Of a stretch of 50,487 nucleotides of DNA, positions 1 through 50,487 are shown piece after piece. The notes beneath the pieces were generated by a model. It searched no databases. It had not been told where the DNA came from and worked only from the letters and a program-made list of their open reading frames with translations. The first letter of the stretch is position 1, and the number at the start of each line of letters is the position of its first letter. Where the stretch lies: positions 1-50,487 of the forward strand of contig JACVJD010000006.1 in the NCBI GenBank assembly GCA_015711825.1. The letters are read 5' to 3'. Source of the stretch: Candidatus Solincola daggyaiensis. GTDB taxonomy: Bacteria; Actinomycetota; Geothermincolia; Geothermincolales; RBG-13-55-18. Both the position numbers and the translations under genes were made by a program.

Positions 1-1
1 G

Positions 2-133
2 GCCTTGAAAAAGGGCTCGGCGGATATCCCCGACTACCGCCTATCCCTGCTCATGCTTTTCGCTCTCGCCGTCCTGGGCATGCTGGTGGTCATCTGGCGG
101 GTGAGGGAAACCGGCCCCCGCGCCAGGCAATAA
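2..133 (+). CDS. C-terminal end of a membrane protein (partial)
   Basis: An open frame enters from the left edge and stops at a TAA at 131-133, giving 43 visible residues. They contain one hydrophobic stretch of about 20 residues (rich in Leu, Val, Met and Ala, ending VVIW), followed by a short basic tail ending RARQ. This looks like the last transmembrane helix and cytoplasmic tail of a polytopic membrane protein, such as an MFS transporter, but the family cannot be decided from so little. It runs towards the minus-strand thioesterase gene, so the two are convergent with an 80-base gap. Confidence 0.55.
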   Translation, partial: ALKKGSADIPDYRLSLLMLFALAVLGMLVVIWRVRETGPRARQ

Positions 134-212
134 CCCTTAAGGCAACCTTAAGGACTCCCGCAGAGCCCTTTTTCGCGCCTATCGCTTGGTTCACGGGCAA
201 ACACCGACCCTT

Positions 213-689
213 TCAGCCGCCGAGGTATTTCTTGTATTCCTCGGGGGTCTTGATGAGGCGGAAGGTGGCCTGGGCCTGGGCCACTATCTTTCCCGACGAA
301 TCCAGGATCTTCAAGTCCATGGCCTTGTCGGCGCGCCCTTCCCTCCTGAACTCCTCGAGAAGCGCGGCCCCTTCTTCCTCCACCACCCTCGCCGTGCAGC
401 TCAACTCCCCCCGTGGAGGATAGGAGAAGCGGATGTTGAAGACGGTGTTGAGGATGACCGTCTCGCGAGGGTCCAGGTAGCGGAAGATGGCCATGCCGCC
501 GGCGGTCTCGGCCAGGCCGCAGATGGCTCCGGCGTGCACCAGCCCGAAGGCGTTGAGGTTGGCGGGGTCGTCCTCCATGACCAGGGTGACGGCACCGCTG
601 CCCTCGTCTATCTCCCGGATCTTCATGCGCGTCCTCTGGGCGAAGGGGCACCCTCCCTCCACCACTTGCACCATCATCTCTTTTTCCAT
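213..689 (-). CDS. PaaI/YiiD-type hotdog-fold thioesterase
   Basis: A 158-residue protein of the length expected for a single hotdog domain. The central segment has the PaaI-like pattern: a loop with LVHAGAI, then a helix reading GLAETAGG, where the His and the acidic residue sit in the positions used by this superfamily to hydrolyse acyl-CoA thioesters. No signal peptide or membrane segment is present, so it is probably cytosolic and works as a dimer or tetramer of hotdog domains. The substrate cannot be read from sequence; short or medium acyl-CoA, or an aryl-CoA, is the family norm. It stands alone between a membrane protein end and a repeat-bearing spacer. Confidence is high for the fold and moderate for the activity. 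Confidence 0.75.
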   Translation of the reverse strand: MEKEMMVQVVEGGCPFAQRTRMKIREIDEGSGAVTLVMEDDPANLNAFGLVHAGAICGLAETAGGMAIFRYLDPRETVILNTVFNIRFSYPPRGELSCTARVVEEEGAALLEEFRREGRADKAMDLKILDSSGKIVAQAQATFRLIKTPEEYKKYLGG

Positions 690-1074
690 GCGCTCGCTTC
701 ACCTCCCGATGCTCGCTTGACTGCTTCCGCGCATATTCTTCCCATAACGGCGGAAAATTCCCGCTTCCTCCCCAGGAGTAAGGGCCGGACATCGGCTTCA
801 GACCGAAGGGCTGGATGTCGTCCTGGAAGATATGGGCATGAGCACAACCGTCCCGCCCTCGGCAACTCACATAACCTCCGTATGGATCGCCGACCTTTAC
901 ATCTGGGCGGGCACGGGTAGCCGGGGCATGGCACCATGAGTCGTAGATCGAAGGCTGCCCTGGGAACAGCGTGCCTTGAGCGGAATGCCGTACCTCGTTC
1001 ACCATGTGTTGATCATCATCCCCCAATGCTCGTGTTTGCGCGTTATGTGCGATTGACCCCATGGACGGGATCCT
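690..1074. other. Intergenic spacer, possible gene remnant
   Basis: This spacer upstream of the thioesterase contains no convincing gene. On the minus strand, roughly 987 down to 718, an open stretch reads with many Gly, Pro, Trp and Tyr residues and could be a decayed fragment of an unknown gene. It has no start with a ribosome binding site and I recognise no family. Confidence 0.3.
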
Positions 1075-1149
1075 CCTCAGACATGAAAAGAGGCGTGACC
1101 CCTATGTCTGACACCTCAGACATGAAAAGAGGCGTGACCCCTATGTCTG
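1075..1149. repeat. Tandem pair of a 36-bp REP-like element
   Basis: Two essentially identical 36-base copies lie at 1075-1110 and 1114-1149, with a 39-base period. Each unit carries 7-base inverted ends (CAGACAT and ATGTCTG) around a core that includes GAGGCGTGACCCC. That layout resembles REP-type palindromes mobilised by single-domain transposases, although no transposase is in the window. The second copy covers the stop codon and last codons of the larA-like gene on the minus strand (stop at 1141-1143). Confidence 0.75.
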
Positions 1150-2370
1150 GAAGTATTGCATGGTGGCGTCGGGGATGACCGCCACCGAGGCCTCGCCGGG
1201 GAACTCCTCCTCCAGCAGCACCAGGGTCTCCTCCCAGGTGCGAGTCATCTCCACGCATTCCGCGGGGGCGAAGAGGTCGCACATGGTCTTGTCGGGGTAA
1301 CGAGAGCATACGATGACCTTCAGCCCCTCCGGAGGCGGGCCCATCCTCATGTAGTATTCCCCGCCGTATTCCTTGCCGAAGCTGCGGATGAGGTAATGGC
1401 ACACCTGACCCTCCGGGCTGTTGACCAGGAACACGATGACGCCGCGCGCGTAGTTCACGCTCATCATGGCCATGAGCATGCAGATAGCCATCTCGTTGTA
1501 TTTGGCGTAGGCGTTGGCGACCACGATGTCCCTGCCGGTGGCGGGGCGGGTGGCGTAATGCTCTTTTGCCGCCTCCACCCCCACCTGGTATTCCGCCAGC
1601 GGATCCCCGACGAAGAGGTCGGTTATCTCGCCGCGGGCGTTGATCAGCGCGTCCACCTTCACCTGCAGGCCGGACATCCTGGTCACCCGGGCGATCTCCG
1701 CGTACATGACGTTGTTCTCGGTTTTTCCCAACCCCATGGTCTCGGGACCGCGCAGGGCGACCTCGCGGTGAAAGGCCTTGATGGTCTGCACCCCGCTTAT
1801 GCCCGGAAGTATTATCTTCCCCCCGCCGCCGAACCCCACGTGCACGTGGGGGGTGATGCATCCGATGCCGATGCGCAGGTCGCAGTACATGAACTCGCGG
1901 TTGATGTAAACGGGGATGCCGCTGGGACTATCCCCCAGGAAGTCGCAGTTCTCGTAAGGGTTGTGGTTATAGATGGGATATCTTTCCACCACATCGTCGC
2001 CCAGCTTCTTGCGGAAGTCAAGGTTGTTCATGGCCCCGTGCATGCCCAGGGCGGGGATGAAACGCACGTTCGAGTCGGGTATCCCCGCCTCCCGCAACGC
2101 TTCCAGGACAAAGGGCAGGACCACCTTGACGGGGGTAGGGCGCGTGATGTCGTCAAAGACGATGGCCACCTCGCGCGCGCTTCCCGCCAGTTCCCGCAAG
2201 TCGGGCGAGCCGATGGGCTCCTCGAAGGCCCTCGCCAATGCGCCTTCATCGAGGGCGGGTTTGCGGAACCCCACGGGCTCCAGTACCTCTACCTCCCAGC
2301 GGTCGGGAAAGCTCAAAAGGGAAGGCTGGTTGCCATACCAGAGCATATCGGGCACTTCCACCGCTTTCAA
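1141..2370 (-). CDS. larA: LarA-family nickel-dependent racemase homologue
   Basis: A 409-residue DUF2088/LarA protein. LarA interconverts lactate enantiomers with a nickel-pincer nucleotide bound to a lysine; relatives act on other 2-hydroxyacids. The cofactor residues are all in place: DDITRPTP (73-80) matches the Asp/Arg substrate region, His111 lies in ALGMHGAM, and His175, Lys185 and His201 sit in the segment reading PHVHVGFGGGGK and onward. The spacing is the same as between H174, K184 and H200 of the Lactobacillus enzyme. The protein ends in the family-typical VAVIPDA segment, so it is essentially full length, although its stop codon lies inside a repeat. No larB, larC or larE cofactor genes are in the window. 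The substrate is inferred only; D/L-lactate or another hydroxyacid is possible. Confidence 0.85.
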   Translation of the reverse strand: MKAVEVPDMLWYGNQPSLLSFPDRWEVEVLEPVGFRKPALDEGALARAFEEPIGSPDLRELAGSAREVAIVFDDITRPTPVKVVLPFVLEALREAGIPDSNVRFIPALGMHGAMNNLDFRKKLGDDVVERYPIYNHNPYENCDFLGDSPSGIPVYINREFMYCDLRIGIGCITPHVHVGFGGGGKIILPGISGVQTIKAFHREVALRGPETMGLGKTENNVMYAEIARVTRMSGLQVKVDALINARGEITDLFVGDPLAEYQVGVEAAKEHYATRPATGRDIVVANAYAKYNEMAICMLMAMMSVNYARGVIVFLVNSPEGQVCHYLIRSFGKEYGGEYYMRMGPPPEGLKVIVCSRYPDKTMCDLFAPAECVEMTRTWEETLVLLEEEFPGEASVAVIPDATMQYFQT

Positions 2371-2501
2371 TTCATGCCCCTCCTTGTCCTAAAACCCTAT
2401 TACGCCTCGGTTGTAATCCCCCTGTCGTCCTCACGCCGGGGGGATGCGGGCTTTTCCTCCCCGGTCCACGTCGCCCCTACCATTTCCACCCACCCGGCGG
2501 T

Positions 2502-2652
2502 GAAAGGTCCCGAGTCATGACGTTAAGGGCGACCTCCTAAATGCACTGGGCGGCGTTTTTCCTGACCCGCTTTCGGGAGGAAACGGTCCCAGGTCATAAG
2601 TTAAGGGCGACCTCCCAAATGCACTGGGCGGCGTGCTTGCAGACCCGTTTCA
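2502..2652. repeat. Direct repeat pair of about 72 bp
   Basis: Within the 339-base spacer between the larA-like gene and the small membrane gene, two similar copies lie at about 2502-2574 and 2580-2652. Both contain GGTCCC, a gap, TTAAGGGCGACCTCC, AAATGCACTGGGCGGCGT and a GACCCG-TTTC end, differing by a few substitutions and a one-base indel. The rest of the spacer (2371-2501 and 2653-2709) shows nothing I can name. Confidence 0.7.
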
Positions 2653-2709
2653 TGGATGACCCGGGGACATATCGCCCGGCGTCCGACTGCGCTTTTCATG
2701 AAACGACCT

Positions 2710-3018
2710 TCACTGCCAGGGTATTCTATCCCCGCCGCGCTGCGGGGCCTGCGCCTCCTCTTTCCTCCCCGCCCGCACCTGGTGATACTCGTAAAGTATG
2801 GAGGCCAATACGATAAAGATACCCAGTATGACCAGGACCACCAGCAGTATGGTGGTGTAGCCGGCGGGCTTGGACCGTTGGTACTGTTCGTAGATCTCGC
2901 CGCCGCCATGAGCGGCCTCGGTCTTTTCGTGGTTGGCGATACCCCAGAACACCGCCGCCAGCAGCACCAGCAGCGCCGCCAGGATGACTATGCGCACCAC
3001 CAGAAAGAACTTGCTCAT
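2710..3018 (-). CDS. Small membrane protein, two predicted helices
   Basis: A 102-residue protein of no recognised family. Residues about 5-27 and 54-77 are strongly hydrophobic and predicted to span the membrane. Between them is a polar loop with a Gly-rich and a Tyr/Gln-rich stretch. The C-terminal 25 residues are charged. It lies 74 bases downstream of purH on the same strand and could be the last cistron of the purine run, but nothing in the protein relates to purine synthesis. It could be a small accessory subunit, or an orphan. Confidence 0.6.
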   Translation of the reverse strand: MSKFFLVVRIVILAALLVLLAAVFWGIANHEKTEAAHGGGEIYEQYQRSKPAGYTTILLVVLVILGIFIVLASILYEYHQVRAGRKEEAQAPQRGGDRIPWQ

Positions 3019-3092
3019 GCCACCATGTTACTCCATCCGGCCGCCTCCCTGCATTTTGCCGGGGCAGCCCGTCAGCGTACCGCGCCGGCGCC

Positions 3093-4637
3093 TCAGTGAC
3101 GGAAGTGGCGCTTGCCGGTCAGCACCATCACCAGGCCTCGGCGCCTTATCTCCTCGAAGGTCTCCTCGTCGCGCATGGAGCCCCCGGGCTGGATGAAGGC
3201 CTCCACCCCCGCCTCCGCGGCCATGACCACGGAATCCGGGAAGGGGAAGAAGGCGTCGGACGCGCATACCGATCCCCTCGACTTCCCGCCCGCCTTGCGC
3301 AGGGCGATATGGGTCGAATCGAGCCGGCTCATCTGCCCCGCTCCGATGCCCACCGTGGCCCCGCCCTTGGCCAGCACGATGGCGTTGGAGCGGGTGTGCT
3401 TGGCCACCTTCCAGGCGAAGACGAGGTCCTCCCACTGCTCCCGCGTGGGCTTGCGTTCGCCCACGTAGCCCACCTCGCTCAGGTCGTCCTCGCCGGCATC
3501 GTAGTCCTGCACCAGCAAGCCGCCGTCCACCCGCTTGAGATCCTTGAGGAGGTTGAAGGGCTCCCTTTGCAGGGGAAGGCACAGGAGTCGGATGTCCTCC
3601 TTGCGCTGCAGTATCTTGCGCGCGCCCTCCTGGTAATCAGGGGCTATCACCACCTCCACGAAGATGGAGCCGATGAGCTCGGCCGTCTCCTCGTCCACGG
3701 GGCGGTTCAGGGCCATGACGCTTCCGAAGGCGCTCACCTCGTCGCACTCGTAGGCCCTTCTCCACGCTTCGGCCAGCCTATCGGCGACCGCCACCCCGCA
3801 GGGATTGTTGTGCTTTATCATCACCACCGCGGGGCGCGGGAACTCCTTGACCAGGGACCAGGCAGAGTCGGTGTCCAGGACGTTGTTGAAGGAGAGCTCC
3901 TTGCCGTGGAGCTGTTCGGCGAAGACCAGGGCGGTGGAGGGCGCGCCCACTTCCTGGTACAGGGCCCCCCTCTGATGGGGGTTCTCCCCGTAACGCAGCA
4001 TGGATTGCTTCTTGAAAACCAGGTTCAGGGTTTCGGGGAACTCCTCGAAAGACCCCGAGAGATAGGCGTAGATGGCGGCATCGTAGCCCGCGGTATGGCG
4101 GAAGCCCTCCGCCGCGAGGGACCTGCGCGTCTCCTCGGAGAGGCCCCCGTTGTTGCGCCGCATCTCCAAAAGCAGCGACGAATAGCGCTTGGGGTTGGTG
4201 ACCACGGCCACGCCCGCGAAATTCTTGGCCGCGGCGCGGATAAGGGTTACCCCGCCTATGTCTATCTGCTCCACCGCCTCTTCCAGGGTGGTGCCGGGCT
4301 GAGCGATGGTCTCCGCGAAGGGATAAAGGTTCACCACCACCAGATCGATGGGTTTTATTCCCATCTCCTTGAGTTGCTGCATGTGCTCCGGGTTGGCGCG
4401 GTCCGCGAGGAGGGCGGCGTGGATGTGGGGGTGCAGGGTCTTTACCCTCCCGTCCAGCATCTCGGGAAAACCGGTGATCTCCGATATGGGGATCACCTCT
4501 ATGCCCTCGCTGCGCAGCTTGGTCTCGGTGCCCCCGGTGGAGATTATCTCCACCCCCATCTCCCTCAACTCTCTGGCCAATCCCACGATGCCGGCCTTGT
4601 TCGACACGCTCAAAAGCGCCCTCTCGATCCTGGCCAT
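3093..4637 (-). CDS. purH: Bifunctional AICAR transformylase/IMP cyclohydrolase
   Basis: A 514-residue PurH, the normal length. It catalyses the last two steps to IMP: formyl transfer from 10-formyl-THF to AICAR, then ring closure of FAICAR. The N-terminal cyclohydrolase domain (about 1-195) begins with the typical ALLSVSNKAG and contains RVKTLHPHIHAALLADR. The transformylase domain has IKHNNPCG and the late SNAIVLAKGGATVGIGAGQ segment. The start is supported by a G-rich Shine-Dalgarno site (AGGGGG, 8 bases before ATG). It is the most distal identified gene of the purine run, 281 bases after purN. Confidence 0.96.
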   Translation of the reverse strand: MARIERALLSVSNKAGIVGLARELREMGVEIISTGGTETKLRSEGIEVIPISEITGFPEMLDGRVKTLHPHIHAALLADRANPEHMQQLKEMGIKPIDLVVVNLYPFAETIAQPGTTLEEAVEQIDIGGVTLIRAAAKNFAGVAVVTNPKRYSSLLLEMRRNNGGLSEETRRSLAAEGFRHTAGYDAAIYAYLSGSFEEFPETLNLVFKKQSMLRYGENPHQRGALYQEVGAPSTALVFAEQLHGKELSFNNVLDTDSAWSLVKEFPRPAVVMIKHNNPCGVAVADRLAEAWRRAYECDEVSAFGSVMALNRPVDEETAELIGSIFVEVVIAPDYQEGARKILQRKEDIRLLCLPLQREPFNLLKDLKRVDGGLLVQDYDAGEDDLSEVGYVGERKPTREQWEDLVFAWKVAKHTRSNAIVLAKGGATVGIGAGQMSRLDSTHIALRKAGGKSRGSVCASDAFFPFPDSVVMAAEAGVEAFIQPGGSMRDEETFEEIRRRGLVMVLTGKRHFRH

Positions 4638-4918
4638 CGACCATACCCCCTATGCGGTTTTTCCGTGAGACCTCCCCGCTCCCTTGCGACCCGGCAGCGC
4701 TTTACCGCCCCGCTGCCCTCCATCAAGCAAGGCACGACGCTGGGCATCGGCTAAGAAGATGTCTTGCAAGCGCGTTTTGCATCGGGCCACATCAGTGGCT
4801 GAAGGTCTCCAGTCCGTTATCCTCGTCCCTGCGCCCTTGTAAGGGATGAAGCGCTCACCCCGTATCCTTGCCCGAGATAATCTTTACCCCGGCGAATACC
4901 CCGCTCTTCATGCCGGGC

Positions 4919-5539
4919 TCACCCCAGTATCTCCACCCGCCTGCCGTCCACCCTCAGCTTTCCCTCGCAGAAATAACGGATGGCCTCGGGGTAGAGGCGG
5001 TATTCGACCTCGTGTATGCGCTGGTGCAGAGTCTCCTCGTCATCACCCGGCAGCACGGGAACGGCTTCCTGCAGGATGATAGGGCCGGTGTCAAGCCCCT
5101 CGTCCACGAAATGCACGGTGACGCCGGTGACCTTCACTCCGTAGTTTAAGGCGTCCGCTACCCCGGAGGTGCCGGGGAAAGAGGGGAGCAAGGCGGGGTG
5201 GATGTTCATGACGCGGTTGCGGAAGGCCGCCACGAACTCCGGACCCACCAGGCGCATGTAGCCCGCCAACACCACCAGGTCCACGCGGTGATCCTCGAGG
5301 ATACGGATGAGCTCGCGGTCGAAGGAGGCGCGATCGGGGAAGGAGCCGGGATCGACAAAAAGGGCCTCTAACCCGAATCTGCGCGCGCGCACCAGCCCGT
5401 ATGCTCCCTCCACGTCGCTTATCACCACCGCGATGCGGGCCGGCAGCGAGCCTTCCTCTATGCGCCTGGCTATGTTCTCGAGATTGGTCCCGGAGCCCGA
5501 TATGAGCACCCCCAGCCTGCAGGGCTCAGGCAAGGCCAT
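4919..5539 (-). CDS. purN: Phosphoribosylglycinamide formyltransferase 1
   Basis: A 206-residue folate-dependent GAR transformylase, which passes a formyl group from 10-formyl-THF to GAR in the third step of purine synthesis. The phosphate-binding loop near the N terminus reads LISGSGTNL, and the catalytic triad is visible as Asn112 and His114 (NIHPALLPSFPG) with Asp150 (DEGLDTGPII). An AGGAGAGG ribosome site precedes the ATG. It lies between purM and purH with 279- and 281-base spacers, wider than usual for a tight operon, in which I see no gene. Confidence 0.96.
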   Translation of the reverse strand: MALPEPCRLGVLISGSGTNLENIARRIEEGSLPARIAVVISDVEGAYGLVRARRFGLEALFVDPGSFPDRASFDRELIRILEDHRVDLVVLAGYMRLVGPEFVAAFRNRVMNIHPALLPSFPGTSGVADALNYGVKVTGVTVHFVDEGLDTGPIILQEAVPVLPGDDEETLHQRIHEVEYRLYPEAIRYFCEGKLRVDGRRVEILG

Positions 5540-5818
5540 CGCTTTTTCCTCTCCTCTTTCCTCACGCGCCCCTTACGTTGCACGCGACGCTTGCGGCCAT
5601 GTTTCCAAATGCCTCCGGCAGAGCGGATCCTCTGCTGTCTCATCCTGTCGGCTCATCCCCCCACGACGCCGGCCGCCGTGACGGCCATCTCCAAAAGGAT
5701 CCGCTACAGGCGCCGTCCAATACTGCCCCTGGCGGCCTCGGGGAGCGTTTCCTGCCGGGCGACATTTTAACCGAAAAGGACCCCTATCGTCTCCGGCGTC
5801 CCGGCAAAGCCCACGCGC

Positions 5819-6892
5819 TCAGCAGGTCAGCCTTATGCCGCCGCTCCCATCGTGTATCTCGCCGATCCGCCTTGCCCGGTACCCCTCCAGGCCGAGGAGG
5901 TGGATGGCCTGGCGGAAATCCCCCAGGTCCACCACCACCGCCATGCCGATGCCCATGTTGAAGGTGCGGAACATCTCCACCTCGTCGATGCCCCCCATGT
6001 CCTTGATGACCTTGAAGATGCTGTGCGGGTGCCAGGTGGTGATGTCTATTGCCGCGTCCACGCCCGGAGGGAGGACGCGCGGCACGTTCTCGATCAGGCC
6101 CCCGCCCGTCACGTGCACGATGCCTTTGACGTCCATCTCCCGCACCAGGCGAAGGACGCCGGGAGCGTAGATCTCGGTGGGAGTGAGCAGCTCCTCCCCG
6201 AGGGTCGCGGAGAGGCCGCGCAGGCGATCGCCGGGATCGAAGTCGTTCAGCTCGAAGAAGACCTTCCGCGCCAGGGAATAGCCGTTGGAGTGAAGGCCGC
6301 TGCTCATGATGCCCACGATGACGTCGCCGGGGACGATGCGCGAGCCGTCGATGATCCTCTCTCTATCCACCACCCCTACCGCGAATCCCGCCAGGTCGTA
6401 TTCATCCTCCTCCATGATCCCCGGATGCTCCGCCGTCTCCCCCCCAATGAGGGCGCAACCGCAACGGCGGCAACCGCGCGCGATGCCCGCGACGATAGCC
6501 CTCACCTTCTCCGGATCCACCTTGCCCATGGCCAGGTAATCGAGGAGGAAGAGGGGCTCGGCGCCGCAGGTCACGATGTCGTCCACGCACATGGCCACCA
6601 GGTCTATCCCGATGGTGTCATGGCGGTCGAGCATCTGGGCCACCTTGAGCTTGGTGCCCACGCCGTCCACGGACGAGACCAGCACCGGATCCGAGTAGCC
6701 TTCGAAAGCGGCCGCGAAGAGCGCCCCGAATCCCCCCAACTCCGAGATGACCTCGGGCCGCAGGGTGGATGCCGCCTCCTCCCTGATGAGCTCCACCGCT
6801 CGCGCCCCCGCCTCTATGTCCACCCCCGCGCGTGAGTAAGTCATCGGCCGGCAGGACTCTTCGTTGCCCCTTGTTGTTCCATTATCTTCCAT
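5819..6892 (-). CDS. purM: Phosphoribosylformylglycinamidine cyclo-ligase (AIR synthetase)
   Basis: PurM closes the imidazole ring of FGAM to AIR using ATP. The family core begins at MTYSRAGVDIEAG and carries the glycine-rich FGALFAA segment, SVDGVGTKLKVA, the CVDDIVTCGAEPLFLLDY signature and a C-terminal MGIGMAVVVD stretch. The start is a choice. An ATG at 6892 has an AAGGA site 8 bases upstream and gives 357 residues. An ATG at 6844 gives the more standard N terminus and 341 residues but has no clear ribosome site. I chose 6892; an upstream ATG at 6991 adds only a charged, non-conserved leader. The 328-base gap to purF holds a duplicated purF tail. Confidence 0.93.
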   Translation of the reverse strand: MEDNGTTRGNEESCRPMTYSRAGVDIEAGARAVELIREEAASTLRPEVISELGGFGALFAAAFEGYSDPVLVSSVDGVGTKLKVAQMLDRHDTIGIDLVAMCVDDIVTCGAEPLFLLDYLAMGKVDPEKVRAIVAGIARGCRRCGCALIGGETAEHPGIMEEDEYDLAGFAVGVVDRERIIDGSRIVPGDVIVGIMSSGLHSNGYSLARKVFFELNDFDPGDRLRGLSATLGEELLTPTEIYAPGVLRLVREMDVKGIVHVTGGGLIENVPRVLPPGVDAAIDITTWHPHSIFKVIKDMGGIDEVEMFRTFNMGIGMAVVVDLGDFRQAIHLLGLEGYRARRIGEIHDGSGGIRLTC

Positions 6893-7080
6893 TTTACCTA
6901 TCCTTTTTCTCTTCCTCCAGAGGGACCGCTCGAGGCTTGGCGGCTCCTTTTCGCGCCTCTTCTCCCTCTCCTTCGCCCCTTCAAGCCCCACGCGGTCTCA
7001 TGCCTTTTCCACGCTTATCGCTCCACAACGCGGCGTCGAGGTCATCTTTCCTTTTCTTCCTCCCCGCCTCACCCCTCGGC

Positions 7081-7292
7081 CAACCCTTTACGGCCTCGCG
7101 GACCGAACAGCTCCCTTTCCGTCCCCACCCTCTCCGTCTCCAGCCTGCACTTGGCCATCTTCACGTCCTCGGGGACGGGCAACCCTTTAATCCTTTCTCC
7201 CCCGAACTGCGCCGAACACGTCATTCCCTTTCCGTCCCCACCCTCTCCGTCTCCAGCCTGCACTTGGCCATCTTCACGTCCTCGGGGACGGG
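7081..7292. repeat. Duplication of the 3' end of purF
   Basis: A 68-base sequence at 7225-7292, which encodes the last residues of PurF (VPEDVKMAKCRLETERVGTE), occurs again without mismatch at 7112-7179, just downstream of the gene. The period is 113 bases. The sequence CAACCCTTTA also precedes each copy (7081 and 7180), but the rest of the two spacers differs. The period is not a multiple of three, so the second copy lies in another frame and extends for 13 further codons to a stop near 7069. The remaining part of the purM-purF spacer (6893-7080) shows nothing recognisable. Confidence 0.9.
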
Positions 7293-8645
7293 AATGGGAT
7301 AATCGCCGTCGAAACAGGCGAGGCAGAAATCCTCCCGCGGCCTGCGCGTCGCTCTCACCATGTTTTCCATGCTCAGGTAGTGAAGGGTATCGGCGCCTAT
7401 GAACTCCCTGATCTCCTCCACGCTGCGCGTGGAGGCTATGAGCTCCTTGCGAACAGCGGTGTCGATGCCGTAGAAGCAAGGGTACATGTCGGGAGGCGAG
7501 CTGATGCGCATGTGCACCTCCCTGGCCCCGGCGTCCCTCAGCATGCGCACGATCTCCCGCGTGGTGTTTCCCCTCACGATGGAATCGTCCACCACCACCA
7601 GGCGTTTGCCCTTGATGTCTCCCACCAGGGGATTGAGCTTGAGGCGCACCCCCAGCCTGCGGATTGCCTGGGTGGGCTGGATGAAGGTGCGTCCGATGTA
7701 GCGGTTCTTTATCAGGCCCTCTCCGAAGGGGATGCCCGAGGCCTGGGAATAGCCGATGGCCGCCGGCACCCCGGTGTCCGGGATGGGCATGACCACGTCG
7801 GCATCCACGGGGGCCTCGTCCGCGAGGCTCATGCCCATGTGTTTGCGGGCGTGGTAAAGGTAGGTGTCGTACATGATGGAATCGGGGCGGGCGAAATAGA
7901 TGAACTCGAAGATACACAGCGAGGATTTGCGCCTATCCATGAAACGCTCGCAGCGCAATCCGTCCTCGTCGATTACGACCATTTCCCCGGGGTCGATCTC
8001 CCGCATGTACTCGGCCCCGATGATGTCCAGGCCGCTGCTCTCGCTCGCTAAAGCGTAGCCGTCACGGTAGCTGCCCACGCAAAGGGGACGTATGCCGTAG
8101 GGGTCCCTTAAGCCTATGAGGCAACTTTCCGTGAGTATGGCGAGGGAATAAGCGCCCACCAGGCGCGGCATGACCTCCTTCACGGCCTCCGCCATATCCT
8201 CTGCGGGGGAACGCGCCAGCATCACCGCGATCACCTCGGTATCGGAGGTGGAGCGGAAACGCACCCCCTCCGCTTGCAGCTTCTCCCGCAGTTCCACGGT
8301 GTTGATGAGGTTGCCGTTATGGGCCACGAAAACCGAGCCCCGCCGGCGCGGCACCTGCACCGGCTGAGCGTTCTCCCAGAAGGAAGAGCCGGTGGTGGAA
8401 TACCTGACGTGGCCGATGGCCATATGTCCCTTGAGGTTGTTGAGATCCCGCTCGCTGAAGACCTGCGAGACCATGCCCATGTCCTTGAGCATGAGGCTCT
8501 CCCTGCCGTCGGAGACGGCGATGCCCGCGCTCTCCTGGCCGCGATGCTGGAGGGCGTAAAGGGCATAGTAGGTCAGCTTGGCGACATCGTCCTCGCGGGT
8601 GTAGATGCCGAAGATGCCGCACGCCTCGTTGATCTCGAACGCCAC
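7221..8645 (-). CDS. purF: Amidophosphoribosyltransferase
   Basis: A 474-residue glutamine PRPP amidotransferase, the committed step of purine synthesis. It starts at a GTG with GAGGT just upstream. The nucleophilic Cys9 follows a short propeptide (EINEAC), as in the autoprocessed Bacillus-type enzyme. Cysteines in SLCIFEF, MYPCFYG and FCLACF match the four ligands of the oxygen-sensitive [4Fe-4S] cluster. The PRPP-binding motif reads RLVVVDDSIVRGNT. After the cluster the protein has a 30-residue tail whose DNA is duplicated downstream; the stop may have been set by that duplication. Purine nucleotides inhibit this family by feedback. Confidence 0.96.
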   Translation of the reverse strand: MAFEINEACGIFGIYTREDDVAKLTYYALYALQHRGQESAGIAVSDGRESLMLKDMGMVSQVFSERDLNNLKGHMAIGHVRYSTTGSSFWENAQPVQVPRRRGSVFVAHNGNLINTVELREKLQAEGVRFRSTSDTEVIAVMLARSPAEDMAEAVKEVMPRLVGAYSLAILTESCLIGLRDPYGIRPLCVGSYRDGYALASESSGLDIIGAEYMREIDPGEMVVIDEDGLRCERFMDRRKSSLCIFEFIYFARPDSIMYDTYLYHARKHMGMSLADEAPVDADVVMPIPDTGVPAAIGYSQASGIPFGEGLIKNRYIGRTFIQPTQAIRRLGVRLKLNPLVGDIKGKRLVVVDDSIVRGNTTREIVRMLRDAGAREVHMRISSPPDMYPCFYGIDTAVRKELIASTRSVEEIREFIGADTLHYLSMENMVRATRRPREDFCLACFDGDYPIPVPEDVKMAKCRLETERVGTERE

Positions 8646-8702
8646 TTTACCTCATCGCCTCTCTTTCGACGTCCTCTCTCGCCTTCCTCCCAAGGATTAC
8701 CA

Positions 8703-8718
8703 ATATCGCACGCGATAT
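8703..8718. promoter_or_regulatory. 16-bp perfect inverted repeat in the purL-purF spacer
   Basis: ATATCGC and GCGATAT flank a 2-base centre in the 176-base gap between purL and purF. A perfect palindrome of this sort could be an operator or a small RNA hairpin. It has no T-run and no known purine-repressor consensus that I can assign, so the role is unknown. Confidence 0.3.
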
Positions 8719-8821
8719 CCTGCCTTCCGCTTCGCTTTCCCGCGGCCAGCTGATGCTCGTCTCCAAGCCACAACGCCCGGGGTACCGCCTGCCGGAGGTC
8801 GTCTGCCGGCGCTCCCCAGGC

Positions 8822-11005
8822 TCATCCCCGCATGATCCTCTCCAGAGCCTCCTCCCGCACGCGATCCATCTCCGCCACTTCCAGGTCTATCCAGTCATTG
8901 ATCACCAGGCGGTCACCGCCGGTCCTTCCCAGAACCTCAAGTTGTACGTTGCGCGCCTTCGCCAGCTCCCTGAGGGTGGGCAGCCCCTCCTCGCGCAAGG
9001 TCACCACGAAGCGCGACTGGCTCTCGGAAAAAAGCCAGGACACCGGCTTTAGCTCCGTATCCACCTCCAGTCTCGCCCCCACTCCCCCGGCGCAACAGCA
9101 TTCCATAAGGGCGACGGCCACTCCCCCCTCGGAGCAGTCATGGGCGGAAAGGATGATCCCCCTGCGAATCCCCTCGATGCAGGTGGTCTGCGCCCCCTTC
9201 TCCAGCCGCAGGTCCAGCCGCGGCGGGCGCCCCGCGGCCATTCCGTGCACCAGCCACAGGTATTCTGATCCGCCCAGCTCGTCCAGGGTCTCGCCCAGCA
9301 ACGCCACCGCAAGCCCCTCTTGCGGGAAGGCGATATCCATGCGGTGGGCCGCGTTGCCGATGAGCCCCACCATGCCGATGACGGGGGTGGGATAGATGGC
9401 CGCGCCGAAGGACTCGTTGTAGAAGCTCACGTTGCCGCTCACCACCGGCAGTTCAAGGTAACGCGCCGCATCCGCCATGCCGCGCACCGCCTCCCTGAAC
9501 TGCCAGAATATTCCAGGTTTTTCGGGGTTGCCGAAGTTGAGGCAATTGGTGAAAGCCATAGGCACGCCGCCCGAAGCCACCACGTTACGCGCCGACTCCG
9601 CCACCGCGATCTGGGTGCCCAGGTAAGGGTCAAGATAGACATAGCGGGAGTTGCCGTCGCACGACACCGCCAGGGCTTTGCTGGTGCCCTTGATGCGCAG
9701 CACCGCCGCATCGGAGCCCGGATAGACCACGGTGTTGAGCTGCACCATGTGGTCGTACCGCTCCCATACCATGCGCCTGCTGCAGAGGTTGGGCCCGCCC
9801 GCCAGCCGGAGCAGGGTTTGGCTGAGGTCCTCCGGGTGACGCAGGGTCGAGGGGTCGAAGGACTGCACCTCGTCCAGGTAGTCCGGCCTCTCCGCCGGGC
9901 GGTCGTAGACCGGCCCGCTGGCGAGGGTGGAGGCGGGCACGTCCACCACCTTCTCGCCGTGCCAGTATATCTTCAGGGCATCGCCCTCGGTCACCTCCCC
10001 GATGACCACGGCGCTCAGCCCCCACTTGCCGCATACTCCCAGTACCTCCTCGAGGTTGCGAGGCTCCACGATGGCCAGCATGCGCTCCTGGGACTCCGAG
10101 ATCATGATCTCGAAGGGCTCCATCTCCTCCCGCAGGGGCACTTTCTCGAGGTCGATGCGCATCCCCACCCCTCCGCGCGCCGCGGTCTCGGAGCAGGCGC
10201 AGGATATGCCGGCCGCCCCCAGGTCCTGCAGGCCCAAGAGCAGCTTTTTCTCCAGCAGCTCCAGGCAGGCCTCGATTAGGAGCTTCTCGGTAAAGGGATC
10301 TCCCACCTGCACGCTCGGCCGTTTCTCCTGGCTCTTCTCGTCGAACTCCTGCGAGGCGAGGATGGAGGCTCCGCCGATGCCGTCACGTCCGGTGCGGTTG
10401 CCCAGGAGCACCACCGCGTTGCCCACGCCGGTGGCCTGACCGCGGATGAGGCTCTCCTTGGACATGATGCCTATGCACATCACGTTGACGAGGATGTTCT
10501 CCTCGTAGCAGGGGTCGAAATAGATGTCCCCACCCACCGTGGGGATGCCGAGGCAGTTGCCGTAGCCCGCGATCCCCGCGATCACCCCCCCGAAAAGGTA
10601 GCGGGTGCGGGGGCTCGCGGGGTCGCCGAAGCGCAGCGGATCCAGGCAGGCGATGGGGCGGGCACCCATGGTGAAGATGTCGCGCACGATGCCGCCTATG
10701 CCGGTGGCCGCCCCCTGGTAAGGCTCCACGGCGCTGGGGTGGTTGTGGGACTCCATCTTGAAGGCCACCGCCAGCCCGCCGCCGATATCGATGACCCCGG
10801 CGTTCTCCCCCGGCCCCTGCAGCACGTAGGAGGCACGCGTGGGCAACTGCGCCAGCACCGCCCTGGAGCTTTTGTACGAGCAGTGCTCGCTCCACATGAG
10901 CGAATACATGCCCAGCTCGACCTTGTTGGGCTCCCTGCCCAGCAGGCGCACGATGTCCCGGTACTCGCCCTCGGTCAGACCCAGTTCCTCGTAAAGCTCG
11001 GCCAT
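8822..11005 (-). CDS. purL: FGAM synthase, PurL subunit (small type)
   Basis: A 727-residue synthetase subunit that converts FGAR to FGAM with ATP and ammonia. The length is that of the small PurL used by Bacillus and Actinobacteria, which needs separate PurQ and PurS; both are encoded immediately upstream. Visible motifs include WSEHCSYKSS near the N terminus, VAFKMESHNHPSAVEPYQGA and GVGGIVRD-like ATP-site residues (read here as TGIGGIVRDI), and the C-terminal SAHDCSEGGVAVALME. It begins 9 bases after purQ, which suggests translational coupling. Confidence 0.97.
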   Translation of the reverse strand: MAELYEELGLTEGEYRDIVRLLGREPNKVELGMYSLMWSEHCSYKSSRAVLAQLPTRASYVLQGPGENAGVIDIGGGLAVAFKMESHNHPSAVEPYQGAATGIGGIVRDIFTMGARPIACLDPLRFGDPASPRTRYLFGGVIAGIAGYGNCLGIPTVGGDIYFDPCYEENILVNVMCIGIMSKESLIRGQATGVGNAVVLLGNRTGRDGIGGASILASQEFDEKSQEKRPSVQVGDPFTEKLLIEACLELLEKKLLLGLQDLGAAGISCACSETAARGGVGMRIDLEKVPLREEMEPFEIMISESQERMLAIVEPRNLEEVLGVCGKWGLSAVVIGEVTEGDALKIYWHGEKVVDVPASTLASGPVYDRPAERPDYLDEVQSFDPSTLRHPEDLSQTLLRLAGGPNLCSRRMVWERYDHMVQLNTVVYPGSDAAVLRIKGTSKALAVSCDGNSRYVYLDPYLGTQIAVAESARNVVASGGVPMAFTNCLNFGNPEKPGIFWQFREAVRGMADAARYLELPVVSGNVSFYNESFGAAIYPTPVIGMVGLIGNAAHRMDIAFPQEGLAVALLGETLDELGGSEYLWLVHGMAAGRPPRLDLRLEKGAQTTCIEGIRRGIILSAHDCSEGGVAVALMECCCAGGVGARLEVDTELKPVSWLFSESQSRFVVTLREEGLPTLRELAKARNVQLEVLGRTGGDRLVINDWIDLEVAEMDRVREEALERIMRG

Positions 11006-11014
11006 GTTACCACC

Positions 11015-11713
11015 CTACCCTCTTCCCCGGTAGTGCGCCATGACGGATTCCCATATCACCATGCCGTCCGTGCTTCCCAGCACCGCCTCCGAGGCGCGCT
11101 CCGGGTGGGGCATGAGTCCGAAGACGTTGAAGCCCTCGTTGCAAATGCCCGCGATGTTGTCCATGGCCCCGTTGGGGTTGGATTCCTCGCTCACCGTGCC
11201 GTCCGGGGCGCAGTAGCGCAGGATTATCCTCCCCTGCTCTTGAAGCTCCCGCAGAGTCCCGGCGTCCACGGTGTAATTGCCCTCGTTGTGGGCGATGGGT
11301 ATGCGCAGCACCTGTCCCGCCTCGGCGGCGTTGGTCCAGGGGGTGGAGGCGTTCTCGACCCGCAGGTCCACGAAACGGCAGATGAAGTGCAGGCAGGTAT
11401 TGCGCAGCATGGCCCCGGGCAGCAATCCCGCCTCGAGCAGGATCTGGAAGCCGTTGCAGATACCGATGACCAGGCCGCCGCCGCGGGCGTAATCCGCCAC
11501 CGCCTCCATAACGGGGCTGAAGCGCGCGATGGCCCCGCAGCGCAGGTAATCTCCGTATGAAAAACCGCCCGGCAGCACCAGGCAGTCATAGCGCGAGACG
11601 TCGGTCTCCTGGTGCCAGACGTAATCGACCTCCTCGCGCAGCACCTTGTCGATGACGTGGTAGCAATCCATCTCGCAGTTGGATCCGGGAAAAACGACCA
11701 CTCCGAACTTCAT
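11015..11713 (-). CDS. purQ: FGAM synthase, PurQ glutaminase subunit
   Basis: A 232-residue class I glutamine amidotransferase that supplies ammonia to PurL. The start [12 protein letters not shown] is typical of PurQ. The nucleophilic cysteine is in [20 protein letters not shown], and the His-Glu pair is in [17 protein letters not shown] site stands 9 bases before the ATG. It follows purS by 43 bases and abuts purL, so the three subunits of the complex are made together. Confidence 0.97.
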
Positions 11714-11756
11714 CTGGTTACTCTCCTCAGGTTTCTCTCCTCGATAACGCGGGATC

Positions 11757-11999
11757 TCAGCCCTCGATCTCCACCTTGAAGTCCTCTATTATGGGATTGG
11801 CGAGGAGCCTCTCGCACATCTCCTGTACGCGCGCCTCCGCCTGTTCCGCGTCGACGCCCTCCAGGCGCATGGTGATGTATTTCCCGATGCGTACGTCGGA
11901 CACCTCGTCGAAGCCAAGGGACTTCAGCGAGCCCAAGGTCGCCTGTCCGGCAGGATCCAGCACCCCCTGCTTTGGAGACACGAAGACGGATACTTTCAA
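11757..11999 (-). CDS. purS: FGAM synthase, PurS subunit
   Basis: PurS is the small scaffold that bridges PurL and PurQ in the ammonia channel. I chose a TTG start at 11999: GAGGAGG lies 8 bases upstream and the product (80 residues, beginning with [17 protein letters not shown]) matches the family start and length. The upstream ATG at 12032 adds 11 residues and lacks a good ribosome site. The segment ending [13 protein letters not shown] is characteristic. Confidence 0.93.
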
Positions 12000-12107
12000 C
12001 CCTCTTTCCTCCTCTTTCACTCGCCGCAGCATCTCGGCGGCCCCGGCGCACCAAGATCTTCTCTCCGCGCCTTTTCCTTACCCTTTACCCTCGCCCGTCC
12101 CCCTTTT

Positions 12108-13427
12108 TCAGGCCTCTCCGTCGCGCTGGAAATCCTGGGCCTCCAGACGGGCGAATATCTCTCCCAGGTTGCGCAGGTGCCTGTCCAGGTCGAAACACGC
12201 GTCCAGCTCGCCGCCGTCCAGGCGAGAGGAGACGTCGGGGTCGGAGGCGAGGAGGGAGTGGAAGTCCTCGCCCTCGCTCCAGGCACGCATGGCGTTGCGC
12301 TGCACCAGGGCGTAGGCGTCCTCGCGCGTCAGGCCTTTGTCCACCAGAGCAAGCAACACGCTCTCCGAGAAGATCAGACCCCGGTTGAGCTCGAGGTTGC
12401 GCCGCATGTTCTCGGGGTAGACCTGCAGGCCCTCCAGCACCCCCCTGAACTTCACCAGCATGTAGTGGAGAAGAATGGTGGAGTCGGGGATGATGACGCG
12501 CTCCACCGAGGAATGGGAGATGTCCCTCTCGTGCCACAAGGCCATGTTCTCCATGGCGGCCAGGGCGTTTGCCCGCAGCACCCTCGCGAGCCCGCAGATG
12601 CGCTCGCAGAGGATAGGGTTTCTTTTATGGGGCATGGCGCTGGACCCCTTCTGGCCCCTGCGGAACGGCTCCTCCACCTCGAGCACCTCCGTCCTCTGCA
12701 GGCCCCTAATCTCCAGCGCGAACTTCTCCAGGCTGGAGCCGGTTACGGCGATGGCCGACATGTATTCGGCGTGGCGGTCTCGCTGCAGGATCTGGGTGGA
12801 GACCTCGGCCGGCTTGAGCCCGAGCCTGTCGCAGACATAGGCCTCCACCCAGGGGTCGAGGTGGGCGTAGGTGCCCACGGCCCCGGAGATCTTGCCCCAG
12901 CTCACCGCCTCGCGCGCCCTGCGCAGGCGCTCGATATCCCGCGCCATCTCGAAGGACCAGAGGGCGAACTTCAGGCCCAGGGTGATGGGCTCCGCGTGCA
13001 CGCCGTGGGTGCGCCCCACCTCCGCCTGGGCCCTGAACTCAAGCGCCCTTTCCCTCAACGCGGAGGCGAGCGAGCGGGCCTCGGCCAGAATGAGGTCCAT
13101 GGCCTCGCGCATCTGCAGGGCGAGCCCGGTGTCCAGGACGTCGGAGGAGGTCATGCCGTAATGGATGAAGCGGGAGCTCTCCCCCACTTTCTCGGCCACG
13201 TCGGTGAGGAAGGCGATGACGTCGTGGTTTACCGTCTCCTCGATCTCGCGCACGCGCTCGGGGTCGAAAGAGGCTCGCGACCTTATCTCCTCCAGGGCCT
13301 CCAAGGGCACCTCGCCGCGCTGCGCCCTCGCTTCCACCGCCAGGATCTCTATTTCCAGCCACTTCTGGAGCTTGTTGCGCTCGCTCCACACCTCGGCCAT
13401 CTCCGGCAGGGTATAGCGCGGGATCAT
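12108..13427 (-). CDS. purB: Adenylosuccinate lyase
   Basis: A 439-residue lyase that releases fumarate from both SAICAR and adenylosuccinate, so it serves the IMP pathway and the AMP branch. The start at 13427 is fixed by GGAGGAGG before the ATG and by the family N terminus (MIPRYTLPEMAEVWSE). An upstream GTG or ATG would add 20 non-conserved residues. The fumarase-superfamily signature GSSAMPHKRNPI is present, and TSSDVLDTGLALQ and GRTHGVHAEPITLG are the other active-site segments. It sits between purE and purS. Confidence 0.97.
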   Translation of the reverse strand: MIPRYTLPEMAEVWSERNKLQKWLEIEILAVEARAQRGEVPLEALEEIRSRASFDPERVREIEETVNHDVIAFLTDVAEKVGESSRFIHYGMTSSDVLDTGLALQMREAMDLILAEARSLASALRERALEFRAQAEVGRTHGVHAEPITLGLKFALWSFEMARDIERLRRAREAVSWGKISGAVGTYAHLDPWVEAYVCDRLGLKPAEVSTQILQRDRHAEYMSAIAVTGSSLEKFALEIRGLQRTEVLEVEEPFRRGQKGSSAMPHKRNPILCERICGLARVLRANALAAMENMALWHERDISHSSVERVIIPDSTILLHYMLVKFRGVLEGLQVYPENMRRNLELNRGLIFSESVLLALVDKGLTREDAYALVQRNAMRAWSEGEDFHSLLASDPDVSSRLDGGELDACFDLDRHLRNLGEIFARLEAQDFQRDGEA

Positions 13428-13529
13428 GCTATGCCTCCTCCAGGAAAAAACGTCCGGCGCAAGCCTTGAACGGCGCCATATTACCAACCTTTACCAACGT
13501 TCTCGCCGGGCACAATTCTATTATGCCCC

Positions 13530-13560
13530 ATGAATAGGGTCGGGGACAGGGGATTTTCAT
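13530..13560. repeat. Palindromic REP-like element at the purE stop
   Basis: A 31-base element with inverted ends (ATGAA and TTCAT) around a core that includes AGGGTCGGGGACAGGGG. The purE stop codon (13557-13559) lies inside it. GGGGACAGGGG-type cores are common in REP palindromes of diverse bacteria. It resembles the larA-end repeat in placement but not in sequence. Confidence 0.45.
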
Positions 13561-14015
13561 CCCTCGGCCAAGCGCTTGCGGTAATCCGCCAGGGCGGAGG
13601 CCACCTTCTCGTACTTCAGGGCCAGTATCGAACAGGCGAGGAGCGCCGCGTTCGCCGCCCCGTCGATGGCCACCGCGGCCACCGGAACCCCGCGCGGCAT
13701 CTGGACGATGGAGAGCAAGGCGTCCAGGCCCCCCAGGTCCGGAGAGGAAACGGGCACCCCGATCACCGGCAGGGTGGTCATGGAGGCGACCACCCCGGGC
13801 AGGTGAGCCGCCTTGCCGGCGGCGGCTATGAACACCTCCACCCCCTCATCGCGCGCCCTGCGCACGAACTCCCTCAGCTTATCCGGTTGGCGGTGGGCGG
13901 AGATCACCGCCGCCACCACCGCCACCCCCATCTCGGCGAGGATCTCCTCCGCCGGCTTGACCTTCTCCTCATCCGACGAGGAGCCCATGAGCAGGGCTAC
14001 CTTCGGAGTTCCCAT
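13557..14015 (-). CDS. purE: N5-carboxyaminoimidazole ribonucleotide mutase
   Basis: A 152-residue PurE that moves the carboxyl group to form CAIR. MGSSSD near the N terminus binds the phosphate, SAHRQPD carries the catalytic histidine, and AAHLPG followed by [10 protein letters not shown] completes the site. The AAHLPG form is closer to class I (bacterial) PurE, which normally depends on PurK for its substrate. No purK is in the window. AAGGAGG precedes the ATG. Confidence 0.95.
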
Positions 14016-14041
14016 ATTTTTCCTCCTTCGTTATCCGTCCC

Positions 14042-15316
14042 TCAACCGCCGACGGCGCGCAGCGCGATATCGCCGCGGTAGTACATATCCTGGAAGCGAA
14101 TCCTCTCCACCGCCTCGTAGGCCCTCGCGCGCGCGTGGGCGAAATCCCGGCCCAGGGCGCTGACGTTGAGCACGCGTCCCCCGTCGGTGATAATCCGGCC
14201 TCCATCCCCCAGGCGCGTTCCGGCGTGGAAGACGGTGACGTCCTCCATGGCGCCGGCCTCGTCCAGGCCGCTTATGGGATACCCCTTGGCGTAATCGGCG
14301 GGGTAGCCGCCGGAGGCGACGACCACGGTGACGCAGGCGTCGTCTCTCCATTCAAGGTTCGTGCTCGCCAGGCGCCCCTCCACCACCGCCAGCATGGCCT
14401 CCACGAGGTCGCTCTTGAGACGCGGGAGCACCGCCTGGGTCTCCGGATCCCCGAAGCGCACGTTGAACTCCAGCACCTTGGGGCCCTCGGAGGTGAGGAT
14501 GAGCCCGGCGTAGAGGATGCCGCGGTAGCGGATGCCGCGCGCCGCCAGGGCGCGGGCGGTGGGCCGGAGTATCTCCTCCACCGCGCGCCGGTAGTCCTCG
14601 TCCGATAGCGCGGGCACGGGGGAGTAGGAGCCCATGCCGCCGGTGTTGGGGCCGGTGTCGCCGTCTCCCACGCGCTTGTAGTCCTGGGCGGGGGCCATGG
14701 GCAGTATGTCCTCGCCGTCCACGAAGGTGAGGATGGACACCTCCTGCCCCTGCAGGAACTCCTCGATGAGCACCTTCTCCCCCGCCGCCCCGAAGGCGCG
14801 GTCCAGGAAGCAGGCCTTGAGCGCCTCATAGGCGGACCGGTCGTCCTGGGCGATGACCACCCCCTTGCCCGCCGCCAGTCCGTCCGCCTTGACCACGAAG
14901 GGGGGCTTTCCCCCGGCGATACAGGCCTTCGCCTCCTCGATGTCCGTGAAGACCTCCGCTTTTCCCGTGGGAACCCCCGCCTCCAGCATGAGGCGCTTGG
15001 CGAAGTCCTTGCTCCCCTCCATCTGCGCCGCCTCGCGGTCGGGGCCGAACACCGCCAGGCCGCGCCGCCGGAAGGCATCGGCGATGCCGGCCACCAGGGG
15101 GGCCTCGGGGCCCACCACCGTGAGGTCCACCTTCTTCTCCGCCGCGAAGGCGGCCAGAGCCTCGACGTCCTCCGCCTTTATGCTCACGCACTCGGCGAGG
15201 GCGGCCATGCCCGCGTTCCCCGGCGCGCAGTATATGCGCTTCACCAGGGGCGACTGCGCGATCTTCCAGGTGAGGGCGTGCTCCCGCCCCCCTCCTCCCA
15301 CCACCAGAACCTTCAT
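14042..15316 (-). CDS. purD: Phosphoribosylamine-glycine ligase (GAR synthetase)
   Basis: A 424-residue ATP-grasp ligase joining phosphoribosylamine and glycine. It opens with the family start VLVVGGGGREHAL and carries FVVKADGLAAGKGVVIA and VLEFNVRFGDPETQAVLP. A GGGGAGG site precedes the ATG. It is the first gene of the contiguous purD-to-purH run, so a promoter is expected at about 15340-15380. A weak candidate is TTGTCA (15369-15374) and TATAGA (15348-15353), only 15 bases apart. purE follows after 26 bases. Confidence 0.96.
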   Translation of the reverse strand: MKVLVVGGGGREHALTWKIAQSPLVKRIYCAPGNAGMAALAECVSIKAEDVEALAAFAAEKKVDLTVVGPEAPLVAGIADAFRRRGLAVFGPDREAAQMEGSKDFAKRLMLEAGVPTGKAEVFTDIEEAKACIAGGKPPFVVKADGLAAGKGVVIAQDDRSAYEALKACFLDRAFGAAGEKVLIEEFLQGQEVSILTFVDGEDILPMAPAQDYKRVGDGDTGPNTGGMGSYSPVPALSDEDYRRAVEEILRPTARALAARGIRYRGILYAGLILTSEGPKVLEFNVRFGDPETQAVLPRLKSDLVEAMLAVVEGRLASTNLEWRDDACVTVVVASGGYPADYAKGYPISGLDEAGAMEDVTVFHAGTRLGDGGRIITDGGRVLNVSALGRDFAHARARAYEAVERIRFQDMYYRGDIALRAVGG

Positions 15317-15556
15317 GCGTACCTCCCCGTGCTCGCGCGGCTACATCTCTATATTTTATGGCCGGCGGTGACAATCCTGCCCCGCCGCCGACATTTCCGC
15401 GGCTTTTTCACCGGGCTTTATCCGAGGCAACGTCGCCGAGGTCCTCCTCGCGGGCATCACAACCACGGATCTCCCTCCCGTCCACGCTCCATACACGTCT
15501 TCCGAGATGTTAAAATGCCTTATCGGCACAGGACGGCGCGAGAAAGGGGTTCCGGC

Positions 15557-17251
15557 ATGGGCGACGGCGTTTCCGGCAAAACAGGGGCGGAAGACGTCTA
15601 TTCCAGCAAACCTTGGCTTAAGCATTACGACGACCACGTCCCCGAGCACCTCGAGTACGAGAACAAGACCTTCGCGGAGAAGTTCCGGGAGGCGGCGGAG
15701 AGGGTGGGTGACGACATCGCCCTCATCTACATGGACAACATCATCACCTTCAAGGAGGTGGACCGGCTCTCCGACCGGCTGGCGGCCTACCTCCTGCAAA
15801 TCGGCTTGAAGCCCGACGACGTGGTGGGGCTGCACGCCCTCAACATCCCGGCCAATTACATCGCCATGGTGGCGGCGCAGAAGGCCGGGTGCGTCTCCAC
15901 CGGGTTGAGCCCGCTCCTCACCCCCCACGAGATGGAACACCAGCTCAACGACTGCGGCGCCAAGGTGGTGCTCACCATGGACCTGCTCTTCGGGGCCATC
16001 GCGGCGGTGGCGGACAGGTGCGCGTTCTCCACCGTCATCGTGGCCGGCACCACCGATTTCATGCCGGGCGATTTCCCTCCCGTGCAGGTACAGGAGATAC
16101 CCGGCAAGACGGTGGTCTCCTTTTTCGACGCCATCGCCGACATGCCCGAGGACCCCGTGCTGGTCCCGCGCAGCATGGAGGACACCATCTTCATCATGTA
16201 CACGGGGGGCACCACGGGGCCGTCCAAGGGGGCGGTGCTCACGCAGCGAAACTTCATGGCCAACTGCCATCAGACGCTTACCTGGGCGGACGTGCCGGGG
16301 TTCAACGGCGAGGTGAGCATCTCGGCCTTCCCCATGTTCCACATGGCGGGGCTGGCCATGGCCGCGGGACTGCTGCAGGGGGGGATGGGTCAGATCTGCG
16401 TTCCCAACCCGCGCGACCTGGATTTCATCATCGAGGCCATCCGGAAGCACCGGCCCACCTCCATCATCAACGTGCCCACCATCTTCTTCGAGCTGCTCAA
16501 GAAGCCGGGGTTCCGGGAGCTGGACTTCTCCGACGTCGGCTATTGCATAAGCGGCGCCGCCCCCATGCCGCCGGAAAGCATCCTCGAGATGGAGAAGGTG
16601 GTGGGGGAGAACAAGTTCATCGAGCTCTACGGCATGACCGAGACCTCCCCCATAAGCATATCCAACCCTCGCTATGGCAGGAAGAAGGTGGGCTCGGTGG
16701 GCCTGCCGTATCCCGATACCGAGGTCAAGCTGACGGACCCGGAAACGGATGAGCCGGTGCCGCTGGGCGAGACGGGCGAGATCTGCGTGCGCGGCCCGCA
16801 GGTCATGAAGGGATATTTCAACCGCCCCGAGGAGACGGCCCATGCCCTGCGCGGCGGATGGATGCACACCGGAGACCTCGGGTACATGGACGAGGACGGC
16901 TATTTCTACGTGGTGGACCGCCTGAAGGACATGGTCATCGTGTCCGGCTACAAGGTCTTCACGCGGGAGCTGGACGACGAGCTCATGAAACACCCCGACG
17001 TGGACATGGCCGCCTGCTTCGGCTTTCCCGACCCCGAGCGCCCCGGCTCGGAGAGGGTCATGGCGGCGGTGGTGCTCAAGCCGGGGATCGATAAGAGCGA
17101 GGAGGAGAAGGAGAGGATCCTCGCCTTCCTGCGCCAGAACGTCGCCCCCTACAAGGTGCCCAAGGTCATCGAGTTCTACGATACCCTTCCCACCAGCGCG
17201 GTGGGCAAGGTCTTGAAGCGCGAGCTCAAGACGATGATAAGGGGCGAGTAG
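15557..17251 (+). CDS. Acyl-CoA synthetase (AMP-forming, fatty-acid type)
   Basis: A 564-residue member of the ANL superfamily, which activates a carboxylic acid to an acyl-adenylate and then to acyl-CoA. The ATP loop reads YTGGTTGPSKGAVLTQRN, followed by YGMTETSP, then HTGDLGYMDEDGYFYVVDR with the hinge region KDMVIVSGYKV, and the C-terminal catalytic lysine is in TSAVGKVLKRELK. I chose the ATG at 15557, preceded by AAAGGGG; the upstream open frame is not conserved in character. It interrupts the purine genes on the opposite strand, between purD and purA, and is probably expressed separately. A long-chain substrate is the best guess. Confidence 0.9.
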   Translation: MGDGVSGKTGAEDVYSSKPWLKHYDDHVPEHLEYENKTFAEKFREAAERVGDDIALIYMDNIITFKEVDRLSDRLAAYLLQIGLKPDDVVGLHALNIPANYIAMVAAQKAGCVSTGLSPLLTPHEMEHQLNDCGAKVVLTMDLLFGAIAAVADRCAFSTVIVAGTTDFMPGDFPPVQVQEIPGKTVVSFFDAIADMPEDPVLVPRSMEDTIFIMYTGGTTGPSKGAVLTQRNFMANCHQTLTWADVPGFNGEVSISAFPMFHMAGLAMAAGLLQGGMGQICVPNPRDLDFIIEAIRKHRPTSIINVPTIFFELLKKPGFRELDFSDVGYCISGAAPMPPESILEMEKVVGENKFIELYGMTETSPISISNPRYGRKKVGSVGLPYPDTEVKLTDPETDEPVPLGETGEICVRGPQVMKGYFNRPEETAHALRGGWMHTGDLGYMDEDGYFYVVDRLKDMVIVSGYKVFTRELDDELMKHPDVDMAACFGFPDPERPGSERVMAAVVLKPGIDKSEEEKERILAFLRQNVAPYKVPKVIEFYDTLPTSAVGKVLKRELKTMIRGE

Positions 17252-17379
17252 TCTCGGATCTCCTCCAGCATCGACGGTTGACGGTCGCCGGCGAATAATT
17301 GGTAAACAATGCCTATACGCCCTCCTGGCTGCCTATAATCGCCTTACGCGGGGCATGTGTCCTCACCGCACGGCGAAGC

Positions 17380-18711
17380 TCACAGCGGTAAGTCGTCCTG
17401 GAAGAGGAAGCGGCCCTGGGCCAGGGGCGCCTCGCCGCCGTCCAGGAGGATGGTCTGCTGCCTAGCGGGACCCACGGAAACGAGGGAGATGGGGACGCCG
17501 GAACGCGAGGAGATGAAGTCCAGGTAGCCTCTCGCCTCCGCCGGAAGGTCGTCGAGGCCGCGCGCCTGCGAGATGTCGCTCTTCCATCCCGGCAGCTCCT
17601 CGTATATGGGCTCGCAAGCGGCGAAGACCCCCGAGAGGAGAGGGAAATCGTCCAGCACCTCTTCACCATGGCGGTAGGCCACGCAGACCTTGAGGGTATC
17701 GAATCCGGAGAGCACGTCCAGTTTGGTGACGGCCATGCTGGTCAGGGAGTTGAGGCGCGCGGCGTAGCGCAGGATGACCAGGTCGAACCATCCGCAGCGG
17801 CGGCGGCGGCCGGTGGTGGTCCCGAATTCCCTCCCCACCTCCTGCATGGTGTTGCCGATCTCGTTGTCCTGCTCGGTGGGGAAAGGCCCGGCGCCCACCC
17901 TGGTCACGTAGGCCTTGGTGACCCCGATGACCTCGTCTATATCCCTCGGCCCCACCCCGGCCCCCGCGCAGGCGGCCCCGGCGACGGTGTTGGAGGAGGT
18001 GACGAAGGGGTAGGTGCCGTGGTCCAGGTCCAGCATCAGACCCTGCGCGCCCTCGAAGAGCACGTTCCTCCCCGCTCTCAAGGCCTCCTTGATGAGCAGG
18101 GAGGTATCCGCGAGGCAGGGCTTCAGGCGGCGAGCGTATCCCTCGTACGCCTCCGCCACCGCCTCCGCGTCCAGGGGCGGCGCATCGTACACGCAGCGGA
18201 GCAGGCGGTTACGCTCCTCCACCGCCGTTCTCACCTTCTCCCGCAAAACCGCGGGGTCCAGCATGTCCTGCATGCGCAGCCCCACGCGATAAGCCTTATC
18301 GGCGTAAGTGGGCCCGATGCCCCTCCGCGTGGTCCCGAGCCCTTCCCCTCCCCGCCTCTCCTCCATGAGGCCGTCCAGCGCCTCGTGGTAGGGAAGGATG
18401 AGGTGGGCGTTGTGGGATATGCGCAGGCGGCCCGTGTCCACGTCCAGGGCCGCCAGGTTGTCCATCTCCTCGATGAGGATCCTGGGGTTCACTATTACCC
18501 CGTTGCCGATCACCGGCACGATATGCGGGTACAGTATCCCGGATGGTATGAGGTGGAGCTTGAGGGTCTCCCCGTCATAGACGATGGTGTGGCCGGCGTT
18601 GTTGCCGCCCTGGAAGCGCACCACCATGTGCATGTGGTCGGAGAGAAGGTCGATGACCTTCCCCTTTCCCTCGTCTCCCCACTGGGTTCCCACCACCACT
18701 GTCCCGGGCAC
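17380..18711 (-). CDS. purA: Adenylosuccinate synthetase
   Basis: A 443-residue enzyme that joins IMP and aspartate using GTP, the first step from IMP to AMP. The P-loop is GTQWGDEGKGK, followed by GGNNAGHT with the catalytic histidine. I chose a GTG at 18711, with AAGGCGG 7 bases upstream, because the product begins immediately before the conserved TVVVGTQWG as in the family. An ATG at 18735 would add eight basic residues. It is convergent with the acyl-CoA synthetase gene and separated by it from purD. Confidence 0.95.
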   Translation of the reverse strand: MPGTVVVGTQWGDEGKGKVIDLLSDHMHMVVRFQGGNNAGHTIVYDGETLKLHLIPSGILYPHIVPVIGNGVIVNPRILIEEMDNLAALDVDTGRLRISHNAHLILPYHEALDGLMEERRGGEGLGTTRRGIGPTYADKAYRVGLRMQDMLDPAVLREKVRTAVEERNRLLRCVYDAPPLDAEAVAEAYEGYARRLKPCLADTSLLIKEALRAGRNVLFEGAQGLMLDLDHGTYPFVTSSNTVAGAACAGAGVGPRDIDEVIGVTKAYVTRVGAGPFPTEQDNEIGNTMQEVGREFGTTTGRRRRCGWFDLVILRYAARLNSLTSMAVTKLDVLSGFDTLKVCVAYRHGEEVLDDFPLLSGVFAACEPIYEELPGWKSDISQARGLDDLPAEARGYLDFISSRSGVPISLVSVGPARQQTILLDGGEAPLAQGRFLFQDDLPL

Positions 18712-18913
18712 CGTTCTACCGCCTTTTCTCTTCATTCTTCAGCCCCGCACGGTGAAACATTATAGCATCCAGGGATAAGCCCGGCATCTGGGTATGCGTG
18801 CCGGGCCCCGTCCTCGCTACCCTCGCTCCCGCTCGCTTTCCTCTCGGCCACGGCGCCGGACACCGTTGCGTCGAAGACCGCGCAATCGCCCGCGCGATGT
18901 AAACGGTCACACC

Positions 18914-20293
18914 TCAGTGGTCAGATGAGGCGAGGATGGAGCGGGCGGCCACGATACCGGAGGCCGAGGCCTGCACCAGGCCGCGGGTGATGCCGGCCCC
19001 GTCGCCGACGGCGTAGAGGCCCTTGATATCCGACTGCAGGTCGGCGCCGAGGCCGGGGCGGGAGGAGTAGAACTTGACCTCCACCCCGTAAAGCAGGGTA
19101 TCCCGAGAGTTCAGCCCCGGGCAGAGGTCGTCCAGCGCCTCCAGCATCTCGAGGATGTCGCTGACGTAGCGGTAGGGCAGTGCGAAGCTCAGGTCCCCGG
19201 GAGTGGCGTCGGGAAGCGTGGGGCGAACGGTGGAGCGCGCTATTCGCCGCGCCGTGGAACGCCTCCCCGCCAGGAGATCGCCCAGCCTCTGGATGAGGAT
19301 GCCCTCGCCGAGGAGGTTGGCCAGGCGGGCGATGTACTTGCCGTAGGCGATGGGCTCCCGGAAGGGCTCGGTGAAGGTGGTGCTCACCAGGAGGGCGAAA
19401 TTGGAGTTCTCGGTGCGGCGCTCGCCGTAGGAATGCCCGTTAACGGTGAGGACGTCGCCGTATCTCTCCACGCATACCTGCCCGTAAGGGTTCATGCAGA
19501 AAACGCGCACGCGATCCTCGAAACGGCGCGTGAAATAATGGATCTTGGGCTCGTAGAGGTCGTCGGTGAGCGGCTCCAGCAAGGGGGCGGGGACCTCCAC
19601 CCGCACCCCTATGTCCACCTGGTTGTTCTGCACCGCGATGCCCAGCCTGCGCATCTCCTCCGCCAGCCAGTCCGCGCCCTCCCGCCCCGGGGCGACCACC
19701 ACGTTGGGGGCCGTGAACTCCTCCCCACCCGCCGTGCGCACTCCCCTCACCGCCCCGCCGTCCACCAGGATGGAGCGCACGGGGAGATCGGTCCTGATAT
19801 CCGCTTTCCCCGACAGGTATTCCTTCATCCTCACCAGCAACTGCCTGCACCGCTCCGTTCCCAGATGCCGGAAGGGGCATGGGGTGAGGACCAGGTTGGA
19901 GAGGACCGCCCTTCTCCTCCACTCGTCCACCTTGTCCGCCTCGTCGCCGTAAACGCGGCGCGGCGCCCCGAACTCCAGGTAGAGCTGGTCCACACGGTCG
20001 ATAAGATCGCGCAGCATGCGGGTGCCCACGTACTCCTCCAGCCATCCCCCCACCGCCGGGGAGAGGGAGAGCTTCCCGTCGCTGAAAGCGCCCGCGCCGC
20101 CCCATCCGCTGGTGATGGCGCAGGTGGCGCAACGACGGCAGGCCCCCTCGCGCGCCGGGCACTCGCGCTTCTCGATGTCCGGCCCCTTCTCCAGCATGAG
20201 CACGCGCAGGCCGTCCCGCTTCGCCAGCTCCAGGGCGGTGAAGATGCCCGCGGGCCCGGCGCCCACGATGATGACGTCGTAGATGTTCTCCAT
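18914..20293 (-). CDS. FAD-dependent dehydrogenase (COG2509-like)
   Basis: A 459-residue flavoprotein. The FAD Rossmann motif VIIVGAGPAG lies at residues 7-16 and is followed by LMLEKGPDIEKREC. A Cys-rich segment (CRRCATC) precedes SGWGGAGAFSDGKLSLS, a pattern of this dehydrogenase group. The C-terminal flavin motif reads LYAVGDGAG. I chose the ATG at 20293 because GGAGGCGG lies just before it; the ATG at 20314 lacks one. The physiological substrate is unknown. The four to five N-terminal cysteines may bind a metal or form a redox pair, which is inference. Confidence 0.82.
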   Translation of the reverse strand: MENIYDVIIVGAGPAGIFTALELAKRDGLRVLMLEKGPDIEKRECPAREGACRRCATCAITSGWGGAGAFSDGKLSLSPAVGGWLEEYVGTRMLRDLIDRVDQLYLEFGAPRRVYGDEADKVDEWRRRAVLSNLVLTPCPFRHLGTERCRQLLVRMKEYLSGKADIRTDLPVRSILVDGGAVRGVRTAGGEEFTAPNVVVAPGREGADWLAEEMRRLGIAVQNNQVDIGVRVEVPAPLLEPLTDDLYEPKIHYFTRRFEDRVRVFCMNPYGQVCVERYGDVLTVNGHSYGERRTENSNFALLVSTTFTEPFREPIAYGKYIARLANLLGEGILIQRLGDLLAGRRSTARRIARSTVRPTLPDATPGDLSFALPYRYVSDILEMLEALDDLCPGLNSRDTLLYGVEVKFYSSRPGLGADLQSDIKGLYAVGDGAGITRGLVQASASGIVAARSILASSDH

Positions 20294-20814
20294 ATCCGCC
20301 TCCGATTGTAACATCGGAGCAGCGGCGAGACGGGTTGAACGTTATGTCCGCGGCTCGTCCTTCAACTCACCCCATGGATCATAAATAAACACTTACCCCA
20401 CGCGGTGATGGAAGGTTGAACGAACTGCTCTTATTCCGGCCCACGGCCCGGTCGCTCCATGATGCCCCCGGCGCCGATGCATATCCGATCTCGCGCCTCC
20501 ATGGCCACGGTATGGCCGACGGCTTGGAGCGAACTCAAGGAGTGAGGACGAGCTATTACGGGTAAGCGCGAGGTCCTTCCCTGCTTTGGTCCGGATAGGA
20601 ATAGATAGGAATAGATCCTTTAGGTCCTGTTCCTTTCCCGCTGGGAACGGCGGTAAACATCCGCGGGCAACCTGACGATATAAAGGTTGGCGACGTTCGA
20701 GGTGAGGCGTTCCGTGGAACCTTTTCTTCCCATGCCGCCCAAAGCGAGCGCAGTGGATAAGAGACGATCGGTCCTACGTGCCGTGGGACGGATAGAATCG
20801 GGCCAGGAGGGGAT
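20294..20814. other. Intergenic region with a 10-bp tandem repeat
   Basis: A 521-base gap between divergent genes. It holds slightly more than two copies of GATAGGAATA at 20594-20613. A TAGAAT at about 20793-20798 could be a -10 box for the next gene, but no good -35 is visible. No RNA gene or further ORF with coding character was seen. Confidence 0.5.
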
Positions 20815-21885
20815 ATGGATACTGACACGGTATGCGGTAAATGCGGTGTTCCGGAGAGGTTCTACCTTCTGAACAGGTGGTTGACCGACGGAGACATCGT
20901 GCAGACCACCAACGAGCAGGCGCGCATGGCCATGGTGGAATGCGACAACGTAGACAGCGTGTTTCGCGAGGTCGGGAAGGCCATCGGCGCCTCCATCGAC
21001 CACCTGGTGATAAACATCATCGCCCGCGGCACGCAATTATATATGGATTCCCTCATCCCCCCCGCCGTGAAGGATTTGATGAGGGAAAAACAGCTGGACG
21101 TGAGGGAGTTCTCCCAGGGCATCATGGACATATGCCATGCCTTCGGATACGGCAGATACGCCTTCCTGGACTACCGCTACGAAAACGACGACCAGGACTT
21201 TTGCCGCATAAGCATCTACAGGCCTTTCTCCATCCTGGAGACCTCGGGGGCCTTCGCGGGGGTCATCGCCTCCTCGGTGGGCGGCGAGCACTCCGTGACC
21301 TACGAGGAGGTCGAACCCGGCCTCTTCGAGCTGACCACCGGGTGGACCGTCTATTCCGAGGTGTTAAAGGAGCGCCTGCAGCTCAGCCTCTATGATCCCT
21401 CTGACGGAGAAGTGGACCTGGAAAGGTGTCCCGAGTGCGGCATTCCGTCGCTGCTCTCCTCCATGTGCGAGTGGGACTTCGAGAACGGGGTCATAACCAA
21501 CACGCAAAACGGGTACCGCATGGCCGTCTTGAGCCCCGGCCTCATGGACACGGTGTTCGAGGCCCTGGAATGGGAGCTGGGCGACGAGATACCCAGGCTG
21601 GTGGTGGACGCCCAGCGCCGCTACGTGAAGGAGGGCTTCGCGCCCATCGACTTCTCGCTGCCCTTCGAGGAATTAAGAAAGCACCTGGCCGTACGCGGCC
21701 TGGGGAACCTGCGCGAGCACGCCATGAACGCAGGGGGCGCCGCCCTGCGCCTGGACAACTCCTGCATGAGCCTGCCCCTGGTGGGCCTGCTGCAGGGAAG
21801 CTTCGAGCGGGAATACGGGGTGGAATCGGAGGTGGAATGGGAGATCTCCCATGAGGGCTCCCTCAGCGTCGAAGTCAAGCCTTGA
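20815..21885 (+). CDS. Uncharacterised protein with two related Cys-motif halves
   Basis: A 356-residue soluble protein of no family I can name. Residues 7-195 and 205-356 look like a duplicated domain. Each half opens with a CxxCG-[VI]-P motif (CGKCGVP at 7-13, CPECGIP at 205-211), then an aromatic residue, a short GxI segment, an RMA segment (37-39 and 235-237), an acidic-hydrophobic DxVF helix (47-50 and 245-248) and an Ile-xx-Leu-Val stretch. Each half ends with a Gly-rich strand pair (AFAGVIASS; PLVGLLQGS) and a Val/Glu-rich strand. The layout is faintly like V4R-type ligand-binding domains, which is speculation. The CxxC pairs might bind zinc. AGGAGG precedes the ATG. It converges on clpB. 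Confidence 0.7.
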   Translation: MDTDTVCGKCGVPERFYLLNRWLTDGDIVQTTNEQARMAMVECDNVDSVFREVGKAIGASIDHLVINIIARGTQLYMDSLIPPAVKDLMREKQLDVREFSQGIMDICHAFGYGRYAFLDYRYENDDQDFCRISIYRPFSILETSGAFAGVIASSVGGEHSVTYEEVEPGLFELTTGWTVYSEVLKERLQLSLYDPSDGEVDLERCPECGIPSLLSSMCEWDFENGVITNTQNGYRMAVLSPGLMDTVFEALEWELGDEIPRLVVDAQRRYVKEGFAPIDFSLPFEELRKHLAVRGLGNLREHAMNAGGAALRLDNSCMSLPLVGLLQGSFEREYGVESEVEWEISHEGSLSVEVKP

Positions 21886-21976
21886 CGAAGCTGAGGACCC
21901 GCTCCGCGGCCGTCAAGCCGGAACCGCAACCTTTGGTCGGCGGTGTGCTTCGGCCGGAGAAAACGGATGATGCGGA

Positions 21977-21998
21977 GGGGCCTGCCGCGGCAGGCCCC
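21977..21998. terminator. Bidirectional hairpin terminator
   Basis: A perfect 22-base palindrome with arms GGGGCCTGCC and GGCAGGCCCC lies between the convergent two-Cys-motif gene and clpB. A second perfect palindrome (GCGGCCC-GC-GGGCCGC) follows at 22013-22028. Neither has a long T-run, but their position between converging genes makes transcription termination the likely role. Confidence 0.65.
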
Positions 21999-22075
21999 CA
22001 TCTATCTTCAGCGCGGCCCGCGGGCCGCGGCTATTCCACGCTTTCCAAACTGCGCGCCTCCGCCGGCAACCTTTT

Positions 22076-24691
<2,616 letters not shown>

Positions 24692-24922
24692 ATATCATCA
24701 CTTCCTTCCGGTTTCCCTTTCAGTCATAAACATTTTGCCCATTCCCGCCGGGAAAGCCCTCCACATCCCCTGGCGCAAGGCCATGAAGAACGCCTGTCCC
24801 CAAGCTCCCGCAAGGTCGCAAGCGATCGCCTGCCCACCTGCTCTCCCGGCCCTATGCGCAGCTCCTTCACGACCACGGTATGCTTGAAAGCCAGGGGGAT
24901 GTTTTCCCCGCTTCGCCTTGCC

Positions 24923-25411
24923 CTATCCACTCCCCTTTCGCGCCGAGGCGGCGCCTCCTCGGCCTCCCTCCTCGACGGAACGCAGGCGGTCGTACAAGCC
25001 GCGGAACGGGATCATCTCGCGCTTCAGGACGATCTCCCCCCGGGGCAGCGGCACGAGGTCGTTGCGGAAGCTCTCGCGCACCTCGCGCACCCGCTCCTCG
25101 ACCTCTCGCCGCAGCTCCTCCATCTCCCTCTCCATGGCGTGAACGCGCTCGCGCATGGCGTCCATGCGACCCCGCATCTCCAGGATCATCTTCACGCCGG
25201 CCAGGTTGATCCCCATCTCCTGGGTCAGTTCCTGGATGAGCCGGCACCTCTCGATGTCCGCCTCGGAATAGCGCCTGCGGTTGCGCACCCGCTGGGGGCT
25301 GATGAGGCCCTTGCGCTCGTAGATGCGCAAGGTCTGGGGGTGCACGTCCGCGAGACGCGCCGCCACGCTTATAACGTAAACAGGCTCGTCGCTAGCTCTT
25401 TTAGCGTCCAT
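24923..25411 (-). CDS. hspR: HspR, MerR-family heat-shock repressor
   Basis: A 162-residue repressor. The N-terminal winged helix reads [20 protein letters not shown] and is followed by [15 protein letters not shown], both typical of HspR. A long Glu/Arg-rich coiled coil at about 78-118 would dimerise it. In actinobacteria HspR represses dnaK by binding HAIR inverted repeats with DnaK as co-repressor. A matching operator lies upstream of dnaK here. The gene starts 10 bases after dnaJ and its ribosome site overlaps the dnaJ stop, suggesting coupling. The C-terminal 40 residues are longer and more basic than in many HspR proteins. Confidence 0.94.
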
Positions 25412-25421
25412 GTTCCATCAC

Positions 25422-26555
25422 CTACTCCTCCAGGAAGGCCCGCGGGTTCTCCTTCTCCATCCCCTGCAGCTTTTTCAGGAGCTCCTTCTCCTTGGCCGAG
25501 AGCTTCTTGGGCACCACCACCCGCGCGGTGACGATCATGTCGCCGTGGCTTTTCCCCTTGGGGCGGGGCGCGCCTTTGCCCCGGAGGCGGAACTTCCTCC
25601 CGTCCGCGGTGCCCGCGGGTATCTTCAGCTTCACCTTTCCGTTGACGGTGGGAACCTCCACCGTGGTGCCCAGCGCAGCCTCCGGAAAGGTTAAGGGCAG
25701 ATCGAGCAGGATGTCGGCGTCCTTCCGCTTGAAGTATTTATGCGGCCGCACGTGCACGTTGACATAGAGGTCGCCCGGAGGCGCCCCCAACGGTCCCGCC
25801 TCTCCCTTGCCGGGGAAGCGCACCTTGCCGCCGTCGTTTATCCCCGCCGGGATCTTCACCTTGATGCTGCGAGGCATCTCCTTGACCCCGGTGCCGCCGC
25901 ACCTCTCGCAGGGGTTTTCGATGACCGTGCCGCGACCGCCGCACGCCGGGCAGGGCCGCGAAAAGGCGAACAGCCCCTGGTTTTGCGACACCGAGCCCCT
26001 GCCCCCGCAGGTGGGGCAGGTCTTGGGCAAGGTGCCGGGCTTCGCCCCGCTGCCCTTGCACTCGGGGCAAGCGCTCTTCGCCGCCACCGTGAGGGGCACG
26101 GTGACGCCGGACAGCGCCTCCTCGAAGGATATGGTGACGTCGGCCGGGATGTCCCGTCCCCGGGCGGCCTCTCTGCGGCGTCCCCTGGCAGCGCCCGTGC
26201 CCAGGCCGCCGAAGAGGTTGAACAGGTCGCCCAGGTCGCCCAGGTCTCCGCTGTAGGTATAGGTTCGTGAACCCGGGCGCCCGGTGAAGGAGCTGAAATC
26301 GAAGGGCCCGAACCCGGCGCCGGTTCCGCCGTCCGGGAACATCCCTCCCGCATCATACTGCTTGCGCTTCTCGGGATCGGAAAGCACCTCGTATGCCTCC
26401 GATATCTCCTTGAACTTCTCCTCCGAGCCCTTGTCCCCGGGGTTGGCGTCGGGATGGTATTTGCGGGCAAGCTTGCGGTAGGCGTCCTTGATCTCCTTCT
26501 GAGACGCCTTCTTGTCGACTCCCAGTACCTTGTAATAATCCTTCGTCCCGTTCAC
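25422..26555 (-). CDS. dnaJ: DnaJ co-chaperone (type I)
   Basis: A 377-residue Hsp40 that delivers substrates to DnaK and stimulates its ATPase. The J domain (1-70) contains the HPD tripeptide in [12 protein letters not shown] Gly/Phe-rich stretch follows (about 75-130). Four CxxCxGxG-type zinc motifs are present ([32 protein letters not shown]), so it is a type I DnaJ. It starts at GTG with GAGAGG 9 bases upstream. It overlaps the translation signals of hspR. Confidence 0.96.
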
Positions 26556-26637
26556 AGCTCTCTACCTCTCTCGCAAGAATATGGCGGCGATATCGCGCCG
26601 GAGCGCCTTGCCGCCCCTTTCTTCAGCCCGCTGGGGA

Positions 26638-26657
26638 GGGGCCGGATTCCGGGCCCC
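26638..26657 (-). promoter_or_regulatory. Hairpin between grpE and dnaJ
   Basis: GGGGCC and GGCCCC flank an 8-base loop in the 193-base gap between grpE and dnaJ. It lacks a T-run, so it may be an mRNA processing or stability element rather than a terminator. Similar hairpins occur at two other junctions of this operon. Confidence 0.4.
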
Positions 26658-26748
26658 TGGACCGTCATCATCCTCATCGGGGCCGTGGGATCTACCTTGA
26701 ATTCATCCCCCTTTCCGCCAGTCGCTCAAGACCGCGTCACTACCTCGG

Positions 26749-27366
26749 TCACTCGCATTTGCTCACCGTGGCCCTGGCGGGGCGAAGCAGGGTGCCCTTA
26801 TAGCGATAGCCCTTCTGGTGCACCTCGACCACCGTCTCGTCGTCGTGATCGTCGCTTACCACCGCCATTACCGCCTCGCACTCCTCGGGGTTGAAGGGGT
26901 GCCCGTGCGGGTTGATCTCCTCCAGCCCCTCCTTTTTCAAGGCCGTCACGAGCTGCTCGTAAACCATGGACACGCCCCGCTTCAGGGCGTCATCCCGGTC
27001 CTCGCACGATTGGAGAGCCTTCTCCAGGTTATCGATAACAGGAAGCAGACCCGCGATGAGGGAGCGGTTCGCGGTCTCGATGATGCGCGACTGCTCCTTG
27101 ATCATCCTCTTCCTGTAGTTGTCGAGTTCCGCTTTCTGCCTCTGAGCGTCGTCGAGATACTCCCGCGCCTTGCGCTCGGCCTCCTCGAGCCTTTCCTCGA
27201 GCGCGACGACCATCTCCTCGAGTTCCTTCTTGGTGAGATGGTGCAGTTCACGCCGGCGCTTCCCGGAGTCCTCGCTCTCCTCCCGGGACCCCTCGGCGCC
27301 GTTGCCTTGCGCCATTTTCTCCTTTTCCATCTCCTCTTTCCTATCCTTTTTCTTGTCCTCGCTCAT
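26749..27366 (-). CDS. grpE: GrpE nucleotide exchange factor
   Basis: A 205-residue protein that exchanges ADP for ATP on DnaK. The first 45 residues are very charged and probably disordered, a long coiled coil covers about 50-115, and the C-terminal beta domain contains the family-like VYEQLVTALKKEGLEEINPH and HPFNPEECEAVMAV. GAGGTG precedes the ATG by 7 bases. It lies downstream of hsp20 and upstream of dnaJ. Confidence 0.95.
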   Translation of the reverse strand: MSEDKKKDRKEEMEKEKMAQGNGAEGSREESEDSGKRRRELHHLTKKELEEMVVALEERLEEAERKAREYLDDAQRQKAELDNYRKRMIKEQSRIIETANRSLIAGLLPVIDNLEKALQSCEDRDDALKRGVSMVYEQLVTALKKEGLEEINPHGHPFNPEECEAVMAVVSDDHDDETVVEVHQKGYRYKGTLLRPARATVSKCE

Positions 27367-27400
27367 GCGCTTTCACCTCGCTCCGATCCCCGCCCTCATG

Positions 27401-27430
27401 GCTGGGGCTGGACCCATGCCCAGCCCCAGC
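27401..27430 (-). promoter_or_regulatory. Strong hairpin between hsp20 and grpE
   Basis: An 11-base perfect stem (GCTGGGGCTGG and CCAGCCCCAGC) with an 8-base loop lies just downstream of the hsp20 stop. No T-run follows on the minus strand. It could attenuate transcription into grpE, mark an RNA processing site or protect the upstream mRNA. Confidence 0.55.
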
Positions 27431-27454
27431 ATCCGTGACCGTTCGCGGGGGAGA

Positions 27455-27922
27455 TCAGTCCTTCTTCTCCCCCTCCACCTTGATGGGGATCTGCTTGGGC
27501 TTGGCCTCCTCCGCCTTGGGCATCTCTATCTTGAGCACGCCGCCGGAGACGGAGGCCGCGACCTTTTCTGCGTCCACCTTGCGCGGCAGCGGTATATTGC
27601 GCTCGAAGTAACCGTAGGCCCGCTCGATGCGGTGATAGTTCTCCTCCTTGACCTCGTTGGAGAACTTCCTCTCGCCCTTGACGCGCAGGATGTCGTCCTC
27701 CAGGGAGATGTCGATATCCTTGGCGTCAAGGCCGGGCAGCTCTACCTCGACGGTGAGCTTGTCGTCGCTCTCATACATGTCGAGCGCTGGCGCCCAGGTG
27801 GCCGCGGTCTCCACCGCCGCCGGCGACTCCACTCCCCTGAAGAAGCTGCGCCGGAAGAGGCGGTTCACCTCGTCCTGCAGGTTCATCAGGTCCCGGAATG
27901 GATCCCATCTCACGATAGCCAT
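27455..27922 (-). CDS. Small heat-shock protein Hsp20
   Basis: A 155-residue alpha-crystallin-type holdase that binds unfolding proteins without ATP. It opens with the actinobacterial-style MAIVRWDPFRDLMNLQDEVN. The crystallin domain runs about 42-140 and includes VEVELPGLDAKDIDISLEDD and YGYFERNIPLPRKVD; a Lys-rich tail with a KPKQIPI motif (the usual IxI-type oligomer contact) ends the protein. I chose the ATG at 27922 (AAGGAG 8 bases upstream) over a GTG three codons earlier. Its place between dnaK and grpE is unusual for the actinobacterial operon. Confidence 0.93.
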   Translation of the reverse strand: MAIVRWDPFRDLMNLQDEVNRLFRRSFFRGVESPAAVETAATWAPALDMYESDDKLTVEVELPGLDAKDIDISLEDDILRVKGERKFSNEVKEENYHRIERAYGYFERNIPLPRKVDAEKVAASVSGGVLKIEMPKAEEAKPKQIPIKVEGEKKD

Positions 27923-27960
27923 CTTCCTCACTCCTTTCCTTATTTTCTATTTTTAAAGGG

Positions 27961-27979
27961 TGGGGCGCGCCGCGCCCCA
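27961..27979 (-). promoter_or_regulatory. Hairpin between dnaK and hsp20
   Basis: A perfect inverted repeat (TGGGGCGCG and CGCGCCCCA around one base) lies three bases beyond the dnaK stop codon, and on the transcript it is followed by CCCUUUAAAAA. It is strong but lacks a true U-tract, so partial termination or mRNA protection is more likely than full stop. Confidence 0.5.
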
Positions 27980-27982
27980 ACC

Positions 27983-29821
<1,839 letters not shown>

Positions 29822-29887
29822 TGTCCTCTTCCTCCTTTTCTATTTAATCACGCTGTCCTTTGCTTTTATACATTTGAGCACGATGTT

Positions 29888-29916
29888 AATATAACTCTTG
29901 ATATTATAATTGTCAA
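29888..29916 (-). promoter_or_regulatory. Consensus sigma-70 promoter of the dnaK operon
   Basis: On the minus strand TTGACA (29911-29916) and TATATT (29888-29893) are separated by exactly 17 bases, near the consensus. Transcription would begin about 29880, leaving a 60-base leader before the dnaK ATG. The -35 box lies inside the HAIR-like operator, so bound HspR would block RNA polymerase. Confidence 0.8.
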
Positions 29917-29917
29917 G
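29897..29917. promoter_or_regulatory. HAIR-like HspR operator upstream of dnaK
   Basis: CTTGATA, a 7-base spacer and TGTCAAG form an inverted repeat with the spacing of the actinobacterial HAIR consensus CTTGAGT-N7-ACTCAAG. The outer CTTGA/TCAAG bases match exactly and the inner ones differ. The site overlaps the -35 box and the spacer of the dnaK promoter, and the cluster encodes HspR, which makes it a credible operator. Confidence 0.75.
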
Positions 29918-30241
29918 AATTTTGACATAGTGGTTTTGGTTTTTCGGGGCCCTCGCCATATTGGCGTTTTAGGAATCCGCGATCATCAGCGTTTGATTCC
30001 ATACATGCTCGCACGCCGCCCCTTCATGCCTAAAGGATGAGACAAAGGGTCCCCTCGCAAGGGCGCGCGGGGGAAACGAGCCTTTTCATGCCCCGGGGTG
30101 GAGGCCGGTGCCCTCTCTAAAGAATCATGAAAACCTCGCTCACGCCGCCTTTGTGGGTTATCCCGCGTTTCTGTCCTCCCGCACCCGGCTTCCTCCTAGA
30201 TCGCCTGCAGCGTGGATTCCCTCGCCCATAACGCCATGCCG
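29918..30241. other. Spacer between the dnaK promoter and the UbiA gene
   Basis: A 324-base gap. The first part is AT-rich and belongs to the dnaK promoter region; a second TTGACA on the plus strand at 29922-29927 has no matching -10. The rest is GC-rich and holds no gene or clear terminator that I can support. Confidence 0.4.
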
Positions 30242-31186
30242 TCAAGCGATGGCGGCGTTCACGGCATAGACGAAGTAGAAAACGAGCAGGGCGGCGATGG
30301 GGTAGACCAGGAGCCCGGCATTGAAGCGGATATGGGGCGGCCTCCATAAAAGGTGCATGCCCGCGGTGAAGACGATGGCCCCCGGTAAGGCCAAGGCGAA
30401 GAAAAGCTTGAAGGTCCAGGCGATGGGGAGGGTGAAATTGTATGTCGCGACGGGGATGAGCAACACGCACATGGGGATCATGGCCTTGAGCATGGCTTCC
30501 GCGCCGAAGACCACGCCCGAGGTGCGGAAGCCGGCTGCCTTATCGAAGGGAACGTCGTTGGCCACGCTGGGGATATAGAGGGTCGAGGAGAAGAGAAAGC
30601 CGAAGAAAAGGGGCCAGAAACCCGGCCAAGTGGCCGGTTTCAGGGCGTTCCACCCCGCGACCAGCAGGATCACCGCCCCGAGGGCATTGGTGGCTATGTC
30701 CAGCACCGGCTTGGCCTTGAAGCGGAACCAGGGGTGGGAGTAGAGGATGCCCAAAATGACCACGGAGCCCACCATGAACGCGGCATACCAGACGTTCACC
30801 AGGAGCGAAAAGAGCACGCAGCCGGCGCCCGAGAGAGCGAAGAGCAAGACGGTCTCGAGTTTGCCCATCTCTCCCGTGGCGAAGGGCTGGTCGGACATGT
30901 GCAGGTCCCCTTTATACATGTCGTTGTGAAGGCGGTCCGACTCCACGTCCGCGTAAAAATTGAGCGAGCTCGAGAAGAAAGACCCGCACAGGAACCCCAG
31001 GTACATCAAGGCGATCTTGTGGCCGGGAGCCTTCCCCCCCATGGCCGCGGCGGAAGCGAATCCCAGGGTGGTGGGGAAGATGTATATGAACATGGTCTTC
31101 ATGCGGAAGAGTATCCAGTATTTATGAAGGTGAGCCTCGAGGCGCGTCTTTATCTCCAAATCGCCCTCCTTGAGCCGGGATGCCAT
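30242..31186 (-). CDS. UbiA-family prenyltransferase
   Basis: A 314-residue membrane enzyme of the UbiA superfamily, which joins a polyprenyl diphosphate to an aromatic or other acceptor. Two Asp-rich magnesium sites are visible: NFYADVESDRLHND (about 75-88) and SVANDVPFDKAAGFRT (about 206-221), with about nine hydrophobic helices between and around them. The acceptor cannot be deduced; menaquinone, haem O or archaeal-type lipid synthesis are the known roles of relatives. The ATG at 31186 has only a weak ribosome site. A TTG at 31159 preceded by AAGGAGG is an alternative start. It stands alone. Confidence 0.85.
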   Translation of the reverse strand: MASRLKEGDLEIKTRLEAHLHKYWILFRMKTMFIYIFPTTLGFASAAAMGGKAPGHKIALMYLGFLCGSFFSSSLNFYADVESDRLHNDMYKGDLHMSDQPFATGEMGKLETVLLFALSGAGCVLFSLLVNVWYAAFMVGSVVILGILYSHPWFRFKAKPVLDIATNALGAVILLVAGWNALKPATWPGFWPLFFGFLFSSTLYIPSVANDVPFDKAAGFRTSGVVFGAEAMLKAMIPMCVLLIPVATYNFTLPIAWTFKLFFALALPGAIVFTAGMHLLWRPPHIRFNAGLLVYPIAALLVFYFVYAVNAAIA

Positions 31187-31295
31187 CTTTCAGTAAAACA
31201 GATCGTGCGCGAACGTTCAATAAAGACCTTTTCTATCACGACAAACCTCCCGCCCTGATACGGAGAGGCCGGTGCGGAACCCTTCCTGCGCCCCC

Positions 31296-31895
31296 TCAAC
31301 CGCACCCCATGTAGCCTTTCGCTTCCCGGAGCACCTCCCAGAACACACGCGCCGCCTTGCTGTCCCCGCCGATCCTCGCGACATCGAGATCGTATAGAAA
31401 GGTGCTGTTCAGGAGGGTGAAAGCATCTCCCGCCCTGGGGTTGGCGGGGGCCTCTCCCCCCAGCGCCTCCCTTACGGCAACCGCCGCAACCTTGCCGGAA
31501 ACCAGCACCAGGCGAGGCCCGACGATGTTGAGCTCCTCGGCCAGGTACAGCGAGCACCGCTGCACTTCCTTGCGCGTGACACGGCCCAAGGGACAGCGCA
31601 GCGCGGTGGAGAGATAAACCGATCGGGGATCCCAGCCCCATTCCTCAGGTAGCCGCGAGGAGACCTCATCCCACCAGGAGCCCCATGGGTTAGAGGCGAC
31701 CGCCCCCGGGCCGGGCACGCCGGCGAGCATAAAAAGGGCTGACCCGGGCTCCCCGTGTCCCGGCATCCCCCCGCCTCTTTTCCCGCACCGAGCGCATGCT
31801 CGCACGGCGCGCCGCAGCGCCACCAGGTCTGCGCGCAGTTTCGCCCTTACCGCTGCGAGCGCCGCCTTATCCCCATTTGCCAGGGAATCCGCCAT
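31296..31895 (-). CDS. Divergent uracil-DNA-glycosylase-fold protein
   Basis: A 199-residue protein resembling family 4/5 uracil-DNA glycosylases. Four cysteines (34, 37, 101, 114; contexts CARCGK, LRCPLG and VQRCSLYL) match the arrangement that binds the [4Fe-4S] cluster in that group, and LVLVSGKVAAVAVREALG resembles the later core strand and helix. However, the usual GEAPG motif reads GVPGPG, so its acidic residue is missing, and no clear HP[SA] motif is seen near the C terminus. It may be inactive on uracil or act on another substrate. A GGAGG site precedes the ATG. Confidence 0.62.
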   Translation of the reverse strand: MADSLANGDKAALAAVRAKLRADLVALRRAVRACARCGKRGGGMPGHGEPGSALFMLAGVPGPGAVASNPWGSWWDEVSSRLPEEWGWDPRSVYLSTALRCPLGRVTRKEVQRCSLYLAEELNIVGPRLVLVSGKVAAVAVREALGGEAPANPRAGDAFTLLNSTFLYDLDVARIGGDSKAARVFWEVLREAKGYMGCG

Positions 31896-32266
31896 CCATC
31901 CTCCCCAGGAGATGCCTCCCTACGCCGCCCTCGGTATCGCGCTACCGCAGCTTTGATCCGTTTGCGCCGCAGAGCCTCCAAGGCGGCATTCCCGCCCATC
32001 ACGCCCACCGCCCCCCCGTGCCTGACGCCGGCCCCATATGCATACCGCGAGTATAATATGCTCGGCATATGTCGTTTAACCGCCGTCTTCCCGCCTCGCC
32101 CCGCATGACCCATAAACAGGCAACGGCGTGGGCCGCCTCAGGCCGCCCTTGAAGGGTCGTCGCCGGCTCCCCGGCAGGTCTCCATAGTTAGGGGAATGTC
32201 GCTGCCCCTTGGCCGCTTAGACGCCACATCATATTGTATGATTATCACTAATTATTCCACAAAATG
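31896..32266. other. Spacer between the glycosylase-like gene and sigH
   Basis: A gap between divergent genes, GC-rich on the left and AT-rich from about 32220. A TATAAT at about 32054 on the plus strand has no good partner box. No gene is supported. Confidence 0.4.
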
Positions 32267-32296
32267 TTGACATATCCTATATATATGGTTTATGAT
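32267..32296 (+). promoter_or_regulatory. Promoter of the SigH-family gene
   Basis: TTGACA (32267-32272) and TATGAT (32291-32296) are 18 bases apart, close to the housekeeping consensus, in a marked AT-rich island. Transcription would start near 32303, downstream of the first in-frame ATG (32292). This supports the TTG at 32343 as the translation start. Confidence 0.65.
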
Positions 32297-32342
32297 TGCT
32301 GAAAATATACAATATGTGGGCTCAGAGCGAGGAGGGGATGGC

Positions 32343-32999
32343 TTGCCAGTCAAGGAAAGAACCAGGCCTTACTATTTGGAGATTTCCTATGACGAGATGA
32401 GCGACGAGGACCTCATCACCCAGTCGAGGCGGGGGGATTCCCAGGCCATGGCGTACCTTCTCAACAAGTACCAGTACCTCGTGCACGTGAAGGCGAAATC
32501 CTATTTCCTGGACGGCGCCGAGCACGACGATACCATCCAGGAAGGGATGATCGGGCTTTACAAAGCGATAAGGGACTACAAGTTCAACGATATCTGTTCT
32601 TTTCGCTCCTTTGCCGTGCTCTGCATCACCCGTCAGATCATTACCGCGGTCAAAACGCATACCCGCAAGAAGCACAACCCCCTGAGCTGCTACCGCCCCT
32701 TGGAGGCAAGCGTTTTCGACGAGAGCGGAGACGTGGTTTATTACGCCGGCGGCAATATAGGCACCAAGGCCGAGGATCCCCTGGAGCTTTTCATCTTCGC
32801 GGATGAGGTTACCCGGATAATCCACATCCTGAGGGAAAAGCTGAGCGGGCTGGAGTGGGACGTCCTGGTCTCCTATCTGGAGGGCAAAAGCTACCGGGAG
32901 ATCGCGGACGAGATAAAGCGCGACACCAAGGTGGTGGACAACGCCCTCTGCCGTATCAAGGCGAAGATAAAGAGCCACGTGGAGCCCCTGCTCAATTGA
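32343..32999 (+). CDS. sigH: RNA polymerase sigma factor, SigH (Spo0H) type
   Basis: A 218-residue sigma-70-family protein, the same length as Bacillus SigH. Region 2 matches it closely: DAMAYLLNKYQYLVHVKAKSYFL-like residues, then DTIQEGMIGLYKAIRDYKF and FAVLCITRQIITAVKTHTR. Region 4 includes LSGLEWDVLVSYLEGKSYRE and a helix-turn-helix ending in NALCRIKAKIK. I chose a TTG at 32343 with GAGGAGG 7 bases upstream; the ATG at 32292 lies inside the predicted promoter. In Bacillus SigH drives stationary-phase and sporulation genes; here only a specialised regulon can be inferred. Its 3' end is duplicated downstream. Confidence 0.9.
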   Translation: MPVKERTRPYYLEISYDEMSDEDLITQSRRGDSQAMAYLLNKYQYLVHVKAKSYFLDGAEHDDTIQEGMIGLYKAIRDYKFNDICSFRSFAVLCITRQIITAVKTHTRKKHNPLSCYRPLEASVFDESGDVVYYAGGNIGTKAEDPLELFIFADEVTRIIHILREKLSGLEWDVLVSYLEGKSYREIADEIKRDTKVVDNALCRIKAKIKSHVEPLLN

Positions 33000-33104
33000 C
33001 GGCAAACCCCCCTTGAGGGAGCGAGCCCGGCAAAAAAGGCCACGCCAAGGTGGTGGACAACGCCCTCTGCCGTATCAAGGCGAAGATAAAGAGCCACGTG
33101 GAGC
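32926..33104. repeat. Duplication of the 3' end of sigH
   Basis: A 60-base sequence inside the end of sigH (32926-32985) is repeated without mismatch at 33045-33104, in the intergenic space, with a period of 119 bases. Similarity fades on both sides. The intervening 59 bases are unrelated. The copy has no start and cannot be translated as a separate gene. Confidence 0.92.
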
Positions 33105-33475
33105 TCCTCTCCAACCCATGGAAAAACGCTTGCCATATGGTGGTCATCAATAATAAGTCGCGATTAACACTTTACATCTTGTATGAACGACCTCGCCCGG
33201 GTTAAAATCTCACCGGCCCTTCCGACCGTACGAGGGGGGCCGAGGATAGACACGCAGCAGAGAACGGCGATGACGCAGGAGCAAAGATCGTATTAAGCAT
33301 GCAGGGCGGGCGGTCCCGACCTTGCCCGTTTCCGCTCCCCCAGGCCGGCCGGAGACGGCTTTCCGGCCTCATGCCGCATCGCTCTTCTCCAGACGTGGCT
33401 TCCTTGACGCCGTTACCACGTTACCGCGGTCGGAACGGCAACAACCGCAAGACCAGATGAACGGGAGGGAAAGAG
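33105..33475. other. Spacer before the CoA-transferase gene
   Basis: A 371-base gap following the sigH tail copy. A moderately AT-rich patch around 33150-33190 may hold the promoter of the next gene, but no clear -35/-10 pair was found. No gene is supported. Confidence 0.35.
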
Positions 33476-34810
33476 ATGAACAAGTGGGAAGAGGAGTACA
33501 AACGCAAGCTCACCACCCCAGAGGAGGTGGCCAAGACGGTAAAGGACGGGGACAAGATATTCTGCGGAAGCGGCTCGTGCGCTCCCGACGCCATACTCGG
33601 CGCTCTCTTCGACCGCGCGGAGGAGCTCAACGACGTGGTTTTCGGCGGCCTGATCATGCTCGCTCCCACCTATAAAATCCTCAAGATGGAGCTATCCAAG
33701 CACATACTCTTCAACAACCTCTACGCCACCCCCCTGGACCGCCAAGCCCTTCATGAGGGCATCAGCGTCCACACCCCCTTCCACTTCTCGGATCTTCCGC
33801 GGCTGGCCTCGGAATACGCCGGCTACCGCAAGGTGATCACGCAAGTGGGACCCATGGACCGGCACGGCTATATGTGCGCCGGCGTATCCGGCAACTTTCT
33901 GGACGTGGTGCATAAGCTGGATGATCTCGTGGTCGAGGTGAACGAGCACCAGCCCACGGTACACGGAGCCAACTTTTACCATATATCCCAGGTCTCCGCG
34001 GTGGTGGAGAACCACCATCCCCTCTTCGACCTGCCCCCCGATCCCATAACCGATACCGACCGCGCCATCGCCGAGAACATAGCCCGGTACATAAACGACG
34101 GCGACACCATCCAGCTCGGCATCGGGGCGGTTCCCAACGCCATCGGCGAATGCCTGCTGGAAAAAAGGCACCTGGGCTGCTACACCGAGATGATCCCCGA
34201 CGCCATCATGAAACTCTTCGAGGCGGGAGCGCTCGACAACACCAGAAAGACCTTTTTCCCCTACCAGTTCAACGCCTTTTTCGCCGCCGGCTCCACCGAG
34301 CTCTATAAGTGGCTCGACTGCAACCCCATGATCTACTTCAGCCCCATCAGCTTCAACAACGACCCCAACAACGTGGCCAAGAACGACAACATGGTGGCCA
34401 TCAACGCCACGCTGGAGATCGACCTCACCGGACAGTGTTGCTCGGAGTCCCTCGGGCCCTTCCAGTACAGCGCCACCGGCGGGCAGGTGGACTTCACGCG
34501 CGGCGCCTACATGGCCAAGGGCGGGAGGGCGTTTATCGCCACCCATTCCACCACCATCGACAAGGCGACGGGCGAACCGGTCTCCAAGATCGTCCCCCAG
34601 TTGAAGCCGGGCGCCACCGTTACCCTGACGCGCACCGACGTCATGTACGTGGCCACGGAATACGGGGTCGTCAACCTCAAGGGGAAGAGCCTGAGGGAGA
34701 GGGCCAGGGCCCTCATCTCCATCGCCCACCCGGACTTTCGCCCTGAGTTGATCCGCTATGCCAAAGAGGTTAGGTATTTCGTCTTCCCCGAACACGAGAA
34801 ATTCGACTGA
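33476..34810 (+). CDS. Acetyl-CoA hydrolase/transferase family CoA-transferase
   Basis: A 444-residue class I CoA-transferase related to 4-hydroxybutyrate and butyryl-CoA:acetate CoA-transferases. These enzymes move CoA between carboxylates through a glutamyl-CoA intermediate. The N-terminal half contains DGDKIFCGSGSCAPDAILGAL; the C-terminal half has IQLGIGAVPNAIGECL and CYTEMIPDAIM, whose glutamate is at the expected catalytic position. GATGGQVDF-like residues (SATGGQVDFTRGA) follow. GGAGG lies 7 bases before the ATG. A strong terminator follows. The substrate pair is not determined by sequence; a role in short-chain acid metabolism is likely. Confidence 0.88.
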   Translation: MNKWEEEYKRKLTTPEEVAKTVKDGDKIFCGSGSCAPDAILGALFDRAEELNDVVFGGLIMLAPTYKILKMELSKHILFNNLYATPLDRQALHEGISVHTPFHFSDLPRLASEYAGYRKVITQVGPMDRHGYMCAGVSGNFLDVVHKLDDLVVEVNEHQPTVHGANFYHISQVSAVVENHHPLFDLPPDPITDTDRAIAENIARYINDGDTIQLGIGAVPNAIGECLLEKRHLGCYTEMIPDAIMKLFEAGALDNTRKTFFPYQFNAFFAAGSTELYKWLDCNPMIYFSPISFNNDPNNVAKNDNMVAINATLEIDLTGQCCSESLGPFQYSATGGQVDFTRGAYMAKGGRAFIATHSTTIDKATGEPVSKIVPQLKPGATVTLTRTDVMYVATEYGVVNLKGKSLRERARALISIAHPDFRPELIRYAKEVRYFVFPEHEKFD

Positions 34811-34834
34811 GACGCAGTTCTTTAGGATCACTGA

Positions 34835-34865
34835 GCCGGGGCCGCTCAAGCGACCCCGGCCTTTT
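34835..34865. terminator. Intrinsic terminator after the CoA-transferase
   Basis: A stem GCCGGGG/CCCCGGC with an additional inner CGCT/AGCG pairing is followed by CTTTT. It lies between the plus-strand CoA-transferase gene and the minus-strand membrane gene and could serve both. Confidence 0.85.
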
Positions 34866-34891
34866 CGCATCGCTCTCGCAGCCTCGGGTTG

Positions 34892-35839
34892 CTATTTTTT
34901 CCTCGGCTTTCCCGCCCGCGGGCCGCTACCGCGAGGGCCTGAGGGCTTGCCGGACTTCGCCGCGCCACTCGCCCCCCGGCCGCCGGACGGTTTTGCCCCG
35001 CGCGCCTCGCGGACCGGCTCCCGCCTGCCACCCTTTCCTTTCTTCTTCCCCTCTTCCTCCACTATGCGGTAGTAGAAACGGTTGAAGGCGGCGGCCACGA
35101 AAGCGGTCTTCCCGCCCTCCAGCAAAGACATGCTGACGAGCAGGAGGGCGAAGATCAGCCCCGGTCCGGGGACGTAGTAGATGGCGAAGGAGGCGCCCAG
35201 GAAGAGGGTGCGCACCACCAGCTCGGGCACGATGAACAGCGCCACCGCGTCCCTGTACCTGTCCTTGACCAGCTGGTAGCTGGCGCGGAACACCTCCTCG
35301 ACCTTGGCGCCTCCCTCCAGGCATATCATCTGAGGCGACAGCACGAGCAACACCAACACCAGGTCCGCCACCAGGTAGCTGAGGTAGAAGTGCACCAGCG
35401 TGAGCAGGAAAAGGCTCCCGGCGCTCACGCCGCCGCTGAGAAGGAAGCTCAAGAGCAAGCTCACCAGCATCTGCGCGGCCATGAAGGCGAAAACCGCCAC
35501 CACGCCCATGACCAGGCCCGGCAGCAAGGCGGGGCGCGAGCGGGATATCATGCGCGAATATGCCTTGCCGTAGCCGCGTGATCCGTCGCCGCCGTCCCGG
35601 CGATAGAGAAAAACCGCCATGCACCAGAAGAGAAACTGCACGCAGAAACAGACGCCGTACCCCAAGAGGAGAAGGAGTATGTACCAGCGAGCCGGAGCTC
35701 CCGGCACTAAGAAATAGAAAAGAAAGACCAGCGGGAGGGCGGAGGCGGACAGCAACAGCCACATGAGCGGACGCTTCCGGGTGTCGCCCGCGGCTCCCGA
35801 GAGTATCCCCCGCACCGACGCGTTTTCCTTACCGGGCAA
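34892..35839 (-). CDS. Polytopic membrane protein with basic C-terminal tail
   Basis: A 315-residue protein of no family I recognise with certainty. About six hydrophobic segments (roughly 25-45, 53-77, 100-130, 140-170, 195-215 and 220-245) indicate a polytopic membrane protein. The pattern of repeated long helices with a central ICLEGGAKVEEVFRASYQLV loop resembles DUF4013-type membrane proteins. The final 55 residues are Lys/Arg/Gly/Pro-rich and low in complexity, suggesting a disordered tail that may bind nucleic acid or acidic lipid headgroups. The start is a TTG with a purine-rich upstream stretch. Confidence 0.65.
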   Translation of the reverse strand: MPGKENASVRGILSGAAGDTRKRPLMWLLLSASALPLVFLFYFLVPGAPARWYILLLLLGYGVCFCVQFLFWCMAVFLYRRDGGDGSRGYGKAYSRMISRSRPALLPGLVMGVVAVFAFMAAQMLVSLLLSFLLSGGVSAGSLFLLTLVHFYLSYLVADLVLVLLVLSPQMICLEGGAKVEEVFRASYQLVKDRYRDAVALFIVPELVVRTLFLGASFAIYYVPGPGLIFALLLVSMSLLEGGKTAFVAAAFNRFYYRIVEEEGKKKGKGGRREPVREARGAKPSGGRGASGAAKSGKPSGPRGSGPRAGKPRKK

Positions 35840-36472
35840 TTCCCTTCTTTCCTTCCTCGATCCCGTAGCTTAATCGCGCCATATCAGGGCGGTCGACGGC
35901 CCTGGCCGGCAAGGTCATGTTACACGCTCCGCGAACATGACTCACCATGAGGCCGGTGGCGCTTACGGCGGTCCGCCCGCTCCCCGCCATCCCGGCGGCT
36001 CACCGCCATACGCGAGCGTGCTCGCGGCGGCTCTCGTGCCTAAACGGGAGCGCTTCCTAAAGATAAGCAGCGCCGGACGCAGCGTCAACCGAGCGAGGAG
36101 CGCATAAAAGGCGAACCGCGGCTGCGGCTTTGCGTCGAGGTCGGGAAGACCATGGCTCGAGCAAGAGATACGGAATCCTTCAAGCATTTCAAGGAACGCG
36201 GAGGGACGTCGGCGTTAGCCTCCGGAGAGAAAACGCAAGCGACTTTAAAGATTTAACGGTCCCGGCGCGATGTAAGGAGAGTGAGCTTCTATCCATCATC
36301 GGCCGACGACCACACGCGGTCAAAGCCGGCGGTTATAATACAGGTGTTCTCTCAACCCATGGACGGTTAGCGGCGGGGGAAGGGATGCCGGTCCGGCCGC
36401 CGGGTGCGGGCGAGGGGCGTACGTGAGCCGTGGCCGTCCGGCCGCGGAAGTAAACGAGGAGGTGGCTGTATC
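35840..36472. other. Long intergenic region
   Basis: A 633-base gap. A TATAAT at 36334-36339 may be the -10 of the following small gene, although no good -35 is evident. A 34-codon open frame starting at 36151 (ATG) has no strong ribosome site and is not called. No tRNA or riboswitch pattern was recognised. Confidence 0.4.
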
Positions 36473-36841
36473 GTGAACGGGCCCGAGGGAGAAAAACAGG
36501 CTCAGAAGGTGGGGGCGCTCCTGGGCGCCGTGGCGGCTTTGATCATCCTGCGACGTTTGAGGAAGCGTCGCAAGGCGAAGAAGCTGCTCAAAAAAAGGGC
36601 GAAGGCCAAGGCGAGGCTGGCGGAGCAGCGCAAAAAAGAGCAAGCGGCGGCCCGCAAGGGAAAGGGGCGCAAAGGCGGCAAGGACAAGGAAAGGTCCATG
36701 CTGCAGCAGCTGGTGCGATTCGCGGTATTCCAGTTTTTAAAGAAGCTGATCACGCAGCAAATAAAGCAAATGGAGGTCGATCTGGGCAAAGGCAAGCTGG
36801 GCAAACGCATCGTGGAGGCGACGGAGGGAACGACGTCCTGA
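36473..36841 (+). CDS. Small basic protein with one membrane segment
   Basis: A 122-residue protein starting at GTG with GAGGAGG upstream. Residues about 10-22 form a short hydrophobic segment, followed by an extremely Lys/Arg/Ala-rich stretch (about 25-75) and a hydrophobic-amphipathic region (FAVFQFLKKLITQQIKQM). It may be a membrane-anchored nucleic-acid-binding or assembly protein, but I recognise no family. The C terminus is acidic-polar. Confidence 0.55.
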   Translation: MNGPEGEKQAQKVGALLGAVAALIILRRLRKRRKAKKLLKKRAKAKARLAEQRKKEQAAARKGKGRKGGKDKERSMLQQLVRFAVFQFLKKLITQQIKQMEVDLGKGKLGKRIVEATEGTTS

Positions 36842-36878
36842 CCACGTGCCCCTTATCGCCAAGACGAGCTTGAATCCA

Positions 36879-37076
36879 TCACGCCTGGAACCCGGCGGTA
36901 GGCTTTGACCTCTCCGCCGTCTCCAGGATAAGGCGATAGGCGCGCTCGTAGAGTTGAAAATAGGCGTCCGCGTCGCGATACCTCGAGCGCTCCTCCTCGC
37001 CCGCGAACTCAAGATACCTGCTTACCAGGTCCAGGGCCACCTCGGCCTGGGTCTTGGAGAGAAAACCGTTCGGCAT
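36879..37076 (-). CDS. Small hypothetical protein
   Basis: A 65-residue soluble protein. The start at 37076 is supported by GGGAGGA 7 bases before the ATG; a longer frame upstream is not conserved in character. It is rich in Glu, Arg, Tyr and Leu and probably helical (DLVSRYLEFAGEEERSRYRD, then an amphipathic helix). No family was recognised. It is convergent with the small basic protein gene and divergent from the three-helix gene. Confidence 0.5.
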   Translation of the reverse strand: MPNGFLSKTQAEVALDLVSRYLEFAGEEERSRYRDADAYFQLYERAYRLILETAERSKPTAGFQA

Positions 37077-37225
37077 GCTCTCATCCTCCCTCGGCTCAAG
37101 CCGCGCGGGGTAGCCCGCCGTCGGCGCATGGCGTCCTCGCGCGGCTGTATCTAAGCGCCCACGCGCTGCATTATAATCTTTTCGTCGCTCACGTGAAACG
37201 CGCGCCGTCGGCATAGGAGATCGGT

Positions 37226-37630
37226 GTGGAGGTTTCCCTATCGGCCCTGGCTTTCTTCAGCGTCCTGGGGCTTTTGGTGCTGGCATACGCGCTGCATTTT
37301 CGCCGCCGTGCCCTTGCCATGGGGGAAGAGCACCTCCGCGCGGCTCTCTCCCGCGCCGTGAAGGGAGAGGAGGGGGCCTCCATGGAGGAACTGCTGGAGG
37401 GGGCCAGGGAACTGGACGGGAGGTTGCGGCGCGCTTTTATCGCCGTCACCGCGGTGCTCCTGGCCGACCTGGCCGCCTGCCTTGCCTTCACCCTCACCTC
37501 CATCCTTCCCGAACTCTCCCTCGTCCTCTCCGGCTCGTGCGTCTTCCTGTCCCTGTCCGCCGTATCCATCAGCCTGATAAGGGATATCCCGCGCGCAGCC
37601 GCGTCGGGTCTGGAGCGGGACGGCGCCTGA
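37226..37630 (+). CDS. Membrane protein with three predicted helices
   Basis: A 134-residue protein starting at GTG with AGGAG 6 bases upstream. Hydrophobic segments at about 4-24, 72-94 and 97-117 are predicted to span the membrane, with a charged helical loop (about 28-70) between the first two. No family was recognised. A TATAAT at 37172-37177 may be its -10 box. It precedes the CrtI-like fusion gene by 104 bases, which may or may not be functionally meaningful. Confidence 0.55.
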   Translation: MEVSLSALAFFSVLGLLVLAYALHFRRRALAMGEEHLRAALSRAVKGEEGASMEELLEGARELDGRLRRAFIAVTAVLLADLAACLAFTLTSILPELSLVLSGSCVFLSLSAVSISLIRDIPRAAASGLERDGA

Positions 37631-37734
37631 GGGCAAAGGGAAGCGGACGGGTGGTGAGGTATATATATTTATATATTTATAGCCGGTTCCGAGCCGGCTG
37701 CGGCTGAAACATGTATTCCAAGGAGGTTGAAGAG

Positions 37735-40011
37735 ATGCGGAGGAAGGGCTTGTTGCGTTTCCTGCTCGCCTGCACGCCATGGCTGGTCCTTCCCGTTCTC
37801 GCTTATTTCGATCTGGTCAAGTGGGGCGCTCTTGCGGGCCTGGCCCTGGTCCTGCTGATGTTCCCGCTCATGCCGGCGAAAAGAAAGTGGGGGATTCTGC
37901 AGGCCTTTTCCCTCCTTTTCTTCCTGGTAGCCACGGCGGCCTCCTTCGTCCTCGGGGAGGATATCGCCACGCGCGTGCCCAACCTCCTGGCGGGAGGATT
38001 CGCCTGCCTTACCATCATGGCGGGATACGGCGCCCTGGAGGGCATCCTCTTTCCGTCCCATTACCTGTACCTAGATTACCCGGACAGCATGAGGGAGAGC
38101 CCTATATTGCGCCGCGCCATCTGGATCCTCACCTTGACCTGGGATGGGCTTTTTCTGGCCGGCCTGGCGGCCGATATCGCGGCCATGCTGGCCCTGCGCG
38201 GAGACACATCGGTTTCCGTGGCCTGCATCGCCTCGGGAGGGATCTTCGCGGCGGGCATGGCGGCGACCCCCGTCCTTTCCATCACCCTCCCGAAGCGCAT
38301 GGAGTCCGAGATGGTGGAGAAAAGCCCTCTTGCGGTGAGGTGGGAGCCCGCCGTGCTGGAGCCGGGACGCGGCCTGCGCGGCAACGAGTTCGACGTGGCG
38401 GTGGTGGGTGCGGGTATCGGGGGGCTTGCTTGCGCCTCCCTGCTCTCCCATGCCGGCATGAGGGTGCTGGTGGCGGAGAAAGCCAGGCTGGTCGGCGGTT
38501 ACTGCCAGACCTACAACTGGGAGGGCTTTCCACTCAATTCAGGTCCCACCATGCTCACGGGGGGAGCCGAGGGCGGCGTTCTCCACGGCCTTATCGCGCG
38601 ACTTGGGCTGGAGGGGGAGATAACCATGCGCAGGCTGGAGTGGGGCATAGCCGACGGCAGGATAGCCCTGCGCCTGGGCGCGGGAAGCGATGAGGATCTG
38701 GACAAGCTGGGCAAGAAGTTCCCCTCCTGCCGTGAAGGACTGCTACGCCTTTTCAACGACCTGCGCCGTTTCCGGGGCGAGTTCAGGGATCGCCGAGATC
38801 CTTTGACCTCCCCCCTGCCCTCAAGCCTGGAGGAGTACCATGAGCAGTTCGTACGCCATCCCGTCTCCGCGCTCTGGCAGAACCTCAGCTTCCAGGACAT
38901 GCTTGACGAGTACCTACCGGGAGAGCCGCTCGCCGCGCTTTTAGGAAAGACCGCCGCCCTGCTGGGAGGCGAGCCGGAGCGCTTCCCCGCCTACGAAGGA
39001 GCGAGGTTGCTCTCCTCGCTCTTCATCGACGGCATCCATTATCCGCGCCGCCACTTCTCGTACCTCAGCCAGAGGCTAGCCGAGCTGGTGCGCGAGGCGG
39101 GGGGCGAGGTGCTCACCTCTTGCGGCGCCGAGGAGGTGATGGTGAAGGGCGAGGGCTCTCATGCCGTACCCCTTGGTCTAAGGCTTTCCGACGGGACTCA
39201 GGTGAGATCGGGGGTGGTGGTGCTGGGCACAGACCCGCGACGGGCCGTGCCGGGCCTCATCCAGCCTCGCCATCTCGGACCGGAGATGCTCAAGGAGTTG
39301 CAGAAACTGCGCGTCTCCGATTCCGCCTTCGTCCTCCACCTCATCTTCCAGGAGGACCTGCGTATTCCGGAGAGGGTGCTGTACTTCCCGACCAGGGCAA
39401 GGCGCGTGCGCACCGGCGACACCTATATGAGCATAGATTCCATCATCCTGACCAAGGAACCGTGCGCGATCAAGGAAAGGCCCGGCTACGTGCTCATGGC
39501 GCGGGTGAACGTCCCCAGCCACTCCTATCACGCCTTCGATGAAGAAAAGGGCGGGGCGGAGCTGGCTTCGGAGCTTTCCGCGGCGATAAAAGAGGAGATA
39601 TCGTCGATACTTCCCGTGGTGAGGAAGGCGGTGAGGGAGTTCGTAACCACGCCGACGCATTTCAGCCGCCTGACCTCCAACGGGCAGGGCTGCGCATTCG
39701 GGTTCGCGCCCTTGGTCACGCAGTGGTATTACCGCCGACCCGGTCCGCGCCTCCCCCTCACCAACCTCTACCTGGTGGGAGCTTGGAGCCGTTTCGGAGG
39801 CGGGGTAGAGGGGGCGGTGTTGAGCGGTGCCGTCGCGGCGCGCGAGCTGTGCGGAGAGAACCCCTACGGGGGAGCGCTGGGCGCCTCCCCCCTGGGCGTC
39901 TCCGACTCGGCCGCGCAAGGCGAGGCGACGGAACCCGCCACCGGCGGCGAGGAAAAGGGCGCCCGGCGCTTAAGGCGAGGGAGAAGGAAAAGCCGGGAGG
40001 GAGAGGGTTAG
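37735..40011 (+). CDS. Six-helix membrane domain fused to a CrtI-like FAD oxidoreductase
   Basis: A 758-residue fusion. Residues 6-182 form six hydrophobic segments (about 6-25, 31-46, 54-74, 83-106, 129-154, 159-182). The FAD motif VVGAGIGGLACASLL begins at about 223, followed by VAEKARLVGGYCQTY and the GFPLNSGPTML segment typical of phytoene desaturase and carotenoid isomerase relatives; the C-terminal flavin motif reads LVGAWSRFGGGVEGAVLSG. The last 45 residues are Arg/Gly/Glu-rich. The substrate could be a carotenoid or other isoprenoid, or a retinol-like lipid; this is inferred. I chose the ATG at 37735, with AAGGAGG 8 bases upstream. A metallophosphoesterase gene starts 3 bases after the stop. 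Confidence 0.8.
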   Translation: MRRKGLLRFLLACTPWLVLPVLAYFDLVKWGALAGLALVLLMFPLMPAKRKWGILQAFSLLFFLVATAASFVLGEDIATRVPNLLAGGFACLTIMAGYGALEGILFPSHYLYLDYPDSMRESPILRRAIWILTLTWDGLFLAGLAADIAAMLALRGDTSVSVACIASGGIFAAGMAATPVLSITLPKRMESEMVEKSPLAVRWEPAVLEPGRGLRGNEFDVAVVGAGIGGLACASLLSHAGMRVLVAEKARLVGGYCQTYNWEGFPLNSGPTMLTGGAEGGVLHGLIARLGLEGEITMRRLEWGIADGRIALRLGAGSDEDLDKLGKKFPSCREGLLRLFNDLRRFRGEFRDRRDPLTSPLPSSLEEYHEQFVRHPVSALWQNLSFQDMLDEYLPGEPLAALLGKTAALLGGEPERFPAYEGARLLSSLFIDGIHYPRRHFSYLSQRLAELVREAGGEVLTSCGAEEVMVKGEGSHAVPLGLRLSDGTQVRSGVVVLGTDPRRAVPGLIQPRHLGPEMLKELQKLRVSDSAFVLHLIFQEDLRIPERVLYFPTRARRVRTGDTYMSIDSIILTKEPCAIKERPGYVLMARVNVPSHSYHAFDEEKGGAELASELSAAIKEEISSILPVVRKAVREFVTTPTHFSRLTSNGQGCAFGFAPLVTQWYYRRPGPRLPLTNLYLVGAWSRFGGGVEGAVLSGAVAARELCGENPYGGALGASPLGVSDSAAQGEATEPATGGEEKGARRLRRGRRKSREGEG

Positions 40012-40014
40012 GGG

Positions 40015-40827
40015 ATGTCCGAGGGTGGCAAGCGTTTCCTGGTGGCGCAGGTCTCCGATCTGCACTGCGGGGATCTGCGCTTCGACCGCAAGCTCATGCT
40101 CAACTGCGTAGACATCATCAACCGGGAGCAACCCGACCTGGTGGTGGTCGCGGGCGACCTCTCGGTGGAAGGCTATCGCGAACAGTTCGAGGAGGCGAGG
40201 GAGTACGTCGCCATGCTGGACTGCCCGCGCAAGATAGTGATAGCCGGCAATCACGATTGCCGCAACGTGGGATACCTGCACTTCGAGGAGATCTTCGGGC
40301 CCCGCATCTCGAGCCTCGATTTCGAGCACGGCGGGGCCTGCGGCGAGCACCTGAGCGGGCTGGTAAAGGTAGTGGCGGTGGACTCCAACAAGCCGGACAT
40401 CAACGACGGAGAGGTGGGCAGGCACAATTACGGATTCATCCAGGAGCAGTTCTCAGCCCGAGCTTCCTTCAAGGTCTTCGTCCTCCATCACCACCTGGTG
40501 CATATACCGGGCACGGGACGGGAACGCAACATCGTCTGGGACGCCGGGGACGTGCTGCAGGTGCTGCGCGACCTGCGGGTGGACATCGTGCTCAGCGGGC
40601 ATAAGCACGTGCCCTACGTATGGCCCCTGGCCCGCATGTACCTGATAACCTCGGGAACGGCCTCGACCTGGAGGACGCGCGGGCGCACTCCCCCATCCTT
40701 CAACCTCATCGAGATCGACGGCGAGGAGATAACGGTGCACGAGGTGTCGTCGGCCGACGGCTCGCGGCGCACGGCCGCTTACCCGCGCTGGTGGTGTCAC
40801 GAACGATTCTCCGGATATACCCACTGA
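40015..40827 (+). CDS. Calcineurin-like metallophosphoesterase
   Basis: A 270-residue protein with all five metal-site motifs: SDLHCG (14-19), AGDLS (about 46-50), GNHDC (about 78-82), HHHLV and GHKHVPY. The two-metal site would hydrolyse phosphate esters, with cyclic nucleotides, nucleotides or phospholipids as known substrates of relatives. No signal peptide is present. It begins 3 bases after the membrane-CrtI fusion gene, which implies translational coupling and suggests a shared pathway. Confidence 0.88.
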   Translation: MSEGGKRFLVAQVSDLHCGDLRFDRKLMLNCVDIINREQPDLVVVAGDLSVEGYREQFEEAREYVAMLDCPRKIVIAGNHDCRNVGYLHFEEIFGPRISSLDFEHGGACGEHLSGLVKVVAVDSNKPDINDGEVGRHNYGFIQEQFSARASFKVFVLHHHLVHIPGTGRERNIVWDAGDVLQVLRDLRVDIVLSGHKHVPYVWPLARMYLITSGTASTWRTRGRTPPSFNLIEIDGEEITVHEVSSADGSRRTAAYPRWWCHERFSGYTH

Positions 40828-40874
40828 GGGGTGGACGGGAGCCGAGACCGCTTCCCTCTCAGCTCCCAAGAAGA

Positions 40875-40961
40875 CGCGTATCTTCTCCGCCCGAAAGCCC
40901 GGCGAACGGTGGCGCGTCTTCGTCCGTTTCTCAGGGAGCGAGCAGGGCGCGTATCTTCTCC
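40875..40961. repeat. 14-bp duplication at the receiver-gene 3' end
   Basis: CGCGTATCTTCTCC occurs at 40948-40961, within the last codons of the receiver gene, and again at 40875-40888, just beyond the gene, with a 73-base period. It is short, but an exact 14-mer at this distance is unlikely by chance. Confidence 0.55.
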
Positions 40962-41299
40962 AACAGGTCGCCGAAGACGTAAGGTTTGGCGATATAATCG
41001 GCCGCTCCGAGTTCGCTGCCCTTCTCCAGGTCCTCAGGGCGGTTCTTCACGGTCGAGATGATCACGGGAGCGCCCTTGGTCGATGGGTCCTGTTTGAGCT
41101 CCTCCATGATCTCCCAGCCGCTTTTTCCCGGCATGAGGATGTCCAGGATGATGAGGTCGGGTTTTTCATGCCTGCACAGTTCGACCGCCACCGCGCTCTC
41201 CGAGCAGCAAAGGACCTCGAAATCCTCCTTCTCGAGCTTCCTCTTGAGCATCTCCACGATGGCCACGTTGTCATCCACGATGGCGATCTTTGCTTTCAT
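40931..41299 (-). CDS. Single-domain response regulator (receiver only)
   Basis: A 122-residue CheY-like receiver with no output domain. Asp9-Asp10 form the acidic pocket, Asp53 (LILDILMPG) is the phosphorylation site, Ser82 takes the Thr/Ser role, and Lys105 (IAKPY) is the conserved lysine. It could act as a phosphorelay intermediate or bind a target directly. I chose the ATG at 41299, preceded by GGAGG at a 7-base spacing; the longer upstream frame is unlike a receiver. No histidine kinase is in the window. Confidence 0.93.
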   Translation of the reverse strand: MKAKIAIVDDNVAIVEMLKRKLEKEDFEVLCCSESAVAVELCRHEKPDLIILDILMPGKSGWEIMEELKQDPSTKGAPVIISTVKNRPEDLEKGSELGAADYIAKPYVFGDLLEKIRALLAP

Positions 41300-41747
41300 C
41301 GCAGCCCCTCCAAGCTTGCCGACACCGCTATAAAGACTGCCGTTGACGTTTTCCGCCGCCGTTTTCCCACCCCTTCGCCGCGGGCACGCTCGGCGGCCCT
41401 CCATATCGCCGCCGCGAAAACCATGCCTTGTTCACGCCCACGCGCCCCAGCCGTAAGCCGGCGCCTGCAGCCCTCGCCGCCTGCAGGCTTCTCCCTCCTG
41501 CCATATTCACATTTTCGGCTTGAGGGGGAAAAAGTTGAAGCGGGGCGCGGCAAGGCCCACGCAGCCGGCAGCGGCGACGCCGGAGGAAGGCGGGGAATCG
41601 AGGCGTGGCGGGAATCGCCGCCGGCAACCGCAACATGCCCGTAACCCGGCGCTTGCCCACGGGGTTGTATAAATATAATGCGACTGGGTATATACTAAAA
41701 TGTAGCTTTTTCGTCTTTAATGCTTGCGCCGAAGAGAGGGGAACATC
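41300..41747. other. Spacer with candidate promoter for the radical SAM gene
   Basis: A 448-base gap between divergent genes. Its right end is AT-rich: a TATAAT at 41674-41679 lies 15 bases after TTGCCC, and further TATA-like steps follow up to 41705. One of these is likely the promoter of the radical SAM gene. The remainder shows no supported gene. Confidence 0.4.
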
Positions 41748-43196
41748 TTGAAGATCGCGTTGATCGAGCCTAAGGCACCCGGCGTGCACGTGTACGACAA
41801 GTTCAAGCTGCCCCGCCTGGGGCTGCCGCTGCTGGGCGCCCTCCTGGAGCGGGAACTCGGCATAAGGCCGACCATCTACTTCCAGGAGCTCAGCGGCCTG
41901 GACTGGGACGACCTCTCGGAATGCGATCTTGTGGGCATTTCCACCATCACCCCCACCGCCCCCGAGGCCTTCTCCATCCTCGAGCGCATCAAGCAACGCA
42001 GCAACATCCCCGTGGTCATGGGCGGCCCCCACGTGACCTTCCTACCCCAGGAGGCTCTGGAGCGGGGCGCCGATTTCGTCATCAGGGGCGAAGGAGAGTT
42101 CTCCTTCCTGGAACTGATCAAGGCCCTGGACGGCGGCGGGGGAGAGTTGGGGGCCATCCCGGGGCTTTCCTACCGCGTGGGCAGCCGCGTATTCCACAAC
42201 CCCGAGGTCCCCAGAGTCGAACACCTCGACGATCTCCCCTGGCCCGATCTCACCCTGATCAAGAACTACGAAAAGATCCGCATTCTCCCGGTGATGACCA
42301 GCCGGGGTTGCCCTTTCAACTGCAAGTTCTGTTCCGTGACCAAGATGTTCGGCAGGCGCTACCGCTTCCGGGACACCTCCGACGTCCTGGACGAGCTGGA
42401 GGCGCTTCACCGCAGCAACCCACGCGCCAGCTTCTTTTTCTACGACGACAACTTCACCGCCAGACCCTCCCGCACCAAGGAGCTCCTGCGCGGCATGATC
42501 GAGCGCGGCATAAAGGCGCATTGGACCGCCCAGGCCCGCGTGGACGTGGTCAAGGACACCGAGATGCTGGAACTCATGCGGGACAGCGGGTGCATCTTCC
42601 TTTACCTGGGACTGGAGTCCATCAATCCCAAGACCCTGGAGAGCTACCGCAAGGAGCAGACGGTGCAGGATATCGCCGAGGCGGTGAAGGTGCTGCATTC
42701 CTACCGCATCAGGGTGCACGGCATGTTCGTCCTGGGGTCGGACGACGACGACCTGGAGACCATCCGCGAGACGGTGCGCTTCGCTCGCGGCCTGAGGATA
42801 GACACGGTGCAGTTCCTGGTGCTCACGCCGCTGCCCGGCACCGAGACCTACGACGAATTGTGGCGTCAGGGGCGCATCCTGGTGGAGGACTGGTCGAAGT
42901 ACAGCGGCCATCACGTGGTGTTCAGCCCCTCCAAGATGACTCCCTACCAACTGCAGAAGGAGGCGTCCATCCGCTCTATGCGTCGTTTCTACTCCCTCTG
43001 GCAGTGTTGGAAGCTGGGGCTGCGCTTCCGCTGGTGGGATTTCATCATCTACGCCTACGCCCACCACTCCATAAGCCGCTGGCGTTCTCTCAACCGTGAG
43101 TTCCTGCGGGACCTCAAGCACAAGCACTTCCGTCTGCGGCCACCCTCCCCCCTCCCCCCCGTGGGCAACCTGGACCCGGACGCCGGGGGCACCTGA
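41748..43196 (+). CDS. B12-binding-type radical SAM protein
   Basis: A 482-residue protein. The N-terminal Rossmann-like domain (about 1-140) resembles the cobalamin-binding domain (GISTITPTAPEA, VMGGPHVTFLPQEAL). The radical SAM core starts with the cluster motif SRGCPFNCKFC at about 185-195. MFVLGSDDDDLETIRETV and VLTPLPGTETYDELW are typical of the later barrel. These enzymes usually perform methylations, cyclisations or ring contractions; the substrate is not deducible. I chose a TTG at 41748 with GAGGGG upstream, giving the usual start KIALIEPK. The C-terminal 100 residues are Arg/His/Trp-rich and may form another domain. Confidence 0.87.
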   Translation: MKIALIEPKAPGVHVYDKFKLPRLGLPLLGALLERELGIRPTIYFQELSGLDWDDLSECDLVGISTITPTAPEAFSILERIKQRSNIPVVMGGPHVTFLPQEALERGADFVIRGEGEFSFLELIKALDGGGGELGAIPGLSYRVGSRVFHNPEVPRVEHLDDLPWPDLTLIKNYEKIRILPVMTSRGCPFNCKFCSVTKMFGRRYRFRDTSDVLDELEALHRSNPRASFFFYDDNFTARPSRTKELLRGMIERGIKAHWTAQARVDVVKDTEMLELMRDSGCIFLYLGLESINPKTLESYRKEQTVQDIAEAVKVLHSYRIRVHGMFVLGSDDDDLETIRETVRFARGLRIDTVQFLVLTPLPGTETYDELWRQGRILVEDWSKYSGHHVVFSPSKMTPYQLQKEASIRSMRRFYSLWQCWKLGLRFRWWDFIIYAYAHHSISRWRSLNREFLRDLKHKHFRLRPPSPLPPVGNLDPDAGGT

Positions 43197-43379
43197 GCCA
43201 TACCCGCACCGCCCCCTTTCCCGTGGGCCCATTATGGCGGCAGGGGAAGGAAGAACCTGGTTTGTCTGGAACTTTATTTATAGAATCAGGATAGAGGATA
43301 AACGGGCAAGGGCGGGTCATCGATGCCGAGCCCGGGCCCGGATCGACGGGGAAATGGATCGCCGTGCTGAGGTGCTGAT

Positions 43380-44105
43380 TTGGAGCTCAAGGTAGGTTGC
43401 TGCGGATTCCCCCAGGCGCGACAGATCTATTACGATACCCTGCCCCTGGTGGAGCTGCAGAAGACCTTCTACCAGCTCCCGCGGGTCAAAACGGCCCAGA
43501 AGTGGCGCCATGAATCCCCGCCCCATTTCGAGTTCACCCTCAAGGCATGGCAGCTTATCACCCACCGCCCCTCCAGCCCCACCTACAAGCGCCTTACCCA
43601 CCCCATACCGGAGGAGCTGCGCGATTCTTACGGATCCTTCAAGCCCACGCCGGAGAACTTCGCCGCCTGGCGCGACACCATGGAGGTGGCCGCGGCCCTG
43701 GATGCGGAAATCGTGCTCTTTCAGACCCCCGCCACTTTCACTCCCGGCCCCAAGAACATCGCGCAGATGCGCGAGTTCCTATCCACCATAGAGCGCGGCA
43801 GGCTTCAATTGGCCTGGGAACCCCGCGGCCAGTGGGACCCGGAAGAGGCGGGCAGGCTATGCCGCGAACTGGACTTGCTCCACGTCGTGGATCCCTTCCG
43901 GGGCAGGGAAAAGGCCGGGCAGGTCATTTACTGGCGCCTGCACGGCATCGGAAGCTACCGCCACCGCTATACCGACCAGGAGCTGGGAAAACTGGTCACC
44001 ATGTTGCGCAGAAGCAAGAAAAAACGGGCCTACGTGCTCTTCAACAACGTCAATATGTGGGAGGACGCCCAGCGATTGCAGGAGATATGGAGGAGACGCG
44101 CCTGA
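43380..44105 (+). CDS. DUF72 family protein
   Basis: A 241-residue TIM-barrel-like protein of DUF72 (YecE family). The N-terminal VGCCGFPQARQIYYDTLPLV and the FEFTLKAWQLITH segment, with many aromatic residues, are typical. LAWEPRGQWDPE and YWRLHGIGSYRHRYTD follow. The start is a TTG preceded by GAGGT. The biochemical role of the family is unknown; relation to endonuclease IV-like barrels is known only from structure. It lies convergent with the possible HEPN gene, 9 bases apart. Confidence 0.88.
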   Translation: MELKVGCCGFPQARQIYYDTLPLVELQKTFYQLPRVKTAQKWRHESPPHFEFTLKAWQLITHRPSSPTYKRLTHPIPEELRDSYGSFKPTPENFAAWRDTMEVAAALDAEIVLFQTPATFTPGPKNIAQMREFLSTIERGRLQLAWEPRGQWDPEEAGRLCRELDLLHVVDPFRGREKAGQVIYWRLHGIGSYRHRYTDQELGKLVTMLRRSKKKRAYVLFNNVNMWEDAQRLQEIWRRRA

Positions 44106-44114
44106 GGGGCGGCC

Positions 44115-44516
44115 TCACCCCTCCTCGCGCCGCCGCACCCGCGCCGCCAGCTCCCCCACGAAGGACCTCGCGTCCTCGAGGCACGCGGCGGAGGTGAGGG
44201 GATCGGCCTCCACCTCGCCGCTGGAAACACGACGGTAGAGGTCGGCGACGATGGGAAGGGAGCGCCGGTTCTCATTGCTCAATCCCAGGCGCGTCAGGCT
44301 CTCGCCCAGGAAAGCCTCCACCACGTCGCGCCAGCCCGACAGGCCGCTCCCCGCATCCACCGTCGCGCGCGCGGCGTAGAGCATGGCCAGGAAGGCGCTG
44401 GCCACCACCTCCTCCCCCATGCCCGCGAGCATGAACTCGCCCGCCATGGCCAGGGCCATCTCGGCCTGCTCCAGCCAATCCACCGCCGGATCATCGAACG
44501 CGAAAACCCCGATCAT
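44115..44516 (-). CDS. Possible HEPN-domain protein
   Basis: A 133-residue helical protein. The order of helices (an Ala-rich helix with EQAEMALAMAGEF, then FLAMLYAARATVDAG, a linker with VVEAFLGESL, an Arg-rich turn NRRSLPIVADLYRRV, and a final helix CLEDARSFVGELAARV) resembles UPF0332/HEPN proteins, which include RNase toxins. The RNase motif (R-x4-6-H) is absent, so it may be a non-catalytic relative. No partner minimal nucleotidyltransferase is next to it. GGGAGG precedes the ATG at 44516. Confidence 0.5.
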   Translation of the reverse strand: MIGVFAFDDPAVDWLEQAEMALAMAGEFMLAGMGEEVVASAFLAMLYAARATVDAGSGLSGWRDVVEAFLGESLTRLGLSNENRRSLPIVADLYRRVSSGEVEADPLTSAACLEDARSFVGELAARVRRREEG

Positions 44517-44726
44517 CCCGCCTCCCAAAGACAGAAGCCGACCTTAGCGGTTCAAGCGCTTCCCCACAAGATATCCATGCGTCCGTTTTCGCGCGCGTAT
44601 GTCGCAGCGCCGCGGTCGGAGTTGGCTGCTACTTGCCCCTGGAAGCGGGTTTTCTGTACTTGCGAGCTTTTTCGGATGCCTCCCGCCGCGCAAGCGCGTA
44701 CGCTGCCAACCGCTACCGTCTAACTT

Positions 44727-44732
44727 TATAAT
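44727..44732 (+). promoter_or_regulatory. Candidate -10 box of the dapF-like gene
   Basis: A perfect TATAAT lies 55 bases before the dapF-like ATG. The -35 region is not clear, so it may depend on an activator or be coincidental. Confidence 0.4.
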
Positions 44733-44786
44733 GTGGTGTACGAATACGGTCAAACGCCGCCGCGATACGCGCCCGAAAGGAGGGAG

Positions 44787-45650
44787 ATGGAGTTTTACAA
44801 ATACCACAGCCTCGGCAACGACTATATCCTCCTCGATGCCATGCGAGCGCCGCTGCGGCTTTCACCGGCGGATATACGGTCGCTGTGTGACCGCCATTTC
44901 GGCATCGGCGGCGACGGTATCCTGGTCATCGAGCCCTCGGAGAGGGCTTTTTGCCGCATGCTCAACTACAACCCCGATGCCAGCCAGGCCGAGACCAGCG
45001 GCAACGGCCTGCGCTGCCTGGCCAAGCACCTCTACGAAACCGGCCTATACCCCCACAGGGAAATGGAGGTTGACACCCCCTCGGGGGTAAAGGGGCTGAG
45101 CGTCCGCGTGGCGGGAGGCAAGGTGCGCACGGTGGAGGTGAACATGGGCCGACCCGATTTCCGCCGCTCCTCTATCCCCATGCACGGTGAAGGGGAGGAG
45201 GCCTTAGAGGTGGAACTCGAGGCCGCGGGAAGGAGGATGACCGCCACCTGCCTGTCGCTGGGCACGCCCCACTGCGTGATCTTCCTGGAGGATATCGAGT
45301 CCGTTGCCGTGGGCGAGATCGGCCCCGCCATCGAGAAGGACCCCGCCTTTCCCCTGCGCGTCAACGTGGAGTTCGTGCAGGTCGTCGACCTTTCCGAGCT
45401 GAGACAGCGTTCCTGGGAAAGAGGCGCGGGGGAGACCCTGGCCAGCGCCGCCGGCGCCGGCGCCGCGGTCGCCGCAGCGGAGCGCGCCGGCAAGTGCAAG
45501 CGCAGGGTCCACGTGAAGCTGCCGGGAGGACTCATGGAGGTGGAGATCTCCGCCTCGGGAGAGGTCCTCACACGCGGTCCCGCCCGCAGGGTTTTCCGCG
45601 GCCGGTTGGACGAGGACTGGCGCGAGCGCAGCCGCATCGTGCTCGCATGA
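44787..45650 (+). CDS. Diaminopimelate epimerase homologue without catalytic cysteines
   Basis: A 287-residue protein of the DapF family by several landmarks: SLGNDYILLD at 8-17, FGIGGDGILVI, NPDASQAETSGNGLRC (61-77), LGTPHCVIFLEDI, RVNVEFVQVV and the ERGAGETLA motif at 211-219. DapF epimerises LL- to meso-diaminopimelate with two cysteines, one in CGNG and one in LACGTG. Here these positions are Ser71 (TSGNG) and Ser220 (LASAAG). The change is read directly from the codons. It could be a diverged racemase on another substrate, a serine/cysteine-independent enzyme or a non-catalytic binding protein. An AGGAGG site precedes the ATG. The gene is separate from other lysine genes. Confidence 0.82.
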   Translation: MEFYKYHSLGNDYILLDAMRAPLRLSPADIRSLCDRHFGIGGDGILVIEPSERAFCRMLNYNPDASQAETSGNGLRCLAKHLYETGLYPHREMEVDTPSGVKGLSVRVAGGKVRTVEVNMGRPDFRRSSIPMHGEGEEALEVELEAAGRRMTATCLSLGTPHCVIFLEDIESVAVGEIGPAIEKDPAFPLRVNVEFVQVVDLSELRQRSWERGAGETLASAAGAGAAVAAAERAGKCKRRVHVKLPGGLMEVEISASGEVLTRGPARRVFRGRLDEDWRERSRIVLA

Positions 45651-45707
45651 AAAGGCTTTGCGACGCCTCGCGCCGCAGCCCCCCAGATCCATGAGGCGTT
45701 TGTGGCG

Positions 45708-46259
45708 TTATTTTCCCCGCATCCGGGAGCAGGGGATGCACAGGCGCCGCCCGCCCTTTTCCACCAGGCGCGTCTCCATGGTGGGCTCCCCGCATTCGTC
45801 GCAGGGCAAGGAGGCGCGTATCTGCGCCTCGGATGGAGGTCGGTAATCGATCTCCGAGATAGCGAAGAGCTCTTCCGCCGGAGCGGTGAGAAGCCGCTCC
45901 ATCACCGCCTCGCGACGCCGGGAGGGGTCCTCTCCCTCGCCCGGTGGAGGAACGGCGTCCGCCCTCAGGCTCACCCTGACCGCCCTGCCGGGGCGCTGCC
46001 GGGAAGCGAAGGTGAAGACCTGTTTGCCGTAGTCCCTGTAGATAAGGTTGCCCTTTCCGAAGGTGCAGCCGGCCAGGAACTGCACCGCGTCCACGCTGCA
46101 GGAATCGTTTTCCACCTCGCAGACCAGTTCCTCGTCCCGGGAACGGGATGAGCCCAGCCTTTGCAACCCCTCCCGCGTGGCGCGGTATCCTATGGTAAGA
46201 CCCGGGCACAGGTGCCCGTGGAATTCCGCCGCCGCTCGCAGCTCCTCGGGTATATCCAT
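45708..46259 (-). CDS. FmdE-like protein with C-terminal zinc finger
   Basis: A 183-residue FmdE-family protein. The core begins at FHGHLCPG (13-20) and has VENDSCSVDAVQ, GCTFGKGNLIYRDYGKQ; the C terminus carries a CDECG...CIPC zinc-binding pair. The family was named for association with formylmethanofuran dehydrogenase, but many bacterial members stand alone and their role is unclear; binding of molybdopterin or another cofactor has been proposed. GGAGGTG stands 6 bases before the ATG at 46259, which fixes the start. No fwd/fmd genes are in the window. It converges on the dapF-like gene, 57 bases apart. Confidence 0.85.
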   Translation of the reverse strand: MDIPEELRAAAEFHGHLCPGLTIGYRATREGLQRLGSSRSRDEELVCEVENDSCSVDAVQFLAGCTFGKGNLIYRDYGKQVFTFASRQRPGRAVRVSLRADAVPPPGEGEDPSRRREAVMERLLTAPAEELFAISEIDYRPPSEAQIRASLPCDECGEPTMETRLVEKGGRRLCIPCSRMRGK

Positions 46260-46484
46260 CGCCGGCACCTCCATGTCCGACAGAAATACTTTCCAGACCC
46301 TACCAACACGAAGAGCCGCGGAGCCGTGACTCTTCCGCTTTTCCGCAACCAAAACAACCGCCTACAGATATTCGCCGACCATTCGGCCGACGGTGTCCCG
46401 CGCCGCTCATGCGCGGCGCGCTCCGGGGCCAAGGTCGCTCTTTTTCGCATCCTCTTGCAAGGCACGGCTCCGAGCGAGGCTCCA

Positions 46485-47495
46485 TCATACCAACCTCAGC
46501 GCGGCCGCCAGCTTAAGCAGCCTCACCAGCAGCACCTTCATCACCCGGGGCGAGGCGTGCAGCACCTTCTCCACCTCCACCATCTCCACCACGTTGCCCT
46601 CGGGGTCCTTGACATAGGCGAAACTGCCGACGGTGCCCGATCCCATGTCCACGCGCGTGGGCGGATGGTAGAGCTCCGCTCCCCGCCCCAGGAGCTCGTT
46701 GACCGTGCCCGCGAGATCGGTGACGTCGAAGGCCATCTCCATCAGGCCCACGTCCCCCCAGCGCCTTCCCTCATAGATGACCTTACCCTTGTAACCCGGG
46801 GTATGCACCAGCTTCAGCACCGCCCGCTCCAGCAGCGGCAGGGCGCTCTCGCCCTCAGGGCGATGGGCGAGCACGGCCATCTCCATCTCCTTGCCTCCCG
46901 TCACCTCGTCCATCTCCGGGATGCGCCCTTTGAACTCGTGCAGGACCTCCCGAAAACCGAGGACATCCGCATAGAAAGAGCGCGCCCTGCCCATATCCGC
47001 CACCCCGATGGCCACGTGGCGCACACCCCCCACGCAGGGGCGCCTGCCCCCCTCCACCTCCACCAGCTGGACCAGAAGGCCGTCGGGATCGCGCAGGTAC
47101 GCATAGCGTTCCCTTCCCCCCGAGCTCAGCTCCATGCTCCTCACCGGGGTGAGGAACTCGACTCCCCTGCTCTTGAGGTCGAGGTACAGCCGGTCGAGCA
47201 TGAAGGCCTTTAGCCCCACCTCGAGGTACCCGAGGTCCCCCCACTGCACGGGCTCGTGAGGCTCGAGGGGACGGGTGGAGGTGTGCTCGATGAGCTCGAT
47301 GGCGCCCCCGCCCCCGATGTTCATGGCCATGAGCGCCCGCATCTCCACCACGGCGCCGATAATGGGCGCCATCTCCTCCAGGTAGCTGGTCTGGTCGCTG
47401 AGCTTGATGCGGAATCCCATCAACCCCCGGTAGAAACGGTACGCGCCATCGGTATCGCGTACCCCCATGCCCACATGCTGAAAAGCCGTGATCAA
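46485..47495 (-). CDS. Two-domain VOC (glyoxalase-like) protein
   Basis: A 336-residue protein with two vicinal oxygen chelate domains. The first (about 3-140) begins with FQHVGMGVRDTDGAYRFYRG; the second (about 150-310) starts with VRHVAIGVADMGRARSFYAD and ends with AYVKDPEGNVVEMVEV. The domain starts with His-Val-Gly/Ala and ends with Glu, the usual metal ligands, so it may be a lyase or dioxygenase-like enzyme; the reaction is not deducible. I chose a TTG at 47495 with GAGGAGG 6 bases upstream; the preceding open frame is not conserved in character. Confidence 0.8.
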   Translation of the reverse strand: MITAFQHVGMGVRDTDGAYRFYRGLMGFRIKLSDQTSYLEEMAPIIGAVVEMRALMAMNIGGGGAIELIEHTSTRPLEPHEPVQWGDLGYLEVGLKAFMLDRLYLDLKSRGVEFLTPVRSMELSSGGRERYAYLRDPDGLLVQLVEVEGGRRPCVGGVRHVAIGVADMGRARSFYADVLGFREVLHEFKGRIPEMDEVTGGKEMEMAVLAHRPEGESALPLLERAVLKLVHTPGYKGKVIYEGRRWGDVGLMEMAFDVTDLAGTVNELLGRGAELYHPPTRVDMGSGTVGSFAYVKDPEGNVVEMVEVEKVLHASPRVMKVLLVRLLKLAAALRLV

Positions 47496-48112
47496 CTCAC
47501 TCCTCCTCGCCGATTTCCGCGGCGCCGGGACCACGGGATCTCCACCCTGCACGGCAAGCGGCTATCGCAACCTTGTACTATTCTATGCCAGCCGCGCCGT
47601 CCGCGACAGGACCCCCCGCCGAGCTCGAACACGACCAAGACTACCTTCTTCCCCATCTCCTCTACAACCTTCGCCTCCTCCACCGGTTGTAGAGCCGTAG
47701 CGCCTATTCGGAACCTTTGGGAGATCGCCCCTTTCCTCTCGTCAAATCGGCTATTTTGCCGGGATGACAGGGTTGCCTCTCGGTCTTCTTATCCGCAAAG
47801 CGCCTATCGGGGCGTCATCACATCTGCCCCGTTCCCCATGCAGGGTGCCGCGCGGCCGGGACAAGGGACAAGGGACCCGGGACCGTCCCCGCGCGGAGCG
47901 GGGGACGCGCGTTGCATCACCGAGGGGGAGTGTGGGGGAGCGGACGCCGTTGGTCATGCGAAATGAGGGACGCGAGCACGCGGGGGTGACCCGGAGCGCG
48001 CGTTGGGGGGATAATGAACGAGGCGAAGAGCGAGCGGCGCGGCCGGGAAATGCGGGCTTTACCGCTCGCAGGCGGAACCGCGCCGAGGAGAAGAGCGGGG
48101 AAGGGAGGAGCC
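47496..48112. other. Spacer with GC-rich hairpin before the DUF2804 gene
   Basis: A 617-base gap between divergent genes. An inverted repeat lies at 47885-47906 (GTCCCCGC and GCGGGGGAC around 5 bases), preceded by short GGGACAA tandem copies. It may be a REP-like palindrome. No further gene is supported. Confidence 0.45.
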
Positions 48113-49162
48113 TTGCGCGAGATAAAGGCAACGCCTCCATGCCTGGTGGATGGAGGCAGGGTAGTGGAATTCGGGGCCTTCGAGGAGCCCTTCCGCAAGC
48201 TGAACCTGGGGGATGCGAGGATATTCGCGGGCGGCAGGTATTCCCTCCGCCCCCTCAACCGCCTGAGGCTGAAGGAGTGGCAGCACTTCGGGGTGATCCA
48301 TCCCCGGCATTATTTCGGCATGGTGATCTTCGACGCCAAGTTCATGTCCGTTTCCTTTTTCTACCACTACGATCGTGAGACGGGGGTGATGGCGGAGCAC
48401 TCCCGCCAGGCCAGGGGCGGGGCGGCTAGGGTGGCGGAAACCACCTGGAGGGATGAGTGCTCTTTCTCCGCCTCGGGATATTCCCTGGTCTTCGAGAACC
48501 GGCTCGAGGAAGGGCACCACCGCGTGAAGCTGGAGATAGAGGAGAGGCGCGGCCTGCCCTCCATGAGGGGGGAGTTCCGCATGCTGGAAGACATCACCAG
48601 ATACCGTCCCCTGGTGGTGGTAAGCCCCTTCTCCCCCAACCGCCCCCTCTATACCCACAAGGCGGCCTGCCCGGTGGAGGGGAGGATCGCGGTGGGCGGC
48701 ATGGAGGTGGAGCTGGATCCCGGCCGTGACGTGTGCCTGCTCGACGAGCAAAAGGCGTTTTACCCTTACCGCAGTTTCTGGAGATGGCTGTGTTTCGGCG
48801 GCTTCAACGCCGACGGTGTCCTGGTGGCCGCCAACCTCTGCCACAACAATATCGCGGACGACGAGGAATACAGCGAGAACTGCTACTGGGTGGACGGGGA
48901 AATCCACCTCACGGGCGCGGCGCGTTTCGGATACAGCGAGGCCAAGATCCTCGACCCCTGGTTCATCAGGACCACCGACGGCGCGGTGGACCTGGAATTC
49001 CGTCCCCGGGGGGAACGGGCGGAGAGGATCAGGGTCGGCCCCATCCTCTCGGACTTCCACCAGCCCTTCGGGCTTTTCCGCGGCCGGCTGGGCGCCGGCG
49101 AGGAGGCGGTGGAGGTGCGCGACCTCTTCGGCCTCTGCGAGCAGCACATCACCCGTTACTGA
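48113..49162 (+). CDS. DUF2804 family protein
   Basis: A protein of about 349 residues matching the overall pattern of DUF2804 proteins. The FRKLNLGDARIF segment near the N terminus, WQHFGVIHPRHYFGMVIFDAKF, PFSPNRPLYTHKAACPVEG, the WRWLCFGGFNADG and the acidic DPWFIRTTDGAVDLEFRP segment are family-like. No enzymatic function is established; a lipocalin-like beta barrel that binds lipids is a possibility. The start is uncertain: a TTG at 48113 with GGGAGGAG just upstream gives the usual length, while the longer frame from 48014 adds 33 low-complexity residues. Confidence 0.75.
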   Translation: MREIKATPPCLVDGGRVVEFGAFEEPFRKLNLGDARIFAGGRYSLRPLNRLRLKEWQHFGVIHPRHYFGMVIFDAKFMSVSFFYHYDRETGVMAEHSRQARGGAARVAETTWRDECSFSASGYSLVFENRLEEGHHRVKLEIEERRGLPSMRGEFRMLEDITRYRPLVVVSPFSPNRPLYTHKAACPVEGRIAVGGMEVELDPGRDVCLLDEQKAFYPYRSFWRWLCFGGFNADGVLVAANLCHNNIADDEEYSENCYWVDGEIHLTGAARFGYSEAKILDPWFIRTTDGAVDLEFRPRGERAERIRVGPILSDFHQPFGLFRGRLGAGEEAVEVRDLFGLCEQHITRY

Positions 49163-49284
49163 AGGCCTCCGCGCCGCCACGGCAAGTCGGGATTAAAGCG
49201 CGGCGTGCGTGAAGACGACCGATAACTAGTACCGGAAAACGGCCCGAGGGCGGCGCCGGGCCAAGACACCTGGAGGGTAGAGAG

Positions 49285-50139
49285 ATGAGATGCCCCCGAT
49301 GCGGCGCAGAAAACGCCGAGCAGGCCGAGTGGTGCTATCTATGCCAATACCGCTTCTCCGGAGAATGGGAGGCGAGCACGGTCGCGCCGGAAAGCGAGGC
49401 CGGCGCGGTGCCGCCGCCTGCGGCAAGCGCTCCGGAGTTTGCCGTCCCTCCACAGGCGTTCCCCCCTCCACCGGCCCCCGCAATGCATGCCCCGCCCCCG
49501 GGCGCGCAAGCTCCCGGCCTCCGTCCCGCACCCCCCAGGAAAAACATCCCCACCAACATCATCGCCCTGGTCCTGGTGGTGGCGCTGGCGGTCATAGCGG
49601 CGGGGCTCTTGACCTTCTTCCTTCTGCGCGGAAAGACTTACACCATCAAGGTCCCCACCCCTCCCGGATACGCCAAAGCCGGCGAAGACATGATGGAGGA
49701 AGCCCGGAAGTCCCTGGAAGGATCCGAGAAGGGCATCACCCTGGACGAGGCGTTCATAGACGAGTCCAATGTCAACTTCATTTTCGTCATCCATCAGGAC
49801 GTGCCCTTCTCCGGCGCACCCTCGGGAAAGGACCCCGAGGAAATGGAGAGGTACTTTTACGAGCATAAAGACGAATGGACCGAGGCCTTTAACAGCGGCC
49901 TGTTCGAGGCGGGGTCGGACCTGAACCCGGAGCTGGAGCGGTACGAGGTGATAAGGCTGGCTTGCGGGGATGCCGCCCTGCATATGACCACTTCCCTGGG
50001 CATTCAGCAATACAGCTTCCTGGTGGATACCCTGTGGATCATCAAGGAGAGCTCCGCCTTCGCCATCGTGGTGGAGGGCATGGATCCACAGGGAGATAAG
50101 GTGGTCGAGTTCCTGCGGCAGAACGTGACCTTCGAGTAG
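49285..50139 (+). CDS. Zinc-ribbon membrane protein with extracytoplasmic domain
   Basis: A 284-residue protein. It begins with a zinc ribbon (MRCPRCGAEN then WCYLC), followed by a Pro/Ala-rich linker (about 35-85), one transmembrane segment (about 93-114, AALVLVVALAVIAAGLL-like) and a 165-residue C-terminal domain predicted outside the membrane. This layout is common in uncharacterised actinobacterial and archaeal proteins. The C-terminal domain is acidic and has no recognised family; it may bind a ligand or a protein. The start ATG at 49285 has GGAGGG upstream. Confidence 0.72.
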   Translation: MRCPRCGAENAEQAEWCYLCQYRFSGEWEASTVAPESEAGAVPPPAASAPEFAVPPQAFPPPPAPAMHAPPPGAQAPGLRPAPPRKNIPTNIIALVLVVALAVIAAGLLTFFLLRGKTYTIKVPTPPGYAKAGEDMMEEARKSLEGSEKGITLDEAFIDESNVNFIFVIHQDVPFSGAPSGKDPEEMERYFYEHKDEWTEAFNSGLFEAGSDLNPELERYEVIRLACGDAALHMTTSLGIQQYSFLVDTLWIIKESSAFAIVVEGMDPQGDKVVEFLRQNVTFE

Positions 50140-50460
50140 CCCCGGTGGGCCATTTCCGCGCTTTTCGGCCAACACGAGAGGGGGCGATATTCTCGGCCAT
50201 ACGGCGTCAGGGCTGGAGTCGCAACCACTCTCGCTTTACCGTTCTCCGACCCGCACATCACCTAAAATGCCGGGCGATGGGAGCATGCCGTCACCGCCGG
50301 CTCCTCTCCACCTGCAGCAAGGACCCGCTCATCACTTAAAAATACCGGGCGACGGGAACTCGCGGCAGGCCGTCCCGCCGCTACCCAACCCCTTACCCGG
50401 CCCCCATGCCTTATCCAGGCGCCCTGCGGATGTTAGAATGGCTCCGGGAGGTGATGGGAG
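50140..50460. other. Spacer at the right edge with repeats
   Basis: A 321-base gap. It contains the direct repeat pair described separately and a TTAGAAT at about 50434 that may be a -10 box for the gene at the edge. No other feature is supported. Confidence 0.4.
50248..50357. repeat. Imperfect 35-bp direct repeat
   Basis: Two copies lie at 50248-50282 and 50322-50357 with a 74-base period. They share GACCCGC, ATCAC, TAAAA, CCGGGCGA and GGGA, with a handful of substitutions and one inserted base. Their role is unknown. Confidence 0.65.
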
Positions 50461-50487
50461 ATGGAGATGCTGGTGTGCCCCGCCATG
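50461..50487 (+). CDS. Start of a gene running off the right edge (partial)
   Basis: An ATG at 50461 with GGGAGG upstream opens a frame with 9 visible codons (MEMLVCPAM). Too little is present to name a family. An ATG at 50453 is out of frame. Confidence 0.4.

Follow-up and report, generated by a model that had tools for sequence, protein, structure and literature searches.

The gene at 44787..45650 (+) of the window, which is the whole stretch of 50,487 nucleotides from Candidatus Solincola daggyaiensis that was analysed, encodes a 287-aa member of the diaminopimelate epimerase (DapF) family in which serine stands at both catalytic cysteine positions. DapF itself is a textbook case of an enzyme with two cysteines, and it is a target for antibacterial agents. 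Judged from its sequence and distribution the Ser/Ser gene is an ancient paralogue of DapF specific to its order, since its genome encodes a conventional DapF with both cysteines as well, and we tentatively favour the reading that it is a diverged enzyme carrying out amino-acid chemistry on a substrate that resembles diaminopimelate (DAP) but is not DAP itself.

The first motif of the open frame, QAETSGNGLRCLA, has SGNG at residues 71-74, with Ser71 (codon AGC, 44997..44999, +) directly before helix 72-84, and the second, WERGAGETLASAAGAG, has LASAAG at 218-223, with Ser220 (codon AGC, 45444..45446, +) directly before helix 221-233. Residues 1-274 match the DapF profile TIGR00652 with 251.6 bits over positions 1-268 of 270, the curated cut-off being 114.65 bits, and the protein matches PF01678 with 167.2 bits (cut-off 34.7). 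A phmmer alignment places Ser71 and Ser220 onto the catalytic cysteines of the Anabaena and E. coli enzymes, and translation, profile and alignment together bear out the sequence-only reading that both cysteines of the family are replaced. The two catalytic cysteines by which DapF is recognised are therefore lacking, not only in the window but in all 12 orthologues, which have Ser71 and Ser220 in their place. A GTG codon is also present upstream at 44733, but the orthologues align from the residue at 44787, which supports that start.

Orthologues of the Ser/Ser gene are found in 11 of the 15 genomes of its own family, at 63-86% identity; one is present in each of the 11 family genomes with a completeness of 90% or more, and the four genomes that lack one are 62-89% complete. 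One genome from a second family of the same order also holds an orthologue (445 bits), and no score above 314 bits came from the 13 remaining genomes of the class or the remainder of a 396-genome sample of the phylum, leaving a clear gap. A scan of 84,980 species genomes gave two close records, at 86% and 72%, which are apparently two of the family genomes already counted (G013 and G006, identical proteins), and beyond those two records nothing above 47%. Both positions are serine in 12/12 orthologues, as the sequence-only reading had proposed checking, and the codons are always AGC or AGT, so that neither sequencing error, which that reading had already thought the less likely, nor chance would explain the pair. 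In the tree these sequences form a single clade with support of 100, and because branching within it follows the genera this indicates vertical descent from a duplication that would date back at least to the split between the two families.

Vertical inheritance is further argued by synteny across the clade. A DUF72 gene (43380..44105, + in the window; PF01904, 121.8 bits) lies upstream and on the same strand in 12/12 orthologous loci, as the immediate neighbour in some (such as those of G008 and G009) and separated by one or two genes in others, and FmdE-like, VOC and DUF2804 genes lie downstream in 8 of the 12. The neighbours of the locus (DUF72, HEPN-like, FmdE-like, VOC and radical SAM) include no DAP or lysine gene and none names a pathway; function could not be read from the neighbourhood, as DUF72 is uncharacterised and the other neighbours point to no pathway. 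Between the DUF72 gene and the Ser/Ser gene is a small gene on the opposite strand (44115-44528, -) with a weak HEPN match (16.9 bits, cut-off 22), which evolves faster than its neighbours (dN about 0.13). Elsewhere in the window a BchE/HpnJ-type radical SAM protein that binds B12 (41724-43196, +), for which the best NCBIfam matches are well below cut-off, adjoins a CrtI-like FAD oxidoreductase (37711-40011), the synteny of both being conserved, and clpB, dnaJ, grpE and dnaK stand in a row at 22076-29821 (-), by eye from the translations an ordinary heat-shock cluster. An Rfam scan of the window gave no match.

The rate at which the gene evolves was compared with that of the Cys/Cys copy using NG86 values. 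In pairs from the same genomes dN was 0.087 for the Ser/Ser gene vs 0.210 for the Cys/Cys copy and 0.102 vs 0.206, and in two further genome pairs 0.094 vs 0.142 and 0.134 vs 0.257; within the genus dN/dS of the Ser/Ser gene is about 0.13-0.20. Because its dN is below that of the Cys/Cys copy and within the range of neighbouring genes, the Ser/Ser gene is, on these substitution rates, functional and constrained, under purifying selection.

The source genome (190 contigs, 95.4% complete, 2.24% contamination) has a single further PF01678 protein, encoded on contig C141, which reads CGNG and ACGTG, and the search for a second, cysteine-containing dapF that the sequence-only reading had suggested was thus answered in the affirmative. 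This Cys/Cys dapF sits between a miaA-like gene and the LL-diaminopimelate aminotransferase gene dapL (TIGR03540, 597 bits), with murE (523 bits) and lysA (525 bits) elsewhere in the genome. It groups with the Cys/Cys copies of two congeneric genomes with support of 99 and is therefore not a contaminant, and since it lies with dapL in a genome that also has murE and lysA, DAP epimerisation is covered. Another genome of the same family, G008, has in the syntenic miaA-dapF-dapL position (L148:7965-8810) a Ser/Cys copy, with TCA as its first-position codon, and also carries the Ser/Ser paralogue; no Cys/Cys DapF was found in this 92% complete assembly.

The AlphaFold2 model of the Ser/Ser protein (pLDDT 94.4, pTM 0.90) has Anabaena DapF 9mro_A as its best solved structural match (TM 0.91/0.94), the best PDB matches being DapFs, and it predicts the two-domain fold of DapF with S71 and S220 placed where the two cysteine-bearing helices of DapF begin. 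The Ser/Ser clade shows no variation at N11, N62, G72, N73, H162, N193, E211 and R212, residues common to Cys/Cys DapF; apart from H162, all of them have equivalents that contact DAP analogues in Anabaena DapF (PMC12039745), namely Asn13, Asn66, Gly76, Asn77, Asn197, Glu215 and Arg216, each kept in the clade without exception. Other positions of the pocket have changed. G221 (Anabaena Gly225), which is Gly in Cys/Cys DapF and caps the second helix, is Ala in 12/12 orthologues. The T222 position, equivalent to the Anabaena Thr226 that contacts the alpha-carboxylate of DAP (PMC12039745), is Ala in eight orthologues, including the window gene (A222), and Thr in four, so that the contact is lost in 8/12; the N160 position, equivalent to Asn164, a contact of the distal carboxylate (PMC12039745), is Thr in seven, Asn in three and Ser in two, and is thus lost in 9/12. 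The two hydroxyls appear to be held, since both serines are invariant in 12/12 while these nearby substrate-contact positions vary. N60, P63, H81, S209, R267 and R268 also set the clade apart from Cys/Cys DapFs, as does a C-terminal tail at residues 275-287 (DEDWRERSRIVLA; 45609..45647, +) that is conserved in the Ser/Ser clade, extends past the end of most DapF proteins and has low confidence in the model.

A unique loss of the cysteines in the window gene is ruled out, as serine occurs at these positions in other members of the phylum. A DNA-pattern search with SGNGxRC found first-position serine in 19 further members of the Actinomycetota outside the Ser/Ser orthologues, including the syntenic copy of G008, and second-position serine was found in others by the same approach; reversed-pattern controls gave 0, 0 and 1 match, with none for the first-position pattern, and the numbers of Ser-type genomes are minimum values as the patterns fixed neighbouring residues. 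Eighteen of those 19 genomes give no TIGR00652 match other than the Ser/Cys protein. Among the families examined further, Ser/Cys is the state in all tested members of f28 (9/9 with a match), f51 (7/7), f44, f71 and f74, and in f31 second-position serine is found in 4/4, as the only DapF copy found. The same is true of one genus of f18, where two of three genomes have Cys/Ser proteins and the third, with a broken frame, has serine at the second position. The Cys/Ser DapFs of these two families (L228, L227 and L224) read LASGTG or LASGSG. In at least eight other families of the phylum a Ser/Cys or Cys/Ser protein is the only DapF found. Many of these genomes are metagenome assemblies, in which a missing second DapF is weak evidence for one genome and stronger across whole families. 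Outside the phylum a DapF of a Bacillota MAG (L055:8001-8831) reads MGGNAIRC, with Gly in place of the first catalytic Cys and the second Cys retained.

A Ser/Ser protein is the only DapF in 8/8 genomes of a further family of the Actinomycetota, f43, which are 94-99% complete and include G165, G225, G277 and G134. These proteins (L252:5989-6801 of G277, L250:5276-6124 of G165, L251 and L253) read SGNGAR and SSGTG, have Gln for the usual His, and keep N, T and G at the N160, T222 and G221 positions. In G277 the gene lies within miaA-dapF-dapL and in G165 it adjoins miaA as well as dapD and a dapC-type gene, settings which are those expected of the epimerase of the DAP pathway. A tree built with the two catalytic columns masked, a quick one with weak deep branches, places f43 and the window clade in two separate supported groups and implies a minimum of five changes at the first position and of four at the second. 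Taken together the sole DapFs of Ser type suggest that the serines may be compatible with DAP epimerisation, and the f43 proteins are perhaps more telling on serine catalysis than the window gene itself. A search of the literature outside the subscription journals found no paper on natural DapFs with serine for cysteine.

It is because sole DapFs in near-complete genomes can be Ser/Cys, Cys/Ser or Ser/Ser that serines alone would not prove the loss of DAP chemistry. The sequence-only reading took the serine pair as a sign of changed function; such a change is still plausible, given that the pair is real and clade-wide, that the gene is under purifying selection and that a separate Cys/Cys dapF exists, but the inference that serine at the catalytic positions in itself marks a lost DapF function is not supported. 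The better argument for a changed function would be paralogy together with the further changes in the pocket (G221A, T222A and N160T/S).

How the Ser/Ser protein might work depends on which of several explanations is taken. Under altered amino-acid chemistry the DapF duplicate would have kept the fold and most of the amino-acid-binding pocket, with a serine at the N-terminus of each active-site helix, and would act on a DAP-like substrate other than DAP, whilst the Cys/Cys copy would make meso-DAP. The reaction could be a racemisation, an epimerisation or a one-base elimination, and at least one of the two serines would serve in it as acid or base. We prefer this explanation by a small margin, inferring both that the protein is catalytic and that its substrate is not DAP, because the serines are kept, the DAP-specific contacts are relaxed and the Cys/Cys copy covers DAP; the dN below that of the Cys/Cys copy, the loss of two carboxylate contacts in most orthologues and the precedent of active Ser/Cys and Ser/Thr enzymes in the sister proline racemase superfamily (PMC4113996) also speak for it, and the sole Ser/Ser DapFs beside DAP genes in f43 suggest that two serines are compatible with function. 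Against it, no pathway gene lies beside the locus and no substrate is indicated, the hydroxyl of serine is much less acidic (pKa about 16 vs about 10, quoted in PMC8225329), and change of cysteine to serine nearly abolishes activity in the DapF relatives HisR (C67S, C209S; PMC11602996) and PddB (C101S, C233S; PMC8225329). Engineered mutants of this kind fold but lose activity (PMC11602996, PMC12039745, PMC8225329), which lends some weight to a possible, if somewhat doubtful, alternative in which DAP or an amino acid related to it is bound but not turned over, the protein serving in sensing, in regulation or as a subunit that partners the Cys/Cys DapF. Both catalytic thiols are gone whilst most binding residues stay, and the tail, conserved in this clade only, could be a docking surface; it is nevertheless serine, and not drift to any residue, that is found at both sites in 12/12 orthologues, Ser/Ser and Ser/Cys proteins are the sole DapF elsewhere, and there is no evidence for a partner.

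It would seem unlikely that the gene encodes a redundant DAP epimerase, a serine-dyad isozyme making meso-DAP perhaps when the cysteines of the other copy are oxidised or inactivated. The f43 proteins, each the sole DapF and in two genomes set among DAP genes, speak for such an isozyme, as does G008, where Cys/Cys is lacking and the two copies are Ser/Cys and Ser/Ser; unlike f43, however, the window clade has largely lost N160 and T222 and has Ala for G221 throughout, and its gene is not near DAP genes. A sequencing error, contamination or a decaying gene is very improbable in spite of the fragmented assembly and its measurable contamination, and artefact or pseudogene is ruled out by the 12 orthologues from independent assemblies, which share both serines, synteny and open frames, together with the low dN/dS.

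A wider statement, to which we would give rather little assurance, is that DapF-family epimerases can run on a Ser-Ser pair, the window clade being an amino-acid epimerase or lyase of Ser/Ser type that takes a new substrate, and Ser/Ser or Ser/Cys DapFs in other Actinomycetota families being working DAP epimerases. If true, catalysis by a serine pair would contradict the thiolate-thiol rule. The clade-wide Ser/Ser paralogue and the sole DapFs of Ser type allow a direct test of serine in 1,1-proton transfer. Pipelines that annotate all Ser-type proteins as diaminopimelate epimerase may name some of them correctly and others not, and thiol-directed DapF inhibitors would miss the Ser-type DapFs.

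Amongst known systems the window protein is closest to DapF itself (TIGR00652, PF01678; solved as 9mro, 4ijz and 1gqz), to which it is alike in the full-length profile match, the predicted fold and most substrate-contact residues, and from which it differs in the Ser/Ser pair, the Ala after the second serine, the relaxed N160 and T222, the conserved tail, its place away from DAP genes and the presence of a Cys/Cys DapF in the same genome. The f43 DapFs share serine at both catalytic positions and a TIGR00652 match above cut-off, but are a separate branch of sole DapFs that keep N160, G221 and T222, lie beside dapL or dapD/dapC, and have Gln in place of H162. Two members of the proline racemase superfamily, a Ser/Cys 4-hydroxyproline epimerase (B9JQV3) and a Ser/Thr trans-3-hydroxyproline dehydratase (B9K4G4; PMC4113996), are active with a natural serine for a catalytic cysteine in an active site that is likewise built on two helices and belongs to the same class of fold; the superfamily is another family (PF05544) with other substrates and no Ser/Ser pair among those reported (PMC4113996), and membership was rejected for the window protein, which scores 13 bits against a gathering cut-off of 27. 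The histidine racemases CntK and HisR, PddB (diaminobutyrate) and DcsC (O-ureidoserine) are DapF relatives with a changed amino-acid substrate, but as far as described they keep the two catalytic cysteines. Finally, Cys-to-Ser mutants of glutamate racemase still eliminate chloride from 3-chloroglutamate (reviewed in PMC8142540).
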